In this document: piece by piece, positions 1-64,000 of the stretch
Position numbering within the stretch: the first letter of the stretch is position 1
Layout: every line of letters begins with the position of its first letter
NCBI GenBank assembly: GCA_009911065.1
Contig: QXWR01000006.1
Coordinates: 1 to 64,000, forward strand
Direction: 5' to 3'
DNA length: 64,000 nt
DNA from: Clostridiaceae bacterium
GTDB lineage: Bacteria > Bacillota > Clostridia > Lachnospirales > Lachnospiraceae
Made by a program: the position numbers and the translations under genes
The notes under the pieces: model-generated
The model's database searches: none
What the model was told of the DNA's origin: nothing
Seen by the model: only the letters and a program-made list of their open reading frames with translations

Positions 1-215
1 TAGTCATTAGAGTGTTATCGACTTCTCGTAACACCCGCACTGCCTCCTGTACCAGCATTTTGGTCGATGGGTATCGGAGGATCCTCAAAGACGGAGTGGT
101 GTTCAAGGATCTTGGAGCTGATTATTATAACCAGTTCAACAAAGAACGCAAAATCAATGCGTATCTGAAAAAGCTAAAAGCACTTGGCTGGGAAGCCCCG
201 GTAGTTGCCGCCTGA
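1..215 (+). pseudogene. C-terminal fragment of an IS110-like transposase
   Basis: The reading frame ends at 215 and carries a tail typical of IS110-type transposases (ILKDGVVFKDLGADYYNQF, then KLKALGW). Nothing of the catalytic part is inside the window, and the first residues do not look like a normal start, so this is the 3' end of an element lying to the left, possibly already degraded. The family assignment rests only on this tail and could be wrong. Confidence 0.5.
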
Positions 216-467
216 GTCTTCCAGACAGGGTCATAAACTTCTTTTAAGCTTGATAGGGGCAGTCTGCGCTTTTTTGGCTACCCGGAAGATTATGTTTCAC
301 AGTAAATATAACATTCAAACTAAATTCCCCAATACACATAAAGCCGTTTCCTTTTATCAGATAATCCCCGCAGGAAATAAAATCGATAAATCTGAAAAAT
401 GAAGATATTTTACAAGACGCAGGAAAAAATAAGAGGTAAAATGGCTTTTGACAAGGAGGTAATCCAC

Positions 468-1301
468 ATGAAGAAAGAAATAAGGACAGTGGTGTACGAT
501 GATGAATTGAGGATGGAGGCATACCGTTTTGAGGGGATCGTGCAGCCTTTTCCAAGCCATTTCCATGAGCATTATGTCATTGGGTTTGTGGAGAAAGGGG
601 AGCGGGTGCTTTCCTGCCGTGACAGGGAATATGCCATAGAGGAAGGGAGCATCGTGCTTTTCAATCCGGGTGACAGCCATGCCTGCGTACAGAGTGATGA
701 AGGGACGTTTGATTACCGGGGATTTAACATTTCTGAGGAGGTCATGCGCGATCTGGCGGAGGAAATTACCGGGAAACGGGAGCTTCCGGGATTTTCAAAG
801 AATGTTATCTGGGATGAGGAAATAGCCTGCCACCTGCATGAGATGGTCATGAAAGGGACAGGGGAGTTTAAGAAAGAGGAAACATTGCTGTTCCTGCTTT
901 CATACCTCATCCAGAATTACGGGAAGCCATTTGAAAGCTGCATCCCGGAATGCAGGCAGGAGATTGAAAAAGCCTGTGAATACATGACAGCGCATTTTAC
1001 GGAGCGCATTTATTTAGACCAGATATGCCGCCATGCCGGGCTTAGCAAATCAACGCTGCTGCGGGCATTTACAAAAGAAAAAGGAGTCACACCGTACCGC
1101 TACCTTGAGACGGTCCGCATCAATGAGGCAAAAAAGCTGTTATCGGAAGGAGTGCCGCCCGTGGAGGCTGCCATAAAGACAGGGTTCTCAGACCAGAGCC
1201 ATTTTACAAATTATTTCAATCAGTTCATAGGGCTTGCGCCGGGGACTTACCGTGAAATATTCTCGGAAAAAGACGGGGACGGTGGGCAGCATGGGGAATA
1301 G
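468..1301 (+). CDS. AraC-family transcriptional regulator with cupin sensor domain
   Basis: A 277-residue protein. The N-terminal half is a cupin-like ligand pocket (HFHEHYVIGFVEKGER, then EGSIVLFNPGDSHAC). The last 100 residues form the paired helix-turn-helix of AraC/XylS regulators (ICRHAGLSKSTLLRAFTKE; AIKTGFSDQSHFTNYF). The start at 468 follows AAGGAGGT with good spacing; an in-frame ATG at 399 has no such site. It overlaps the next gene and probably controls the exporter, acetyltransferase and DUF2000 genes that follow, as this arrangement recurs in Clostridia (from memory). The ligand is unknown. Confidence 0.9.
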   Translation: MKKEIRTVVYDDELRMEAYRFEGIVQPFPSHFHEHYVIGFVEKGERVLSCRDREYAIEEGSIVLFNPGDSHACVQSDEGTFDYRGFNISEEVMRDLAEEITGKRELPGFSKNVIWDEEIACHLHEMVMKGTGEFKKEETLLFLLSYLIQNYGKPFESCIPECRQEIEKACEYMTAHFTERIYLDQICRHAGLSKSTLLRAFTKEKGVTPYRYLETVRINEAKKLLSEGVPPVEAAIKTGFSDQSHFTNYFNQFIGLAPGTYREIFSEKDGDGGQHGE

Positions 1302-2190
1302 GAGATCAGCTGGGCATCTGGCGGCGCTGTTCACCATCATCATATGGGGGACGACATTCATATCCACCAAAGTCCTGCTTACGGATTTTAAGCCGGTGGA
1401 AATCCTGTTCTTCCGCTTTGTCATGGGATTTGTGGCACTCTTTTTGGTTTGCCCGCACCGTATGAAGGAAGTGGAGCGTAAGCAGGAGCTGACTTTTGTG
1501 CTGGCGGGACTGTGTGGGATATGCTTATATTACCTGCTGGAGAATATCGCGCTTACATATACGATGGCGTCCAACGTGGGAGTCATCATCTCGGTTGCGC
1601 CGTTTTTCACGGCGATCCTGTCACGCCTGTTCCTGAAATCAGAAGGGAAGCTAAAAGCGAATTTTTTCACAGGCTTTGTGGTGGCGATGGCGGGTGTTGC
1701 GCTGATCAGCTTTAACGGCTCTAAACTGGAACTGAACCCGATGGGGGATTTGCTGGCAGTCCTTGCGGCTTTTGTGTGGGCGTGTTATTCCATACTGACA
1801 AGGAAGATCAGCGGTTTCGGTTACCCGGTCATACTCACCACGCGGCGGACGTTCTTTTACGGCATCCTGTTCATGGTTCCGGCATTGTTCCTTTTCGATT
1901 TTGAAGTCGGGCTGGAACGGTTTGCGGATATGACGTATTTACTCAATATCCTGTATCTTGGGCTGGGGGCTTCTGCGCTCTGCTTTGCCACATGGAACCT
2001 TGCGGTAAAGGTGCTTGGTGCAGTCAGGACCAGCGTTTATATTTACATGGTTCCCGTCATAACGGTGGTGACCTCCGTGCTGGTGCTGAAGGAGCCGGTA
2101 ACGTGGGTTTCCGTTATGGGGACGGTTCTGGCGGTTGCAGGGCTTTTCCTTTCTGAATATAACGGGAAAGGGAGTGGGAACAGTGAATGA
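1291..2190 (+). CDS. EamA/DMT-superfamily metabolite exporter
   Basis: A 299-residue membrane protein with about ten hydrophobic segments in two homologous halves, as in EamA (RhaT/YdcZ-like) drug/metabolite transporters. Recognisable features are IIWGTTFISTKVLL near the start and the second-half LGASALCFATWNLAVKVLG. The ATG at 1291 lies inside the end of the AraC gene, so the two are probably translationally coupled. Its stop overlaps the GTG of the next reading frame. The substrate cannot be told from sequence; efflux of an amino acid or small metabolite is usual for the family. Confidence 0.88.
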   Translation: MGNRRSAGHLAALFTIIIWGTTFISTKVLLTDFKPVEILFFRFVMGFVALFLVCPHRMKEVERKQELTFVLAGLCGICLYYLLENIALTYTMASNVGVIISVAPFFTAILSRLFLKSEGKLKANFFTGFVVAMAGVALISFNGSKLELNPMGDLLAVLAAFVWACYSILTRKISGFGYPVILTTRRTFFYGILFMVPALFLFDFEVGLERFADMTYLLNILYLGLGASALCFATWNLAVKVLGAVRTSVYIYMVPVITVVTSVLVLKEPVTWVSVMGTVLAVAGLFLSEYNGKGSGNSE

Positions 2191-2386
2191 GCCTGCGATA
2201 AGGACGGAGATCATCAGCCTGTTCCCAGACAGGGAAACGCAAGTCTGCCGGGGATGGGTGCTGAAAAGAATGGAAGGGCAGCTTTTGGTCTATCCGCTGT
2301 ATTACAAATTTTCGGAAGGCGATATCCCGGAGAACATCCGCAGGTGCGAGGAAATTGGCCGCCAATGCGGGGCAGGCTGTTCATGA
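2183..2386 (+). CDS. N-terminal half of a split GNAT-like acetyltransferase
   Basis: A 67-residue frame from a GTG that overlaps the exporter stop. GWVLKRMEGQLLVYPLYYKF and the following IRRCEEIGRQCG resemble the N-terminal arm of GNAT proteins of the type W-x-L-R-x-x-G...NSV-x-PL. The TGA stop overlaps the ATG of the next frame as ATGA (2383-2386). The C-terminal half of a GNAT fold continues there, so this is either a gene broken by a frameshift or two coupled half-proteins. Confidence 0.5.
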   Translation: MNEPAIRTEIISLFPDRETQVCRGWVLKRMEGQLLVYPLYYKFSEGDIPENIRRCEEIGRQCGAGCS

Positions 2387-2667
2387 AAAATGGGAATGGT
2401 GGGACGGAATATGTCATGGTGGGAGAGACGGCCATCGGGATAAAGCGTCAGGGGCTTTTATTCCTGCTGGACGGGAACCTGCCGGATATAGGCTTGGAGG
2501 ACATCCTGCGGTTTGCAGCGGCAAATGGAATCGTAAGGATACTGGCAGATATTCCGGGAAGGGAAGAACTGCCGGAACAATATGGGCGGTTAGGTTTTTG
2601 CAGGGCTTATCTTTACCGCTGTTATCAGAAAAATAAGGAGGCGGAATCCTCCGGAAAAGAGGGATAG
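2383..2667 (+). CDS. C-terminal half of a split GNAT-like acetyltransferase
   Basis: A 94-residue product starting at an ATG inside the previous stop (ATGA). It contains a strand/helix run ending in LPEQYGRLGFCRAYLYRCY, the typical GNAT end (helix then LGF and a final beta strand). The acetyl-CoA binding loop (Q/R-x-x-G-x-G/A) is not clear. Read through from the preceding frame it would give one GNAT of about 160 residues. The ORF is also open upstream from 2254, but that part overlaps the first half in another frame and is unlikely to be used. Confidence 0.5.
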   Translation: MKNGNGGTEYVMVGETAIGIKRQGLLFLLDGNLPDIGLEDILRFAAANGIVRILADIPGREELPEQYGRLGFCRAYLYRCYQKNKEAESSGKEG

Positions 2668-2670
2668 AAA

Positions 2671-3093
2671 ATGGATTTACAGAATGAAAAATGTGTCATG
2701 GTGATTGACGAGAACCTGCCGCTTGGCATCATAGCGAACACGGCGGCGATCATGGGCATCACGCTGGGGAAGCAGATGCCGGAGGTCGTAGGCGCGGATG
2801 TGTATGACAGGACGGGCAACGGGCATTTGGGGATCATTGAATTCCCGGTGCCGATCTTAAAGGGCAATGTGGAGGTGATCAAGTCTATCCGTGAAAAGCT
2901 GTATGAACCGGAGTTTTCGGACTTGACGGTGGTGGATTTTTCAGACCTTGCGCAGGGATGCAAGACCTATGATGAGTTTATTGAAAAGATGAAGGACGTT
3001 CCAGAAACGGAACTGAATTATTATGGGGTTGCTATCTGCGGGGCAAAAAAGAAAGTAAACAAATTGGCAGGAAGTATGGCGCTGCTGAGATAA
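2671..3093 (+). CDS. DUF2000 family protein
   Basis: A 140-residue protein starting MDLQNEKCVMVIDENLPLGI. It has the DUF2000 pattern: an N-terminal VIDENLPLGIIANTAA, a central TGNGHLGIIEFPVPIL, and ELNYYGVAICGAKKKVNKL near the end. DUF2000 has a peptidyl-tRNA-hydrolase-II-like fold but no settled activity. It is the last gene of the AraC-led operon, four bases after the preceding frame, and is followed by the structured repeat at 3111. Confidence 0.85.
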   Translation: MDLQNEKCVMVIDENLPLGIIANTAAIMGITLGKQMPEVVGADVYDRTGNGHLGIIEFPVPILKGNVEVIKSIREKLYEPEFSDLTVVDFSDLAQGCKTYDEFIEKMKDVPETELNYYGVAICGAKKKVNKLAGSMALLR

Positions 3094-3110
3094 AGGATAT
3101 ACAAAAGCTA

Positions 3111-3200
3111 ACCGCCGCAGATGGCTTACCACCACATGCGGCGGTCTGCCTTTTCCGCAGGCACGTCTGACAGCAGAAACCGCTTGGAAAGCGGGGGAAT
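3111..3200 (+). repeat. Structured intergenic repeat, copy 1
   Basis: First of three related copies (others at 4901 and 54572). Starts with a GC-rich hairpin (CCGCCGCAGATG paired to CATGCGGCGG, loop GCTTACCAC), continues with a CAG...CTG inner stem and ends with CCGCTTGGAAAGCGG. It lies 18 bases after the DUF2000 stop. Confidence 0.7.
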
Positions 3201-3385
3201 CAGAGTTAATATGCTTACACGGCGGTTCCCATTTGCGCCGCCTTGCGGGGCATTCGCCCCTTTCAATTTAGAGAGAGTGAAGAATTGTTTTTTGGAAAGC
3301 AACCAACAGTTGCCGGATTGGAACGTATAGGTGGATTGATTATGGAAAAACGCTAAAGTATAATGAATGCCTGGAGGATGTCAGA

Positions 3386-4060
3386 ATGGAATTTAAAGAA
3401 AAATTGCAATTACTAAGAACAAATATGAAACTGTCCCAGGAAGAACTTGCTAACAGGCTGGATATATCAAGACAGTCTATAACAAAATGGGAGAATGGAC
3501 AGTCATTTCCGGATATTCAGAACCTTATACAGCTTAGTGAGATTTTTAAAGTCTCCATAGACAGGCTTGTGAAGGAAAATGATATCTGTACAATCAGTCT
3601 TTTTTGTGAACATAAATATCCTATGCGGGATATCAGGATTTTTTTAGTCAGGGCAAAAAATAACACATATATCACGGGTGAAAATGAAATCATGCCGTCA
3701 CAGCCTGGTTCCCACGATTTCCGTTATGAAGATGGTGATTACCTGTATATGGATACTTACCTTGGCGGGCAGAAATTCATAGGCGGGGAACGTGTCTGGA
3801 TAAGGAATCATGCAGTGTGGGCTATGAATTATTACGGGGAGAGCCTGGATGAGAATTTTGATATTATATTTTTGAAAGAAGCGCTTTCCCATGTGTCGAT
3901 TTCTATGCCGTTCCGAGGGCCGGAATTCTATCAGAAAGGCGATTATATGTACCAGTGCCAGGTGCAGGGTGATTTTGAATGTTTTTCAGGAGAGGAACGG
4001 ATATATTGCAGGCAGAAAAAGGTATATGCCTGTATGTTCCACGGAGGGACTATCTTATGA
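3386..4060 (+). CDS. XRE-type regulator with DUF5680 domain
   Basis: A 224-residue protein. Residues 1-62 are a Cro/C1 helix-turn-helix (KLSQEELANRLDISRQSITKWENG). The rest matches DUF5680, including SQPGSHDFRYEDGDYLYMDTY, GGERVWIRNHAVWAMNYYG and the late FRGPEFY. The ATG follows GGAGG. The stop overlaps the start of the radical SAM gene as ATGA, so the two are made together. The DUF5680 part may sense a small molecule, but this is inference. Confidence 0.88.
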   Translation: MEFKEKLQLLRTNMKLSQEELANRLDISRQSITKWENGQSFPDIQNLIQLSEIFKVSIDRLVKENDICTISLFCEHKYPMRDIRIFLVRAKNNTYITGENEIMPSQPGSHDFRYEDGDYLYMDTYLGGQKFIGGERVWIRNHAVWAMNYYGESLDENFDIIFLKEALSHVSISMPFRGPEFYQKGDYMYQCQVQGDFECFSGEERIYCRQKKVYACMFHGGTIL

Positions 4061-4890
4061 ACATGGTAGAAAAAGAAGTAGTAGTAAAAGATCTGGTTAC
4101 AAAATCAAATCTTCCGGCAAGCGATTATGTGATAAACCCTTATGTAGGCTGCCCTCATGGATGCAGGTACTGTTATGCCTGTTTTATGAAGCGGTTTACG
4201 AATCATAGTGAGGTATGGGGGAGTTTTATTGACATTAAGCGGTGCGACAAGCCGATAAGCAAAAGGAAACTGCAGGGGAAGTCTGTTTTCCTGTCATCTG
4301 TGACGGACTGCTACAATCCATTTGAGGAAAAGTACCGTAATACACGGAAGATACTGGAGCAGCTAATTTCCATAAATTGCGAACTGAATATTTCAACAAA
4401 ATCCCATCTGATTTTGAGGGATATTGATTTATTGAAGCAGTGTAATAATTTGAAAGTCTCGGTATCAGTCAATACATTGGATGAGCAGTTTAAAAATAAT
4501 ATGGATCATGCCAGCAGCATCATGAAACGGCTGGAAACACTGGAAACATTGCATCAAAATGGCATATACACTGTTTTGTTTATGTCTCCTATTTTTCCGG
4601 GCATAACGGATTATAAGGAAATAATAGTAAAGACACAAAGATATGTGGATGAATACTGGTTTGAAAATCTGAACCTTCGGGGGAGCTATAAACAGGATAT
4701 CCTTAGCTACATAAAAAGTGCCTGCCCACAATTAGTGGAATTATATGATGAAATATATGTAAAAGGGAACATGGGGTTCTGGAATAATCTTGCTGTTGAG
4801 ATTGAAGGATATTGTGCTACAAATTCAATAAAACATATCAATTATTTTTATCATAAGGAGTTGGTAGAAGCCAAATTGAGAACAAAGTAA
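4057..4890 (+). CDS. Radical SAM protein, SPL-like family
   Basis: A 277-residue protein with NPYVGCPHGCRYCYACF near residue 25: the CxxxCxxC motif that binds the radical SAM [4Fe-4S] cluster. The arrangement of SSVTDCYNPFE, LNISTKSHLILRDID and a final short alpha/beta part is that of SPL (spore photoproduct lyase)-like radical SAM proteins. The start at 4057 follows CGGAGGGA and overlaps the XRE gene. Substrate unknown; a repair or modification role is possible but not shown. Confidence 0.85.
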   Translation: MNMVEKEVVVKDLVTKSNLPASDYVINPYVGCPHGCRYCYACFMKRFTNHSEVWGSFIDIKRCDKPISKRKLQGKSVFLSSVTDCYNPFEEKYRNTRKILEQLISINCELNISTKSHLILRDIDLLKQCNNLKVSVSVNTLDEQFKNNMDHASSIMKRLETLETLHQNGIYTVLFMSPIFPGITDYKEIIVKTQRYVDEYWFENLNLRGSYKQDILSYIKSACPQLVELYDEIYVKGNMGFWNNLAVEIEGYCATNSIKHINYFYHKELVEAKLRTK

Positions 4891-4900
4891 CCAGGTAGTG

Positions 4901-4995
4901 ATCGCCGATATGCTTACCATTATATGCGGCGGTTTTCCGTTTCCGTAGGCAGGCCGGGCGGCCTGATAACGGAAATCACTTGGAAAGTGGGGAAG
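4901..4995 (+). repeat. Structured intergenic repeat, copy 2
   Basis: The best-formed copy. Hairpin CGCCGATAT/ATATGCGGCG with loop GCTTACCATT; then a stem TTTCCGT/ACGGAAA enclosing CAGGCC-GGGC-GGCCTG; then CACTTGGAAAGTG. It sits 10 bases after the radical SAM stop and before the BlaI promoter. Confidence 0.75.
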
Positions 4996-5064
4996 TGGCT
5001 GTCCATAATCTATCCTCTGCCCATACCCATATTGCGAAAAACGTCAACGTCTCTTAATAATTAA

Positions 5065-5077
5065 CGGTAATTGACCG
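5065..5077. promoter_or_regulatory. Candidate BlaI operator
   Basis: The 13-bp inverted repeat CGGTAATTGACCG, 42 bases before the BlaI start, overlaps a possible -35 (TTGACC, 5071-5076). BlaI/MecI repressors autoregulate through short palindromes here, but this one is not the classical TACANNTGTA core. Confidence 0.4.
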
Positions 5078-5118
5078 ATATATAAAGTGACGAAATTAAA
5101 CGAAAGGAAGGCAGAGAT

Positions 5119-5544
5119 ATGGCAAAGGAAGAGATTACACCGAGCGAATGGCAGATTATGGAAGTTCTGTGGGCGTGCGGGAAGCCTTTGACATCCTCCG
5201 AGGTCTACAAGAGGATGCAGGGGAATGTGGATATGTCGATGAGGATGGTGCGGGTGTTGATGAACCGCCTGAACCAGAAGGACATCCTCGGATACACGGT
5301 GGATGAGCATGATTCGAGGGTTTACCACTATTATGTGCAGAGGTCAAGGGAGGAATGCGTGAAGGAGAAAAGCAGGAAGTTTGTGGACAGCTATTTTTCC
5401 GGCAATGGGACAAATGCGATGGCGGCGCTGCTGCAGAGCTTCGCACTGACGGACGAACAGATAAAAGAGCTGGAGGAGATTCTGGAGAAAAGCAGGGAGC
5501 GAGGGACAGAATCCACGGATAAGGAGGGTGAACTCCATGCCTGA
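5119..5544 (+). CDS. BlaI/MecI/CopY family repressor
   Basis: A 141-residue winged-helix repressor. ITPSEWQIMEVLWACGKPLT at the start and RVLMNRLNQKDILGYTVDEH are the family hallmarks. The C-terminal part is a dimerisation helix bundle of the type cleaved or released when the BlaR1 partner senses its signal. A strong ribosome binding site (GAAAGGAAGG) precedes it. It overlaps the BlaR1-like gene by eight bases, so they form one operon and the signal is probably cell-wall stress or a beta-lactam-like ligand. Confidence 0.92.
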   Translation: MAKEEITPSEWQIMEVLWACGKPLTSSEVYKRMQGNVDMSMRMVRVLMNRLNQKDILGYTVDEHDSRVYHYYVQRSREECVKEKSRKFVDSYFSGNGTNAMAALLQSFALTDEQIKELEEILEKSRERGTESTDKEGELHA

Positions 5545-6781
5545 CTGGTCACAGATCGGCAGACTTCTGAATTTCTGTGCGGCTTATTACACAACCCAGC
5601 TTGTACGGTGTGCGGCATTTTCCTTCATGCTGATCGGGCTTGTGATGCTGCTCCGGAAGATGTTTTTTTCAAGACGGACATTTATAAGGGGGCTGTTATG
5701 GTCATCCTTCCTGCTCATCCCGTTCCTTGGAAAGCTGAAGCTGTTTTATGAGAATAAGGCAGTGGTGGGAATAACAGGCCGGATAACGCATGGAACCATG
5801 ACCTGCCTGTGGGCAGACCGCATTTATATGGCGGGCATCCTTATAGCTGCTGTCTGTATATTCGGAAAGCGGCTGCGCTTCCGGAAGTTGGTTGCCGGGA
5901 TGGAAAAGGTTTCTCTGGATAAAATGCAGGTTAGGATTACAGACATGAATGTGACGCCGTTTACAGTTGGGCTGTTTGCACCGAAGATCGTCATCCCAAA
6001 GGTAATGCTGGAGAGCTACAGCAGGGAGGAATTAAGATCTGTTATTCAGCATGAGCGGACGCATATCTGGTTAGGGCATTTGTGGTTTGGGCTTGCATGG
6101 GACGTCCTGCGGTGCCTCTTATGGGTGAACCCGTTCCTGACAGTCTGCCAGAAACAGTTCCGGGCGGATATGGAGGATATCTGCGACAGGGTGTGCATAC
6201 AGGGCAGCGGTAGGACGGCGCATGAATATGGCATGGTGCTGCTGAAAACCCTGAAACTGCTGAGTTCAAAATCGGAGGGTACGCCACCCGCCGTCACCTA
6301 TGCGGGGGAAAAGGAATTTGCAGACATGAAAAGGCGGATGGGTGAGATTGCCGGTTTCCGTCCATACCGTAAAAGGATGTGCGCGGGCATGGCAGCCGCA
6401 GCCGTTCTGGTGATTGCAGCGCTGCTGCTTGCGGTATATACCCATTCCTACGCCCGCTGCAATGAAAGCAGGGACATTCTAGTTGGAAATTATGACGGGG
6501 AACCTCAAGTTATTTCTTATGATACCGAGGAATTAAGCCAGATGATTTCGTATGATGACAGATACGTTTATGTTGAAAGGCAGGCCTTTGAGGATTTTTT
6601 AGAAGAAAACAATGCAGAAGGAGAAATTTGGATTGTCTTCGGCGGATTTTATAAACTTCCGGGTTTGGCTGGCATAGCGGAATCCTGTATTTATGAAAGC
6701 AGTTCAAAAGACAGGATAATACAGATTCCCTATGAAAGTATAAGGAATTACTGGTATTATGAGTTGCTTGAAATATTATAG
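5537..6781 (+). CDS. BlaR1-like M56 membrane metallopeptidase
   Basis: A 414-residue protein with hydrophobic segments at the N terminus and around residues 285-305. The zinc motif VIQHERTHIWLGH has His172, Glu173 and His176, as in M56 (BlaR1/MecR1) peptidases. The extracytoplasmic tail after residue 305 is only about 110 residues and has no penicillin-binding sensor (no SxxK/KTG), so it is not a true beta-lactam receptor. The start at 5537 follows AAGGAGGG; an upstream in-frame ATG at 5528 overlaps that site. Ligand unknown. Confidence 0.88.
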   Translation: MPDWSQIGRLLNFCAAYYTTQLVRCAAFSFMLIGLVMLLRKMFFSRRTFIRGLLWSSFLLIPFLGKLKLFYENKAVVGITGRITHGTMTCLWADRIYMAGILIAAVCIFGKRLRFRKLVAGMEKVSLDKMQVRITDMNVTPFTVGLFAPKIVIPKVMLESYSREELRSVIQHERTHIWLGHLWFGLAWDVLRCLLWVNPFLTVCQKQFRADMEDICDRVCIQGSGRTAHEYGMVLLKTLKLLSSKSEGTPPAVTYAGEKEFADMKRRMGEIAGFRPYRKRMCAGMAAAAVLVIAALLLAVYTHSYARCNESRDILVGNYDGEPQVISYDTEELSQMISYDDRYVYVERQAFEDFLEENNAEGEIWIVFGGFYKLPGLAGIAESCIYESSSKDRIIQIPYESIRNYWYYELLEIL

Positions 6782-6818
6782 GCCAACTGTACAGTTGAAA
6801 CGGATTTCAAATAAATTT

Positions 6819-8500
6819 AATAACTTCTCGGAATCTCAATGAATGTGATTCTAACTGAAAATTGACAACTGAATATCGAGCAGGAAAAGAAATTAGAGAA
6901 AAATGGACATAAACATTGGACATAGCGGGTACTATGCCTTAAAAAATCTTATGGAATCGCTTAAGATATCATTATTAGGCAGTCAATCCTAATAATGATT
7001 CTTGAAATGCCTCAGCAGATGGTATTTCCCAGGCATCAAGATGTTGGAGCATCATGATGCCGTAGAGGTGGCAGTACCACATCTTAGTCGAGCGGTGCCT
7101 GCCGTCTTCTAATTTATAGTCCTCTTTCTCGCGCTTGTTGGAGCGCTCCACAGAAGTTCTTCTATCATATTCCTTTTCCCATACTTTAGAGTCCCTTGGC
7201 GGTATGTTAAATAACCTTGGATTGTCATCGGTAAAGATGTGTACGGTTCTTCCATATTTTGCCGGTGAACAGGGGTGTTCACAAAAGCAGCCACGTTTCC
7301 GGTTTGATTTCGGGCACCGGTATTTTGCGCGGTGTTTGGCAGCTTCATATCCATCTTTATGCATACGTAAGCCCAACTTACAGACAGGGACGCCATCGTC
7401 ATCGATTGTGAAATCGTCCTTATAGGTAAAATGCCCGGTATGTCCGGGATTGAGGTCGATAAACGGTGTGATATCTTCCCGTCTGCAGTATTCATAAACA
7501 GGGTAAGCGTCGTGTGCAGAATCCAGAAGGAGCTTTTCAATCTGGAATTCCGGAAGATATGCTTTCATGGTGAAAAAGGAATGCAGGAAGGAAAGCATGT
7601 CATGCCGGGAGGCCCGCTCTAAAAGCGGAAACACAGGGAGGTCGCTGAAGGAATCGGAAGCCACATACATGTAGAGGTGGTAGCCGAAGAAATAGCATTC
7701 CCGGTGGGAGTCCCATCCCCAGCAAGAGCCAGGTGCCGGGGATCAATCAGACCTTTGTGAGTGGACGGATTGAGGAACTGCTGCTGGTAAAGGCGGAAAA
7801 CGAGAAAAAAAGGATTTTCCGGTTTTAAGTGCCAGCGCTCCAGCAGTGGAAGGAGCCTGGAAGCCGTGCTGGAAGAGTCGCAGTGAGTCTTCTCGCCTTT
7901 CTTCTTTCCCTTTGGAGGCTTCATCTTTGGGAACCGGTCCTTTGGGGAGAGGCTGTCTGAGCTGCTTTTCCAGATGCGGGAGAAGAAATCATAAAAAGTA
8001 CCGACACCAGGGGTATCATTGGCAGGGAAGCCGCTGAGGATGGCGTAGAGAGGGGCCTCCCTGAGCATGCGGCACCAGACAGTGATGGAAGTGACCTTCA
8101 GCTTCAGGGCGAGTAGGTAGGAGCGCAGCATGCAGGAAGGGAGCCGTGGCGGCGGTCCAAAGACAGAGTAGCAGTCCCGCATGATGGAATCCGTCTGGGA
8201 AAGGTCGAGGTACCAGAACTGCACGATATAGTCCCAGGTGCTTTTGGGAAGCCCAAAGGGATTGGGGTAGGCCTTAAGGAAGTCGGATACGAAAGTATCC
8301 TGGTAGGCGGAATGTCCGCCAGGGTTACAAGGTAACATCAAGAATCGCCTCCAATCAAAAAATATACTTCATAATCAAGGGCGCGAAGCGCCGCATTTTT
8401 TGACTGGTTTGTCAAGTGCTTTTTTAAAAAGTGGATGATTTTTTGAGACAGAGGTCTGAAAGCCTTATAAAATAAGGGCTGAAGATTCCGAGAAGTTATT
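6819..8500 (-). mobile_element. Complete-ended insertion sequence with deleted transposase
   Basis: Perfect 18-bp terminal inverted repeats define it: AATAACTTCTCGGAATCT at 6819-6836 and its complement at 8483-8500. It is 1,682 bp long and carries one broken transposase gene on the minus strand. I could not find a clear target-site duplication. It separates the BlaR1 gene from the DUF6033 gene. Confidence 0.85.
6975..8341 (-). pseudogene. DDE transposase, frameshifted by internal deletion
   Basis: Two frames on the minus strand together make one transposase. 8341-7619 begins MMLPCNPGGHSAYQDTFVSD and reaches the first catalytic region HLALAGDGTP. 7670-6975 continues with YMYVASDSFSDLPVFPLLER, LLLDSAHDAYPVY and RRTSVERSNKREKEDYKLE. 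The break lies near 7690-7730. There the sequence coding for GDGTP also reads, one frame over, as CWGWDSHRECYFFGYHL. This suggests a deletion between two microhomologous stretches that removed the part normally separating them. The family is a Clostridia DDE group that I cannot name with certainty. Confidence 0.8.
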
Positions 8501-8523
8501 TTATTATCAAGGAGGAAAAAATT

Positions 8524-9297
8524 ATGGCAATGGAGATTACAAACAATTACAGTAGCTATGCAGCGCAGGGCATGGCAGGCAACACAAAAAAGAAGGAAAC
8601 AGAAAAAACACAGGAAACGGCAGAAAGCAGTAAATCCAAGAATACAGCAGAGTACGCTAATGGACTGGCTAAACTTGTTCCAAGTGTAGATTTTAAGGTT
8701 GGAAATGTATGCTCATCAGCCAAAAGAGGCAAGTCACTGACCGTCAATCCCCAACTTTTGGAAAAAATGCAGAATGATCCCGAAAAAGCAAGGGATATGG
8801 AAGACATGATAAAAGGCGTTGAGTCTATGTCTAAATTGGCGGAAGGCATAGCGAAAGCCACTGGCTGGACCATAGTGTATCAGCACAGTTATATTGATGA
8901 GAACGGAAAATATCATTGCAGAATGCAAGGCAGAAACGATGGTATGTTGAAGTTGAGCGATAAGCTCCGGGAAGAACGGAAGAAAAATTCTGAGAAACTG
9001 CTTGAAAGGGCAAAAGAAAAGGCAGCGGAAAAGAAGGAAAAATTAGAGGAAACATTAGAAGAAAAGCAAGCGGCAGAAGCAGAGGAAGTAACTGCGGAAA
9101 AGACAGAGGGTGGATCAGCTTACAACAAGGCCGAACAGCTCATAAATGAAAAAATGGCTGCTTCTAAAGATGGCACGATTTATTTGAGTGACGCAGATAT
9201 GAAAACAATCATCAAGGCTTCCCAGGAAGAGGATGCAGGCAAAACCACTGTGAAAGATCAGCCGCAGATTGGCGCAAATTTGGATTTGAAGATATAA
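8524..9297 (+). CDS. DUF6033 family protein
   Basis: A 257-residue hydrophilic protein with a start-proximal MEITNNYSSYAAQG. The middle has VDFKVGNVCSSAKRGKSLTV and GWTIVYQHSYIDENGKYHCR. A long charged coiled-coil (EERKKNSEKLLERAKEKAAE) spans about residues 155-200. This fits DUF6033, a family common in Lachnospiraceae with no known function. A strong ribosome binding site (AAGGAGG) precedes it. The gene starts 23 bases after the IS end, so its native promoter may have been displaced by the insertion. Confidence 0.7.
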   Translation: MAMEITNNYSSYAAQGMAGNTKKKETEKTQETAESSKSKNTAEYANGLAKLVPSVDFKVGNVCSSAKRGKSLTVNPQLLEKMQNDPEKARDMEDMIKGVESMSKLAEGIAKATGWTIVYQHSYIDENGKYHCRMQGRNDGMLKLSDKLREERKKNSEKLLERAKEKAAEKKEKLEETLEEKQAAEAEEVTAEKTEGGSAYNKAEQLINEKMAASKDGTIYLSDADMKTIIKASQEEDAGKTTVKDQPQIGANLDLKI

Positions 9298-9311
9298 GAG
9301 GAGGCGAGGAT

Positions 9312-9857
9312 ATGAATATCAGCAGTAACAATCTGAGAGGGTTTTCGCAGTATTCCCTTTTGAATAAACTGTTTTCGCAGAAGAATGGAAATAAAACAAG
9401 TAAGTCTAACCAAATGGGTGCTGCTATTAGCGGAGGGGTAAAGCATAAGCACAGTAATTTATACTATGATGAGAACGGTATTCCCTGGATGTCAAAAGAG
9501 CAGGCGGACAGATGTATAACGGGAAGAAGCGATTGGAAAAAAATTGTGTCTGTGTCAGATGAAGTAAAGGCAGAACTGGCGGAGGTGGTAAAGCAGGATT
9601 TTATCAGCACCAATGGAAAGAGCATACCGGAAGGAACCAGGAGAAACGATGTCATCAATAAGTATTTAAACACTCTTCCTTCAAAACAGCGCAGTTCAGC
9701 TTCGTGGACATTGGACAGAATGGCAGGGGATTATGGCAGCCGTTTAGAGGCATTAGTAAAACAGAGCAATCCAGGCTGGAAACCGGGGGATGCCTTTGAC
9801 ACGAGCATTTTAGACCAGCTTGACGGGACACTCGGCGGGGTGGACTTCAGGGCATAA
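9312..9857 (+). CDS. Uncharacterised partner of the DUF6033 gene
   Basis: A 181-residue hydrophilic protein, 14 bases after the DUF6033 stop with its own GAGGAGG site, so clearly in the same operon. No signal peptide or membrane segment. YYDENGIPWMSKEQADRCI and WKPGDAFDTSILDQLDGTL are its most distinctive parts. It shares the MxISSN/MEITNN-like N terminus with its neighbour, which hints at a common targeting or partner signal. I do not recognise a characterised family. Confidence 0.7.
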   Translation: MNISSNNLRGFSQYSLLNKLFSQKNGNKTSKSNQMGAAISGGVKHKHSNLYYDENGIPWMSKEQADRCITGRSDWKKIVSVSDEVKAELAEVVKQDFISTNGKSIPEGTRRNDVINKYLNTLPSKQRSSASWTLDRMAGDYGSRLEALVKQSNPGWKPGDAFDTSILDQLDGTLGGVDFRA

Positions 9858-9879
9858 AATTGGAAATGGAGGATTTGAT

Positions 9880-10875
9880 ATGTCATATATATACCTGCCG
9901 AAGCAAAAATGTTACAGTGAGAACACAGTTACATCCTATAAATATGCTTTCAATCTATTTTTTGACTTCCTAAACAGCAGGAAAGGTATAGGCATGGCAA
10001 AAATAACAATGGACTGTTTCAGCGGTGAATCTGTTTCTGAATTCATGGAATGGCTCTCCAGAGAGCGAAACAACAGCGCCTCCACCTGCAACCAGCGGAT
10101 GATGGCCTTACGGTCGTTCGCCAAATACAATGGGACAAAAGATTTTTTCCAGTTCTCACTTTATGCGGAAATAAAATCGATCCCCGCAAAGAAAAGCAGT
10201 CCCAAAACAGTTGAGTTTTTGAGCGAATCCGCGCTTGAAATACTATTAACGCGGCCAAATGCCCAAAAAATCTCTGAAATGCGCAATCAGTTTTTTATGA
10301 TTCTAATGTACGATACCGCAGCCAGATGTCAGGAAATACTTGACATACGCATAAAGGATATCTGTTTCAATGAGAAAACACCCTATTTATATCTGACCGG
10401 CAAAGGCAATAAAACCAGGTCAGTGCCTATGATGGATGCTACCTACCGGCACCTTTTGAAATATCTGGAGAAGTTTCATCCTGACTACAAAAAGAATACC
10501 GATGAATTCTTATTTTATATCACTACGCATGGCATCCGCCACCAGATGTTGCAGGACACGGTAGAAGTGTTTATGAAAAGGTACGGGAAAGAGGCAAAGC
10601 CTATCTGCCCTGATCTGCCGGATAAAGTACATCCTCACCAGCTCCGGCATACACGCGCAATCCATCTGTATCGGGGCGGGATGCCATTGAGCATACTGAG
10701 CGAATTTTTGGGGCACTGCTCAGAGGAAACCACACGCATTTATGCATACGCCGACACAGAAATGAAACGGGAGGCAATCAATAAGGCAAATGCAGATATA
10801 GCCATGCCAGAAGAAAAACCGATCTGGGACGAAACCGACGAGGAAACACTTCGTAAATTGGCTGGTTTGAGATGA
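9880..10875 (+). CDS. Tyrosine recombinase/integrase
   Basis: A 331-residue integrase. An N-terminal SAM-like core-binding domain (SENTVTSYKYAFNLFFDFL) is followed by the catalytic domain. It has the first Arg in TAARCQEILDIR, the Lys-bearing TGKGNKTRSVPM, HQLRHTRAIHLY, the LGH motif and the nucleophile in TRIYAYAD. All key residues are present, so it could be active. It resembles the middle member of the tandem three-integrase units of Clostridia. The stop is immediately next to the truncated end of a second, convergent integrase. Confidence 0.9.
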   Translation: MSYIYLPKQKCYSENTVTSYKYAFNLFFDFLNSRKGIGMAKITMDCFSGESVSEFMEWLSRERNNSASTCNQRMMALRSFAKYNGTKDFFQFSLYAEIKSIPAKKSSPKTVEFLSESALEILLTRPNAQKISEMRNQFFMILMYDTAARCQEILDIRIKDICFNEKTPYLYLTGKGNKTRSVPMMDATYRHLLKYLEKFHPDYKKNTDEFLFYITTHGIRHQMLQDTVEVFMKRYGKEAKPICPDLPDKVHPHQLRHTRAIHLYRGGMPLSILSEFLGHCSEETTRIYAYADTEMKREAINKANADIAMPEEKPIWDETDEETLRKLAGLR

Positions 10876-12016
10876 CCTAGAGATTTCGGGGCAGTATGGC
10901 CGAGAGTTTCGCTGATCACAGGACGCGCAATGCCGTTCCCCGCAAGGGCTGATGCCACATGATGACGGAACAGGTGCGTTCCCTGCCGTTCCCCTTCTCC
11001 CTGCCTGACACCCGCAGCCCTGTAAACTTTTGAAACAGCTTCCCAGACCGATCCCCGTGACAGTGGGCCGTAGGGCTTTGCCCTGCATAGAAAAATATAT
11101 GCTTCCTCCGATAAAGGGCGTTCCATGGTAACATAATCGTATATAGCGTTGCCAACTGCTGCAGGCATTGGAAGTGTCAGTCTGACTCCGGTTTTCTGCT
11201 GTATGATATATATTTCTTTTTTTCCCAGTCAATGTCTGAACGTTTCATGGATAAGAGGTCACAGCCCCTGATCCCTGTGAAAAAAAGCAGTGTTCCAATA
11301 GCCCTGTCCCTCATGCAGAGGCCGGAATCCGGGCAGCTAAGTGCGTTGCGGATTGCATCGGCTTCCTCTGGTTTAAGGTATGGGATGTTTCTCCTGCGCT
11401 GGCGGATTACGGGGATATATGCAAGGATCTGTCTTGCGGCTTCTGTGTGGACGCCAAGGTCTGATTTAAACACCGCAGCAAGCGTATCCCGACATCCGCC
11501 ACTCAGAGGACGGCGGCCACCCTCACGAATAAAATAAGAAATGACATCATCCTCGGTTATATCATTTAAAGCTGCTCTGCCACGCTTCTGCATGGCTAGG
11601 AGAAAACTGGATGCGCTAAAGGAAGTTTTATAAATCGTAGTATCTTTCAATCCCCGCTTTTCCCCAGTATCTTTATAAATATCTACCACTTCACGGAATA
11701 CAGGATTAAGCTGACAGTAAGATCTCCGCCTTGCTGATGTTCCGGCATATACACCGGAAGGATACTTCCCATAAAGGTCAAAATTTTCAAGGGTTTTGTA
11801 TACCCGGCGATAGGTTGTCTGCATCTCCCGGGATTTTGTCCGGCTTATCCGTATGCGATAGGCATCCCCGTAAGATTGGATATCTTCCCTGTTCTGGTTA
11901 CGAATCAACCAGTTGATTTCCGTTTCCAGCCTTTCAACATAAGATTTGGAGTATCCACTGGTTTTTAGTTTCTGAATCAAGTCAGCATAAATATCATTAG
12001 TTTTATTGAATTTCAT
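10876..12016 (-). pseudogene. Second tyrosine recombinase, frameshifted and 3'-truncated
   Basis: Minus-strand frames 12016-11177 (starting MKFNKTNDIYADLIQKLKTS) and 11168-10876 form one integrase. They are separated by a -1 shift in a run of seven A (T at 11217-11223 on the plus strand); one more A would restore the frame. The catalytic Arg (FFTGIRGCDLL), THLFRHHVAS and LGHTAPKS are present. Homology stops right after LGHTAPKS, at the stop codon of the convergent integrase, so the tyrosine nucleophile is lost. Gene dead twice over, unless the homopolymer shift is a sequencing error. Confidence 0.82.
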
Positions 12017-12070
12017 TAGCTGATCACCTCCTGCATCCTATGGTAATAGATCTGGAAGATGTACAAAATA

Positions 12071-12134
12071 AAATCCAAACTTTTTATACGGCAAAAGCTG
12101 AATTTATCGGCTTTCCCGTAAAAAGTTTGGATTT
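12071..12134. repeat. Strong hairpin upstream of the broken integrase
   Basis: AAATCCAAACTTTTTATACGG (12071-12091) pairs with CCGTAAAAAGTTTGGATTT (12116-12134) over 19 bp with a two-base bulge. Inside is a further AAAGC/GGCTTT stem. The right-arm motif AAGTTTGGATT recurs at 12140-12150. Possibly an attachment or end structure of the integrase unit, or an RNA hairpin. Confidence 0.6.
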
Positions 12135-12152
12135 CTCCTAAGTTTGGATTCG

Positions 12153-12289
12153 TGGAAATGTGTATAACTGGCTTGTTTATGGAACTGTGGGTAACTCTGT
12201 TTGCAGGACGTGGGAAAGCTGCCCTTTGCTTTTCCATGTACTGTGAATAGAGTTATCCACGGTGGAATAGCCAGTTATGCATATTTCCA
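12153..12289 (+). other. 137-nt imperfect palindrome, candidate structured RNA or recombination site
   Basis: The two arms (12153-12219 and 12228-12289) pair almost along their whole length around a loop of eight bases. Outer segment TGGAAATGTGTATAACTGGC pairs with the complement at 12270-12289; inner segments GTGGGTAACTCT and GGAAAGC pair likewise. Many mismatches are G-U compatible when read as plus-strand RNA. It contains DnaA-box-like TTATCCACG (12253). It lies 110 bases before the response-regulator gene. Confidence 0.6.
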
Positions 12290-12398
12290 CAATGCAATTT
12301 TAGGTACTTGTCATTGCCCAAATCTCCACATATAATTGTAATGTGGCTGCAATCTCGGCATATGGATGTGTAATTTAATGAACGGAGGAACGTCAATA

Positions 12399-13091
12399 AT
12401 GAACAGGATTTTGATTATAGATGATGATAAGGAGCTTTGTGTACTAATCAAGCAGAGTGTTTTACAGGAAAGCATAGAAGCCGACTGCTGTTATTCCGGA
12501 AAATCCGGTCTACTGCAACTGAAGGAAAAAGAATACCAGCTTGTCATATTGGATGTCATGATGCCTGGCTTTGACGGCTTTGAAACTTTGGAGCAGATCA
12601 GAAAAGAAAGTACCCTGCCAATCCTGATGTTTACATCAAAAAATGATAGTGCTTCAAAAGTGCGTGGTTTACGGGCGGGGGCTGATGACTATCTAACAAA
12701 ACCTTTTGACATGGACGAGCTGATTGCCCGCATTCTATCATTGATTAGACGCTATACTCGCTTTAACCCAAAAGACGGACAGTTACAGACATTTGAATTT
12801 GACGGGCTGGTTATTGACTTTAATAACCGTTCTATCCATGCGGTAAATGGTGATTATGAACTGCCGCCGAAAGAATTTGATTTACTATTACTTCTTGCAA
12901 AAAATCAGGGAAAGATACTGACAAAGCAGCAAATTTATGAAAATGTATGGGGAGAAGATTATGTCTATGATGACAGCAATATTATGGCAATTATCAGCCG
13001 TCTGCGGAGAAAGATAGAAGAGAATCCGGGCAATCCACGGTATATACAGACAGTGAAAGGGATTGGCTATCGTTTCAATAGGGAGGTGTGA
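12399..13091 (+). CDS. OmpR/PhoB-family response regulator
   Basis: A 230-residue regulator. The receiver domain has the acidic cluster IIDDD, the phosphorylated Asp52 in LVILDVMMPGFDG, and the conserved Lys in DYLTKPFDMDELIAR. The C-terminal winged helix (LPPKEFDLLLLLAKNQGKILT, then NIMAIISRLRRKIEENPG and VKGIGYRF) binds DNA. The start at 12399 follows GGAGGAA. It is coupled to the sensor kinase that follows. It is the natural candidate to bind the four direct repeats in front of the ABC exporter at 14099. Confidence 0.93.
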   Translation: MNRILIIDDDKELCVLIKQSVLQESIEADCCYSGKSGLLQLKEKEYQLVILDVMMPGFDGFETLEQIRKESTLPILMFTSKNDSASKVRGLRAGADDYLTKPFDMDELIARILSLIRRYTRFNPKDGQLQTFEFDGLVIDFNNRSIHAVNGDYELPPKEFDLLLLLAKNQGKILTKQQIYENVWGEDYVYDDSNIMAIISRLRRKIEENPGNPRYIQTVKGIGYRFNREV

Positions 13092-13094
13092 ATA

Positions 13095-14018
13095 TTGTAT
13101 ACAGAAGTAGTTACAATAGTTGCACTGGGTGTTGCATTTGCTTCGGTTTGCGGGGCTGTTTTTATAGTCCGGCGTGTGAAAAAACAGCTATTAGAAATGT
13201 CTGACGCTTTGGAAGATGTAAAAAATGGAAATGGAAACAGGCGTATCTTATCGGAAACACATGAACTTGTGGCTCCACTTGCTTATGCAATCAACGATAT
13301 TATCCTGTCCTACGAGAACAGGCTTTCTGTCTATCGTCAAACAGAAGAAACCAACAGGCAGCTTATGACGAGCCTTTCCCATGATGTAAGGACACCACTC
13401 ACCACACTGATTGGATATTTGGACGCTGCACATAAAGGGATTGTTGATGGAAAAGAACGTGACGATTATATAGAAACAGCCCGCCGGAAAGCCCACGATT
13501 TAAAAGAATATATAGATGTGCTTTTTGACTGGTTCAAACTGGGTTCAAATGAATTTTCGATGAATATATCTATTGTTGATTTAACGGAACTGACACGGAA
13601 CATACTGATTGATTGGATACCGATATTTGAAGATACACAGATAGATTTCACAGTGGACATTCCAGAGCAGCCGTTCCAGGTGCAGGTTGACCCGGACGGA
13701 TATATGCGGATATTAAACAATCTGATACAGAATGTAATTTCCCACAGCCATGCGGATAAAATAAAAATAGCCTTATCACAGCAGGGGAGAAATGTAAAAA
13801 TCCTTTTGTCTGATAACGGCGTGGGGATTGATAAGGAGGATTTAAAGCATATTTTTGAGCGGCTTTATAAATGCGATAAAGGGCGGTCTGAAAAAGGCAG
13901 CGGGCTTGGTCTGTCTATCGTACATCAGCTTGTAGCCAAATTGAATGGAACAATAACAGTGGAAAGCACATCGGGAGAGGGAACCGTTTTTATCCTGCTT
14001 TTCCCACTTGCAGAATGA
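13095..14018 (+). CDS. Sensor histidine kinase
   Basis: A 307-residue kinase with one clear N-terminal membrane helix (VVTIVALGVAFASVCGAVF), a HAMP-like linker and a HisKA domain with His96 in SLSHDVRTPLTTLIGYL. The HATPase domain has N (NLIQNVISHS), G1 (SDNGVGID) and G2 (GSGLGLSIV) boxes. No extracytoplasmic sensor domain is visible, as in kinases that sense through an ABC transporter or within the membrane. The start is TTG at 13095 after GGGAGGTG, three bases past the regulator stop. Confidence 0.9.
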   Translation: MYTEVVTIVALGVAFASVCGAVFIVRRVKKQLLEMSDALEDVKNGNGNRRILSETHELVAPLAYAINDIILSYENRLSVYRQTEETNRQLMTSLSHDVRTPLTTLIGYLDAAHKGIVDGKERDDYIETARRKAHDLKEYIDVLFDWFKLGSNEFSMNISIVDLTELTRNILIDWIPIFEDTQIDFTVDIPEQPFQVQVDPDGYMRILNNLIQNVISHSHADKIKIALSQQGRNVKILLSDNGVGIDKEDLKHIFERLYKCDKGRSEKGSGLGLSIVHQLVAKLNGTITVESTSGEGTVFILLFPLAE

Positions 14019-14047
14019 ATCAGCACTGTTTTTGATGGTGGCAATAG

Positions 14048-14070
14048 AATCTCCGTCCTGCGGGGATTTT
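14048..14070 (+). terminator. Possible weak terminator after the kinase
   Basis: AATCTCC (14048-14054) pairs with GGGGATT (14062-14068), loop GTCCTGC, followed by TTATT. Short stem and interrupted T-tract, so attenuation rather than full termination is possible. Confidence 0.4.
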
Positions 14071-14098
14071 ATTGTTTGCAGAGATTTGCTTTTTTAAA

Positions 14099-14153
14099 TG
14101 CAAGGTTAATGCAAGGTTCGTGCAAGGTTAATGCAAGGTTGGCGTGATAGAAT
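14099..14153 (+). promoter_or_regulatory. Activator-type promoter with four 11-bp repeats
   Basis: TGCAAGGTT occurs at 14099, 14110, 14121 and 14132, exactly one helical turn apart, ending just before an extended -10 (TGATAGAAT, 14145-14153). The -35 region is inside the repeats and has no TTGACA-like sequence, so the promoter should need an activator, most likely the response regulator encoded just upstream. Confidence 0.8.
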
Positions 14154-14180
14154 AGCAGACATGAATAAGGAGGTTTCGTA

Positions 14181-15104
14181 ATGAGCAAATATGTAATTGA
14201 AACAAAAAATCTTACAAAACAATATGGAACACAGAAAAGTGTTGCCAATCTGAATATCCATGTTCAGAAAGGGCGTATCTATGGTCTGCTTGGAAGAAAC
14301 GGCTCTGGAAAGACAACAACAATGAAAATGCTGCTCGGACTGACACAGCCTACTTCTGGGGAAGTGGCGATATGGGGCAAACCTTTAGCGGCAAACGAAA
14401 AGAAACTTCTGCCTCGTATTGGTAGTCTAATTGAATCCCCCGGTTTTTATCCTAATCTGACCGCTACAGAAAATCTGCGGATTTTTGCTACTTTGCGTGG
14501 GGTGCCGAACCGCAATGCGATTAAGAACGCACTTGATTTGGTTGGTCTGCCCTACAAGGACAAGAAGCTTTTTTCACAGTATTCGCTTGGTATGAAGCAA
14601 CGGCTGGCAATTGCTCTTGCCATTATGCATGACCCGGAACTTTTGATTTTGGACGAACCGATTAATGGTCTTGACCCAATCGGAATCGCAGAAGTCCGTT
14701 CCTTTATCCGTGACCTCTGCAATGAGCGTGGAAAAACAATTTTGATTTCCAGCCATATCCTTTCTGAAATTGCATTATTGGCTGATGATATAGGCATTAT
14801 TGACCACGGCGCATTGCTGGAAGAAGAAAGTCTTGCAGAACTGGAAGCAAAGAGCAGCAAACATATCCGATTTGTTGTTTCTGATACGGCACAAGCAGCA
14901 AGAATTTTAGAGCGTATCTTCCATGAAAGCCAGTTTACCATACAGGATGACCACAATATACAGGTGCATAACCTTGATTTACCAATAGGAAAAATTGTTA
15001 CTGCTTTTGTAGAAAATGGCTTGGAAGTATCGGAAGCCCATACTTGTGAAGAAAGCCTTGAAGATTACTTCAAACGTGTAACAGGGGGTGAGGGGATTGC
15101 TTAA
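14181..15104 (+). CDS. ABC transporter ATPase, lantibiotic/bacitracin-resistance type
   Basis: A 307-residue ATPase with Walker A at GRNGSGKTT (residues 38-46), the signature SLGMKQRLAIALAI, Walker B LLILDEP and the H-loop SSHILSE. The C-terminal extension of about 80 residues is usual for BcrA/LanF-type exporters that remove peptide antibiotics from the membrane. Together with two permeases and YxeA, under a two-component system, it suggests a peptide-antibiotic self-protection or resistance module. It follows AAGGAGG and the repeat promoter at 14099. Confidence 0.9.
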   Translation: MSKYVIETKNLTKQYGTQKSVANLNIHVQKGRIYGLLGRNGSGKTTTMKMLLGLTQPTSGEVAIWGKPLAANEKKLLPRIGSLIESPGFYPNLTATENLRIFATLRGVPNRNAIKNALDLVGLPYKDKKLFSQYSLGMKQRLAIALAIMHDPELLILDEPINGLDPIGIAEVRSFIRDLCNERGKTILISSHILSEIALLADDIGIIDHGALLEEESLAELEAKSSKHIRFVVSDTAQAARILERIFHESQFTIQDDHNIQVHNLDLPIGKIVTAFVENGLEVSEAHTCEESLEDYFKRVTGGEGIA

Positions 15105-15885
15105 ACTTGTTATTTGTGAGTTTTCAAAATTAAAGCGGAAAAAATTTATATGGCTGGTGGTTTTTTCAGCGTTTTTATTTCCCATTCCACTGACAGCATT
15201 AATGACAATGCCGCAGACAGCAGGGCAATATGACAGCAAAATAAGTATTTTTAATGATTATTTTCAATCGGTTATGGGATATGGGGTAGAACTGCTTTTG
15301 CCATGCATGATCGGGGTGATTGCAGCTATGCTCTTTTTTATGGAACGGGATAATGATACATTTAAAAACCTGCGTACAATTCCGATCACAAGCACACAAA
15401 TGATTTTGGCAAAAATAATTGTCTTGTTTCTTTTTGGGATTATTTTTAGTCTGACATCGGCTCTTATAACTATCCTGTGTGGCGGGGTGATTGCAGAAGT
15501 AAACAGTATTGCTTATAGATTATTTTTTGCGCTGGAAATGGGGATTTTTATTACAGCCGGGACGTTGCCATTAGTTGTCCTTGTGGTTTTCTTTAGTAAA
15601 AACTATGTATTTTCTGTTTTATTATGTGTTTTTTACAGTGTTCTAAGTATGACAGCCGAATCTTCTTTCGGTGCGCTGCCTAAACTGATGTGCTGGCTGA
15701 TGCCAATTCCACTTACAACCCTATGGAGTGCGGGAAATTTAACCGCACATGGTACTATGGACGGTGTAGGGATGTTGGAAAATTTAATTCCGACTACATT
15801 TCAGGCAGTCATTATTTTAGCCGTTATTGCTTTGTTTTCTGTTATATTGATTGATTATATGTATAAAAAGAGAGGGGATGAATGA
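15088..15885 (+). CDS. ABC permease, LanE/LanG-like, first subunit
   Basis: A 265-residue membrane protein with six predicted helices, starting LLKLVICEFSKLKRKKFIWL. This basic amphipathic start with a KLKRKK patch is typical of lantibiotic-immunity permeases (ABC-2 type). The GTG at 15088 overlaps the ATPase gene by 17 bases; a TTG at 15097 is the alternative. MLFFMERDNDTFKNLRTIPIT is the conserved loop of the family. It should pair with the next gene to form the channel of the exporter. Confidence 0.85.
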   Translation: MRGLLKLVICEFSKLKRKKFIWLVVFSAFLFPIPLTALMTMPQTAGQYDSKISIFNDYFQSVMGYGVELLLPCMIGVIAAMLFFMERDNDTFKNLRTIPITSTQMILAKIIVLFLFGIIFSLTSALITILCGGVIAEVNSIAYRLFFALEMGIFITAGTLPLVVLVVFFSKNYVFSVLLCVFYSVLSMTAESSFGALPKLMCWLMPIPLTTLWSAGNLTAHGTMDGVGMLENLIPTTFQAVIILAVIALFSVILIDYMYKKRGDE

Positions 15886-15886
15886 T

Positions 15887-16666
15887 ATGCTTCGCATGGT
15901 TAAGACTGAAATATGGAAGTTAAAGCGGTATCATATGATATGGGCAGGTGTTTTTCTGATGCTGCTCTCTGTCCTCTTAACGCTTTTTTCCACAACCGCA
16001 TTGGATGGAACAGTTTGGACATTCTCTTTTTTTGCGGAGCAGGTAATCAAAAATAATGTTACTATGATTTTTCCCATGTGTATTGCTTTGATTGCCGGAT
16101 ATATTATAGCAAGGGAAGGAAAAGACGATACGCTGAAAAGCATTTTGACGATACCTGTTTCGTATAGTAACTTATTGTGGGGAAAGCTGCTTGTATGTGC
16201 ATTGCTTTCTTTGTTTTTGGGACTGGTAAGTGCGGTATTTACGGTAATCGCTGATCTGATGATGGGATTTCCGGGAATTTCTGTAACATCAGTAATGCAG
16301 ACATTTATCCAAATTATTCTTAACTGTCTGTTTTTGTATATTGCGGTCATGCCTGTTATTGCATTCGCTGCCCGCATACCAAACGGACACATGATTGGAA
16401 CAATTATTGCTTTTGTTTATGGGTATGGCGGTATGTTTGCCTCTGGAAATGATACGTTAGCCAATATTTATCCCGTTACTGCAAGTTTGGGTTTAATCAG
16501 TTACCGAAGTTATGATTCTGCTGTACATTGGAATGTATTCTTCTGTCTGTTTAGTATGATTGCGGCATTGATAGTTTCTGCTGTTTTTATATTTACTGCA
16601 AAAGGAAATGTACCTGTTAAAAAAACAAAGAAACATAAAAAGGCAGTAGTTAAAAAAGGTTGGTAA
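15887..16666 (+). CDS. ABC permease, LanE/LanG-like, second subunit
   Basis: A 259-residue membrane protein with six helices, similar in layout to the preceding one: MLRMVKTEIWKLKRYHMIWAG start, REGKDDTLKSILTIPVSYSN loop. The start at 15887 follows GAGGGG and lies one base past the previous stop, so translation is coupled. The C terminus is strongly basic (KKTKKHKKAVVKK). It forms the heteromeric transmembrane part of the exporter. Confidence 0.87.
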   Translation: MLRMVKTEIWKLKRYHMIWAGVFLMLLSVLLTLFSTTALDGTVWTFSFFAEQVIKNNVTMIFPMCIALIAGYIIAREGKDDTLKSILTIPVSYSNLLWGKLLVCALLSLFLGLVSAVFTVIADLMMGFPGISVTSVMQTFIQIILNCLFLYIAVMPVIAFAARIPNGHMIGTIIAFVYGYGGMFASGNDTLANIYPVTASLGLISYRSYDSAVHWNVFFCLFSMIAALIVSAVFIFTAKGNVPVKKTKKHKKAVVKKGW

Positions 16667-16681
16667 ATGGAGGATATAGAA

Positions 16682-17065
16682 ATGAAAAAGAAAATGATTG
16701 CAGGGCTTTCAGTAGTCGCAGTAATGATAGCGGGCCTTATCTGCTTTTGCATATGGTTTCTTTCGGGAACTGGCAGCACATACTATTATTCACAAATTGA
16801 TAACACCAAAATAGAACAGGTCGAATCAAAAGGCGGTGTAATTAACTTTAGCGGAAGTATGGATTATTCATACACCTTATTTTCTTACAACGAGAATGGA
16901 AAGGGAAAAGATATTACATTTGGAACATCAAAAGAATTGAAAGAGGGAGCTTTTATCCGTTTAACAGTAATGCCAATCCGTGGCGTTCTTGAATGGAAAG
17001 AGGTACAATATGATGAACTTCCTGCTTCTGTGCAGAGCAATTATGCGGCACCGGCAAATGAGTAA
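16682..17065 (+). CDS. YxeA family protein
   Basis: A 127-residue protein with an N-terminal signal/anchor helix (KKMIAGLSVVAVMIAGLICFCIW) and an outside domain with the YxeA (DUF1093) pattern: YYYSQIDNTKIEQ, then YSYTLFSYNENGKGKDITFG, and a final LKEGAFIRLTVMPIRGV with EWKEVQYDELP. YxeA proteins commonly follow bacitracin-type ABC genes; their exact role is unknown. I chose 16682, which follows GGAGG; an in-frame ATG at 16667 precedes that site. Confidence 0.85.
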   Translation: MKKKMIAGLSVVAVMIAGLICFCIWFLSGTGSTYYYSQIDNTKIEQVESKGGVINFSGSMDYSYTLFSYNENGKGKDITFGTSKELKEGAFIRLTVMPIRGVLEWKEVQYDELPASVQSNYAAPANE

Positions 17066-17104
17066 GGTTAATTGTCTTTAGATAAATAAAATAACTGATT
17101 TGAA

Positions 17105-17566
17105 GTGCATACAGAAGTTTACGATGGGTATGGCGATATGGAAATGGCTGACTGCCGTTTTACTATTGACCGGAAAAGCCGTGTGCTGACAATGACAGAT
17201 TTCCAGGCAGAGGACGGGGAGCAGTCTGTCACGCTGGAGGGCGGGCAGATGGTGAAGCTGCTGCGGTATATCGTACATACACTGGAAATCTTTATGTGGG
17301 AGCAGGATTACTGCCTGAAACCTGATGAGGATGATTTTTTCACGGATAATCTTTTTGATGAAGATTTATACGGGGATGATCTGGAGGAAAGCGGGGAGGA
17401 TATGCCAACGGAACCAGAGGGCAGGCCGTTCTGGCGGGTACAGGTGGAGTACAGCAACCATACCGTGCAGGATATTTCCAGCTATGATGATTACCTGCCG
17501 GAGCGCCCGGAAGAATTGTATCTTTCTCTGCTGGAGTATTTTGAGCCGGAAGATGAAGAATTTTAA
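17105..17566 (+). CDS. Acidic hypothetical protein of a mobile element
   Basis: Up to 153 residues, strongly acidic, without membrane segments. CRFTIDRKSRVLTMTDFQAE is followed by SVTLEGGQMVKLLRYIVHTL, then a run of Asp/Glu (DEDDFFTDNLFDEDLYGDD) and a C-terminal SYDDYLPERPEELYLSLLEY. I recall similar proteins near conjugative-element genes but cannot assign a function. Its GTG at 17105 has no ribosome binding site. The 5' end may have been lost where the exporter operon was inserted. Confidence 0.55.
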   Translation: MHTEVYDGYGDMEMADCRFTIDRKSRVLTMTDFQAEDGEQSVTLEGGQMVKLLRYIVHTLEIFMWEQDYCLKPDEDDFFTDNLFDEDLYGDDLEESGEDMPTEPEGRPFWRVQVEYSNHTVQDISSYDDYLPERPEELYLSLLEYFEPEDEEF

Positions 17567-17581
17567 CTTATTTGTTTGCTA

Positions 17582-18019
17582 AATTTCGGGAGCGATAACA
17601 TTGGCGTTCAATGGTGTCTTAGTTTCCGGCAGATACGGACACGGAAAGCCGGGAAAGCCCGTAAATCCGCCACTTTCGGCACTACATAGCTTTGAAAGTT
17701 ACATTATTTTTGTGTGCTTTTGGGGGAATTTTTACATTAGTAAGAGTACGAACGGTTGTTCTGGGGTTCTTTTGCCTGATAGTTTATACTCGTAGGCAAA
17801 AGTCGGATATTATCACGGAAACTCGGATACTCGCATGGAAACTGCTGTACTATCAGGCAAAACCCACATACAAACACGGAAACTGCCTGTGAGTTTTCGT
17901 GTTTGTATAAGGGTTTCCGTGATTGTATATGAGTAAAACGGTAAAAATTAAATGGATAAATGATAAACGAGGGAAAGGACTGCTTGTGTAATCCTTTTCA
18001 ATATTCTGGCATTGCGTAT
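17582..18019. other. Noncoding stretch with nested inverted repeats
   Basis: No convincing gene in these 440 bases. A perfect 14-bp inverted repeat (TTTTGCCTGATAGT at 17770-17783, its complement at 17849-17862) is followed by a hairpin of AACCC..TACAAACACGGAAACT against AGTTTTCGTGTTTGTA..GGGTT (17861-17915). CACGGAAAC recurs in both orientations. It could be an element end, recombination site or RNA; it lies between the acidic mobile-element gene and the MocR gene. Confidence 0.5.
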
Positions 18020-19429
18020 TCATACAAAGAAATTCATCTGTTTTTCCTCAAATATATTTTTTAACAGCAGCAGCCCTTTTCTTAAATCATCTTCCGTATC
18101 GGGTGAAGCAATAGATACCCGGACATAGGATGATTTGTTTTCGTTCTGCATTGCGAAACGATGGGAGCCAAGTACATGAATCCCTTTTTGCAATGCCAGC
18201 AGCTCCAATTCTTCGCTTGTCAGATGGGCGGGGATTTGCAGCCAGTGAAAGAACCGCTCAACATGATCGGTCTGAACGGAAGGAAAGACAGACTGAAATA
18301 TCTGGTTCCTTTTCCGGGCAGAAAGAATTTTCTGCTTCACAATGTTTTCCGCATCCCCGCTCTCAATCAGTTCTGCAATAATCTCGCTATTAAGGGAAAC
18401 GGTTTTCAGGTTGATGCCAAGCATACCAGAGACTAACAGCTCCCGGTACTGATCCGGAAAGGCAATAAAGGCCACCCGCAGCCCAGCACACAGCGATTTT
18501 GAAATGCTGCAGATGTGGACTGTCTGCTCCGGCACCATAGAGAAAAATGGTTTTGCATCGGGAGCAGCAGGGCCATGAACGGACAGGAAGGAATAAATGT
18601 CATCCTCTATCACAAGCAGGTGAAACTGCTTTATGATTTCTACCAGCTCCATCCTACGGGACTGCGGCATGAAGATGCTGGTCGGATTGCTGCAGGTCGG
18701 CATGAGGTAAATGCCCTTTATCTCCGTATTCTTACAGATGGTTGACAGCCCGTCGGGGGACATCCCATATCCGTCTGCAGGGACAGCGATCAGTTGTATG
18801 TGCAGGAAATTGGCAAGTCCCTTGAAATTTGTATAGGTAAAATTGTCCACAGCTATCTTATCCCCGGCCTTGAAAAGAGAAATCAGGATGACGGACAGGG
18901 CGTTCTGCGCCCCGGCAGAGAGCAGGATATTTTCTTCCCCCGCATCAATCCCAATCCTGCGCAGCCATTTCCGGGCAGCATTTATCTGCCGCTTTGTGCC
19001 AAGGGGACTGCTGTATTCAAAAAGCCTTATGGATTCTTCACGGCTAAGTACGAGCTGGGCCGCATTCTGGACGGCATGGTTGCTTTCATAGAAAGGCTTG
19101 ATCATTCCCATTTCTATGATACCGCCGTCTTTTTCAAGAAAAGTATTCTGTGCGGAAGTTCCGGGAGAGACAAAGGTTCCCCTGCCTGTGACGGCATACA
19201 GAAGCCCTTTCAGTTCACACAGCTTATATGCCCTTGTGACCGTGCTTAGGTTCAGGTCAAGGAAGTCGGCAAGTTCTCTTTGGGGCGGCAACTTGGTATT
19301 TTCCGGCAGTTTCCCGGACAGGATATCTGCCTCAAGGCTTGCTGCTATGGAAAGATAGTACGGCTTTTCCAGTCTGGATTTCTGAGGTCTCCATGACATG
19401 GGATAATCTTCAAAGGAATTGACGGGCAT
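18020..19429 (-). CDS. MocR-family regulator (GntR helix-turn-helix plus aminotransferase domain)
   Basis: A 469-residue protein. Residues 15-90 are a GntR winged helix (GKLPENTKLPPQRELADFLDL and STVTRAYKLCELKGLL). The remainder is a fold-type I aminotransferase domain with VIEDDIYSFL and the PLP-lysine region ICSISKSLCAGLRVAF. Such proteins sense PLP or an amino compound. The start at 19429 has GGAGG upstream on its strand; the frame stays open to 19765 but that extension overlaps the divergent gene. It is divergent from the ECF transporter gene, its likely target. Confidence 0.9.
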   Translation of the reverse strand: MPVNSFEDYPMSWRPQKSRLEKPYYLSIAASLEADILSGKLPENTKLPPQRELADFLDLNLSTVTRAYKLCELKGLLYAVTGRGTFVSPGTSAQNTFLEKDGGIIEMGMIKPFYESNHAVQNAAQLVLSREESIRLFEYSSPLGTKRQINAARKWLRRIGIDAGEENILLSAGAQNALSVILISLFKAGDKIAVDNFTYTNFKGLANFLHIQLIAVPADGYGMSPDGLSTICKNTEIKGIYLMPTCSNPTSIFMPQSRRMELVEIIKQFHLLVIEDDIYSFLSVHGPAAPDAKPFFSMVPEQTVHICSISKSLCAGLRVAFIAFPDQYRELLVSGMLGINLKTVSLNSEIIAELIESGDAENIVKQKILSARKRNQIFQSVFPSVQTDHVERFFHWLQIPAHLTSEELELLALQKGIHVLGSHRFAMQNENKSSYVRVSIASPDTEDDLRKGLLLLKNIFEEKQMNFFV

Positions 19430-19448
19430 AGGCTTTCTCCTCCACAAA

Positions 19449-19486
19449 ATTGTATGCAACACAATTCTAACATTGTATGCATACAT
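19449..19486. promoter_or_regulatory. Candidate MocR operator
   Basis: Direct repeats ATTGTATGCA at 19449-19458 and 19472-19481, 23 bp apart, the second overlapping the palindrome TGTATGCATACA (19475-19486). They sit between the divergent MocR and ECF genes, the usual place and form (direct repeats) for MocR binding. Confidence 0.6.
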
Positions 19487-19541
19487 TTTCAAGTTTATAA
19501 TGGATTGCGGATAGAGAGATTCACTTGAAAACAGGAGGAAC

Positions 19542-20093
19542 ATGGATATGAAGAAAATCACGATAAGGGAAATCGCCCGGATTGGGATTATGGCAGCGGC
19601 AGTATATGTGGCTTCGGCTTTTTTACAGGTGCCTATTCCGACAGCGATAGACAACACAAGGCTACATATGGGGAACGTCATGTGCCTGTTAGCCGGTATG
19701 CTTTTGGGGCCTCTGCAGGGTGGGATTGCGGCGGGGATTGGCTCCATGTTCTTTGACCTGACCAATCCGGCTTATATCACATCTGCACCTTTTACTTTTG
19801 TTTTCAAATTTGTCATGGCATGGATATGCGGGAAGATTGCATCCGGCCATTCGGTGCATCTGAAGCAGAGGTATGTCCTGGGCGGCATAGCAGGCTCTTT
19901 TTCCTATGTGGTTCTTTACCTGTCAAAGAGTTTTATTGAACACAGATTCATCTTAGGGCTGCCTTTGGAAGCGGTCATGCTGACAATAGTGCAGAAAGCA
20001 GTGGTGTCAAGTGTGAATGCCATTGTTGCCTGTCTGGTGGCGGTTCCACTTGGACTGGCACTGCGGCCTGTGATGGCGAAGATCATAAAATAG
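19542..20093 (+). CDS. ECF transporter substrate-binding (S) component
   Basis: A 183-residue protein of five to six helices: IARIGIMAAAVYVASAFLQV, then GNVMCLLAGMLLGPLQGGIA and FDLTNPAYITSAPFTFVFKF. This is the S-component pattern of energy-coupling-factor vitamin transporters. It would work with an EcfAAT module encoded elsewhere. The substrate is not recognisable; the divergent PLP-type MocR regulator makes vitamin B6 or a related compound a reasonable guess. The ATG at 19542 follows AGGAGG; 19548 is an alternative. Confidence 0.82.
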   Translation: MDMKKITIREIARIGIMAAAVYVASAFLQVPIPTAIDNTRLHMGNVMCLLAGMLLGPLQGGIAAGIGSMFFDLTNPAYITSAPFTFVFKFVMAWICGKIASGHSVHLKQRYVLGGIAGSFSYVVLYLSKSFIEHRFILGLPLEAVMLTIVQKAVVSSVNAIVACLVAVPLGLALRPVMAKIIK

Positions 20094-20095
20094 TC

Positions 20096-21406
20096 ATGGA
20101 AATGGATATGACAACAGGAAAGCCCGTTAAGGCCCTGCTGAAATTTTCTGTCCCGTTGTTTGCGGGAAACGTCATGCAGAACCTGTACAATGTTTTTGAT
20201 ACGGCGGTAGTAGGGCACATATTAGGCAAGAATGCTTTAGCCGCTGTGGGAAACTCTTATGTCCCCATGTTGATTATTAACAGTATTATTTTAGGGCTTT
20301 CCTCCGGCATCTTGATTTTGCTGGCACAGGTTTATGGTTCAGGGGAAACAGAAAAAGTACAGGATTGCATGGGTTCCATCCAGACGCTGGTGTTCCTTAT
20401 CGGCGGCGGAATGGCCTGCCTTTTCTTTTTGTCTGCTAGAGGGATTTTTATGGCAATGGACATCCCGGCAGAGGCCATCGGCTATGCAACAGACTATTTG
20501 AGGATCATAGCATTAGGAATCCCTTTTCTGTCAGTATACAATTTTTATTCTGCGGTGATAAAAGCAGGAGGGAATGCCAGGACGCCGATACAGTATCTGT
20601 CGGTTTCCTGCATGATGAATATCGGGCTTGATTATGTGTTTGTTGCATATTTCAGACTGGGGATACGAGGGGCGGCATGGGCAACGGTGCTTTCACAGGT
20701 TACGGCGGCGGGGCTGATCGTTTTCCATTTGTACCGAAATGACAAAGAGGCGCTGGTGATACGGCCCGATTTTAAGTATGTGCTGCCAATCTTCCGACTT
20801 GGCATAACGGGGGTAGTCCAGAATGGTGCCTCCGCTGTCAGCATGTTTTTTATCCAGGGGGCAATCAACCGATTCGGTGTCAATGAGATTTCTGCTTACA
20901 CATCCGCCTACAAGGTTGAAACGATATTGACGATACCGGCGGTCAATCTGGGTACTTCGTTAAGAGTTTTCACGGCACAGAATACAGCGGCTAAAAATTT
21001 TGAGAGGAACCGCAGGGGATTAAGGGACAGCTTCAAAATTTCAGCGGCCATTATAGCTGTGGCAGTGGTCATCATCTGGACTGCCTCACCGCAGCTCATG
21101 TATCTGCTGGTGGGGAACGAAAAGGAGATCATCCGTATCGGGGTGCAATACCTGCACATCATTTCCATGACGTTCCCTTTGTGCGTCAGCCTTTACTTGT
21201 TGACGAACTTCCTGCGAGGTGCAGGGGAGATTGGATATCCGCTTTTCAATACGCTGCTTGAACTGAGTTTCCGGACAGTCTTTGCTTTTGCTTCGGTGCA
21301 GTATATTGGGTTTAGTGGGATCATGCTTTGCAGACCCTTGAGTTTTGTCATAAGTACCGCCAGCCTGTCCTACCGATATTTTACTCAAAAGTGGCAGGAA
21401 CGTTAA
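20096..21406 (+). CDS. MATE family efflux transporter
   Basis: A 436-residue protein with twelve predicted membrane helices and MATE features: LLKFSVPLFAGNVMQNLYNV at the start, AVVGHILGKNALAAVGNS, and the second-half repeat GVVQNGASAVSMFFIQGAIN. It starts two bases after the S-component stop, so it is co-transcribed with it. The family uses sodium or proton gradients to export cationic compounds. Several in-frame ATGs (20096, 20102, 20108) are possible starts; none has a strong ribosome binding site, consistent with coupling. Confidence 0.9.
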   Translation: MEMDMTTGKPVKALLKFSVPLFAGNVMQNLYNVFDTAVVGHILGKNALAAVGNSYVPMLIINSIILGLSSGILILLAQVYGSGETEKVQDCMGSIQTLVFLIGGGMACLFFLSARGIFMAMDIPAEAIGYATDYLRIIALGIPFLSVYNFYSAVIKAGGNARTPIQYLSVSCMMNIGLDYVFVAYFRLGIRGAAWATVLSQVTAAGLIVFHLYRNDKEALVIRPDFKYVLPIFRLGITGVVQNGASAVSMFFIQGAINRFGVNEISAYTSAYKVETILTIPAVNLGTSLRVFTAQNTAAKNFERNRRGLRDSFKISAAIIAVAVVIIWTASPQLMYLLVGNEKEIIRIGVQYLHIISMTFPLCVSLYLLTNFLRGAGEIGYPLFNTLLELSFRTVFAFASVQYIGFSGIMLCRPLSFVISTASLSYRYFTQKWQER

Positions 21407-21461
21407 AGGATATGTTATGATATATTTTATATGTGAAGACAGTTAAAGGAGGAAACGGAAA

Positions 21462-21581
21462 ATGTATGAATTAGTACAAGTCAGTGAGAAATGTTATTAC
21501 ATAAACTGCCCGGCAAAGATTGGTGTCTATGTGGCGGACAAGGAACAATTTGGATATACTGTGCAAAAAGCCGCAGTTTAA
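21462..21581 (+). pseudogene. N-terminal fragment of an MBL-fold hydrolase
   Basis: A 39-residue frame with a good GGAGG site. MYELVQVSEKCYYINCPAKI matches the start of a Clostridia MBL-fold hydrolase family whose next residues normally lead to the LIDSGNDKDAG segment. Here homology ends at about 21530 and a different, mobile-element sequence takes over, ending at TAA. The metal-binding HxHxDH part is absent. It marks the left deletion or insertion junction of the conjugative-element debris. Confidence 0.6.
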
Positions 21582-21972
21582 GCGTACCCATTCCGTCATA
21601 GACCGGGAGGGGATTTATGCGAGGGTGCGGCGGTACAAAAAGCGGTTACAGCCAGATTATGATAAAGGGCTTTATCTGGAAACCGTGCGGTGCGTTTTCA
21701 CGCTTCCAGAGGGGGAGGCGGTGAAACACCGCATGACCCATGACAGGCAGGAAACCTATGCCTTTATCCTGTCAAACAAATATATCCTCGGTCTGTTCAC
21801 CCACTGTGAGTCGGCAAGGAAATCTGTTGTCATGGACGGGGTGGGGTTCGGACACCTTACAGAGCAGGAACAGAAGATTGTGCTGCTTGACGGTGTGGGA
21901 GATGTGCTGTTCCAGGCATTATTGCTTGATGCAGGAGGAAGCAACACAGAAAACGATTGCCCTTGTGATTAA
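21530..21972 (+). pseudogene. C-terminal part of an unidentified conjugative-element protein
   Basis: The frame (open from 21520) reads FKRTHSVIDREGIYARVRRY, then DYDKGLYLETVRCVFTLPEG and DRQETYAFILSNKYILGLFT. These look like real protein, but there is no matching start and it is fused at about 21530 to the MBL-fold fragment in another frame. It overlaps the PcfB start by 44 bases, as expected of neighbouring genes in a conjugation operon. I do not recognise the family. Confidence 0.45.
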
Positions 21973-22405
21973 GACTGCAAAACTGGATGCCAACGTGCTG
22001 AAAGCGGCGATGAAGATGTACCTGAACCACCAGAAGCAAAAAGCACAGAAAGCGCATGGAAAAACTTCTGTGAAAAAGCTCGTTGGCGAGGGCGTAGGGG
22101 CATCGTCTATCGAAATCACGGACGGTAACATCAAGTCTTTTGAGCGTGTGGCAAAAAAGTACAATGTTGATTTTGCTATAAAGAAAGACAAGACAACCGT
22201 GCCGCCCAAATATGTGGTGCTTTTCAAGGGCAGGGATGCCGACGTGGTAGCACAGGCATTCAAAGAATTTGTTTATGGCAATGAGAAAAAGAAAGGCAGG
22301 GTTTCCCAGAGAGAGAAGCTGAAGCATTTCAAAGATGCAGTATCACAGGACAAAAACCGGGAACGGAGCCGGGAGAAGAACAAGGACAGGGGGCAGAGCC
22401 TATGA
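21929..22405 (+). CDS. PcfB family protein (DUF3801)
   Basis: A 158-residue protein beginning MQEEATQKTIALVIKTAKLD, with NHQKQKAQKAHGKTSVKKLV, IEITDGNIKSFERVAKKYNV and FKGRDADVVAQAFKEFVYG. This is the PcfB/DUF3801 pattern. PcfB works with the coupling protein PcfC and the relaxase in conjugative transfer of pCF10-type systems. Here the coupling protein normally encoded next is missing, and a relaxase tail follows instead, so the gene is an orphan. The protein itself looks complete. Confidence 0.85.
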   Translation: MQEEATQKTIALVIKTAKLDANVLKAAMKMYLNHQKQKAQKAHGKTSVKKLVGEGVGASSIEITDGNIKSFERVAKKYNVDFAIKKDKTTVPPKYVVLFKGRDADVVAQAFKEFVYGNEKKKGRVSQREKLKHFKDAVSQDKNRERSREKNKDRGQSL

Positions 22406-22409
22406 GTAA

Positions 22410-22649
22410 TATAATAAACAGCAATATTATCTCAAAGGCGTGATGAACGGCAAAACCACAATCCCGACAAAGACATGGAAAGATAAATACGCCAAGCTGA
22501 CCGCCGAGAGGAAAGCACTCAATCAGCGGTATCTTGCATTGAAAGAGGAAGTGAAAGAAGCCGAGAAAATCCGAAAGAGCGTTTACAGTATCTTGCGACA
22601 GGAACAGCGGGAACAACAGCCTCACAGAAAGCAGGATATGGAGCAATAA
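22410..22649 (+). pseudogene. C-terminal fragment of a conjugative relaxase
   Basis: From the in-frame stop at 22407 the frame reads LKGVMNGKTTIPTKTWKDKY, then ERKALNQRYLALKEEVKEAE and a final REQQPHRKQDMEQ. This coiled-coil tail is common at the end of MobA/VirD2-like relaxases of Clostridia mobile elements. The HUH catalytic domain is absent and the fragment begins five bases after the PcfB stop. A GTG at 22440 could in principle start translation, but this is more likely debris from a deletion. Confidence 0.6.
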
Positions 22650-22726
22650 CACGCAGGGCGGCGGGATAGTCAACACTTATCACCACCGCCCTGCTTTGGA
22701 ATTTCATGTGCCTGATAAGTTGGAAG

Positions 22727-23389
22727 TTATCTGTTTCGGATTTTTCTCCACTCTTCCAACTCCTTTTGAAATCGTTCTGTATCCAAAATAAAGTCAAGCC
22801 AGTCCTGATAAAACGCCTGAAAGCTGTCGGATTCCAATTCAAAGGAGCCTTCCGCGTCATTGATGAATACCTGACCACATCTTTCCCCGGCTGTAATCAG
22901 CCCAAAATCCCTCCCGCACCCGTATGTGCCTAGGTGGAAAAATCCATATGGAGTATCATTATCCCAATTAAAACTCCCCCTGCCTCCCCTAAAATATTTT
23001 TCAGGATTTTTCTCGTATTCCTTTTTGGAAATACAGAAATCTTCCAGCCATTCAGGTTCTATAGGCAGCAGCTGTATCTCTCTTCCGAGACCGCACAGGT
23101 ATGCTTCCCGCACTTTGGCCTCCTTGGCGCTCTTTACTTCTGTATGGTAGTAGCCGAAGGAATAAAGACCATAGCCTGGTCCCGCACCTCCGTCACCGAC
23201 TTCCGTAATGAACTGGACGTAATCCTCCGGAAACCGGAAATGATATTTTTCCTCTATCGTGCGGACAAACGCCAAATCGACAGGGGAAGCGAGCCTGTAC
23301 TGATGATCGGCAACGCCAAACATTTTCAACAGCGGGTCCATACGCCGTGCCTGCGATAGTATCTTTTCTACTTCTTCTCTGCGAAACAT
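22727..23389 (-). CDS. SMI1/KNR4 (SUKH) family protein
   Basis: A 220-residue protein with the SUKH core: SPVDLAFVRTIEEKYHFRFP, EDYVQFITEVGDGGAGPGYGL, then FFHLGTYGCGRDFGLITAGE and a final SFQAFYQDWLDFILD. SUKH proteins often act as immunity proteins against polymorphic toxins, with orphan copies kept as protective arrays. It is alone, on the opposite strand to the mobile-element debris around it. An AGGTG-type site precedes the ATG on its strand. Confidence 0.85.
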   Translation of the reverse strand: MFRREEVEKILSQARRMDPLLKMFGVADHQYRLASPVDLAFVRTIEEKYHFRFPEDYVQFITEVGDGGAGPGYGLYSFGYYHTEVKSAKEAKVREAYLCGLGREIQLLPIEPEWLEDFCISKKEYEKNPEKYFRGGRGSFNWDNDTPYGFFHLGTYGCGRDFGLITAGERCGQVFINDAEGSFELESDSFQAFYQDWLDFILDTERFQKELEEWRKIRNR

Positions 23390-23653
23390 ATCATCACCTC
23401 TTTAAAATCCCGGTTGTTGGTCTGTCTGTATTGGGGAAATTATACCACTTCCAATTAGGAAAAGCAATCTGCATTTTACTCCGTTCCGACTATCCAGACC
23501 GTTTGCATTACTGCGGCGGCTATCGGTAGGTTGTGCAGTGGCTCTGCCTCCGCGCCCCCGACCTCTCCCAAAGAACAGAATGGAATGTTACGCAATAGGG
23601 TTTGAAAAGGTTTGATTTTTAAGGCGTTGCAGATGCGAAAACCCAAAGGGTAA

Positions 23654-23893
23654 GGTTTTAGTTTTGATACGATACATGACGGAAAATGTGTTGAAATTCT
23701 GCATATTGGCTCATACGACAATGAACCATTCTTTTTTGAGCAAATGGATAAATTTGCAGAAGAAAACGGTCTGCAACACATATCAGACTGTCACAGAGAA
23801 ATCTATTTAACTAATAGAACAAAAGCAGATAAGCTCAATACAATTTTGAGGTATAAGGTAAATCAGCAAACAGTAAATCTATCGAACCAGTGA
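23654..23893 (+). pseudogene. C-terminal fragment of a GyrI-like effector-binding protein
   Basis: An open frame without start reads EILHIGSYDNEPFFFEQMDK, then FAEENGLQHISDCHREIYLT and KADKLNTILRYKV. This matches the end of GyrI-like small-molecule-binding proteins (HIGxYxxEP..., HEIYLxDP). Residue continuity ends upstream in a stop at 23651, so only about 75 residues remain. Confidence 0.6.
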
Positions 23894-24031
23894 CAAGAAT
23901 ATAAAGCTATATTTGAAATTTAGTTTTTGTAATCAAGGGGCAACGACTTAAAATGTTGTTGCTCCTCTGAATTATAAAAATGCAACCGTAAACCAAGCAC
24001 CGCCCTATGTGGGAGAAAGGAGGATTTTTCT

Positions 24032-24307
24032 ATGGCTTGCTCAGAAGCATACAAAGAACATATCGTGTATTCTTTCAACGCCTTTTGTAAAGTTGTCATA
24101 CGCTATGCCGTTATCAACGCATGGCGTGACAGGAACAGGCGGTGGCAAAAAGAAATATCCTTTGAATACCTCACAGAAGAAAAGTTCTATCCTCTAAGCA
24201 CATCAGACGAATTTCTCAAATCACCTTACAAACAATACCCTGTTACGATATGCGGTCAGACAATTATACTCACCAATGGGGAACTTGCCGCCGCCCCACC
24301 TACATAA
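24032..24307 (+). pseudogene. Truncated sigma-like factor of a conjugative transposon
   Basis: It starts at ATG 24032 after AAAGGAGG and reads YKEHIVYSFNAFCKVVIRYA, INAWRDRNRRWQKEISFEYL and CGQTIILTNGELAAA. This matches the N-terminal two-thirds of the sigma-70-like helix-turn-helix proteins of Tn916/Tn5397-like elements. The DNA-binding part after GELAAAL is missing: the frame runs into the tail of a response regulator at about 24290 and stops at 24307. Confidence 0.65.
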
Positions 24308-24336
24308 AGACCGTTTTAGGCATAGGCTACAAATAA
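24292..24336 (+). pseudogene. Last codons of an OmpR-type response regulator
   Basis: In the frame +1 to the sigma-like fragment the sequence reads RPTYIKTVLGIGYK and a stop (24334-24336). This is the conserved terminal strand-turn of OmpR/VanR regulators. It begins where the sigma-like homology ends, so the two gene remnants were joined by a deletion here. Confidence 0.5.
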
Positions 24337-24637
24337 AAAGGTTTCCTATTTTTTTACGCCCATTTTGCTTAATCCCGGCTTTATTGTATGGGAAAATACC
24401 GCTGCAAAATTGGCAGAATCCACACCACGCAAGCCGGGGGAAAACGGCGGAAGCCAGCACAGCGGAATCCGTCAGTTACTAAGAGCAAGATTCTACCACA
24501 GTACCAAATTTCGCCTATCGGCTCATTTTGTCCTATGGGAATCTTGTTGGGGTTGCCACCCTAAGCCCGCCTTTTGCGGCTTGCGCCGCTTATAATTACC
24601 GCCGCTTTTGCGGCAAGTGAAAAGGAGGTTCACAGCC
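24337..24637 (+). other. Hairpin-rich leader, candidate transfer origin
   Basis: No gene. Before the MobC-like gene there is GGGGTTGCCACCC (24549-24561), then GCCTTTTGCGGC-type arms and GCCGCTTTTGCGGC (24601-24614). Such hairpins directly upstream of a mobC gene are the usual setting of an oriT in mobilizable Clostridia elements. I cannot identify the nic site. Confidence 0.35.
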
Positions 24638-25003
24638 ATGAAAAAATACAACATACCACACCAAAGCCAGGTAATCAAAACACGCTTGACCGAGGAAGAA
24701 TACGCCGAGTTTTCCGAGCGTGTCACCCTCTGCAAAATGAGCCAAGCCGAGTTTATCCGGCAAGCCCTAATCAAATCAAGCATACGCCCGGTTATCACTA
24801 TGTCATTCTGGACAGAACAGGACGTGTTGGAATACACCTACCATAACCATATCCCAATAGCAGATGTATATGGGGAAGTGGTGGCAGATTACGGGAAAGG
24901 GAAAGCACAGGGCGATTCAACGGATATGGGGATTTTTGATGTTGGAAAGCCTATCTTTAATACTACCGGATGTAACAGGACGGGGAGAAAACGTTGCAAT
25001 TAA
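24638..25003 (+). pseudogene. Chimera of a MobC-like N terminus and a PAPS-reductase-like fragment
   Basis: A 121-residue frame with a strong AAAGGAGG site. Residues 1-55 (SQVIKTRLTEEEYAEFSERV, MSQAEFIRQALIKSSIRPVI) are the ribbon-helix-helix start of MobC-type relaxosome proteins. From about residue 57 the sequence becomes FWTEQDVLEYTYHNHIPIAD, VYGEV and TTGCNRTG. These belong to the C-terminal part of PAPS-reductase-like sulfurtransferase proteins found on Clostridia phages and transposons. Two unrelated genes have been fused in frame at about 24805. Neither half is complete. Confidence 0.6.
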
Positions 25004-25056
25004 TACAAAATCAATGAAATTCCAACTATGTCCGGGCTGGCTTTCAAAAAATTTGA

Positions 25057-25085
25057 TTGATTTAGCAAGGACGTCAGAGTATAAT
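25057..25085 (+). promoter_or_regulatory. Promoter of the PD-(D/E)XK gene
   Basis: TTGATT (25057-25062), 17-bp spacer, TATAAT (25080-25085), 72 bases before the start codon. A second TTGATT begins four bases earlier. Confidence 0.65.
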
Positions 25086-25157
25086 AAAGGTGAGGTCATA
25101 TACCTTTTGGGAATGGCTTTTGCGTTTCCTATCATAATAAAAGGAGGTTTATGGCTG

Positions 25158-26120
25158 ATGGATATGGAAATAAAAAATGCGGTCAGTGCAACAGATCAGG
25201 ATGCCCAATATGATGATAAGGCAAAACGTCTGTTGGGAAATAAGATCATTCTGGCGCATATTTTGGTAAAGACGGTCGATGAGTTCCGGGGAATGAACCC
25301 GAAAGATGTGGTATCCTATATTGAGGGGGAACCTTTCATCAGTGTAGTTCCGGTAGAGCCGGGGTTGACTAATGTTGAAAAAATATCGTCTGGCAACGGT
25401 TTGAAAGACGGACAGCGGATTGTCGGGCTGAATACAGAAAATGCGGAGATTAACGAAGGGCTTATACGCTTTGATATTATTTTTTATGTACGCATGAAAG
25501 ATGGTATTTCACAGGTGATTGTAAATGTGGAAGCGCAGAAAGATGAGCCGACAAGTTATCACATCTTAAACAGGGCAGTTTTTTATGTGAGCCGCCTTGT
25601 TTCCTCACAGAAGAAACGAGATTTTGTGGGGACAAACTATAATGACATCAGGCGTGTATTTTCGATATGGGTATGTATGGGCATGGGCGAAAACAGCATG
25701 GCTTATGTGCATCTTGCGAAAGATGATCTGTTAGGCTCTTATCCGTGGAAAGGCAGGCTTGATCTGTTGAATATTGTCCTGATAGGCATATCAAATGAAC
25801 TTCCGGAGCATGATGAGAAGTATGAGCTGCATCGTCTGCTAAGTACGTTGCTTTCAATGGAGCTGACCGTTGATGAAAAATTAGGGATCATTGAAAAAGA
25901 GTATAGTATTGTGGTAGATAATAGAATAAGAGAGGACGTGAGCGCCATGTGTAACTTGTCACAGGGAATTAGGGAAAAAGGCAGGGCAGAGGGAGAAGAA
26001 AAATTTATCTTGAATATGCACAGGAAAGGCTATACGTTAGAGCAGATAGCGGAATGTGTAGAAAAAACTATTGAGGAAGTAGAGGCTGTCATTAAAAAGC
26101 GGGAGCCTGTGCTGGCATAA
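25158..26120 (+). CDS. PD-(D/E)XK nuclease family protein (Rpn/PF12784 type)
   Basis: A 320-residue protein. The likely nuclease core is RFDIIFYVRMKDG followed by VIVNVEAQKDEP (Asp, then Glu-x-Gln). It is followed by the long helical region and by YELHRLLSTLLSMELTVDEK typical of this transposase-like family. The tail NMHRKGYTLEQIAECVEKT and EVEAVIKKREPVL is the repeated targeting helix of Rpn-type proteins. Its start at 25158 follows AAAGGAGGT. The last 68 residues are repeated as a remnant at 41447. Such genes promote recombination or are selfish passengers; the cellular role is unclear. Confidence 0.82.
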   Translation: MDMEIKNAVSATDQDAQYDDKAKRLLGNKIILAHILVKTVDEFRGMNPKDVVSYIEGEPFISVVPVEPGLTNVEKISSGNGLKDGQRIVGLNTENAEINEGLIRFDIIFYVRMKDGISQVIVNVEAQKDEPTSYHILNRAVFYVSRLVSSQKKRDFVGTNYNDIRRVFSIWVCMGMGENSMAYVHLAKDDLLGSYPWKGRLDLLNIVLIGISNELPEHDEKYELHRLLSTLLSMELTVDEKLGIIEKEYSIVVDNRIREDVSAMCNLSQGIREKGRAEGEEKFILNMHRKGYTLEQIAECVEKTIEEVEAVIKKREPVLA

Positions 26121-26150
26121 TCACAGTAATTAAATAACACATACAGTAAA

Positions 26151-26198
26151 GCAGTGGATTTGTTTTTATTAGAGAAAACAATTCGCTGCTTTTTCTGT
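26151..26198 (+). terminator. Conserved hairpin/terminator between PD-(D/E)XK and ArdC genes
   Basis: AAGCAGTGGATTTGTTTT pairs with AAAACAATTCGCTGCTTTTT. The copy at about 41683 shows G-C to G-U and G-U to A-U changes at paired positions, so the stem is maintained. A second small hairpin with a T-tract (GACA..TGTCTTTTTTT) follows near 26210-26240. Confidence 0.65.
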
Positions 26199-26262
26199 TT
26201 TCGGGAAGAAAGACAGTCATAACAGATTGTCTTTTTTTCATGCAAAGAAAGGAAAATCAAAT

Positions 26263-26700
26263 ATGGCAGATGCAAAAACAGAAAAACAGAAAGTAAAGGA
26301 GATTACTGACAAGTTGGAGGAAGGCTTAAAGGAACTTTTTGAAAGCGAGAAATATAAAAGCTACCTCTCCACCATGTCAAAATTCCATAATTACAGTTTT
26401 AACAACACGTTCCTGATAGCCTTACAACGCCCTGACGCAACCTTAGTGGCAGGCTATCAGGCATGGCAGAAGATTTTTAACCGCCATGTAAACAAGGGGG
26501 AGAGGGGAATCCGTATCCTTGCCCCTGCCCCAATCGGTTTTGAGGATATTCCAGGTGCTTCAAAGGGATATTTCAACATAGAGGAAAACCGGATTGCGGT
26601 GCAGGAGGGCATGAGTGAGAGCCAGACATTAAAGACGATGGTGCATGAAACAGCCCATTCCATGCTGCATAATAAGGGGAAGCGCTTGACGATATTCTGA
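26263..26700 (+). pseudogene. Truncated ArdC-like antirestriction/metallopeptidase protein
   Basis: It starts at ATG 26263 after AAAGG. The N-terminal ArdC single-strand DNA-binding domain is recognisable (KYKSYLSTMSKFHNYSFNNT, AGYQAWQKIFNRHVNKGERG). The start of the zinc peptidase domain is present as TMVHETAHSMLHNK (HExxH-like HETAH). The middle domain linking them has been shortened (APAPIGFEDIP), and the frame ends soon after HETAH at 26700. It is the first part of a long ArdC polyprotein gene now broken into three frames. Confidence 0.75.
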
Positions 26701-26871
26701 CGGATTTAAGAGATAATCCTTTTGACAACAGCACAAGGGGAAATATCCGTGACAATGACGAACTGATACCGATTGATTATGATGGATTGATGGAAAAGGC
26801 AGAAGCCGCTAACCGCAGGTACAGGGGAATATGGTTGAAAATTTTAAGGCAAAGACCGATGATCTGTTCCA
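26679..26871 (+). pseudogene. Second fragment of the ArdC polyprotein gene, shifted frame
   Basis: In a different frame from the ArdC fragment: EALDDILTDLRDNPFDNSTR, then DNDELIPIDYDGLMEKAEAA. It overlaps the end of the ArdC frame and the start of the nucleotidyltransferase frame, and has no start of its own. It looks like surviving coding sequence between two frameshifts. Confidence 0.45.
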
Positions 26872-28354
26872 TGAAATCAGCGAAATGAACCCGGCAGAGA
26901 TTGAGGAAACCGTAAAATGCCATGTACAGGCGCAGTTAGATCAATACGGCATGGATGCGGAGATTGTAGACGTGGCAGTAGTGGGGAGCCGCTGCCGGGG
27001 ATTGGAACGGGAAGGCTCTGATCTTGACGTGGTAGTGGAACTATCCACGAGTGAGCGTGAAGATACCTTGTTTAATACATTCAACAGGGATGCGCTCCAT
27101 ATCGGCGGGGTAAAAGTGGACATTAACCCGATCACTGCACAGAGGACGGGAACGCTTAAAACCTATCTCCCGCAGGTGGAGGATTATCTGGAGGGAGTGC
27201 GCGAAGCAAGGGAGAAAGAGCCAGTAAGTATTTTTAATATCCGCATGAATGACGAGGAACGGTGGTTTAAGAACACCAGCGGGCTTGATGTGAAGGGGCT
27301 TTGTAAAGCCTATGCGTAATGTGACAAGCCATTTGTGGAAATGGGGAAATACGGGGAACGGATAGAAGCGGCAGACCATGCCAGCATTGAGCAGGGGAGC
27401 AGGCTGGACTTCTCCATAGAGTTCAATGAGGAAACAGACCAGCTCACCATATTTGACGGGGAGAACGTTGAACATAAAGGACTGCGGGCGGCTTTATTCC
27501 CGGAACAGGCAGAACCGGAAGTGACGCTGACTGTTGCGGAATGCGGCGAGTTTCATAATTTAGGTGAATTTTATGAGAATATCCCTACCGTGGAGGAAGC
27601 TGTCGCAATCTGGAAACAGATACCGCCGGAGCGCATGAATGGTATCCCGGCAATCGGCATCAATATCCATACACCGGGAACGGAGGCGTTTGAAGATGTG
27701 GGGATTGACATTTTATCGGGGAAACGGTTTGACCTTGCGGTTTTAGAGTATATCCCTGACATCAAAAACAATCCTGGGGCGATGGAAGTTATTGCGGAGC
27801 TTATGGCGAAACTGCCGGAAATAGAGATAGATGGTGACATGAGTAAGGAAATGGAAGTAAAGGTATGGGAGAAACGTATGCCCGATCTGGAACCGGCAAT
27901 GCAGCTTGCCGTGGAACTTGACTGTTTTGCCTATCACTATGATGCCTTTCAGCATGATTCCGGTTTTGACAGTATGGATGACAGCATACCACTCGTTTAT
28001 GATATGCTTAAAGATGGATATACCGAAGATCTGGAAAAATGGTTAAATGAAGTTATTTCTGAAGAAGCCACGCCGGAGGATGAGGAACAGGCAAAAGAGC
28101 TGCTTGCAAAGCTGGCGGAATACAAGCCCCTTGCAAAGACCCCAGAAATGGAAGAACAGAATTACAACATGGTAGATAATGTGCTGAATAACGGAGCCGG
28201 CGAGAAAGCGCAGAGAGAGGAAAACAGAAAAGTACAGGATAAGCCAGCAGCAAAACCGTCTTTAAAAGCCCGCCTTGCAGAGAAAAAGGCGCAGGTGGCA
28301 GGTCAGGGCAGGGAGCAGGAAGAAAACATAAAAAATAAGCAGAGGGAGATGTAA
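26831..28354 (+). pseudogene. Nucleotidyltransferase plus YodL/LPD-type polyvalent protein, interrupted by a TAA
   Basis: Frame 26831-27319 holds a nucleotidyltransferase core, VVGSRCRGLEREGSDLDVVV, with the GS...SDLD metal-binding pattern. A TAA at 27317-27319 stops it (AYA-stop-CDKPFVEMGKYG), and the same frame resumes to 28354. A single C-to-T change in CAA would explain the stop. The second half has the YodL/large-polyvalent-protein region (LTVAECGEFHNLGEFYENIP, GIPAIGINIHTPG, FDLAVLEYIPDI) and an acidic, Lys-rich tail. A new start at 27335 or 27341 could still give a 337-339 residue protein. Such polyproteins accompany conjugative elements as anti-defence cargo. Confidence 0.7.
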
Positions 28355-28358
28355 GGAT

Positions 28359-28565
28359 ATGAATCACAATTTTACCGTGGAAGAAAGCAATTTGATTTGC
28401 ATATTTGCAGATGAAAGCAGAAGCAAGGTCATAGAGGGTATAGAAAGTGCTTTGAAGCATCTTGATGATCAGGATATGGAAGAGTTATGTCATAAGGTGA
28501 TTAAAAAGCTGCGGGAAATGACGGATGAAGAATTTTTAGGATATGTATTTATAATGAAAGAATAA
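28359..28565 (+). CDS. TTRAP-like transposon-transfer assisting protein
   Basis: A 68-residue protein, MNHNFTVEESNLICIFADES, with EELCHKVIKKLREMTDEEFL at the end. This fits PF14203 (TTRAP), small acidic proteins found beside ArdC/YodL genes in conjugative transposons. It starts four bases after the preceding frame and is followed by a terminator, so it closes the operon. Function in transfer is inferred from genomic context of the family only. Confidence 0.75.
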   Translation: MNHNFTVEESNLICIFADESRSKVIEGIESALKHLDDQDMEELCHKVIKKLREMTDEEFLGYVFIMKE

Positions 28566-28572
28566 TCTGGTG

Positions 28573-28616
28573 AAAAGGCAGGACATAGCGATATTGTCTA
28601 TGTTCCTGCCTTTTTT
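28573..28616 (+). terminator. Rho-independent terminator
   Basis: AAAAGGCAGG plus CATAG pair with CTATG plus CCTGCC, followed by six T. The T-tract overlaps the outer edge of the MITE-like element. Confidence 0.85.
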
Positions 28617-28734
28617 GTATCATGGGGCTGTCGCAATAAGGATTGAGTATACAAGATATAGTATTATTTTGGGATTTAATTCCACTAAATCTTGTATATG
28701 TTTTTCTTAGTGCGACAGCCCCATGATACAAAAA
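28612..28734. mobile_element. MITE-like element with 24-bp terminal inverted repeats
   Basis: Arms 28612-28635 and 28711-28734 are perfect inverted repeats containing GGGGCTGTCGCA; the match continues with one mismatch to TAAG. A second perfect inverted repeat lies inside (TATACAAGAT 28648-28657, complement 28689-28698). No coding capacity. The same end (GGGGCTGTCGCACTAAG) occurs alone at 44121. The outermost AT-rich part may be target palindrome (the terminator) rather than element. Confidence 0.75.
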
Positions 28735-28744
28735 TGCTCCGCAA

Positions 28745-28842
28745 AGATGCACACGCAAACGCAGAGGAAATTGTCGCTTGAAAGCGATGCGTTTGCGGCG
28801 CAGAATCCTGCAAAGCAGGATTCTTATTCGTGTGGGATTTTA
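28745..28842 (+). other. Structured noncoding region before the LysR gene
   Basis: CGCAAACGCA pairs with TGCGTTTGCG around GTCGC/GCGA; then GAATCCTGC-AAA-GCAGGATTC with TTATT; CACACG and CGTGTG could close the whole. Possibly an element-borne RNA or bidirectional terminator for the convergent genes. Confidence 0.45.
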
Positions 28843-28857
28843 TATGAGAGAAAAATA

Positions 28858-29748
28858 TCATGGTTCGCTTGTTAATATCTGACTTTTTAATTGTTGGAGG
28901 AAAGCACTGGAGGCTCTCGAAAGAACCTGATATTTTTTCCAAACAATACAAAGTTCTGCTTCTAGTGTAGGGAAAAGTGGTCTGAAACATAGATTGCTAT
29001 CCCCTGTTGTGTTAATCAACCTGTCTAATGCAATTACATATCCAAAACCTTTTCTGACAAATTGGGCAGCGTTATAAATCAAGTCATAGGTTGCCACGAT
29101 GTTGAGCCTGGAAATATCAGCCTTTAACCAGCGGAACATTTCTGTATTGATTGAGGTTTGATGGGATACAATAAGGGGCTTATCCCACAAATCCTCTGCG
29201 CAGATTGTTTCCTTTTCTGCTAAGGGGCTGTCCTTTTGCATCAACACTCCCCATAAATCTTTTTGAGGAAGTTTGAGGTAATCATATTTGCTGATGTCTG
29301 CTTCTCCAACCAGCAATCCGAAGTCGATTAAGCCCTTATCCAGTTTTTCCATAACACGCTCCGCATCACCGCTGTAAATATGGTAATGAATGAGAGGGTG
29401 CTTGATCTGCAAATCCTGTGCTGCCTGTGCCAAAAAGGAAATACTTTCGGTTTCTCCGCAGCCAATATAAATATCACCGCCTATGTTCTCGTTGGAAGAT
29501 GTCAATTCTGCCTTTGTCTTTTCCATTAAATCAACTAACTCCTCCGCACGTTTACGAAGCAGCATTCCGTCCTCTGTCAGTGTAACTTTTTTACTTCCAC
29601 GAATAAGTAGCTGTTTGCCTAATTCTTCTTCTAAATCTTTTAATTGTCTGGAAAGCGGCGGCTGTGTCATGCGCAGGGCTTCCGCTGCCTTTGTTATGCT
29701 TTCTTCCCTTGCAACCGCAAGGAAATACTGTAATACCCGAATGTCCAA
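28858..29748 (-). CDS. LysR-family regulator of the redox cluster
   Basis: A 296-residue regulator. The N-terminal helix-turn-helix (LQYFLAVAREESITKAAEAL, RMTQPPLSRQLKDLEEELGK) is standard, followed by a type 2 periplasmic-binding-like effector domain. I chose the TTG at 29748, preceded by GGGAGG, because residues after it (LDIRVLQYF) match the normal LysR start; the frame is open to 29859 without a ribosome site. It is divergent from the dehydratase-like operon, and a shared 17-bp box occurs at 29829 and 35833. Confidence 0.9.
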   Translation of the reverse strand: MDIRVLQYFLAVAREESITKAAEALRMTQPPLSRQLKDLEEELGKQLLIRGSKKVTLTEDGMLLRKRAEELVDLMEKTKAELTSSNENIGGDIYIGCGETESISFLAQAAQDLQIKHPLIHYHIYSGDAERVMEKLDKGLIDFGLLVGEADISKYDYLKLPQKDLWGVLMQKDSPLAEKETICAEDLWDKPLIVSHQTSINTEMFRWLKADISRLNIVATYDLIYNAAQFVRKGFGYVIALDRLINTTGDSNLCFRPLFPTLEAELCIVWKKYQVLSRASSAFLQQLKSQILTSEP

Positions 29749-29828
29749 GCGTAAAACCTCCCTGATAATATCGTTGTCACAACAATAACAGAAAATCAGA
29801 TACTTTTCAAGTATGGAATACCATTCTA

Positions 29829-29845
29829 TATATGTATTTGATATT
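29829..29845. promoter_or_regulatory. Candidate LysR box, copy 1
   Basis: TATATGTATTTGATATT, an imperfect AT-rich dyad (ATAT-N7-ATAT) 43 bases before the first gene of the operon and 81 bases from the LysR start. The identical 17 bases recur at 35833. Confidence 0.6.
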
Positions 29846-29887
29846 AAAGATAAAAACACTTATGATAATAACCGGAGGTGGATTGGA

Positions 29888-31132
29888 ATGTCTGAAAGGA
29901 AAAATAAGGTAAATCTAAGTGCATATAAAAAGGAAATGAAGGACGTATTGGAAAGGCTTGTGAAAACAATGCCTGCATATAAGGAACTGCGGTTTTTTGT
30001 GAAATGCGTTATCAATCACTATCTGACAGATTTTGAAAAAAATAATTCCCATATTGTTGTGATTGGTTCCAATATTCCAGAGGAATTAGTCCTTGTATCG
30101 GGTAAGATGCCCTACTGGATTTTGGGTGGAAGCAGGGTAAGTTCCATGTGGGCGGATGACATTGTGCCGAGGGATACTGATCCGGTCAGCAGGTCAGGGC
30201 TAGGATCGATTGTTTCCGGCTTTGCGGAGAATGCTTTGATTTTGATACCTTTAGTGAATGACAGCACAAGAAAACTGGCTTATATCCTGAAATCAAAGGG
30301 ATTAAAGGTACATACTTTTCATTTTCCGCCAGTGAAAGACGCTCAGACAGTTTTGGAATGGAGGCGGCAATATGAAGCGTGCAGGGAAGCAGTAGCTCTG
30401 CATCTGAAAAGACCATTGACAAAACGAGCCCTGCAAAAATCGCAGGAACAGATTTCTGCGGCAAAAAAGCAGATTCAGGATTTTATGGAAGTATCAAAGG
30501 ATACACTGAACGGAACAAGCAGAATGTTTATTTTAGGCAGCTATTATTGTGCGGATAATCTTTCGGAATGGAGCTTTCAGTTAGAATGTCTGACGGCAAG
30601 GCTGCGAAAGGAGCATAAATGCCGGAACACGGAAAAGAGTAAAGTCCTGTTGCTTGGCTCTCCAATATATTTTCCTAACTACAAGGTTCCGTTTTTGATT
30701 GAGGAAGTGGGGCTTGAGCTGCTTTTGCAGGCGGATTATACGACGCTTTCCATGCTGGCGGAAAGCATTTTTCAGACACGTTCTGGGCTGGAACGGATGA
30801 AAAAAGAGCATATGGCAGATATTTTTTATCGGAATGATGCTTCTCCAGCTTATGTAAAAAATAGTTCTCTGTATGAGCGCATTGAAAAGCTGCTTACCCA
30901 AAAAGAGATAGACGGCGTTGTTTATCATGTCCTGAAAGGGCAGATCGAGTATGACTTTGAATTAGAGCGTTTTGAGGCACTATTTGAAAAGATGAATATT
31001 CCGGTGTTTCGGTTGGAAACGGATTACAACTATCAGGATATAGAACAGCTTCGTATTCGGTTGGAGGCATTTTCAGAGATTTTGAACCAGCGCAGATACA
31101 GAAGATTTGGAAAGGAAACGGTGGCGGTATGA
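29888..31132 (+). CDS. 2-hydroxyacyl-CoA dehydratase/double-cubane-type subunit lacking cluster cysteines
   Basis: A 414-residue protein homologous along its length to the product of 32962-34236 and to HgdB/BadD/double-cubane cluster proteins: VLLLGSPIYFPNYKVPFLIE, GVVYHVLKGQIEYDFELERF, RLETDYNYQDIEQLRIRLEA. At every position where the paralogue has a presumed cluster cysteine this protein has another residue: RLCSG becomes WILGG, RDACP becomes RDTDP, TCDC becomes NDST, DETCM becomes DYTTL, RGC becomes KGQ. It should not hold the Fe-S cluster and may be a structural or substrate-shaping partner. ATG 29888 follows GGAGG. Note the overlapping ATGA with the next gene. Confidence 0.8.
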   Translation: MSERKNKVNLSAYKKEMKDVLERLVKTMPAYKELRFFVKCVINHYLTDFEKNNSHIVVIGSNIPEELVLVSGKMPYWILGGSRVSSMWADDIVPRDTDPVSRSGLGSIVSGFAENALILIPLVNDSTRKLAYILKSKGLKVHTFHFPPVKDAQTVLEWRRQYEACREAVALHLKRPLTKRALQKSQEQISAAKKQIQDFMEVSKDTLNGTSRMFILGSYYCADNLSEWSFQLECLTARLRKEHKCRNTEKSKVLLLGSPIYFPNYKVPFLIEEVGLELLLQADYTTLSMLAESIFQTRSGLERMKKEHMADIFYRNDASPAYVKNSSLYERIEKLLTQKEIDGVVYHVLKGQIEYDFELERFEALFEKMNIPVFRLETDYNYQDIEQLRIRLEAFSEILNQRRYRRFGKETVAV

Positions 31133-32958
31133 AAGGGAGGAAGATAGGAACAGCGATTGTGTGTGCTGTCTGTGTGTTCCTGATTGTGTCGGCTTTTTTT
31201 GCAAAGGATTTTGTCTTGTATGATTATCATATGAATGTTTCGGACTACCATTATGCAAAAACAGAAGAAGAAAAACCATTATCAGCAGACACTTCCGTAT
31301 GGTTTTCCTATGGAGATGCAGGAAAAGCCGTTTATTACGGGGTAAGTGATGAAATACGGGAAGAAAACATGACAGTCTATGCACTGGCGCAGACTGGAGA
31401 AATGTCGGCAACGAATGGAAATGAAAACCCAATCAGGCAGGATTCATTGGGACATTTTATTGCGGCGCTGCCCATGACAGAGGCTGACATCGACGGGGAT
31501 GGGGAGGCAGAGAAAGTCTATGATTATGCACGGGCAGATTTGGGATTGAACGCCTTTAATCCCGCACCGCAGAGATTTCTCGCAGAGGAAATTCCCTTTG
31601 AGCTGGTGTTTGCAGAACGCAAGTATATCATGGTTTATTACGGAAATGAGATTTTGAAGGATGCGGAGATTTTTGTAACCTCTTATAACGGGGAACGAAA
31701 AAAGTACCAGACAGATGAACACGGGTGGATTCAGGGACTTCCAAACAGGGATATACGGGAAGGCTTTACTGCCGTCTATTCTCCTGATGGAGAAGTTGTG
31801 TACCGTATGCACTATGCGCTGGAGGATTATCCGTATTTCTCTGTACATTTTTGGAAAGCGCATTTGCCGTTAGTGGTCATTTTTGCTTTGGCAGGTATTG
31901 GTATTGCAGCCGTTTATCGGATACGGAACCGCATGGAAAAACATAATCCGGCTTACGAGGTTTATTCCAGAGAGCGTGTAGGGATATATCCAGGTACATT
32001 ACATCAGAAAACAACTTCCAAATTTTTATTTATCCGGTGGCTGTGCCTGTTTGCGGGTATGTTTTTGTGGACATATGCCGGAAAGCTGATTCATCAGGGG
32101 CAGACGCTGAATGAGATTTCCATACCTGTATTTAGTTGTCCGTTTAACTTGGATCAGGTGGCGGAAGTACCATGTTATTATTTATCGCATCTTCCGGCGT
32201 TGTTTGGAAGATTTGGCGCAGACTTTCCTGAGCGCAATATAGCCTATGGAGTCTTGTTTATCGTGACAACACTTTTCTGTTTTATTTTTCTTGGGCGTAT
32301 CCTTTGCGGATTCCTCTGTCCGGCTGGTCTTTTGCAGGACTTAATGGATAAACTGCGTCAGGCGCTGCATATCCGTCCGATTGTTGTTACGGATCGGCTC
32401 AACCGCTTTTTACAGCCGATTAAATGGGTGTGGATACTGCTGTTTTTGGGGTTTGCCTTTGCGGGAGGGGATTTTTGTGACATCTGCCCGCTGAAAGGAT
32501 TTACAACCGCACAGGGCGGCTATTGGACAAATTTATATCTTGGCGGATTTTTTGCAGTGGTGATTATGGTAGGCAGCTTTTTCATCAAACGCTTTTGGTG
32601 CATTATTTGTCCGATGGGGTATCTGATGGGGCTGCTTAAAAGATTTAATTTGTTCAAGCTAAAAAAAGACTGCATTTCCTGCACGGAATGCGGAGCCTGC
32701 TATCATGCCTGCCCGATGCGGATTAAAAGCATTTACACGAAAAGGGATAAGGAAACACCCTCCGGGTATCCCTTTATGCACAAAAGAAAGTGCGGGAATA
32801 CGGTAAATGTGCAGACAGTTGACTGTATGATGTGCGGCGAGTGTATCCATAAATGTCCGGAGGACAATGCGTTATCCATGACATTTTGCGGAAAGACAAT
32901 TTACAAATCTTCCCGGAAAACTTTTATGTCAAAATTTTCTGAAAAAAAGGAGGGGTAA
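31129..32958 (+). CDS. NapH-like membrane ferredoxin with extracytoplasmic domain
   Basis: A 609-residue protein. One N-terminal helix is followed by about 210 residues outside the membrane (residues 28-240, including an EF-like DIDGDGEAEKV stretch). A NapH/MauN-like core of about five helices follows, with LCGFLCPAGLLQD and FWCIICPMGYLMG. The end has two ferredoxin motifs, CISCTECGACYHACP and CMMCGECIHKCP. NapH-type proteins pass electrons between the quinone pool and Fe-S or flavin partners. Its place between two dehydratase-like genes suggests it supplies or takes their electrons. The outside domain is unusual; it might bind a substrate or a partner. Confidence 0.85.
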   Translation: MKGRKIGTAIVCAVCVFLIVSAFFAKDFVLYDYHMNVSDYHYAKTEEEKPLSADTSVWFSYGDAGKAVYYGVSDEIREENMTVYALAQTGEMSATNGNENPIRQDSLGHFIAALPMTEADIDGDGEAEKVYDYARADLGLNAFNPAPQRFLAEEIPFELVFAERKYIMVYYGNEILKDAEIFVTSYNGERKKYQTDEHGWIQGLPNRDIREGFTAVYSPDGEVVYRMHYALEDYPYFSVHFWKAHLPLVVIFALAGIGIAAVYRIRNRMEKHNPAYEVYSRERVGIYPGTLHQKTTSKFLFIRWLCLFAGMFLWTYAGKLIHQGQTLNEISIPVFSCPFNLDQVAEVPCYYLSHLPALFGRFGADFPERNIAYGVLFIVTTLFCFIFLGRILCGFLCPAGLLQDLMDKLRQALHIRPIVVTDRLNRFLQPIKWVWILLFLGFAFAGGDFCDICPLKGFTTAQGGYWTNLYLGGFFAVVIMVGSFFIKRFWCIICPMGYLMGLLKRFNLFKLKKDCISCTECGACYHACPMRIKSIYTKRDKETPSGYPFMHKRKCGNTVNVQTVDCMMCGECIHKCPEDNALSMTFCGKTIYKSSRKTFMSKFSEKKEG

Positions 32959-32961
32959 GTT

Positions 32962-34236
32962 ATGGCAGATCAGAATGGGATAAACGAACGGCAGCGGGAA
33001 TTATTTATAAGAAAATCCACAAGGGTAGCGGCATCTTACCTGAAACGTGCGAAGGAACTGTCTGAATTGCCGGATGCCGCAAAGCCTTTCTTTGATGTAT
33101 TGGAAAATACATACGTTAAATTAGCAGACATACAAAAAACGGAAGATAGGAAAAGTATTGGAACTTTATGTGTCATGGTTCCGGCAGAGCTTGTTTATGC
33201 GGCAGGAGCTATGCCTGTACGCCTGTGTTCCGGCAGTTATACGGCGTATTCTATCGGGGATGATTATATTCCCCGTGATGCCTGCCCTTTGGTAAAGGCG
33301 GTTATGGGATTCGGTAAGATAAAAGCGCTGCCTGCATTTGATAACTGTTCCCTGCTGGTTGCGCCTGTGACCTGTGACTGTAAAAAGAAACTTGCCGGTA
33401 CGATTGACTCCGTGAAAGATACCATACCGCTTCATATTCCACCGCTGAAAAAGGACGATGCCGACACAGAGATTTTTCTGAAAGAGTTGTACCGCCTGAT
33501 ACCGCTGCTGGAAAATGTAACGGGAAAACAGGTCACGGCAAAGTCTTTGGCAGAAGGGATTAACATGGTTGGAAACGCACAGTATGAGATGTCGGAGTTT
33601 CTGAAATACCGCAGACATGACCTGTCGCTGATGAGTGGAACACAGGTAATGGCAGTGATGAATGCCTATTCTTATATGCCAGTCAATCTATGGGCAGAGC
33701 AGATGCACAGGCTGAATGAAGAATTGAAGCTACGGCTTTCGCAGGGGCGTTTTGTAAGCAGGAAAAACCAGCCCCGTATTCTCGTGACAGGTTCGCCTAT
33801 TGCTTTTCCAAACATTAAGGTTCCGCTTCTGATTGAGGAAATGGGAGGGGTTCTTGCGGCAGATGAAACCTGCATGGGGGAGCGTGGATTGTATGATCCG
33901 GTATCGGTCATTGATGCCAGTTTTGACGGGATGATGCGTTCTCTTGCCTCAAGATATACAAAGCCCTGTACCTGTCCGGTGTTTGTGGATAACAGCCAGC
34001 GTATTTACCGGATTAAGCAGATGATAAAAGAACATAAAATTCAGGGAGTCATTTACCATGTGCTGCGTGGCTGCCTGGTGTATGACTATGAATATCAGCT
34101 TATGGAGGAGGCAATGGGGAAGATGGATATTCCCATTATCCGTGTGGAGAGTGATTACAATGAGGAAGATGTGGAGCAGCTCCGTATCCGCATCGAGGCA
34201 TTTATTGAACTGATTAAGATGCACACGTCCGCATAA
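32962..34236 (+). CDS. 2-hydroxyacyl-CoA dehydratase/double-cubane-type Fe-S subunit
   Basis: A 424-residue protein with the fold and conserved regions of HgdB/BadD/FldC and double-cubane cluster proteins. Candidate ligands are VRLCSGSY, RDACPLVKA, FDNCSLLVAPVTCDCKKKL, ADETCMGE, KPCTCPVF and HVLRGCLVYDYE. It starts after GGAGG, three bases past the ferredoxin stop. With the ATPase encoded next it should form an ATP-driven low-potential reductase or dehydratase. No CoA-transferase or acyl-CoA gene is nearby, so a classical 2-hydroxyacyl-CoA substrate is doubtful and a double-cubane-type small-molecule reductase is an equal possibility. Confidence 0.85.
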   Translation: MADQNGINERQRELFIRKSTRVAASYLKRAKELSELPDAAKPFFDVLENTYVKLADIQKTEDRKSIGTLCVMVPAELVYAAGAMPVRLCSGSYTAYSIGDDYIPRDACPLVKAVMGFGKIKALPAFDNCSLLVAPVTCDCKKKLAGTIDSVKDTIPLHIPPLKKDDADTEIFLKELYRLIPLLENVTGKQVTAKSLAEGINMVGNAQYEMSEFLKYRRHDLSLMSGTQVMAVMNAYSYMPVNLWAEQMHRLNEELKLRLSQGRFVSRKNQPRILVTGSPIAFPNIKVPLLIEEMGGVLAADETCMGERGLYDPVSVIDASFDGMMRSLASRYTKPCTCPVFVDNSQRIYRIKQMIKEHKIQGVIYHVLRGCLVYDYEYQLMEEAMGKMDIPIIRVESDYNEEDVEQLRIRIEAFIELIKMHTSA

Positions 34237-34334
34237 GGAAAATAGCTGCATTTGCAGCTTGCGGACGGCACAGGCAGAAACGATAAATCGTTTCTGATCG
34301 ATAGAAAAAAACTGCAAAAGGAGGCGTGACGGCT

Positions 34335-35126
34335 ATGGAAAAATATTATCTTGGGTTGGACGGCGGCTCTACTTATCTGAAAGCCGCCCTTATGAAAGAT
34401 AAAAAAGTAGTCGGAACTGTGGTATATCCTACGGGAATTGACAATAACGGGATGGCGAAGAAAATTGTGGCAGCCTTGTGTAAAAAATATGGTATCAGCC
34501 GGACGGATATAGGCTATATCATGGCTACCGGTTACAGCCGCAAAATTCTTGAGGTTGCCGATGATGATATTTCAGAGATTACGGCTCATGCCTATGGAGT
34601 GCGGGTTACTGCGCCAAAAGGATACCGCCCCGGCATGGTCATTGATATTGGCGGACAGGACAGCAAAATTATCTATCTTGACGCAAATTACAATGTAAAG
34701 AATTTTACCATGAATGACAAATGTGCTGCAGGAACAGGAAAGTTCATGGAGGTTATAGCGCAAATCCTGGAAACGACAATCGATCAGGTCGGAGCGCTTT
34801 CTTTGGAAAGCACTTCGCCGTGTGACATCAACAGTACCTGTGTGGTATTTGCACAATCGGAAGTGATTTCACTTGTGGCAAGAAAAGTTGACAGGCGTGA
34901 TATTCTCGCTGGTATGCACTTGTCGATGGCAAAGCGGATTATCAAAATGATGAAAAAGTCGGAAAAAGGCGGCGATATTCTGATGACGGGCGGCGGCGCG
35001 TTGAATACGGGCATACACAGGGCTTTTGAGGAAGAAATGCTGAAAGATGTATATGTGGCAAAATATCCGCAGTTTAACGGTGCGGTCGGCGCAGCTTTGA
35101 TTGCCAGTGAGAGAGGTGGGATATGA
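34335..35126 (+). CDS. BadF/BadG/HgdC-type ATPase activator
   Basis: A 263-residue ASKHA-fold ATPase: GLDGGSTYLKA and DIGGQDSKIIYLD form the nucleotide-binding loops. NDKCAAGTGKF and STCVVFAQSEV carry the two cysteines that, in the homodimer, bind a bridging [4Fe-4S] cluster. These activators use ATP to push one electron into the partner dehydratase or double-cubane protein. It is co-transcribed after the cysteine-bearing subunit. I take ATG 34335, well spaced from AAGGAGG; a GTG at 34326 is too close to it. Confidence 0.9.
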   Translation: MEKYYLGLDGGSTYLKAALMKDKKVVGTVVYPTGIDNNGMAKKIVAALCKKYGISRTDIGYIMATGYSRKILEVADDDISEITAHAYGVRVTAPKGYRPGMVIDIGGQDSKIIYLDANYNVKNFTMNDKCAAGTGKFMEVIAQILETTIDQVGALSLESTSPCDINSTCVVFAQSEVISLVARKVDRRDILAGMHLSMAKRIIKMMKKSEKGGDILMTGGGALNTGIHRAFEEEMLKDVYVAKYPQFNGAVGAALIASERGGI

Positions 35127-35797
35127 ATCGTTCTTTGCTTATTCCGGCGATTACAACCGCTGTTTCCGTCGGACTTGGGTGCGGAACTTGTTGCAGCCCG
35201 ATTATCAGTACGTTTCTTTCTACTTATGTGGTATCCCATTCAGGCGGTGTGAAAAAAGGGGTTTTGTCATTCGTAAGTTTCTTTTTCGGTAAGATGGTCA
35301 GTGTTTCGCTGTTGTGCATGATTTCTGCGTTCGTTAGCAGACGATTTATCAGTGACAGCGGTTACATTGGTTCTTTTAATCTGCGGCTGTTCTCACAGGC
35401 GGCTATGAGTTTGATAGGATTTGTTTTGGCAGGTCGTTGGTTTTTAGAACTGAAAAACCAGAAAAAGTGCAATGGCTGTAAGGAATGTGGGAAAATGGCT
35501 GGAAAGTCAGGTTTTGTGCCAATGCTTGCGGCAGGATTGACTTATGGCATGACGCCCTGCGCCCCTCTTTTGCTGATGATTGGCTATTGTTTTACACTTC
35601 CTGTTTCTTTGGCTGGAATAACTGGCGTTGCCTTTAGCCTTTCCAGTATGGTAAGTCCTGTTTTGCTGTTGGTGGTGGTAACAGGTGCGCTTTCAAAGAA
35701 AATGGGAAAGGAAATACCGGATGCGGTAAAATGGTTCCGTTTGGCTTCTTATATGGTGCTGGTGGTTATGCCATTTTTTCTTTCATCAAGGTATTAA
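35123..35797 (+). CDS. Cysteine-rich DsbD/TauE-like membrane protein
   Basis: A 224-residue protein with six predicted helices in two related halves. Conserved cysteines are in GLGCGTCCSP at the start, CNGCKECGKM in a central loop and YGMTPCAPLLLM at the start of the second half. This is the layout of the CcdA/DsbD_2 (sulfite exporter-like) group, which moves electrons across the membrane through cysteine pairs or handles sulfur or metal. It overlaps the ATPase gene as ATGA. In this operon a thiol/electron relay to the outside domain of the NapH-like protein is a reasonable idea. Confidence 0.75.
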   Translation: MNRSLLIPAITTAVSVGLGCGTCCSPIISTFLSTYVVSHSGGVKKGVLSFVSFFFGKMVSVSLLCMISAFVSRRFISDSGYIGSFNLRLFSQAAMSLIGFVLAGRWFLELKNQKKCNGCKECGKMAGKSGFVPMLAAGLTYGMTPCAPLLLMIGYCFTLPVSLAGITGVAFSLSSMVSPVLLLVVVTGALSKKMGKEIPDAVKWFRLASYMVLVVMPFFLSSRY

Positions 35798-35832
35798 GGA
35801 TTTATACTTTTTCGGTATGAAAATTGATATTT

Positions 35833-35849
35833 TATATGTATTTGATATT
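35833..35849. promoter_or_regulatory. Candidate LysR box, copy 2
   Basis: Identical 17-bp TATATGTATTTGATATT to the box at 29829, here 41 bases before the small gene at 35890. It suggests the second transcription unit answers to the same LysR protein. Confidence 0.6.
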
Positions 35850-35889
35850 TTGAATGTGGCGAATTACAATAAGGTCAGGAGGGTAAGAA

Positions 35890-36126
35890 ATGGCGGAAGC
35901 AAATGATATGTATGGAAGCATTTACCAAAATTTGATTGATGCAGGTTGTGACAGGCAGACAGCAGAGCAGTGTATGGTGTTTGCAAAGGGCGGTCAGTTT
36001 ACGGATATGCTGCCAATACTTGTAAGGCATAGAAAGGATTTGCTCGGTTCCCTCCATGAGAGTCAGAAGCGAATAGACTGTCTTGATTATCTGCTTTATA
36101 AAGTCAAAAACCTCACAGCAGGCTGA
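35890..36126 (+). CDS. Small conserved helical protein of redox clusters
   Basis: A 78-residue protein: MYGSIYQNLIDAGCDRQTAE, CMVFAKGGQFTDMLPILVRH, then LHESQKRIDCLDYLLYKVK. From memory, close relatives lie beside LysR and oxidoreductase genes in many gut Clostridia. It may be a small regulator or adaptor, but nothing is known to me. Two cysteines (in AGCD and QCM) and a third in IDCLD are conserved-looking. It follows AGGAGG and a LysR-like box. Confidence 0.7.
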   Translation: MAEANDMYGSIYQNLIDAGCDRQTAEQCMVFAKGGQFTDMLPILVRHRKDLLGSLHESQKRIDCLDYLLYKVKNLTAG

Positions 36127-36229
36127 GAGATTTTTGACTCTCGCGGCATTCACCAAATGGATGTGCCAGCACGTCCGCTTGGCTCATTGCCCGCGGAAAT
36201 AAAAAAATTATAACAAGGAGAATAAAAAA

Positions 36230-37231
36230 ATGGAAAACAAAGAAAGCAGGACATTTGAGATTAATCCTAAGATTGAGATGAAAAAAGTACGTTTTACAAA
36301 CCGTTACGGCATTACACTGGCGGGTGATTTATATTTGCCGGACAACTATGAGGATAAGAGGAATCCGGCAGTCATTGTTGCAGGACCCTTTGGCGCAGTA
36401 AAAGAACAGGCTTCCGGTCTCTATGCACAGGAGCTGGCTGCCCGTGGTTTTGTCAGCATCGCCTTTGATCCGTCCTTTGGCGGGGAGAGCGGCGGCGAGG
36501 TACGAAATACTGCATCACCGGATATATTTACGGAAGATTACAGTGCGGCAGTGGATTATATTGGTCTGCTCCCCTATGTTGACAGGGAGCGTATCGGAGC
36601 AGTCGGTATATGCGGGCTTTCAGGAATGGCGATTACTGCCGCAGGAACGGATACCAGAATTAAGGCGGTAGCTACGTTCTCCATGTACGATATGTCCCGG
36701 GATATGAGTAAGGGACACATGGATTATTACACGGAGGAGCAGAGAAACAAGATTAAGAAATATCTCGGAGAACAGCGTTGGAAAGATGCAGAAAACGGTA
36801 CATTTGCATTGGGCAATCACGAAATTGCTTTTGATGAGGATAATGAGCCGATTACAGGAATGATGGAAATTCCGGAGGAACTGCCGGAGGGTGCTGATCC
36901 TGCATTTGCAGCTTTCTACAACTATTATGCAGTAAGGGCGAAACACCCTCGTGCTGTGAATTTTGTATCTTCATGGACTGCAACCATGCCCGTGTCATTT
37001 TGGAATTTTCCGCTGATGGCAAATATCAAAGAGGTATCTCCCCGCCCGATTTTGCTGGTTGCCGGAGAAAACGCACATTCCCGGTATTATTCGGAAGATG
37101 CCTACACCGCAGCGTCAGAGCCGAAGGAACTGCTCATTGTTCCGGGGGCGGATCATGTGGATTTATATGACAATATGGAAAAAATCCCGTTTGATAAGCT
37201 GGAACAGTTTTTTAACACATCTTTGAGATAG
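36230..37231 (+). CDS. Alpha/beta hydrolase with cysteine nucleophile
   Basis: A 333-residue alpha/beta hydrolase of the dienelactone-hydrolase/DUF1100-like type: TNRYGITLAGDLYLPDNYED, VIVAGPFGAVKEQ, SIAFDPSFGGESGGE. The nucleophile elbow reads GICGLSG with Cys128 where most esterases have Ser, as in dienelactone hydrolase. The acid is likely in VAGENAHSRYYSEDA and the His in GADHVDLYD. It follows AAGGAG. Substrate unknown. It starts a run of oxidoreductase genes. Confidence 0.85.
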   Translation: MENKESRTFEINPKIEMKKVRFTNRYGITLAGDLYLPDNYEDKRNPAVIVAGPFGAVKEQASGLYAQELAARGFVSIAFDPSFGGESGGEVRNTASPDIFTEDYSAAVDYIGLLPYVDRERIGAVGICGLSGMAITAAGTDTRIKAVATFSMYDMSRDMSKGHMDYYTEEQRNKIKKYLGEQRWKDAENGTFALGNHEIAFDEDNEPITGMMEIPEELPEGADPAFAAFYNYYAVRAKHPRAVNFVSSWTATMPVSFWNFPLMANIKEVSPRPILLVAGENAHSRYYSEDAYTAASEPKELLIVPGADHVDLYDNMEKIPFDKLEQFFNTSLR

Positions 37232-37250
37232 AGGACAGGAGGATTTTTAG

Positions 37251-38195
37251 ATGAGTACAATAATACCGAAAATTGCATTAGGAGCCTGGTCTTGGGGCGC
37301 AGGAGCAGCCGGAGGGGATCAGGTATTCGGAAATCATTTATTCGAGGAAGAATTGAAGCCTGTGTTTGAGAAAGCAATAGAGTGCGGACTGAACCTGTGG
37401 GATACGGCGGCGGTTTACGGAGAAGGAACTTCGGAACGGATTCTTGGTAATTTTGTAAAAGATGTGCGCCGGAACAGCGTTATCCTTTCCACGAAATTCA
37501 CACCGCAGATTGCAGGCAGTTCGCCGGATGCCATGCAGGAAATGATTGACGGCAGCAAAGAACGTCTGCATACTGATGTAATTGATGTTTACTGGATACA
37601 CAATCCGATGGATATTGAAAAATGGACGCCGGATTTAATTCCTCTGGCAAAAAGCGGACAGATTAAGACAATCGGCGTTTCTAACCACAACCTTACGGAG
37701 ATAAAAAGGGCAAATGAAATTCTTGCTGCAGAGGGTTTGAAAATTTCTGCGGTGCAGAACCATTATAGTCTGTTACACCGTTCTTCGGAGCGTGCGGGTA
37801 TCCTTGATTATTGTAAGGAGAACGGTATTACATTCTATTCCTACATGGTGCTGGAGCAGGGGGCGCTTACCGGACGGTACAGTGAGGAAAATCCATTCCC
37901 GGAGGGAAGCGGGAGGGCAGAGGCTTATAATCCGCATCTGAAAGAACTGACAGCATTGATTGATGAACTGAAAATCATTGGAACACGTTTTGATGCCAGT
38001 CCTGCACAGGTTGCGACAGCATGGGCGATTGCAAAAGGTACACTGCCGATTATTGGGGTAACGAAAGTGCATCAGGTTGAGGAAGCGGCAAAGGCAGCGC
38101 AGATAGAGCTGACTGCTGACGAAATCAGCCGTTTGGAAAGGCTTGGCGATGAAACAGGTGTCCATACGCTTCGGGAATGGGAAAAGGAGATGTAG
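37251..38195 (+). CDS. Aldo/keto reductase
   Basis: A 314-residue NADPH-dependent aldo/keto reductase. The catalytic tetrad is Asp and Tyr in LWDTAAVYGEG, Lys in ILSTKFTP and His in YWIHNPMD. The cofactor end (TLPIIGVTKVHQVEEAAKA) is intact. It is 19 bases after the hydrolase gene and follows ACAGGAGG. Likely reduces an aldehyde or ketone in the cytoplasm; no substrate-specific loop is recognisable. Confidence 0.92.
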   Translation: MSTIIPKIALGAWSWGAGAAGGDQVFGNHLFEEELKPVFEKAIECGLNLWDTAAVYGEGTSERILGNFVKDVRRNSVILSTKFTPQIAGSSPDAMQEMIDGSKERLHTDVIDVYWIHNPMDIEKWTPDLIPLAKSGQIKTIGVSNHNLTEIKRANEILAAEGLKISAVQNHYSLLHRSSERAGILDYCKENGITFYSYMVLEQGALTGRYSEENPFPEGSGRAEAYNPHLKELTALIDELKIIGTRFDASPAQVATAWAIAKGTLPIIGVTKVHQVEEAAKAAQIELTADEISRLERLGDETGVHTLREWEKEM

Positions 38196-38198
38196 ACA

Positions 38199-38786
38199 AT
38201 GACGGTAAAGGATGTGATAGGAGGATTTCGGGAAGGGGCAGAAAAAAATGCCGAGCGTGATGCCTATGCAAATGAACTTTTTCAGGAAGCTGTCCGTATA
38301 GGAATGGAGCTGAATACGAAGTACCATACACCAGAAGAACTCCGGGAGATTATGGGCAGGTTGATAGGAAAACAGGTAGACCATTCTTTTCGGATGTTTC
38401 CTCCATTTTATACGGATTTTGGAAAAAATATCACAATCGGAAAAGATGTCTTTATCAATTCAGGATGCCACTTTCAGGATCAGGGCGGGATTGAAATCGG
38501 GGATGGTGCATTGATCGGTCATAATGTTGTGATGGCGACAATTAACCATGACCTGAATCCAAAGGAAAACCGGAAAAATCATTATGCAGCCATAAAAATT
38601 GGCGCTCATGTATGGATCGGTTCTAACGCAACCGTATTGCCAGGAGTGACGATTGGCGATTATGCGGTGGTTGCGGCGGGAGCCGTTGTGACACGGGATG
38701 TTCCTGCCATGACGGTAGTAGGAGGTGTTCCCGCAAGAGTTTTAAAGACTATTCAGGAGGAGGAACGCTATGAAACGGCTGTATAA
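38199..38786 (+). CDS. Sugar O-acetyltransferase, left-handed beta-helix type
   Basis: A 195-residue acyltransferase of the maltose/galactoside O-acetyltransferase group. It has the N-terminal helical Mac domain, then hexapeptide repeats (ITIGKDVFINSGCHFQDQGG, IEIGDGALIGHNV, IKIGAHVWIGSNATVLPGVT) and the catalytic His in MATINHDLN. It starts three bases past the reductase stop and overlaps the following lipoprotein gene by 17 bases. Confidence 0.9.
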   Translation: MTVKDVIGGFREGAEKNAERDAYANELFQEAVRIGMELNTKYHTPEELREIMGRLIGKQVDHSFRMFPPFYTDFGKNITIGKDVFINSGCHFQDQGGIEIGDGALIGHNVVMATINHDLNPKENRKNHYAAIKIGAHVWIGSNATVLPGVTIGDYAVVAAGAVVTRDVPAMTVVGGVPARVLKTIQEEERYETAV

Positions 38787-39849
38787 TCTGATACTGGCTT
38801 GTCTGCTTATGGTTTCGTTATCAGCCTGTGGAAAGCAGGCAGGGGCAGATTCTTCTGCGGATAAAGGAATGGAGCCGCATGGGCAGACAGAAAGTGCAGG
38901 AACAACGGAACAGACTGAAAAGGAGCAGCCGGCAGTATCGGAAGCCGAACAGACTGAGGCACAGACAGAAAATAATTTGACTGATAGAGAAGAACAGAAA
39001 ATAGAGGGAGGTGATAACACGGTGACGGGAGATATTTCTTTTAATTTTGAAACAAAGACCGTTTTATTGAACAGTGGATATGAAATGCCCATATACGGGA
39101 TTGGAACATACAGCCTGACCGGGGATACCTGTGTAGAATCCGTCACGGCAGCATTAAACAGCGGTGTCCGCCTGATTGATACCGCCTATATGTACCATAA
39201 TGAGGAAAGCGTGGGGGAGGCAGTCAGGAACTCTGGCATACCGAGGGAGGAAATCTTTGTTATCACAAAGCTATATCCGAACCAGTTTTCTGATGCGGAA
39301 GCTGCGATTGAGGAGGCGCTTGTCAAATTGGATATAGATTATATTGACATGATGCTGCTCCACCACCCAGGAACGGACGATGTGGAGGCTTACCTGGCGA
39401 TGGAAAAAGCAGTTGCAGACGGTAAAATCCGTTCCCTTGGCTTATCAAACTGGTATGTGGAAGAACTGGAGGAATTTATACCTCAGATAAACATTATGCC
39501 TGCGTTGGTTCAGAACGAAATACACCCTTATTATCAGGAAAACGATGTAATTCCATACATTCATGGTCTTGGGATTGTGGTGCAAGGGTGGTATCCGCTT
39601 GGCGGCAGGGGATATACGGCAGAGCTGCTTGGTAATGAGGTGATTTCGGAGATTGCTGCGGCGCATGGGAAGTCATCGGCACAGGTAATTCTTAGGTGGA
39701 ATCTGCAAAAGGGCGTTGTAGTCATTCCCGGCTCCAGCAATCCCGATCATATTCAGGAAAATACGGAATTGTTTGATTTTGAATTGACGGAGGAGGAGAT
39801 GGAACGGATAGGTGCCCTTGACCGTGGAGAGAAACATGACTGGTATTAA
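38770..39849 (+). CDS. Lipoprotein-anchored aldo/keto reductase
   Basis: A 359-residue protein with a lipoprotein signal peptide (MKRLYNLILACLLMVSLSAC, lipid Cys20), then about 65 residues of Glu/Thr/Gln-rich linker and a full aldo/keto reductase domain. Asp and Tyr of LIDTAYMYHNEES, Lys of FVITKLYPN and His of MLLHHPG are present, as is the cofactor segment VVVIPGSSNPDHIQE. An enzyme of this family outside the membrane is odd, because NADPH is not expected there. It may use another cofactor or be a binding protein. Confidence 0.87.
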   Translation: MKRLYNLILACLLMVSLSACGKQAGADSSADKGMEPHGQTESAGTTEQTEKEQPAVSEAEQTEAQTENNLTDREEQKIEGGDNTVTGDISFNFETKTVLLNSGYEMPIYGIGTYSLTGDTCVESVTAALNSGVRLIDTAYMYHNEESVGEAVRNSGIPREEIFVITKLYPNQFSDAEAAIEEALVKLDIDYIDMMLLHHPGTDDVEAYLAMEKAVADGKIRSLGLSNWYVEELEEFIPQINIMPALVQNEIHPYYQENDVIPYIHGLGIVVQGWYPLGGRGYTAELLGNEVISEIAAAHGKSSAQVILRWNLQKGVVVIPGSSNPDHIQENTELFDFELTEEEMERIGALDRGEKHDWY

Positions 39850-39865
39850 AGCAGTGAAGCTGCTG

Positions 39866-39898
39866 CTTCTCGATTTGTGAATACAAATTGAGAAGGTT
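39866..39898 (+). terminator. Intergenic hairpin without T-tract
   Basis: CTTCTCGATTTGT pairs with ACAAATTGAGAAG around GAAT. Located between the lipoprotein reductase and the next reductase; perhaps a processing or attenuation site. Confidence 0.4.
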
Positions 39899-39925
39899 CC
39901 AATATTTGTAAATAGGAGGTAATAT

Positions 39926-40513
39926 ATGAAAGTTTTAGCGATTAACGGCAGTGCAAGAAAAGACGGAAATACAGCAATCCTTATCCATACAGTGTTTGAG
40001 GAATTGCATCAGGCAGGAATTGAAACGGAAATGGTGCAGCTTTCCGGGAAAATCATTGAACCCTGCAAGGCTTGTTGGGCTTGTGGTGGGAGAAAAAGTT
40101 GTGTGCATAAAAAGGACTTGTTTCAGGAAATTTTTGAGAAGATGACGCAGGCAGACGGGATTATTCTCGGATCGCCAGTTTATACGGCAAACATTTCTGC
40201 GAATATGCAGGCATTTTTAGAACGGGCATCCGTAGTAACCGATATGAACCGGAGTGAAAATCTGTTTCGGCACAAAGTCGGTGCGGCTGTCACGGCGGCA
40301 CGCAGAGGAGGCGCACTTACTACACTTGATGCAATGTACCATTTCTTTATGTTGCAAAATATGTTTGTAGTTGGTTCTTCTTATTGGGCGTTTGGCTATG
40401 GGCAGATGCCGGGGGATGTCCAGAAAGATGAAGAAGGTCTTGACACAATGAAAAATCTTGGTCAGAATATGGCATATTTGTTGAAGGCACTGGAAGAAAG
40501 GCGGAATGGGTAA
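39926..40513 (+). CDS. Flavodoxin-fold NAD(P)H oxidoreductase, copy 1
   Basis: A 195-residue NADPH-dependent FMN-reductase-like protein: KVLAINGSARKDGNTAILIH binds FMN phosphate, CKACWACGGRKSCVHKKD is a cysteine-rich insertion, and GIILGSPVYTANISANMQAF and SYWAFGYGQMPGDV follow. A near-identical gene lies at 43373. It follows GGAGG. It is probably a cytoplasmic flavoenzyme feeding the cluster, though the partner is unknown. Confidence 0.9.
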   Translation: MKVLAINGSARKDGNTAILIHTVFEELHQAGIETEMVQLSGKIIEPCKACWACGGRKSCVHKKDLFQEIFEKMTQADGIILGSPVYTANISANMQAFLERASVVTDMNRSENLFRHKVGAAVTAARRGGALTTLDAMYHFFMLQNMFVVGSSYWAFGYGQMPGDVQKDEEGLDTMKNLGQNMAYLLKALEERRNG

Positions 40514-41247
40514 TGAGAAGAAATATTAGTCTATTACTTTCTTTTATAATAATTTTTACTTTGGCAGCCTGCGGTCAGTCTGATGCTTCTGAGAAGCGGG
40601 AGGAAACACAATCCGTTGTACAGAAAACAGAGGAACCGTTTAAAACATCTCAAAACGGGGCGGGAGCGGAGGCGGAAAAGCAGGAAACAGAAGAACAGCC
40701 GGGTACAGAAATGGAAACGGAACCGTCTGAATCCGTTTCGACAGGAGAACAGGAGGCAGATGTGAGTTCAAAAACATTGGTTGTATATTTTTCATGTACT
40801 GGAACAACAAAGCCGCTGGCAGAATATGCTGCGGAGATTATAGGGGCGGATCTTTACGAGATTGTACCTGAAAATCCATATACGGAGGCAGATTTGGCAT
40901 ATTATACGAATGGCAGGGCGGATCAGGAACAAAATGACCCGGATGTGCGTCCGGGAATTTCTGGAGGCGTGGAGAATATGGACATATATGATACCATAAT
41001 CCTCGGTTATCCGATTTGGCACGGGCAAGCCCCTCGTATTATTAGTACATTTTTAGAGAGTTATGATTTTTCAGGGAAAACAATAATTCCGTTCTGTACT
41101 TCTCATAGCAGTGGGATTGGTTCCAGTGCAAGCAATCTTCATACTCTCTGTTCGGAGTCTACAGAATGGTTAGATGGAAAGAGGTTTGCAGCAGGAGTTT
41201 CAAAAGAAAGCGTTCAGAATTGGATTGGAGAAATTGGGATTGATTAA
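40513..41247 (+). CDS. Lipoprotein flavodoxin
   Basis: A 244-residue protein with a lipoprotein signal (FTLAAC, lipid Cys20) and a long Glu/Thr-rich linker. The flavodoxin domain follows from about residue 95: LVVYFSCTGTTKPLAEYAAE (FMN phosphate loop), IILGYPIWHGQAPRI and IIPFCTSHSSGIGSS. Its start overlaps the preceding gene's stop region. Outside-facing flavodoxins could carry electrons between membrane redox proteins and extracytoplasmic enzymes such as the lipoprotein aldo/keto reductase in this cluster. Confidence 0.88.
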   Translation: MRRNISLLLSFIIIFTLAACGQSDASEKREETQSVVQKTEEPFKTSQNGAGAEAEKQETEEQPGTEMETEPSESVSTGEQEADVSSKTLVVYFSCTGTTKPLAEYAAEIIGADLYEIVPENPYTEADLAYYTNGRADQEQNDPDVRPGISGGVENMDIYDTIILGYPIWHGQAPRIISTFLESYDFSGKTIIPFCTSHSSGIGSSASNLHTLCSESTEWLDGKRFAAGVSKESVQNWIGEIGID

Positions 41248-41413
41248 AACAAGATGGATACAGTGTCCTGTTTGTAACAATAAGACACGCAATAAAATCA
41301 GAGCAGATACGGAATTAAAAAATTATCCTCTTTACTGTCCGAAATGTAATCGGGAGAGTTTAATTGAAGTTAAGAATTTTAAAGTAACTGTCATCAAAGA
41401 GCCGGACGCATAG
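41225..41413 (+). CDS. Cysteine-rich KTR protein
   Basis: A 62-residue protein with two CxxC pairs (IQCPVCNNKTR and LYCPKCNRESL), the zinc-ribbon pattern of cysteine-rich KTR proteins, ending NFKVTVIKEPDA. Starts are TTG at 41225, 41234 or 41240; ATG 41174 lies deep inside the flavodoxin gene. It overlaps that gene's end. KTR proteins are usual cargo of conjugative transposons, so this marks the start of the next mobile segment. Confidence 0.75.
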   Translation: MEKLGLIKTRWIQCPVCNNKTRNKIRADTELKNYPLYCPKCNRESLIEVKNFKVTVIKEPDA

Positions 41414-41446
41414 ACGCAGAGCCGATGAACCTGTGAAAGTGAATAC

Positions 41447-41650
41447 AGTATTTTAGTGGACGATAAATTGAGAAAGGACGTGAGTGCTATGTGTAATCTT
41501 TCGCAGGGAATTAGGGATGATGAAAAGATAAAAGTAATAATGAATATGCATAAGAAAGGCTATACACCGGAACAGATAGCAGAAATTGTAGAGAAAACTA
41601 CGAAGGAAGTGGATGCTATCATTAAAAAGAGAGAGCCTGTGCTTGCATAA
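41447..41650 (+). pseudogene. C-terminal remnant of a PD-(D/E)XK (Rpn-type) protein
   Basis: The frame reads VDDKLRKDVSAMCNLSQGIR, then VIMNMHKKGYTPEQIAEIVE and IIKKREPVLA, closely matching the last 68 residues of the gene at 25158. The join to unrelated sequence is near 41447. The nuclease core is absent. Confidence 0.75.
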
Positions 41651-41682
41651 TCACGGTAACTAAATAACGTAAGTAGTAAAGC

Positions 41683-41728
41683 AGTGAATTTGTTTTTATG
41701 AGAAAACAATTTGCTGCTTTTTCTGTTT
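41683..41728 (+). terminator. Second copy of the PD-(D/E)XK/ArdC intergenic hairpin
   Basis: AAAGCAGTGAATTTGTTTT pairs with AAAACAATTTGCTGCTTTTT; compared with 26151 the substitutions keep pairing. Confidence 0.65.
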
Positions 41729-41790
41729 TTAGGGAGAAAGACAGTCACATCAGATTGTCTTTTTTGAATGCAGAGAAAGGATTGAAAATA

Positions 41791-42227
41791 TGGCAGACGC
41801 AAAAACAGAAAAGCAGAACGTAAAAGAGATCACTGACAAGCTGGAGGAAGGCTTAAAAGAGCTTTTTGAGAGCGAAAAATACAAAATCTACCTTTCCACC
41901 ATGTCAAAATTCCATAATTACAGTTTCAACAACACGCTTCTAATCGCCATGCAGAAGCCCGAAGCAACCTTAGTTGCAGGCTACCAGGCATGGCAGAAGA
42001 AATTTAACCGCCATGTAAACAAAGGGGAAAAGGGAATCCGTATCCTAGCCCCTGCCCCATACAAAATCAAAGAGGAACGGGATAAATTAGACCCTGTGAC
42101 CGGGGATGTTATGCTGGATAAGGACGGTATGCCGCAGACAGAAGAAGTCGAGATTAAAATCCCCGCTTGCCGTGCCGTGTTCGTGTTTGATGTATCGCAA
42201 ACGGACGGAGGAAGAAATTTAATGTGA
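41791..42227 (+). pseudogene. N-terminal fragment of an ArdC-like protein
   Basis: About 145 residues, MADAKTEKQNVKEITDKLEE and TMSKFHNYSFNNTLLIAMQK, some 90 percent identical by eye to the start of the gene at 26263. It keeps the longer middle segment missing there (KLDPVTGDVMLDKDGMPQTE, RAVFVFDVSQT). Homology ends at FDVSQTDG, before the metallopeptidase HETAH region, and the frame stops soon after. A new promoter and nuclease gene follow. Confidence 0.75.
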
Positions 42228-42233
42228 ATTATA

Positions 42234-42262
42234 TTGTAAAGACAGGCGTTTTTTTGTATAAT
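42234..42262 (+). promoter_or_regulatory. Promoter of the second PD-(D/E)XK gene
   Basis: TTGTAA (42234-42239), 17-bp spacer, TATAAT (42257-42262), about 100 bases before the gene. Confidence 0.65.
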
Positions 42263-42361
42263 TGAAGTGCAGCAAAAGCAGGATATATCTTATCTTGTGT
42301 CACAGATTTTAGAAATCGAAGTGTTAAAGTGCAGGACGATACAAAACAGATAGAGGAAGTC

Positions 42362-43201
42362 ATGGCAAAGCGTACCGCAAAAAACAGCGTATTCCTTGAC
42401 CTTTTTCAAAACAAGCGTTATCTGCTAAAACTGTATAAAACGCTCCATCCAGAGGATACCACAGCGACAGAGGATTCTCTTACAGATGTGACGATTACAA
42501 ATGTATTGACGGATAATCTGTATAATGATTTAGGTTTTATTGCTAATAATAAGCTGATGATACTTGTTGAGGCACAGTCTACATGGACAGTGAATATTTT
42601 AGTAAGAGTTTTGTTGTATCTGGCGCAAAGCTATCACGAATATTTCCAGCGTACCTGCCAAGACTATTACAAAGGCAAGAAAGTAAAAATGCCAAAGCCT
42701 GAACTTTATGTGATTTTTACGGGAAACAAAGGGCAAAAACCCGATAAAATATCTTTGTCTAAAGAGTTTTTTGAGGGTGCAGATATAGATATTGAGGTAA
42801 AAGCAAAGGTTATCTATGAAAGCGATACAGATGACATTATCAATCAGTACATTATTTTCTGTAAAGTTTTTAATGAGCAGACAAAAAGGCATGGCATGAC
42901 ACAAAAGGCAGTTACGGAAACGATTTGCATATGCAAGGACAGGAATGTCTTAAAGGAATATTTGCTTGAAAGGAAAAAGGAGGTTGTGACGATTATGATG
43001 AGTTTGTTTGATGATGAACAGATAATGAAGTCGTTTATAAGAAGTGAACGGTATGAAGCGGCACAGGATAAGGTAAAAGAAAAGGCAATTCTTATGTTGC
43101 AAAAAGGAAAAATTTCTATAGATGAAATACAGATGTTTTTCCCAGAATTATCTGATGATGAGATTGAGGAAGTTAAAAAGGAGGTTATGCAGTTGGCATA
43201 A
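42362..43201 (+). CDS. PD-(D/E)XK nuclease family transposase-like protein
   Basis: A 279-residue protein. MAKRTAKNSVFLDLFQNKRY is the typical start, and the core has NDLGFIANNKLMILVEAQST (Asp...Glu-x-Gln). YNQYIIF-type helices follow, and the tail KEKAILMLQKGKISIDEIQM and ELSDDEIEEVKKEVMQLA matches the family. ATG 42362 follows AGAGGAAG; a GTG at 42329 would add 11 residues. It is a different subfamily from the gene at 25158. Such proteins are thought to act in recombination or as selfish nucleases. Confidence 0.85.
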   Translation: MAKRTAKNSVFLDLFQNKRYLLKLYKTLHPEDTTATEDSLTDVTITNVLTDNLYNDLGFIANNKLMILVEAQSTWTVNILVRVLLYLAQSYHEYFQRTCQDYYKGKKVKMPKPELYVIFTGNKGQKPDKISLSKEFFEGADIDIEVKAKVIYESDTDDIINQYIIFCKVFNEQTKRHGMTQKAVTETICICKDRNVLKEYLLERKKEVVTIMMSLFDDEQIMKSFIRSERYEAAQDKVKEKAILMLQKGKISIDEIQMFFPELSDDEIEEVKKEVMQLA

Positions 43202-43237
43202 TAGTGGTTAAACAATTAAATACCAAAATAACAGCGT

Positions 43238-43281
43238 AAAGGCGCATGGAACAGAAAATTGTAAACCATGCGTCTTTTTTT
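43238..43281 (+). terminator. Rho-independent terminator
   Basis: GGCGCATGG pairs with CCATGCGTC, loop of about 16 bases, followed by seven T. Confidence 0.8.
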
Positions 43282-43372
43282 GCGTCCAAAGTATTGACAT
43301 AGGTCCAATCTAATCATACAGCAGAAATAGAAAGTTGTTTAGAAAGTTTTTTCAAGACGGAAGGAGATCATT

Positions 43373-43960
43373 ATGAAAGTATTGGCAATAAACGGTAGCG
43401 CAAGAAAAGATGGGAACACAGCAATCCTTATCAATACAGTATTTGAGGAATTGCATCAGACAGGAATTGAAACGGAAATGGTGCAGCTTTCCGGGAAAAT
43501 CATTGAATCCTGCAAGGCTTGTTGGGCTTGCGGCGGGAGGAAAAATTGTGTGCATAAAAAGGATATGTTTCAGGAAATCTTTGAAAAGATGACGCAGGCT
43601 GACGGGATAATCCTCGGTTCTCTGGTTTATACGGCAAATATTTCTGCGAATATGCAGGCATTTTTAGAGCGGGCATCGGTAGTGACAGATATGAACCGGA
43701 GTGAAAATCTGCTCCAGCACAAAGTCGGGGCGGCTGTTACAGCGGCACGCAGGGGCGGCGCACTTACCACACTTGATGTAATGTACCATTTCTTTATGCT
43801 GCAAAATATGTTTGTTGTTGGATCTTCTTATTGGGCGTTTGGCTATGGGCAGATGCCGGGGGATGTTCAGAAAGACGAAGAAGGGCTTGATACAATGAAA
43901 AATCTTGGTCGAAATATGGCATATTTATTGAAGGCACTGGAAGAAAGGCGGAATGGGTAA
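43373..43960 (+). CDS. Flavodoxin-fold NAD(P)H oxidoreductase, copy 2
   Basis: A 195-residue protein differing from the copy at 39926 at only about a dozen positions (for example Thr for Ala in HQTGIE, Ser for Pro in IIESCKACWACGG, Leu for Pro in GSLVYTANIS). The Pro-to-Leu change next to the flavin-binding GSPVYT loop may matter. The two copies flank a 2.9-kb segment of mobile-element remnants. It follows GGAGAT weakly spaced. No partner gene follows. Confidence 0.88.
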   Translation: MKVLAINGSARKDGNTAILINTVFEELHQTGIETEMVQLSGKIIESCKACWACGGRKNCVHKKDMFQEIFEKMTQADGIILGSLVYTANISANMQAFLERASVVTDMNRSENLLQHKVGAAVTAARRGGALTTLDVMYHFFMLQNMFVVGSSYWAFGYGQMPGDVQKDEEGLDTMKNLGRNMAYLLKALEERRNG

Positions 43961-43961
43961 T

Positions 43962-44159
43962 CTACTAACAATTAGAGGAATTAGATAACCATATATTTAT
44001 TTCTGTACCTTAACGGTGTCGAGAGAGGATGTAAAAGCATTTATGGCTGCACGTCCAGAGTACACAAAGGCTAACAGATCTAAGGATATTGTGGTAAAAG
44101 TCTATATATAAGTTCTGTAAGGGGCTGTCGCACTAAGTCTGAACCGCTCCCCGTCTGCC
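43962..44159 (+). other. Intergenic remnant DNA including a short coding fragment
   Basis: 44016-44111 reads in one frame VSREDVKAFMAARPEYTKAN and ends RSKDIVVKVYI and a stop. It looks like the last 30 residues of a lost protein; I do not recognise it. An IS-type end follows at 44121. Confidence 0.3.
44121..44137. mobile_element. Solitary IS/MITE end
   Basis: GGGGCTGTCGCACTAAG, the same terminal sequence as in the MITE at 28612-28734. No second end is visible nearby, so the element was deleted or this is a junction left behind. Confidence 0.55.
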
Positions 44160-44782
44160 GGATGGGAAAATTATTTTTATGGATTACCAAGACGAAACAT
44201 TACACGGGTACGCTTACTGTGACGTATAACGGTAATGCCACGATTGCCGCAGAGGTGAAATTTACCGTTACACCCCTGCCGGTTCCCACCTATCCTGTGA
44301 CAATTAATGGCGGAAAAGGGGGTGGAAGCTACAGTGTGGGAGAAAAAGTAACGATTACAGCTATTGTTCCGGAAGGCAAACATTTTACCCGATGGACAGT
44401 GGATGCGGGCAATGTAAATTTGGAAAACCCTTCCAGCTCGATGACGACCTTCACCATGCCCGATCAGGCAGTTACCATAACGGCAAACTGGTCAGATGAC
44501 AGCGGTTCCGGCGATGATTCGTCCGGAAAAAATCCCGGCGGAGATTCTGATTCGTCCGGTGGAAATCCCGGCGGAGATTCTGATTCGTTCGGTGGAAATC
44601 CCGGTGGAGATTCTGATTCATCCGGTGGAAACTCTGGAGGCAATAGAAGGTTAGTATTTATTGTGACAATTCTTATCGAAAAGGAGTATTTTTATGGCAG
44701 TATCACCCAAACCGGAGGTTATTCAGACCGCCAGAAAGAAGCAAGAACGCAAAAGGTGTTGGCGGTGAGGAACCAGGAATAA
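44160..44782 (+). pseudogene. Fragment of a surface protein with InlB-type repeat domain
   Basis: GTLTVTYNGNATIAAEVKFT is followed by a Listeria/Bacteroides-like bacterial repeat (YPVTINGGKGGGSYSVGEKV, HFTRWTVDAGNVNL, FTMPDQAVTITANW, PF18998-like). A Gly/Asp/Ser repeat linker comes next. There is no signal peptide because the 5' part has been lost at the IS end just upstream. After the linker the frame runs into unrelated sequence (RRLVFIVTILIEKEY), so no cell-wall anchor remains. About 600 bases of a much larger gene survive. Confidence 0.65.
44534..44637 (+). repeat. 33-bp tandem repeats coding for a Gly/Asp/Ser linker
   Basis: About three copies of a 33-bp unit coding GGDSDSSGGNP, differing by single bases. 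Confidence 0.8.
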
Positions 44783-44937
44783 AACCGTTTGTGTATGTGC
44801 CAGGTGAGGGAGGCGCAGTGGGCCGCAAAGGAGGTCGGGGAAGTTTCCTTTCCGGCTGGTTGATTTGGTTGAGCGGATGTGATATATTCGTCATGGACAC
44901 TACTTGACAAATCGGAAATTACGAGGTGAAAATATCT

Positions 44938-45750
44938 ATGATATTACAGGAGCTATATCATTTAATTGGTTTGCAGAATGAAATAATTGAAAAATTAAGA
45001 GTTATTTGTGGGGAAATTCATTTAGGCCAGATGGATGAATATTTGGATAAATTGATGGACGGAAAAACAGCAGCCCAATCCTATGAGGAATTAAAGACAG
45101 TATTGGCTGAAGATGAGGATAATTTAAAAATGCTGTATTGTCAATTAGAATGTGCCAGACGGGTGTTTGACCGATATCAAGAAAAACATATACCCAAAAT
45201 AGTTTATATAGAATCCATGAAATGTTTTACAAGATTTATTGAAGAGTGTAAAAGAAAAAACGGGAGAATGTTTTTTGACCGGGGATGGTGGACTTATCGT
45301 CAGCTTAGTATGAAAATATTTCGCATTGGTGAGTTAGAGTATGAATTGAAAGAGTACGAAGGAGAGGGAGTTATAGGGATTCATGTGCCGTCAGATGCGA
45401 ATTTGTCCAAGGAGGCTGTTGATAGTTCGCTGAAACAGGCGAACCTATTTTTTCACACGTACTATGGCAGTTATCCATATAAAAAATATACCTGCAATTC
45501 ATGGTTATTATCCCCGGCACTAAAACCGTTGTTGTCAGAAAAATCCAATATATTATCTTTTCAGAAACGTTTTGAAATTATCCAGGAAGAGAAAGTGGAT
45601 AGAGAATATATCGAATGGCTGTTTCAGGTTCCATCAAATACTGATAATGAAAGTCTGCCAGCAGAAACCAGTTTGCAAAAAAGAGTCAAGGAACTGCTTC
45701 TTAATGGAGGAACTGTTGGCTGTGCATACGGAATATTAAATTTCCTGTAA
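44938..45750 (+). CDS. Acyltransferase-domain protein, GNAT_C type
   Basis: A 270-residue protein. CFTRFIEECKRKNGRMFFDR, GWWTYRQLSMKIFRIGELEY, then GIHVPSDANLSKEAVDSSLK and YKKYTCNSWLLSPALKPLLS match the two-domain acyltransferase family (NAT_N plus GNAT_C) of Clostridia. Substrate unknown. The frame begins with a GTG at 44926, but ATG 44938 is better spaced from GAGGTG. The gene stands alone; upstream is the surface-protein debris. Confidence 0.75.
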   Translation: MILQELYHLIGLQNEIIEKLRVICGEIHLGQMDEYLDKLMDGKTAAQSYEELKTVLAEDEDNLKMLYCQLECARRVFDRYQEKHIPKIVYIESMKCFTRFIEECKRKNGRMFFDRGWWTYRQLSMKIFRIGELEYELKEYEGEGVIGIHVPSDANLSKEAVDSSLKQANLFFHTYYGSYPYKKYTCNSWLLSPALKPLLSEKSNILSFQKRFEIIQEEKVDREYIEWLFQVPSNTDNESLPAETSLQKRVKELLLNGGTVGCAYGILNFL

Positions 45751-45964
45751 TATAATTTTTGTAAATTCTAATTTATTGGAGAGTTGAAAATCCCTGACGT
45801 TTTACGTTTCTACGCTCCGCACTGGGGGTGTACCCCTTGCGCTCTCGCTGAAAAGGTATACCCCCTTTGCATCTACATCGGATGATAGATCGTATAGAAC
45901 TGTCACAGAAAAATAGGTGAAGGCTCTGTTTGCTGAAGACAGGGGATAATGGAACTTTTCGTTT

Positions 45965-46858
45965 TTACATATTTTTTTGATTGCGGTATTCCCTTGGAGT
46001 GCAGCCAAAATTCTTAATAAACAGTTTTGAAAAATAGCTTAAATGATTAAACCCACAGCTAAAAGCAATTTCTGTAATACTATTTTCCGTATTGCGAAGT
46101 AAATTGCAGCTTGTTTTTAGTCTAAACGTATTCAGAAAATCCATTGGGGATTGCTGCAGATAGTGTTTGAAAATAAGACAGCATTTACTACGGCTTACGT
46201 TTCCCGAAGCTGCAATTTCATTCAATGATATTTTTTCTGCATAATGTTGGTAAATAAATGATACCATATTTTTTTGTATTTCCAAATCACTGTTGCTTTC
46301 CCCTTTGCTGTCTTCAATGGCTAATTCTCTGCCTTGCAATAAACTGCTCCATAGCTGAAACATAACTGCAACAACCTGCATTTCATATGCGTTTGCGGCT
46401 CCTGCCTTTAGACAACGGATTTGTTCAAGATATTCTGCTATCTCTTTTCCTCTTGTCTGCTTTGAATGAAAATACAGATATTCACAATTGACATTTTGGA
46501 TAACAGGCGTAACGTATTTTTGCAGCAAAGTTTTATTGCTGCCAAATAAAGATGGGTGGAACAAAATACATAAAAAATGGCAGTCCTGCTCCTTATATGA
46601 ATAGCCATAGTGCATTTGACGTGCATTTACCATAAGGGAATCTTTTTCGTTCAAAAGAATCCTCTTACCGTTGATGTAATAGCACATTTTCCCGGATATA
46701 ATATAAATCCATTCAATATCATCATGCCAATGACAGGGCGCACTCATTCTGGGATAAATTGCCAAATCAGCGGTACGGATATATAGCGGAATCCCCGTAT
46801 GCTCATAGTGGATAATTTCTGAAAAATCCTGCATAAGTTCGATTGCAATTGTTTCCAT
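45965..46858 (-). CDS. AraC-family regulator divergent from MATE gene
   Basis: A 297-residue regulator. A cupin-type N-terminal part (MSAPCHWHDDIEWIYIISGK, NEKDSLMVNARQMHYGY) is followed by the AraC helix-turn-helix pair (NEIAASGNVSRSKCCLIFKH; EIAFSCGFNHLSYFSKLFIK). It is divergent from the MATE/acetyltransferase/VOC operon and is its likely regulator. Confidence 0.9.
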   Translation of the reverse strand: METIAIELMQDFSEIIHYEHTGIPLYIRTADLAIYPRMSAPCHWHDDIEWIYIISGKMCYYINGKRILLNEKDSLMVNARQMHYGYSYKEQDCHFLCILFHPSLFGSNKTLLQKYVTPVIQNVNCEYLYFHSKQTRGKEIAEYLEQIRCLKAGAANAYEMQVVAVMFQLWSSLLQGRELAIEDSKGESNSDLEIQKNMVSFIYQHYAEKISLNEIAASGNVSRSKCCLIFKHYLQQSPMDFLNTFRLKTSCNLLRNTENSITEIAFSCGFNHLSYFSKLFIKNFGCTPREYRNQKNM

Positions 46859-46991
46859 ACTTCTATCCTCTTCAAAATACGATATTTATACTTTTTGGTG
46901 ACAATTCTGTTAGAAAATTCAAACAGTAAACACTATAATTATAACAAAACACCGAGAAAAAGCAAGAAGAAGGGGACGGAAAAACACGGCT

Positions 46992-48347
46992 ATGAGAACA
47001 GAAAAAAACGTCTTTTACAAAAAATTGATTGCATTGGTTTTTCCTATTGCATTTCAGAATCTAATGACAGCTCTTGTCAGTGCGTCAGACGCACTCATGT
47101 TGGGATTTTTCGATCAGACAGCATTATCAGCCGTATCATTGGCAACACAGGTACAATTTGTCTTGAATTTATTTTTTACTGCCCTTACAATTGGTACTAC
47201 GGTTTTAGCAGCGCAGTATTGGGGAAAGCAAGACAGAGAATCCGTGGAAGAAATTCTTTGTATTGCATTGAAAATATCATTTTTCATTTCTGTGATATTT
47301 TTTGTGGCGGCATTTTTCTTCCCACGGGTACTTATGCAGATATTTACAAATGAAATGCCGCTAATTGAAGCAGGAATCCCTTATCTGCGGATTGTAAGCT
47401 GGTCATACCTGTTTATGGGATTTTCACAGATTTATCTCTGTATTATGAAAAACAGCGGCAGAACAACCAAAAGCACCGTATATGGTTCTTCCGCGTTGGT
47501 ATTAAATATCCTGTTAAACGCTATATTTATATTTGGCTTGTTGGGATTTGGGCAAATGGGGATTGGAGGAGCAGCTTTGGCAACAACAATAGCAAGGGCA
47601 GTGGAATTGCTGCTTACTATTTTCGAGAATATAAAAACAGGTGTTGTCCGGGTAAGATTAAAATATTTTCGTTCTGATTCTGTCCGGTTAAAACGGGATT
47701 ATTACCGTTATACAATGCCGGTATTGGCAAATGAATTAGTGTGGGGCTGCGGCTTTACCATGTTTTCCGTAATCATGGGACATCTTGGGAGTGACGCAGT
47801 TGCCGCTAATTCAGTGGCTAATATCGTGAAAAATATTATTGCATGTGTATGTTTGGGAATCGGCACTGGCAGCGGTATTTTAGTGGGCAATGAACTTGGC
47901 AGGGGCAATCTTGAAACAGCAAGAAAATATGGCAGTCTTTTATGCAAAATATCATGGATTGCCGGGGTTGTTTCTGGGCTTTTCATTTTATTATTAAGCC
48001 CTTTGGTGTTGATGTTTACTACAAGCCTGACAGAGCAAGCCCGCGCCTATTTACAGATTATGTTATACATATGCTCCTACTATATGATAGGGAAATCCAT
48101 TAACTCTACAGTAATTGCCGGAATTTTCTGCGCAGGCGGCGATACAAGGTTTGGATTGATATGTGATGCTGTAACCATGTGGATTATCATTATACCCCTT
48201 GGGGCATTTGCCGCATTTATTTTACATCTTCCAATACTGGCCGTTTATTTTTTACTGAATTTAGACGAGTTGATAAAACTGCCCGCTGTTTACAGGCATT
48301 ACAAACAATACAAGTGGGTTAAAAATCTAACTACAAACCAACAATAA
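46992..48347 (+). CDS. MATE family efflux transporter
   Basis: A 451-residue transporter with twelve predicted helices, starting [40 protein letters not shown] and [20 protein letters not shown] are typical MATE segments. It differs from the MATE at 20096. It is the first gene of an operon with a sugar acetyltransferase and a VOC protein, a set that might detoxify and export a compound. Confidence 0.9.
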
Positions 48348-48357
48348 GGAGGAACTT

Positions 48358-48990
48358 ATGAACCAAAAAGAAAGAATGTTGAATGGTCTGCCTTATAAGG
48401 CATGGCTGGATGGTCTTGAAGAAGAACGGGAAATCTGCAAGGAGTTGGTTTATGAATTGAATTTCCTGCCGCCGAAAGAAAGAGGGCATATTCCCAGGCT
48501 GCTTAAAAAGCTGTTTGGAAAGACAGGGGAAAATGTTTGGATAGAGCCGCCTTTTCATTGCGATTATGGGTGGAATATTGAAGTGGGAAATAATTTTTTT
48601 GCAAATTATAATCTTACGATCCTTGATGTAGGGAAAGTTACAATCGGGGAAAATGCACAAATCGCACCCAATGTATCGATTTATACGGCAGGACACCCAA
48701 TACACCCGGAAAGCCGTAATTCTGGCTATGAATACGGAATACCTATAACGATTGGCGATAATGTATGGATAGGCGGTAATGCGGTCATACTTCCGGGAGT
48801 GACCATTGGAAACAATGTTGTAATTGGGGCAGGAAGTATTGTCGCAAAAGATATTCCTGACAACGTGATTGCAGCAGGTAATCCTTGCAGGATGATCCGT
48901 GAAATAACGGAAGAAGATCGAATTTACTACTTCAAAAAAAGAACGTTTGATACGGAATCCTGGACGGATATGGAGGAAAACAGAGCATGA
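48358..48990 (+). CDS. Sugar O-acetyltransferase, left-handed beta-helix type
   Basis: A 210-residue protein with Mac domain ([20 protein letters not shown]) and hexapeptide repeats ([20 protein letters not shown] with catalytic His, [20 protein letters not shown]). It follows AAGGAGG, 11 bases after the MATE stop. Its last 165 bases and the first codons of the next gene were duplicated by an IS insertion (repeat 48826-49009), leaving this gene complete. Its TGA overlaps an ATG (ATGA) that was the original start of the VOC gene. Confidence 0.92.
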
Positions 48991-49009
48991 AGATGGAACA
49001 TATTGCAAT
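48826..49009 (+). repeat. 184-bp direct repeat, left copy
   Basis: Identical, base for base, to 50968-51151 and immediately outside both ends of the IS1634-like element. It covers the 3' end of the acetyltransferase gene and the first codons of the VOC gene. Confidence 0.95.
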
Positions 49010-50967
49010 CCTATCTTTGACAGTTGGAAATTAAAAAAACGCTGTATCCCTTGCATTTACTAGGGTGCAGCGATTTTTTTCGTTGTCGCGAAGTATAGTA
49101 ATTTATTCTTTTCTTTTACTTTTTTTCTGAATGCTTCTCATTTTGCTTCTGGTTATGAATTGATAATCGGTTCGGAAGCCACAGACCTCATGAAGAGAAT
49201 CTGTGATAGTATCCCGTTTGTATAGAGGAACATACCCCTGCTCCTGTATTTCAGCAAAATTCATTGTTTTTAGAGTGTCCAACAATTCTTCGCAGGTATA
49301 TTCGCAATTCAGTTTTTTCTCAAGAAAGCGGTAAATGGTTAATGCGAGAAAACAAATCAGGAAATGCGCCCTGATGCGGTTTTCATCCTGTAAATAAACA
49401 GGCCTTGCAGCAAAATCCGTTTTCATAATCCTGAAGCATTCCTCTATCTGCCATCTGCCCTCGCTTATTTTTAAAATATCTCCGGCCTCATCATCTAAAA
49501 GGTCTGTACATACTGCGTAGAGCCCGTCATACCGGGCCTCCTCAGAAATCTTATTTTCATCCAGATAATTCCGGACATCAGCAGCTTCGCCTTCTTTTGT
49601 AACTGCCATTGTTCCAATGAAACGGGCTGGATCATAGGGGTTCTTGCGGTTCTTTTTTGTACTTCCTGAATCCAGCATTTTTTGTGCCCGTTCTACCTGT
49701 CTGTCACGTATGGATTTCTGATAAGCGGCATATTTAGGGGAATAGGTAATGATTAAACGCTGGTGCAGTTTCTTTGTGGTATATGGTTCGTCCTTGTAAT
49801 AAAGCCCTTTGTCATCCTCCGGCAGCTTTGTAAGATCGACAGGGGTATCATCAGACACCCTTTTAAATCCCTGCGGGCTTAACGCCCATTCTTTTTCATC
49901 CTTCTTCAGCTTTTTGATGGACTGTGTTACGATATAAGCCCGTTCTCCCATGTGGTTATATTCCCTGATGGATTCTGAACCCAGCCCGGCATCACTGCAG
50001 TAAACGAATTTCCGGCATCCGAAATCCTCAAGAACTTTCTTTTCTAACGGTTTCAGTGAGGTCTGCTCATTTGCATTTCCCGGAAAGAGTGAGAAAGCGA
50101 GAGGAATCCCGTCCCCGTCCATGAACAGTCCCATTTGAATAATAGGGTTTGGCCTGTGTTCTTTGCTTTTTCCGTATTTTTTACTGCCGTCTTCCTGTTC
50201 AATTTCGAAGTAATAATTCGAGCAGTCATAATAAAGGACCTTATCATTTCTCTTTCCAAGAAAATGGCTGTTTTTATAGACCTGGGCCTGGATGAGGTCA
50301 CATTCAGCACCAAGGACATCCAATGCCCGGTACACATCATGAAGTTCATAGGAAGGTTTCTCTAAAAACCCAGATGCTGCCTTAAAAGAAGAACGTTTGC
50401 TGCAGGGGTCCAGAATCCTTGCATAGACCAGATCGGAAAGAATTGCGTTGATGTCATACTTGAATTTATGGTTCTGTTTTAATTTCCGGCAGATTTTATT
50501 TATCTGCAGCTGATAATAAACGGACTGCAGGAAAAGATAGCCGCCGCGGAAAAAGGTCTGTTTGTCAAAATCGAGCTGTCTGTCTGCATGAAATGGAATC
50601 AATACCGTTTTTTCCTTTTTTTCTTTTTTGTATTTTTCAGTTTCTAATTTCACTTCATTTTTCGCCCATGCAACAACGTCATCTCTTGTTGGACCATGTT
50701 CTTGCAAAAGATGTTCTAAGGTTCCCAGCTTTCGGACAATAGTTGAAGTAGTGCTGCCATTTGCTTTTACATAAGATTTGCAGATATAGAATGACTCGGC
50801 ATTTTTGGATTTTGTTATATGAAGATTCATCCCTTACCCCTCCTTCCCCTTATTATAACACACAATAACATAAAATAACATAAAAAGAATCAAAAAATTT
50901 GACATAAAAAAAGCAGGTTTTATGTGGCCTGCAAGCGATTTTTTTCATATGCAACTGTCAAACTCCC
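49010..50967 (-). mobile_element. IS1634-family insertion sequence
   Basis: A 1,958-bp element with TTTGACAGTTG near both ends in inverted orientation. One transposase gene on the minus strand. Flanked by 184-bp direct repeats, in line with the long, variable target duplications known for IS1634. Confidence 0.9.
49103..50830 (-). CDS. IS1634-family transposase
   Basis: A 575-residue DDE transposase. Features are a start NLHITKSKNAESFYICKSYV, KVLYYDCSNYYFEIEQEDGS, VYCSDAGLGSESIREY and the Y-(2)-R-(3)-E-(6)-K-like block WQIEECFRIMKTDFAARPVY. It continues HFLICFLALTIYRFLEKKL. Uninterrupted, so probably functional. Length is normal for the IS1634 group of the IS4 superfamily. Confidence 0.92.
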   Translation of the reverse strand: MNLHITKSKNAESFYICKSYVKANGSTTSTIVRKLGTLEHLLQEHGPTRDDVVAWAKNEVKLETEKYKKEKKEKTVLIPFHADRQLDFDKQTFFRGGYLFLQSVYYQLQINKICRKLKQNHKFKYDINAILSDLVYARILDPCSKRSSFKAASGFLEKPSYELHDVYRALDVLGAECDLIQAQVYKNSHFLGKRNDKVLYYDCSNYYFEIEQEDGSKKYGKSKEHRPNPIIQMGLFMDGDGIPLAFSLFPGNANEQTSLKPLEKKVLEDFGCRKFVYCSDAGLGSESIREYNHMGERAYIVTQSIKKLKKDEKEWALSPQGFKRVSDDTPVDLTKLPEDDKGLYYKDEPYTTKKLHQRLIITYSPKYAAYQKSIRDRQVERAQKMLDSGSTKKNRKNPYDPARFIGTMAVTKEGEAADVRNYLDENKISEEARYDGLYAVCTDLLDDEAGDILKISEGRWQIEECFRIMKTDFAARPVYLQDENRIRAHFLICFLALTIYRFLEKKLNCEYTCEELLDTLKTMNFAEIQEQGYVPLYKRDTITDSLHEVCGFRTDYQFITRSKMRSIQKKSKRKE

Positions 50968-51151
50968 GGGGCAGGAAGTATTGTCGCAAAAGATATTCCT
51001 GACAACGTGATTGCAGCAGGTAATCCTTGCAGGATGATCCGTGAAATAACGGAAGAAGATCGAATTTACTACTTCAAAAAAAGAACGTTTGATACGGAAT
51101 CCTGGACGGATATGGAGGAAAACAGAGCATGAAGATGGAACATATTGCAAT
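50968..51151 (+). repeat. 184-bp direct repeat, right copy
   Basis: Right-hand copy of 48826-49009. It supplies the ribosome binding region (GGAGGAAAAC) and start of the VOC gene. Confidence 0.95.
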
Positions 51152-51512
51152 GTATGTAAATGATTTAGAACGGGCAAAGGATTTTTTTACACATTATTTC
51201 CATGCAGAGGCAGGGGAAAAGTACCATAACCAAACAACGGGTTTTCAGTCTTATTTTCTTTCTTTTCAAGGAGAGTGCAGGCTGGAAATTATGAGTAAAC
51301 CTGAAATGGAAGATATGGAAAAGCCTCTTGCCCGTACAGGGTATGCACATATTGCTCTTTCTGTAGGAACAAAAGAAATGGTCGATTCATTGACAGAACA
51401 ATTAAGGAAAGATGGTTATCGCATAATCAGCAATCCACGGATGACAGGGGATGGATATTATGAGAGCTGTATGATTGATTTGGAAGATAATCAGATTGAA
51501 TTGACGATTTAG
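51129..51512 (+). CDS. VOC family (glyoxalase-like) protein
   Basis: A 127-residue protein: MEHIAMYVNDLERAKDFFTH, YFLSFQGECRLEIMSKPE, GYAHIALSVGTKEMVD and YYESCMIDLEDNQIELTI, the paired beta-alpha-beta-beta-beta units of VOC proteins with metal-ligand His5, Glu and His. It was once coupled to the acetyltransferase gene and now lies after the IS. Its start and ribosome site are kept by the right 184-bp repeat. Transcription may now depend on the IS end or on readthrough. Confidence 0.9.
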   Translation: MKMEHIAMYVNDLERAKDFFTHYFHAEAGEKYHNQTTGFQSYFLSFQGECRLEIMSKPEMEDMEKPLARTGYAHIALSVGTKEMVDSLTEQLRKDGYRIISNPRMTGDGYYESCMIDLEDNQIELTI

Positions 51513-51844
51513 CGAAGAAAAAATTATGATGATGAATGCGACGGACTTTCGGAAATCTTTTAATGAATCTTCTCCCGAAAACCCGGCTATACGGGTAGAA
51601 CCGCCTTTATCATAATAGGAAAAGGTGTTATGTCAATACATTTTATTTTATGACCCAATATCTTTTTTCATAATTTGAAGTATATTGACCTAAACCATTT
51701 GAGTTTATGGAGATGTTCAAAAACATTTTTGTGAATGATATTGAGCGAATACTGTTGTATCTAAAAAGGTGTAAAGAGAAAGCCTAAAAAGACCTTTGTG
51801 AATTACAAACTTTTGCCAGGAATTGGAAAGAGGAGTATCAGCCT
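51513..51844. other. Intergenic region before the HxlR gene
   Basis: 332 bases without a convincing gene. There is a GAAAACCCGGCTATACGGGTAG hairpin-like patch near 51570 and AT-rich DNA that probably contains the HxlR promoter. Nothing else stands out. Confidence 0.4.
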
Positions 51845-52210
51845 ATGAAAATGCGGACAGAATATACCTGCCCTTTGGAACTGGTGCATGATATGATGAA
51901 AGGGAAATGGAAACCGATTATCTTATGGCGGCTGCGCTTAGGGGCGACATCCTTGGCGAAGCTGGAACGTGACATAGACGGCATTACACAGAAAATGCTG
52001 CTGGAGCAGTTAAAGGAACTGATGGATTATGGCTTTGTGGAAAAGAAATCCTATGAGGGATACCCGCTCCATGTAGAATATTCCTTGACGGATGGCATGG
52101 GAACGGAGATCCTGGAGGCATTAAGGATCATGCAGCATATCGGGATTGATTACCTAAAAGCAAACGGCATGGGGCATATCCTGGAGGAGAAGGGAATAAT
52201 TCCGGATTAA
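51845..52210 (+). CDS. HxlR-family winged-helix regulator
   Basis: A 121-residue regulator: YTCPLELVHDMMKGKWKPII, LWRLRLGATSLAKLERDIDG, ITQKMLLEQLKELMDYGFVE are the HxlR winged helix. It lacks the redox Cys position of HypR-type members apart from Cys8. It precedes the YbhB-like gene, its probable target. Confidence 0.9.
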   Translation: MKMRTEYTCPLELVHDMMKGKWKPIILWRLRLGATSLAKLERDIDGITQKMLLEQLKELMDYGFVEKKSYEGYPLHVEYSLTDGMGTEILEALRIMQHIGIDYLKANGMGHILEEKGIIPD

Positions 52211-52280
52211 TACCCACGAAAAAGTGGGTAATTTACTGTTTGGAAACTATCGTTTATAGTATTGTCAGAAAATCAGATTG
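52211..52280 (+). promoter_or_regulatory. Terminator-like hairpin and HxlR-type dyad
   Basis: TACCCAC-GAAAAA-GTGGGTA ends the HxlR message. ACTATCGTTTATAGT (52247-52261), an inverted repeat of ACTAT/ATAGT, lies just before the next gene and is a candidate HxlR operator. Confidence 0.45.
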
Positions 52281-52293
52281 GAGGTTATCGAGG

Positions 52294-52797
52294 ATGAAAG
52301 TTACAAGCAACGGTATTATAAACGGAGTGATACAGCCCCAATATGGCGGGCGTGGGATACAGTTTAATAAAAACGGTATCCCTACATATTCCCTGCCTTT
52401 TTCGGTGGAAGACACGCCGCAGGGAACTGTGTCGGTTGCCATTGTTTTGGAAGATAAGGACGCATACCCAGTGACAGGGGGATTTGCATGGATACACTGG
52501 CTGGCGGCAAATATAACCCGCTTTGAGATCAAAGAGAATGAGAGCCAGACAGCGGATGACTTTGTGCAGGGAAGGAATAGCTGGACGAGTATACAAGGTG
52601 GTGAGCAATCCACGGAGCTTTCCTCTTATTATGGCGGGATGACCCCGCCCGATAAGCCGCATATATATGAACTTCATGTATATGCTCTGGATAAGATGCT
52701 GGATTTGGAGCGAGGCTTTCTGCTGAACGAGCTTTACCGGGAAATGGATGGGCATATCTTAGACCAGTTTACCTTGAAAGGAATATATGAAAATTAG
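52294..52797 (+). CDS. YbhB/YbcL (PEBP-like) family protein
   Basis: A 167-residue phosphatidylethanolamine-binding-like protein: NKNGIPTYSLPFSVEDTPQG, VSVAIVLEDKDAYPVTGGFA, WIHWLAANI, then YYGGMTPPDKPHIYELHVYA. DxD and the HW/GxxPP-type ligand-pocket residues are present. The start at 52294 is preceded by a GAGG; an upstream ATG at 52240 lies before the operator-like dyad. Function of bacterial members is poorly known. Confidence 0.88.
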   Translation: MKVTSNGIINGVIQPQYGGRGIQFNKNGIPTYSLPFSVEDTPQGTVSVAIVLEDKDAYPVTGGFAWIHWLAANITRFEIKENESQTADDFVQGRNSWTSIQGGEQSTELSSYYGGMTPPDKPHIYELHVYALDKMLDLERGFLLNELYREMDGHILDQFTLKGIYEN

Positions 52798-53078
52798 CTG
52801 TCTGAAAGTTGGCGGGCGCACAATAAAAACAGTTGTGGCAGTATTCTTGTGTCTGTTGACAAGCATAATAAGGAAATCGGACACGACATTCTACTCCGCC
52901 ATTGCTGCCATACTTTGTGTCCAGCGCAACTCTAAGGACCGTTTCCGTGACACATAGAAATGATGATATCCCTTTGTCTTTTGGCATTGCACGGATTTGG
53001 GATACTACGATTGGAATTGTGATTGCTTTGACAATAAACCAGTTTCCAATCCTCAGAACAACAAGTCATCGCATATAG
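52787..53078 (+). pseudogene. Degraded FUSC-like aromatic acid exporter
   Basis: It starts with an ATG overlapping the YbhB stop: GRTIKTVVAVFLCLLTSIIR, then TTFYSAIAAILCVQRNSKDR and an early TAG at 52957. A second piece downstream in another frame, LSFGIARIWDTTIGIVIALT, matches the later membrane part of the family. The middle has been deleted and the C-terminal domain is absent. Confidence 0.65.
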
Positions 53079-53331
53079 ACAAAAGGAAAGCGGGATACGG
53101 CGCCGCTTTCGCAATCATGGAGCATTTTTGATCATCCATTCATGGCTTGTGAGGCTTATCAGAAAAGCACGGAAAGCAATTTTCAGACATACTCTAGTGG
53201 AGACTTGTTAGAGGAATGGCAGGCACGTTCAGGAAGATGGAATAACGTCAGAATTATTGAAAAAGTATCACTTATCTGCTAGAATATTGAAAAAGTTAAT
53301 GGTTCGTTGACGGAATAGGGGTGAAAGCAGT
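53079..53331 (+). promoter_or_regulatory. Leader of the AraC gene with repeated motif
   Basis: ATTGAAAAAGT occurs at 53256-53266 and 53286-53296, 30 bp apart, directly before the AraC gene; likely regulator sites. A further stretch (CGGAAAGCAATTTTCAGACA, from 53170) resembles 60855-60880 in front of the XRE gene. An open frame before it (MACEAYQKSTESNFQTYSSG) could be a gene fragment. Confidence 0.4.
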
Positions 53332-54078
53332 ATGCGATATTATCAGTGTGATAAATACCCAATTGAGTTCGTGTTGTCGGAGAATATTGATAAGCACTTT
53401 GTCTCCCATAACCATGTAGGGCATTATGTTATATCGGTAGTCATGCAGGGAACGGTGACAGTTTGCTTGGAAAACAGGGAAGTGGCGTGCCACAGAGAAG
53501 ATGTGTTTATCATCCCGCCTTATGCTATACATTCCGTGCGTCAAGGAAGAGATGCGCGTCTGCTGTCCATGTGTATAGGTACTGCCTTTATAAAAGAGAT
53601 TGAGATGAAAACGGCAAAGGGGATTGTTCAGGATTTGTTAAGGGATGCGGCAGCGCAGGGTGTTTTCAGAAAGGAGCTGGCGGAAAAACTGCTAACTCCC
53701 GTGCGAACGGTTTACGGTCTTTGGGATAACGGACGGAAAGAGATGGATGTGGGAATAAAAATCCTGACTGATAAAACTATAAGTCACCCAGAACAGGAAC
53801 TGTCCATAGAAACATTGGCGGCAGATATTTTTGTCAGCAAATATTATCTCATAAGGAAATTTAAAAGCAGTATCGGAATGACCCCACACCAGTTTTGTAT
53901 CCAGAACCGTATAAGGAAATCACAGAGCTTGCTGAATGAGGAAAAGACAATCAGCAGGATTGCTGCGGAAATGGGATTTTATGACCAGAGCCATTTTGAC
54001 AAGGCATTCCAGAGAATTGTCGGAATATCCCCATCCGAATATGTCCATTCCAAAAAACAGATAGTGCAGGGTACATAG
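53332..54078 (+). CDS. AraC-family regulator
   Basis: A 248-residue regulator with a short cupin part (ISVVMQGTVTVCLENREVAC, FIIPPYAIHSVRQGRDARLL) and a C-terminal AraC domain (LAADIFVSKYYLIRKFKSSI, RIAAEMGFYDQSHFDKAFQR). It precedes the small cupin gene at 54162. The ATG follows GTGAAAG, a weak ribosome site. Confidence 0.9.
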   Translation: MRYYQCDKYPIEFVLSENIDKHFVSHNHVGHYVISVVMQGTVTVCLENREVACHREDVFIIPPYAIHSVRQGRDARLLSMCIGTAFIKEIEMKTAKGIVQDLLRDAAAQGVFRKELAEKLLTPVRTVYGLWDNGRKEMDVGIKILTDKTISHPEQELSIETLAADIFVSKYYLIRKFKSSIGMTPHQFCIQNRIRKSQSLLNEEKTISRIAAEMGFYDQSHFDKAFQRIVGISPSEYVHSKKQIVQGT

Positions 54079-54161
54079 GGCAATTTTTTACAAGACTTAG
54101 CAGCTTCCGAAGAATATGATTGAAACGTAAGACAGATCACATATTTTATTGGAGGTGCAGG

Positions 54162-54545
54162 ATGAATACATTTGAAGTATTTAACAATGGAAAATTAGTT
54201 TTGCCGGAAAAGGAGTTTGGTTTTGCAGAGATCGAATGGTCAAAGCATCCAACATTTAAAGGCGTGGAACTGAAACACATTATCACGGCAAAGGACACAG
54301 ACGGGAAGTTCAGCTGCCATTTGGTGCGGATTGCTCCGGGGTGCAGTATTGGGAACCATATCCATGAAACACAGTTGGAAACGCATGAAGTGATAAATGG
54401 CCGCGGAAAGTGTGTAAATGCAGGCAGCACCATTTTGTATGAACCTGGTACAATATCGATCATGCAGGCAGGTGTGCCGCATGAAGTCGATGCAGGTTCA
54501 GAGGGGCTATATCTGTTTGCCAAGTTTATGCCTGCATTATGTTAG
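54162..54545 (+). CDS. Cupin-domain protein
   Basis: A 127-residue single cupin: SIGNHIHETQLETHEVINGR (metal-binding His/His/Glu-like positions), then YEPGTISIMQAGVPHEVDAG. N-terminal PEKEFGFAEIEWSKHPTFKG. It follows GGAGG. It is probably under the AraC protein encoded before it. Substrate unknown. Confidence 0.88.
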   Translation: MNTFEVFNNGKLVLPEKEFGFAEIEWSKHPTFKGVELKHIITAKDTDGKFSCHLVRIAPGCSIGNHIHETQLETHEVINGRGKCVNAGSTILYEPGTISIMQAGVPHEVDAGSEGLYLFAKFMPALC

Positions 54546-54571
54546 ACGGAATAAAAGGATAGTATGCACAG

Positions 54572-54671
54572 ACCGCCGCACTATAGACTTTATCCGCTAT
54601 ATGCGGCGATCTGCCATTTTTGCAGGCAGGTCGGGCGGCTTGATAACGGAAATCACTTGGAATCCGGGGAA
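54572..54671 (+). repeat. Structured intergenic repeat, copy 3
   Basis: Hairpin CCGCCGCACTATAG/CTATATGCGGCG, then CAGGTC-GGGC-GGCTTG, where two base changes against copy 2 become G-U pairs, then TCACTTGG with the closing arm lost (AATCCGGGG). It follows the cupin stop by 26 bases. Confidence 0.75.
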
Positions 54672-54749
54672 ATTGATTAAGGCAGAATTTCTATATGGGG
54701 AATAAGATCCTCGCCTTATTGGAGGACGGGGAGAGGAGGTGAAGATTAC

Positions 54750-54882
54750 ATGAAATTTGACCGTGGAACATAAAACAAGCACCTTTTCATGGAGAAATAA
54801 ACTGCTCGGACTTATATCGAAGAGAGCAGAAGCGGTTCTGACCGACAGAAGAGCCGCAATATTAAAAAGAATGGAGGTTTAA
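54750..54882 (+). pseudogene. Small gene with a one-base frameshift
   Basis: A very good ribosome site (GAGGAGGTGA) precedes ATG 54750, but that frame ends after seven codons. One G fewer would give MKFTVEHKTSTFSWRNKLLG, continuing LISKRAEAVLTDRRAAIL to the stop at 54880. This 43-residue product would sit in operon with the zinc-ribbon gene six bases later. Confidence 0.4.
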
Positions 54883-54887
54883 AGGAA

Positions 54888-55262
54888 ATGAATGTTAATG
54901 GAATCGGAACGGCAGGGCATCTTGACTTGTATGGAGCAAGAGGAATAGAAAAGAGTGTGATGGAAAGGAACTTTGCTGACGAGATAAGCAAAGCCGCGGC
55001 AAAGTTGGAAACAGATTCCGGCAAAGCCATAACAAAGATGCGTCCTATGGGAGATCCGGTTGGTGAAACGTCAGAACTGGAAGATAAGTATTGTTCCCTT
55101 TGCGGCTCCATGATCGAAGAGGATGGGAGCTGCCCTATGTGCGGTATTCCCACATTCATATCCGGCAACGGGCGGTCTGGCAATCAAAAAATAGCACAGG
55201 AGGCCAGTTCCCAAGCCATATCCGGAAGCCCGATAATTCGGAGTCGGGTTGGACGGCAGTAA
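54888..55262 (+). CDS. Hypothetical protein with zinc-ribbon motif
   Basis: A 124-residue protein, well supported by GGAGG. It has a helical N-terminal region (FADEISKAAAKLETDSGKAI), then CSLCGSMIEEDGSCPMCGIP, a two-CxxC zinc-ribbon. The tail is Ser/Gly-rich and unstructured. The N terminus MNVNGIGTAGHLDLYGARG recalls the MxI-type starts of the DUF6033 pair at 8524, but I cannot name a family. Confidence 0.7.
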   Translation: MNVNGIGTAGHLDLYGARGIEKSVMERNFADEISKAAAKLETDSGKAITKMRPMGDPVGETSELEDKYCSLCGSMIEEDGSCPMCGIPTFISGNGRSGNQKIAQEASSQAISGSPIIRSRVGRQ

Positions 55263-55600
55263 TCATGACCACATTCGTCTGGGCGTGATATGCTGATCGT
55301 GTGAAAAAATGTCAAGAGGGCTTTCGCGGGAACATTGGAATCCTGCGGGGGCTTTCTTTGTGTCCAAGGGAGGTGAGGCAGATGTGTTGTTGCAATCAAT
55401 CAATGCGATATGGCACTCAAAGGACGTTATTGGAATTATGATATAAGCCAACCCGATCAACAGTTGTGTTCCTTTCCCGGCTCTCCCAAGCTGTCAAAGG
55501 GACGGGGGAACGACAAGAAAAAATCATCTAATTGAATCCAAATATATTGAAAAACAAGGTGAAATTTGTTAAAATTACACGATATATACTTTTTGCAAAA
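55263..55600. other. Intergenic region with a copied GTPase fragment
   Basis: No gene. It contains a 77-bp exact copy (55390-55466) of bases 58182-58258 of the third GTPase gene, then unrelated sequence with a CCCGGCTCTCCCAAGCTG patch. The rest is AT-rich promoter DNA. Confidence 0.7.
55390..55466 (+). repeat. 77-bp exact copy of GTPase-gene sequence
   Basis: Identical to 58182-58258, coding the G4 region NQCDMALKGRYWNYD in the intact gene. Here it is orphaned with unrelated DNA on both sides. Confidence 0.95.
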
Positions 55601-55629
55601 TTGATTACGAATACTTTTCCAACTATATT
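55601..55629 (+). promoter_or_regulatory. Promoter of the GTPase operon
   Basis: TTGATT (55601-55606), 17-bp spacer, TATATT (55624-55629), 35 bases before the first GTPase start. Confidence 0.6.
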
Positions 55630-55663
55630 TAGAATACATAATTAAAAAAGGAGATGCAAACCA

Positions 55664-57010
55664 ATGAAAGATGAAAAGAAGTTTTTAGACGCTATGGAAT
55701 CCGATATTATGAATGCTGATATTCCTGAAGTAGAAAAAAACAAGCTGATGAAAAATTTTTTACAGTTAAAAGAGCAAAAGATTAATTTGATGATTACAGG
55801 TGCAACGGGATGTGGTAAAAGTTCAACAATCAATGCTCTTTTTAACACAGAAGTAGCAAAGGTTGGTGTTGGTGTTGACCCCGAAACAATGGATATAACA
55901 AGGTATGATTTGGATAATCTTGTATTGTGGGATAGTCCGGGACTAGGCGATGGCAAGGAGGCAGATAATCGCCATGGGAAAAATATTATTCGAAAACTCA
56001 ATGAAAAAGATGAAAATGGAAACTTATTAATAGATTTGGTACTTGTAATTTTAGATGGCAGCACAAGAGATTTGGGTACGTCGTATGAATTGATAAATAG
56101 CGTTATTATTCCCAATTTAGGCCAAGATAAAGAAAATAGAATCTTAGTAGCTATTAATCAAGCAGATGTGGCAATGAAAGGGAGATATTGGGATTATGAA
56201 AATAATCGGCCAGAGCCACCACTTCAAAAGTTTCTGGAAGAAAAAGTAACATCTGTACAGAGAAGAATCAAGGAAGGAACTGGTGTTAATGTAACCCCGA
56301 TTTATTACAGTGCAGGTTTTAAAGAAGAAGGTATGCCACAAAGTAGACCCTATAATCTTTCAAAACTTCTCTATTATATTATTAAGTTTACACCAAAAGA
56401 AAAAAGATTGTCATTTGTTGAAAACATTAATCGTAATGATGAGATGTGGAAAGACAATGATGATTTGAGAGATTATTCTAAGAATATTTTGAAGGAGCTT
56501 GAGGAAACGATATCAGATTGTGCAATGGAAGGAGCGGATATTGGCGGAGATATAGGTTCTATTTTCGGAAGCGCAGGAGAAGCTGCTGGACGTGCAATAG
56601 GAGGCGTTATTGGAGCTGGAATAGGAGCTGGAAAAGCAGTTGGTAAGGCAGTGTGGAATAATACGATAGGAAAAATAGTTGATGGTTGTTATATTACAAC
56701 TGCAATATGTGAAGAATTTGGAAAGCCGGATGATTGTTATGAATTAACAACCTTTAGAGGATTTAGGGATAATTGGTTAAAACAACAACCAGATGGCGAG
56801 ATGCTGATTACGCGGTATTATGACACAGCTCCGAAGATCGTAGATTTAATAAATAAACAACCAAATCGTACAGCTATTTATCAGTTTATCAACGAAAATT
56901 ATCTTAGCAAATGTCTATTGTATATTGAGAATGGAGAAAATGAAAAATGTAAAAATTTGTATATAGAGATGATGGAATATCTTTATAAGGAGCAAGAAAA
57001 ATGGGGGTGA
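55664..57010 (+). CDS. YfjP-like GTPase with glycine zipper and CFI-box tail
   Basis: A 448-residue protein. P-loop GATGCGKSST (about residues 46-55), G3 DSPGLGDG, and G4 NQADVA, where Gln replaces the usual Lys of NKxD. The centre-to-end has a glycine-zipper stretch (SAGEAAGRAIGGVIGAGIGA). Then comes a C-terminal domain of the CFI-box type, with the CYITTAIC core, FGKPDDCYEL and FRGFRDNWL. The ATG follows AAGGAG. It overlaps the next GTPase gene by ten bases. AT-rich codon use differs from the genes to the left. Likely membrane-associated; the role is unknown. Confidence 0.82.
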   Translation: MKDEKKFLDAMESDIMNADIPEVEKNKLMKNFLQLKEQKINLMITGATGCGKSSTINALFNTEVAKVGVGVDPETMDITRYDLDNLVLWDSPGLGDGKEADNRHGKNIIRKLNEKDENGNLLIDLVLVILDGSTRDLGTSYELINSVIIPNLGQDKENRILVAINQADVAMKGRYWDYENNRPEPPLQKFLEEKVTSVQRRIKEGTGVNVTPIYYSAGFKEEGMPQSRPYNLSKLLYYIIKFTPKEKRLSFVENINRNDEMWKDNDDLRDYSKNILKELEETISDCAMEGADIGGDIGSIFGSAGEAAGRAIGGVIGAGIGAGKAVGKAVWNNTIGKIVDGCYITTAICEEFGKPDDCYELTTFRGFRDNWLKQQPDGEMLITRYYDTAPKIVDLINKQPNRTAIYQFINENYLSKCLLYIENGENEKCKNLYIEMMEYLYKEQEKWG

Positions 57011-57705
57011 AATTCAGTTCTTATAGAACGAATGATATAGAAACAAATCTTAAAAAAATGAAAATTAGACCATTAGATGTAATGGTTACAGGGGTAACAG
57101 GAGCAGGTAAATCAACAACGTTAAATGCTTTTTTTCAGAAAACAGTCGCAAAGGTTGGAGATGGAGTTGATCCAGAAACAATGGGATTAGATGCATATGA
57201 ATTGAATGATTTTTTTAGAGTATGGGATACACCTGGATTAGGCGACGGAGTTGAAATAGATCAAATGCACAAGAAGAAAATGATAGATTTGCTGTATAAA
57301 ACATATACAAGTGATGGTCAAATCTATGGTTTTATTGATATGGCAATCATTATTGTTGAAGGTGCAAATAGGGATATGGGAACAACTTATACACTGTTAA
57401 ATGAAGTGATTGTTCCCAATATTCAAAAAGATAGAATACTTGTTGTAATCAATCAAGCGGATGTGGCAATGAAAGGCAGACATTGGAATACAAGTATTCA
57501 GTCACCGGACAGTCAGTTGATTTCTTTTTTGGAAGAACAGGCATTGTCTATCCAAAAGAGAGTTAAAGAGGCAACGGGAATAAACATTTTGAAACCAGTA
57601 TATTATTCAGCAGAATATGGTTGGAATGTTCAAGCAGTATTTGATTTTATTATAGATTATATGCCGAAGAAAAAACGTATTTTGATGAGGAAAAGAGGTG
57701 CTTAA
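57001..57705 (+). CDS. YfjP-like GTPase, G domain only
   Basis: A 234-residue G domain: GVTGAGKSTTLNAF, DTPGLGDGVEIDQMHKKKMI, IIIVEGANRDMGTTYTLLNE, G4 NQADVA, then SQLISFLEEQALSIQKRVKE and YYSAEYGWNV. It lacks the C-terminal glycine zipper of its neighbours. It starts inside the end of the first GTPase gene with AAGGAG upstream. Possibly a regulatory or dimerising partner for the other two. Confidence 0.82.
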   Translation: MGVKFSSYRTNDIETNLKKMKIRPLDVMVTGVTGAGKSTTLNAFFQKTVAKVGDGVDPETMGLDAYELNDFFRVWDTPGLGDGVEIDQMHKKKMIDLLYKTYTSDGQIYGFIDMAIIIVEGANRDMGTTYTLLNEVIVPNIQKDRILVVINQADVAMKGRHWNTSIQSPDSQLISFLEEQALSIQKRVKEATGINILKPVYYSAEYGWNVQAVFDFIIDYMPKKKRILMRKRGA

Positions 57706-57706
57706 A

Positions 57707-58654
57707 GTGGATAATAAAATACTTAATAACATTGAGAATGAACTGAGAAACAGTAGCTTTGATAAAGTAGAGAATAAAGAAAATATTATTAGACATATTG
57801 AACAATTAAAGAAACAAAAACTGAATGTGATGTTTGCAGGTGCTACAGGCGTAGGAAAAAGTTCTACAATAAATGCAATCTTTAATATGGAGATTGCAAA
57901 AGTAGGATATCATGTAGATCCTGAAACAGCAGCAATTCAAAAGTATGAAATTGACAATATGGTTTTATGGGATACGCCAGGATTAGGGGATAATCCAGAA
58001 AAAGATAAAAAATATGCGATTGAAATTGCTAATGCATTGAAACAAAAAGATGAAAATGGAGAGTTGCTGATAGATGAGGTTGTTGTTCTTATCGATGGTT
58101 CTAACAGAGATATGAAGACAGCATATGAGGTAATAGAAAACATCATTGTACCTTATATTGGGGATACAAAGAGAATTGTTATTGCAATCAATCAATGCGA
58201 TATGGCACTCAAAGGACGTTATTGGAATTATGATATAAGCCAACCCGATCAACAGTTGGTTTCTTTTCTGAACGAAAAAGTGATATCAGTAAGAAATAGA
58301 ATATCCGAAACTACAGGCATTGTTACCAACCCTATTTATTACTCAGCATTACACCATTACAATATATCAAAGTTGCTGCTGACTATGATAACAAGTATGC
58401 CTGAAACAAAACGATTTTTATTTACGGACAGTCTTAATAAAAATCCAGAAATTTGGAAAAGGAATGATGAATTAGAGGATTATAATAATAAAATTCAAGA
58501 AGAGGTTAAAGGATCATTGTCAAAAGCGTTAGATGGCGCTGCGAAAGGTGCAGCAGCAGGTGCGACAGTTGGTGGTCTGATTCCAGTAATAGGTCCTACT
58601 GTAGGTGCAGTGGTTGGGGCAGTTTTAGGATTTTTAGGTGGACTAATGGAATAA
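57707..58654 (+). CDS. YfjP-like GTPase with C-terminal glycine zipper
   Basis: A 315-residue protein. GATGVGKSSTINAIFNMEIA, DTPGLGDNPEKDKKYAIEIA, VVLIDGSNRDMKTAYEVIEN and G4 NQCDMA again show Gln for Lys. The end is a long hydrophobic Gly/Ala stretch (KGAAAGATVGGLIPVIG, AVVGAVLGFLGGLM), able to form two membrane-inserting helices. I take GTG 57707, after AGAGGTG; the frame is open from 57698. It sits one base past the previous stop. 77 bases of it recur upstream at 55390. Confidence 0.82.
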   Translation: MDNKILNNIENELRNSSFDKVENKENIIRHIEQLKKQKLNVMFAGATGVGKSSTINAIFNMEIAKVGYHVDPETAAIQKYEIDNMVLWDTPGLGDNPEKDKKYAIEIANALKQKDENGELLIDEVVVLIDGSNRDMKTAYEVIENIIVPYIGDTKRIVIAINQCDMALKGRYWNYDISQPDQQLVSFLNEKVISVRNRISETTGIVTNPIYYSALHHYNISKLLLTMITSMPETKRFLFTDSLNKNPEIWKRNDELEDYNNKIQEEVKGSLSKALDGAAKGAAAGATVGGLIPVIGPTVGAVVGAVLGFLGGLME

Positions 58655-58656
58655 CA

Positions 58657-58694
58657 AGATTCGGAAACAGAAATGTATTTTCGAGTCTTTTTTA
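58657..58694 (+). terminator. Terminator after the GTPase operon
   Basis: AAGATTCGGAAA pairs with TTTTCGAGTCTT, followed by a T-tract. Confidence 0.7.
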
Positions 58695-58727
58695 TTCCGA
58701 AATTCGGGGAATATTATTCCTATAAGA

Positions 58728-58756
58728 TTGATATTATTCTGAAAATGGAATATAAT
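58728..58756 (+). promoter_or_regulatory. Promoter of the Fic gene
   Basis: TTGATA (58728-58733), 17-bp spacer, TATAAT (58751-58756). Confidence 0.75.
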
Positions 58757-58782
58757 GTTTTGGAAGGGGAGGTGTACTCTTT

Positions 58783-59676
58783 ATGTATATGACCGTAAAA
58801 CAGGCTGCAGAGAAATGGGGAATTACAGATAGACGTGTGCGCATATTGTGCGCAGAAGGGAAGGTTTCAGGTGTAATTCGTGAAGGACGCTGTTGGATGA
58901 TTCCGGTAGATACAAGAAAACCAGTGGATGGACGGTTTAGGGCAGCAGAAAGTTTACTGGCAGCTATAGACAGGAAGAAAAATGAACTGGATACCAGACG
59001 CCCGCTGACACAAGGGGAAGTGGAACGTCTGACAGAGGAATTTATTATTGAGTATACCTATAATTCAAATGCAATTGAAGGTAATACACTGACATTGCGT
59101 GAGACGGATATGGTTTTGCGTGGCCTGACGATTGACAGAAAACCATTAAAAGACCATATGGAGGCAGTCGGGCATAAAGAGGCATTTGATTTTGTGCGGG
59201 ATTTGGTAAAAGAACAGATGCCTTTATCGGAAAGCATCATCAAGCAGATCCATTATCTTGTATTGGCAGATAAACGGGAAGACCGCGGTGTTTACAGAAG
59301 AGTTCCGGTCAGGATCATGGGTGCGAAACATGAACCAGTACAGCCGTATTTAATCCAGTCTAAAATGGAGCAGCTGTTGGAGGATTATAGGAATAATACA
59401 GATCATATTATTCCTCGGCTTGCACGTTTCCATATTGAATTTGAAGGGATTCATCCTTTTATTGATGGAAATGGCAGGACCGGAAGGCTGCTTGTAAATA
59501 TGGAATTAATGAAAGCTGGATATCCGCCAATTGACATTAAATTTGCAGACCGAATTTCTTATTATAATGCGTTTGACGAATACCATGTAAAACATGATCT
59601 TGGTGCAATGGAAAAGTTGTTTGGGGGTTATGTGAATGCAAGGCTGGACAACTACTTGATGATGCTGGAAAAATAA
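58783..59676 (+). CDS. Fic-domain protein, class II, with N-terminal helix-turn-helix
   Basis: A 297-residue protein. Residues 1-50 are a MerR/excisionase-like DNA-binding start (MTVKQAAEKWGITDRRVRIL). The Fic core has HPFIDGNGRTGRLL with catalytic His224. The inhibitory helix motif S-x-x-x-E-G is present before it (SNAIEGN, Ser95, Glu99), so the protein should hold its own activity in check, as in class II Fic proteins. It AMPylates or otherwise modifies a target protein. It has its own promoter just after the GTPase operon. Confidence 0.92.
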   Translation: MYMTVKQAAEKWGITDRRVRILCAEGKVSGVIREGRCWMIPVDTRKPVDGRFRAAESLLAAIDRKKNELDTRRPLTQGEVERLTEEFIIEYTYNSNAIEGNTLTLRETDMVLRGLTIDRKPLKDHMEAVGHKEAFDFVRDLVKEQMPLSESIIKQIHYLVLADKREDRGVYRRVPVRIMGAKHEPVQPYLIQSKMEQLLEDYRNNTDHIIPRLARFHIEFEGIHPFIDGNGRTGRLLVNMELMKAGYPPIDIKFADRISYYNAFDEYHVKHDLGAMEKLFGGYVNARLDNYLMMLEK

Positions 59677-59812
59677 CTATAGTATATTAACTATATTTTA
59701 GATTGCCGTAAGGATTATAGCCGGCTCATTTGATAACAACAAAATAACTTGACCCGCTGATTGCAATAGAATGGAACCATCGACAAATCCCGAAAAAAAG
59801 GAGGGTGTTGAA

Positions 59813-60607
59813 ATGACCTATGCTGAGTATCAAGAATACATGAGAGATTTTTTTGAACAGTATTATCAGAAGCTTTCACAGGAAGAAATCCGTGTGACAC
59901 TTCCTCTTGAGGAAGAGGAAAAAGAAATGTGGAGCGATGATGCAAACCCTAATGATGAATGGAAGAAATGGAAGCTGGTTCCGGCTGTGATTTCGGACGA
60001 GGAAATCAAGGAATTGGAAAAAGAAATAGGGGTTGAATTGCCTCTTTGTTTGAAGGCATTTTTGACGGTTACTCATCATTGTTTCGATAATCCCATAGGA
60101 CGTAATTCTGTGGCGGAACACTTTGAGGGAATGTGGGAAGCATGGAACCCTGTTCTTGTGAGATGTGGCTATTTGCCCTTTGCATGGGATGAAGAAGGCT
60201 ATTTTATCCGTTGTATTCGTCTGGAAAAAATGCCGGAAGAAGAGAAATGCGGAATTTATCAAATTGACCATGAGGTATTGTTTGATTTTGATGAAAACAC
60301 AGTGACGCCAGAGGAAATAGATCCGTGTATGGAGTTGATTTCCGAGAATCTGCTTACATATCTGGATGAAATCCTTCATGACAGGGATTGTGATTCGCTG
60401 AGAAAGGCTTTAAAAAAGGCAGTGATTAGGGTGTTAAAAGAAGAGTGTGGATTACAGAATTATGATGAATTGTCAGATAAAATGGATAATGATGAAGAAT
60501 TTAATAAAATAATCACTGCGTTGAAACCAATACAGAAACAGTACTCTCTTTCAGATGATGATTTGGAAGAAATGGTGTGGGCTACAGAGTATTCCACCAA
60601 CTGGTGA
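59813..60607 (+). CDS. SMI1/KNR4 (SUKH) family protein
   Basis: A 264-residue acidic protein with SUKH features: AVISDEEIKELEKEIGVELP, LCLKAFLTVTHHCF, then NPVLVRCGYLPFAWDEEGYF and FDFDENTVTPEEIDPCMELI. ATG 59813 follows AAAAGGAGG. SUKH proteins often give immunity to polymorphic toxins. It lies after the Fic gene but with its own ribosome site. No matching toxin is seen in the window. Confidence 0.82.
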   Translation: MTYAEYQEYMRDFFEQYYQKLSQEEIRVTLPLEEEEKEMWSDDANPNDEWKKWKLVPAVISDEEIKELEKEIGVELPLCLKAFLTVTHHCFDNPIGRNSVAEHFEGMWEAWNPVLVRCGYLPFAWDEEGYFIRCIRLEKMPEEEKCGIYQIDHEVLFDFDENTVTPEEIDPCMELISENLLTYLDEILHDRDCDSLRKALKKAVIRVLKEECGLQNYDELSDKMDNDEEFNKIITALKPIQKQYSLSDDDLEEMVWATEYSTNW

Positions 60608-60936
60608 GAAGATTCAGACAAATATCTATGCGGAGGCATTTCTCTTTGTTATTTTTAAAAAGGCGCAGAATAAGCTTTTGATTTGTCCGGATTTTTTGAA
60701 TGTCCTGCTTTTTCTTTTGCCCATGTCATTAATTGCGCTTGCAGGTAGCGAAAAAGAACGAGAAAGTTGATCGTCTTAATTTTTTATATGTGATATAATG
60801 TACAGAGAAAATAGTACTTTATTGCATTCATTTTTGAGTGAATTTGTAACGCACATTTGGCGGAAAGCAATTATCAGACACACTCTAGCACAATTAACTT
60901 CAAGATGAATGCAACGAAGTACGAGGAGATATTTCT
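60608..60936 (+). other. Intergenic region before the second XRE gene
   Basis: 329 bases. Contains an extended -10 (TGATATAAT, about 60790-60798) likely for the XRE gene, and a stretch near 60855 (CGGAAAGCAATTATCAGACA) resembling one before the AraC gene at 53332. No gene recognised. Confidence 0.4.
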
Positions 60937-61533
60937 ATGAAACTATCTGAAAAAATACAGATACTAAGAAAAGAAAATAATTACTCACAGGAAGAATTAG
61001 CAGCCGTCTGTAATGTAAGCCGACAATCTATTTCTAAATGGGAAGCGGATACTACACTTCCAGAAACAGAAAAATTGATTGTATTGAGCAATTTGTTTCA
61101 AGTAACCGTTGATGTCTTGTTAAAAGATGAACTTTTAATCAATGGAAAAAGAGAAGTCAATACTTGCGGAAAGAATGCCATTAGAAAAGAGCGGGCCAAA
61201 TTATATGAGGGTGCGTTGATTAAAGAAAGCATAGATGATGAAAATCTTTTGGATTATATTCGTGTTCATAAAATTGAATTATGGAAAACAGGAGGAGTGC
61301 CAAAATATTGGACTGTTATCTTTTTTACATCAGATGCCCCTAATTTCCCGGAATTAGCTTCAAAAGCTTTAGTAGCAGATTATCATAAAGGTGGAGATTG
61401 GTTTATTGACTTCAAATGGAATAATACCAAATATATTGTTTTTAAAAACAAAATATTAAAATATACCATTGGAAATCAAGAGGAAAAAGCGATTGTTTGC
61501 CACGAATGCAGGGAATTTCAGATAATGAAATGA
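60937..61533 (+). CDS. XRE-type regulator with unknown C-terminal domain
   Basis: A 198-residue protein. Residues 1-65 are a Cro/C1 helix-turn-helix closely similar in style to the gene at 3386 (NYSQEELAAVCNVSRQSISK). The rest, with YIRVHKIELWKTGGVPKYWT, FFTSDAPNFPELASKALV and WFIDFKWNNTKYIVFKNKIL, is not DUF5680 and I do not recognise it. The last residues include a Cys/His pair (VCHECREF). It follows GGAGAT. Confidence 0.8.
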   Translation: MKLSEKIQILRKENNYSQEELAAVCNVSRQSISKWEADTTLPETEKLIVLSNLFQVTVDVLLKDELLINGKREVNTCGKNAIRKERAKLYEGALIKESIDDENLLDYIRVHKIELWKTGGVPKYWTVIFFTSDAPNFPELASKALVADYHKGGDWFIDFKWNNTKYIVFKNKILKYTIGNQEEKAIVCHECREFQIMK

Positions 61534-61648
61534 ATTGGAGTGAATAAAGGTTTGCTTTAAGGAACAGAAAGTATAACAAATTGCTTTCCTTTTTAGGAAA
61601 ACGGATCTATAATAAAACAACTACAGATTCGAATTTCGGAGTGATAAA

Positions 61649-62329
61649 ATGAACAGACCTATTACAACATTGTTTATGCTAATGTCGGTTGACGGGAAAA
61701 TAAGCACTGGCGCAACAGACGATTTCGATGTAGACAAAGATTTTCCACAAATTACAGGAGTTAGCGAGGGATTGCACCAATATTACGAAATAGAGCAAAC
61801 AACAGATTTATGGACGCTCAACTCTGGTCGGGTTCAAGCCAAAATTGGTGTTAATACCAAAAAAACGCCAGATAAAACGCCGGTATCTTTTGTGGTAATA
61901 GATAACAGGCATTTGAATGAAAATGGCATACGGTATTTTTGTTCGCTATCAAAAAAGTTTGTATTAATTACATCAAATACAAAACACCCGGCATTTAACA
62001 TAAAGAAAGATAATTTTTCGATCTTATATCAAAAAGAATTATCATTAAAAAATGCACTTATAAAGCTCAAATCAGAATATGGTTGTGAGAGAATCACGAT
62101 ACAAACTGGCGGGACATTAAATGGCTTATTTCTTCGGGAAAAATTATTTGATTATGTTGATATTGTTGTTGCCCCGATTTTGATTGGCGGCAAAGATACC
62201 TCTACATTGATTGATGGAAAATCTTTATTTTCACAAAAAGAATTGTCGAAATTAGGTGTTTTGAAACTGCAAGAATGTGTGATTTTGGAGCACTCATATT
62301 TACGATTGCGTTATGAGGTAATTCGCTGA
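61649..62329 (+). CDS. RibD/dihydrofolate-reductase-like protein
   Basis: A 226-residue protein matching the RibD C-terminal (reductase) domain: RPITTLFMLMSVDGKISTGA, RYFCSLSKKFVLITSNT, CERITIQTGGTLNGLFLREK, VDIVVAPILIGGKDTSTLID. The NADPH-binding TGGTLNG loop is intact. No deaminase domain is attached. A ribosome site (CGGAG) precedes it. It may act on a pyrimidine-like or antifolate substrate; no rib genes are nearby. Confidence 0.87.
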   Translation: MNRPITTLFMLMSVDGKISTGATDDFDVDKDFPQITGVSEGLHQYYEIEQTTDLWTLNSGRVQAKIGVNTKKTPDKTPVSFVVIDNRHLNENGIRYFCSLSKKFVLITSNTKHPAFNIKKDNFSILYQKELSLKNALIKLKSEYGCERITIQTGGTLNGLFLREKLFDYVDIVVAPILIGGKDTSTLIDGKSLFSQKELSKLGVLKLQECVILEHSYLRLRYEVIR

Positions 62330-62567
62330 TAAATCAAAACCAGGAAATTGACCACTTTTTGATTTTATCATATTCTGGGAGAGGTTGCGGAACAAATGGG
62401 ACAATGAAATAGGAGACAACATAGAAAGAGGAGAAAACTCAGGAAGAGAAAACTTAAGCGGCTTATGATTGCTTATTTGCTGCGAACAATCCGAGAACGC
62501 CAAGCCGCCCTGTTTTAGTTTCATCTTCCTGATAAACGATTCATTTGCATGTGTTACAAAATCAGGA

Positions 62568-63293
62568 TTATCTCAATACAGTCAATACAAATCCTATTAC
62601 GGAAAACAAGTTACATAAGCAATGAAAATATAGGCTTATATACAAATTCTTTTTCTTATATGCCACATACACAACTGGGGTAAATGCTAATATACGAAAT
62701 ACATTATTAAAAGGCAGCCAAAAATGATAGAGTGAAAACAAAACAGCTATCCATATTGGAGTAATGGAATTTTGCTTTTTATAATGAGATGTTAAATATC
62801 CTCTGAAATATAATTCTTCTGTTATCGGTCCAATTAGTACATTAAAGATACCATAATATACACAAGTCAAAATCCGTATTGGTTTTGAAAATGATTTTAT
62901 ATATTCAAAATTTGTCCAGTCAAAGCCCGCTGGTAAATTGTTAAGTACATTGCTTCTCATGGTTGCAAATATTTGATTTTCCATAGGCGCAACAAAAATA
63001 GATAGCAAGCCTGCAATTCCGAAGAATACAAATGCTATTCCTAACATTTTCCAAACTGCAATCTTTTCCTGTCCTGCAAATGCACTTTTAAGAGAATAAG
63101 TCCCATATTCTTTTTTGCTTGCCGATATAATCACTCCTAATTCCATAGGCACTAATATAAATGTCCCTAAAATGCAAAAGAGTAGTATATGCGGTATATT
63201 ACAAAAATGTCCCAATAGTAAATAACTCAAACTTAAAATAACAGCGGGTGCAAAAATTCTTAATGAAAGCCCTTTTGTGTCTATTTTATTCAT
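62568..63293 (-). CDS. CPBP family intramembrane metalloprotease
   Basis: A 241-residue protein of about seven helices. ITEELYFRGYLTSHY carries the EExxxR catalytic motif, and HFWLPFNNVFRIL the second His motif, as in CPBP (Abi/CAAX) proteases. These often process or give immunity to bacteriocins. It is on the opposite strand to the RibD-like gene; the 238 bases between hold an AAGCGGCTT/AAGCCGCC inverted repeat and no gene. Confidence 0.87.
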   Translation of the reverse strand: MNKIDTKGLSLRIFAPAVILSLSYLLLGHFCNIPHILLFCILGTFILVPMELGVIISASKKEYGTYSLKSAFAGQEKIAVWKMLGIAFVFFGIAGLLSIFVAPMENQIFATMRSNVLNNLPAGFDWTNFEYIKSFSKPIRILTCVYYGIFNVLIGPITEELYFRGYLTSHYKKQNSITPIWIAVLFSLYHFWLPFNNVFRILAFTPVVYVAYKKKNLYISLYFHCLCNLFSVIGFVLTVLR

Positions 63294-63386
63294 ATAAAAT
63301 ATTCCTCGCGAAACTTCGAATTGTCGGTTCGTTTACTAACCAGTATAGCACATTTTCCCGTTGAAAGCAATCCGCGTTTGATGTCC

Positions 63387-63944
63387 CTATTGCGTTTGGA
63401 TATTCAGAAAACAAACTCTGATGTAAACATCTTCATCCAATTCTGGATTAGTCCAGCTATCCCAGGTTTCATGTGTAAAAATAACATACCAACTCAAATT
63501 TTCATCAAAGCAATATACATCCTCTGGAAACCACAGACCTTGACATTGAAAACCGGATGTCCAGGCATCTTGTTCGTTGTTCCATTCCTCTACAATTTTC
63601 TGACTAAGTAGGCTGCCTTCTATACTTATGATGGTGTCTTTTGGATTCTCCAAAGAAAGCCGTCTGTCTGATAATCTTTCTTTGGAGAATAAATCCCACA
63701 TGAGAAATACATGTTTCTTGTCTCTCAAAAATGCGGCGGCATCGTCCATACGACATTCTTTTTTCCACTTTTTATTATCTTGTAAACAGTTCCATAAATA
63801 TCCATCGTAACAAAGACCGTCAGTATCCTGGACTAAAGTTGCAATATGTTTTTGATAATGATCACTTGTCATGTCAATGAACTGCTGGATGAAGGCTTTA
63901 CGCAAAGCAGCTGCCTTTTTTGTCGGCCATATTTCAAATTTCAT
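63387..63944 (-). CDS. Uncharacterised protein, possibly DUF4275-like
   Basis: A 185-residue acidic protein, Trp-rich: KPAALRK-type basic start (PTKKAAALRKAFIQQF), GYLWNCLQDNKKWKKECRMD, then FPEDVYCFDENLSWYVIFTH and a short tail. The end, with W-Y-V-x-x-T-H-E, resembles DUF4275 proteins, which may be immunity-like. A ribosome site (GGAG) precedes it on the minus strand. The assignment is tentative. Confidence 0.6.
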   Translation of the reverse strand: MKFEIWPTKKAAALRKAFIQQFIDMTSDHYQKHIATLVQDTDGLCYDGYLWNCLQDNKKWKKECRMDDAAAFLRDKKHVFLMWDLFSKERLSDRRLSLENPKDTIISIEGSLLSQKIVEEWNNEQDAWTSGFQCQGLWFPEDVYCFDENLSWYVIFTHETWDSWTNPELDEDVYIRVCFLNIQTQ

Positions 63945-64000
63945 AGGATGACACTCCTGATAATTAAAAAATCTGAAATTATTTTAGCAGAAAGGCTTTT

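Follow-up and report, generated by a model that had tools for sequence, protein, structure and literature searches.

A five-gene cassette of gut and related anaerobes suggests a lopsided design for a double-cubane-type enzyme

Overview

The window, a stretch of 64,000 nucleotides from a Clostridiaceae bacterium, encodes two homologous HGD-D-fold proteins, A and B, of which B has the cluster cysteines and A does not, beside a real activase. As far as the sequences tell, the original prediction of such an asymmetric pair is partly supported. The two genes belong to a five-gene cassette of gut and related anaerobes, which suggests an enzyme whose ancestry is known and whose lopsided design is new. 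On balance we favor an ATP-driven, membrane-fed A–B reductase with one double cubane in B and with A as its cluster-free half. This account is built on the sequences, their conservation, fold prediction, gene partnership and selection, and from these we infer the heterodimer, the cluster, the electron path and the role of A.

Layout of the cassette

The paired genes proposed in the original prediction start at 29888 and 32962, and every A/B motif pair that it quoted is present in their products. The features are as follows.

28858–29859, minus strand: LysR-type regulator (PF03466, PF00126), divergent from A; true start uncertain
29888–31132, plus strand: A, HGD-D-fold subunit (414 aa) that lacks all six double-cubane ligand cysteines
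30179–30181, plus strand: Asp98 of A, replacing the probable B ligand Cys108
30941–30943, plus strand: Gln352 of A, replacing the probable B ligand Cys371
31129–32958, plus strand: N, NapH-like membrane polyferredoxin (TIGR02163, Fer4_5, Fer4_7), 609 aa, overlapping the stop codon of A
32962–34236, plus strand: B, double-cubane-type HGD-D subunit, 424 aa
33169, 33283, 33373, 33871, 33973 and 34072, plus strand: probable ligand codons of B
34335–35126, plus strand: C, ATP-dependent activase of the HgdC/BadF family (TIGR00241, PF01869)
35123–35797, plus strand: D, polytopic membrane protein with conserved cysteines, related to DsbD/CcdA-type thiol carriers

The ATG of A is preceded by GGAGGT, and the ATG of C sits within an ORF of 266 aa opened by GTG at 34326. 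The genes overlap or almost touch at A/N, N/B and C/D. The usual order of the cassette is A-N-B-C-D; in loci L036 and L037 A comes last, and in L122 and L123 A and N are divergent from B, C and D. An orthologue of the LysR gene adjoins A in many Lachnospiraceae-type loci.

Upstream of the cassette, an ORF at 24864–26120 weakly matches PD-(D/E)XK transposase-type nucleases (PF12784, E = 0.0005, below cut-off). Two FMN-reductase-like near-copies at 39926–40513 and 43373–43960 flank an ORF at 42329–43201; they are identical in 185 of 195 amino acids and 535 of 588 nucleotides.

Probable ligand set and class of subunit B

A and B are homologous along most of their length. BLASTP finds 118 identities in 372 positions (32%, E = 2e-53), covering residues 46–399 of A and leaving its first 45 residues outside the alignment. 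Both proteins score above the cut-off of PF06050 (HGD-D superfamily, 28.4 bits), with 146.5 bits for A and 302.1 for B, and they share a C-terminal E-T-D / E-Q / E-A-F-x-E motif. These two are the only HGD-D proteins of the window genome.

The ligands of B, as judged by alignment, are most probably Cys70, Cys108, Cys138, Cys304, Cys338 and Cys371. The list in the original prediction contained correct motif pairs, but it left out two probable ligand positions and counted Cys89 of the RLCSG motif. Cys89 is probably not a ligand, because BzdN, which binds its double cubane via six cysteines according to the accessible text of PMC11971306, has no cysteine there and does have one at the place of Cys70; in the alignment Cys89 is conserved in B and in the double-cubane proteins (DCCPs) and absent from BzdN. 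Cys108, Cys138 and Cys371 should be the proximal ligands by analogy with BzdO, whose catalytic [4Fe-4S] cluster is described as held by Cys95, Cys128 and Cys380 at similar spacing (PMC11971306, which also describes the catalytic HadB cluster). BzdN, HadC and MbdN all retain the three proximal cysteines in the alignments.

All six ligand cysteines are present in 73 of 76 cassette B proteins, and the other three show gaps rather than substitutions at the missing places. The same six occur in all 13 DCCP comparison rows, a set that includes one PDB fragment and one L166 protein grouping with the outgroup in the tree. Taking the six ligand cysteines as the mark of a DCCP, B has all of them and A, from its sequence, is not itself a DCCP, with zero of six. 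The double-cubane model NF040772 (cut-off 350 bits) gives 327.9 bits for B and 321.8 for the B of L107, both just under, and 122.8 for A, also below. From its ligand set B probably holds a double cubane.

A classification of A or B as a dehydratase or benzoyl-CoA reductase proper is rejected on NCBIfam scores. B lies below the class I benzoyl-CoA reductase cut-offs (TIGR03190, 70.6 of 453.8 bits; TIGR02263, 56.1 of 421.15; TIGR03191, 19.6 of 448.6), and the HadB/HadC models are likewise missed (NF052456, A 55.8 and B 110.7 of 700; NF052455, B 19.8 of 750). The pair had been described as dehydratase-like or double-cubane-like; the DCCP side of that description holds and the dehydratase side does not, and a DCCP is the best solved match of both structure models.

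B has further conserved cysteines beside its ligands (Cys129, Cys140 and Cys336). Cys140 is found in 70 and Cys336 in 75 of the 76 cassette B proteins, and the 13 DCCP rows have no cysteine at either place. Five B proteins have Gly or Ala at 140 instead, and they are the B proteins of the cassettes with A', a divergent relative of A.

The probably empty cluster site of subunit A

In the window, A lacks every cluster cysteine: Gly60, Asp98, Asn124, Thr286, Ser319 and Gln352 stand at the six ligand places, and A is very probably cluster-free. Asp98 is Asp in 91/91 A-type proteins and in 11/11 further ones, and it lies in neither of the two scan patterns. Gln352 is Gln in 91/91 and in 10/11 further proteins (Glu in L171), a count that is partly biased since one of the two patterns contains that Gln.

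At the exact columns, 71 of the 91 A-type proteins keep no ligand cysteine, 20 keep one (14 at position 138 and six at 304) and none keeps two or more. The retained single cysteine occurs in Acetobacterium and some others. If a shift of up to two columns is allowed, the numbers of proteins with zero, one and two cysteines become 61, 18 and 12. Some A-type proteins may therefore bind metal, given the single retained ligand or the cysteines near two ligand columns in 12/91. The loss in A is more than chance, because at least two of the six are kept in 0/91 A-type proteins, while 73/76 cassette B proteins keep all six.

The old site of A could also hold another cofactor, either a mononuclear metal bound by Asp98, Gln352, Ser319 and Asp317 or a cluster whose ligands are not cysteines. 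The invariance of Asp98 and near invariance of Gln352 across otherwise divergent A and A' proteins would fit such a site, as would the cysteines at 138 or 304. However, Asp, Gln, Ser, Asn, Thr and Gly make a poor ligand set for an iron–sulfur cluster, and the invariant pair may merely fill and stabilize the cavity. We regard such a cofactor as improbable.

Partner proteins

The activator of the original prediction is a genuine acyl-CoA dehydratase activase, with 236.9 bits against the TIGR00241 cut-off of 125.4 and a match to PF01869. Its Cys133 and Cys172 (numbering of the 266-aa ORF) we take to be both activase cluster cysteines. The rest of the gene context had been missed, namely the NapH-like N and the DsbD-like D of the same cassette. 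N matches the NapH model TIGR02163 with E = 1.3e-20 and 74.0 bits, below its cut-off of 213.05, and is NapH-like only. It matches Fer4_5 and Fer4_7 above their cut-offs and has two CxxCxxCxxxCP motifs toward the C-terminus. Window D has no Pfam match. Its homologues in L118 and L081 match DsbD_2 (PF13386, cut-off 24.9 bits) with 41.8 and 44.3 bits, and that of L122 shows no match. Cys20, Cys24, Cys65, Cys119 and Cys146 of D are invariant in 12 sequences. From these family likenesses of C, N and D, N may be the dedicated electron source of C, and D may pass thiol electrons through the membrane.

Within N, at 32690–32890, a 51-bp in-frame insertion lies between the two ferredoxin motifs; six close relatives are without it. 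In 30 of the 80 loci, and not in the window, a gene close to the cassette (for example L081:15030–15539) encodes a small protein that has a hydrophobic stretch at its N-terminus and a CxxCxxxC...PxC motif at its C-terminus. The motif is visible in 29 of the 30, the copy in L105 being cut by the contig end. This protein is a possible extracytoplasmic partner of N or D.

Distribution and gene partnership

A scan of named genomes with the A alignment yielded 143 confirmed relatives. The 80 retained come from Lachnospiraceae, Oscillospiraceae, Ruminococcus, Acetobacterium, Eubacteriaceae, Coriobacteriaceae and others. Where at least 5.2 kb downstream of A is available (53 loci), N is present in 53, B in 52, C in 52 and D in 51; L073 is without B, C and D, and L092 without D. 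L073 has an A and a truncated N, and no B, C or D turned up in the 9 kb downstream. No D was detected in L157, L158 and L170.

Searches with B as query cover 391 genomes of the class, 200 of the window's own family, 67 of the order of G725 and 117 of the order of G819; because B is the query, the A proteins are not chosen by their own sequence. Cassette-type B was found in 23 genomes. Two contigs (G076 and G1322) end before A, so that 21 cassettes are testable. A cysteine-bearing first subunit was looked for in these relatives and none was found: all 21 have A or A' together with N, and the first subunit keeps at most one ligand cysteine. In a draw of 398 genomes of the phylum, only the window's own genome matches B at 1e-80. 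An artefact of one genome is rejected, since the cassette recurs in relatives from both the A scan and the B-query searches.

Another 12 genomes of the class search have canonical DCCP-like proteins; 11 of these were examined (G720 was left out). A, N and D are absent near all 11 loci, and an activase-like gene is present at 10. Restriction of A to loci with N (21/21 testable cassettes versus 0/11 DCCP loci) fits a role of A as adaptor or regulator, for example docking B and the activase onto N, with B doing the chemistry alone as a DCCP-like homodimer. Canonical DCCPs do work as homodimers with a double cubane in each half, as stated in the accessible part of PMC11971306. An adaptor, however, need not keep the whole DCCP fold and the C-terminal motif common to B, as A does, and the related BCR and HAD enzymes are given in the same source as heterodimers of such homologues. 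We consider this reading, with B as a homodimer and A as a separate adaptor or regulator, rather unlikely. A heterodimer of A and B is likely on sequence grounds, if slightly less so than the double cubane in B.

More doubtful still than another cofactor in A is the idea that A, as a scaffold or chaperone, helps to assemble the double cubane of B, much as NifEN does beside NifDK. A is a paralogue of an enzyme subunit and is always encoded with B, and the loci show no other cassette-specific maturation gene. Yet a known scaffold holds the cluster that it builds, and A has lost all or all but one of the ligands; DCCP and BzdN, moreover, manage without A.

Among neighboring genes, no substrate-specific gene is common to all cassettes. 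Those that recur, each in part of the loci, encode an aldo-keto reductase, an exported flavodoxin, a hydrolase, an acetyltransferase, a two-component system and a small exported Cys-rich protein.

Selection and descent

Median dN/dS (Nei–Gojobori, against 14 relatives) is 0.15 for A, 0.08 for B, 0.07 for N, 0.03 for C and 0.14 for D, and 24 residues are invariant across 51 divergent A and A' proteins. A functionless, decaying copy of B might be expected from the loss of all ligand cysteines and from the faster evolution of A than of B. It is rejected by the low dN/dS and the conservation, as well as by the intact frame and the strict partnership across Clostridia and Coriobacteriaceae, and its probability is close to nil.

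In a tree of 67 rows, with several long branches flagged as unsure, A and A' form one clade (100/99). This clade falls together with B in a larger group (100/100), and the DCCP clade (98/95) stands outside that group. A single duplication of a DCCP-like gene, together with a single ancient loss of the cluster in A, would be the simplest history. On that history, the cysteines at or next to 304 in A' and at 138 in Acetobacterium and others would be relics of the lost cluster. At 18 positions A (84 rows) and B (72 rows) each have their own fixed residue, and nine of these positions coincide with a ligand column or are no more than two residues away from one.

Proposed mechanism and known systems

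A and B would each make up half of a low-potential reductase, driven by ATP, from the superfamily that comprises DCCP, class I benzoyl-CoA reductase and 2-hydroxyacyl-CoA dehydratase. B would bind a double-cubane [8Fe-9S] cluster by its six cysteines. A would derive from duplication of a DCCP-like ancestor, with the fold kept and the cluster lost, and its Asp98, Gln352, Ser319, Asp317 and Ser126 would occupy the former places of cluster ligands and their neighbors. ATP hydrolysis by C would push electrons in one direction only, to the single cluster in B, and N, probably with D, would replace soluble ferredoxin as their source. The empty site of A may line the reaction chamber as its polar half, or it may be where N docks, and a small substrate would be reduced at the B cluster. 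We lean slightly toward A as chamber rather than adaptor. A half-DCCP branch, in which a non-CoA substrate enters the cavity with Asp98 and Gln352 and is reduced by direct contact with the double cubane of the partner subunit, is a tentative extension, less likely than not. Points against the account are that B could be a DCCP-like homodimer, that it falls just under the NF040772 cut-off and that the gene order is not fixed.

The cassette enzyme would work like a DCCP. DCCP and DCCP-R of Carboxydothermus (6eno, 7yyl, 7yzm) share with it the fold and the six probable ligand cysteines of B and an activase of the same family, and DCCP is the nearest solved structure to the predicted models of both A and B. 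In contrast to the 11 canonical DCCP loci, the cassette adds a cluster-free homologue and NapH-like and DsbD-like membrane proteins. Class I benzoyl-CoA reductase (BzdNO, MbdON) resembles the putative A–B pair as a heterodimer of homologues in which, by the accessible description, BzdN carries a double cubane. Unlike A, which has none, BzdO is described as keeping three cluster cysteines, and it matches A far less well than BzdN or DCCP do. The 2-hydroxyacyl-CoA dehydratase HadBC is similar to the putative A–B pair in fold, activase and heterodimeric form, but HadC keeps the three proximal cysteines in the alignment.

In the literature searched, in which subscription papers and preprints are mostly outside coverage, neither a cluster-free HGD-D subunit nor such a cassette was found to be described. 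The operon of PMC10134865, as far as its accessible text goes, is a different Acetobacterium operon and not this cassette. PMC11971306, in its accessible part, orders the superfamily by loss of sub-clusters, from two double cubanes in DCCP to one plus a [4Fe-4S] in benzoyl-CoA reductase and still less in the dehydratases, and gives the biological function of DCCPs as unknown. A subunit that has no cluster, is maintained by selection and is linked to an electron source in the membrane would extend this series. A membrane-fed, ATP-driven half-DCCP, if true, would be the missing end point of the path by which sub-cluster loss leads to new enzymes. The cassette also occurs in bacteria that can be cultured (Acetobacterium, Ruminococcus albus), where gene removal may show, in a physiological context, what a double-cubane protein does.
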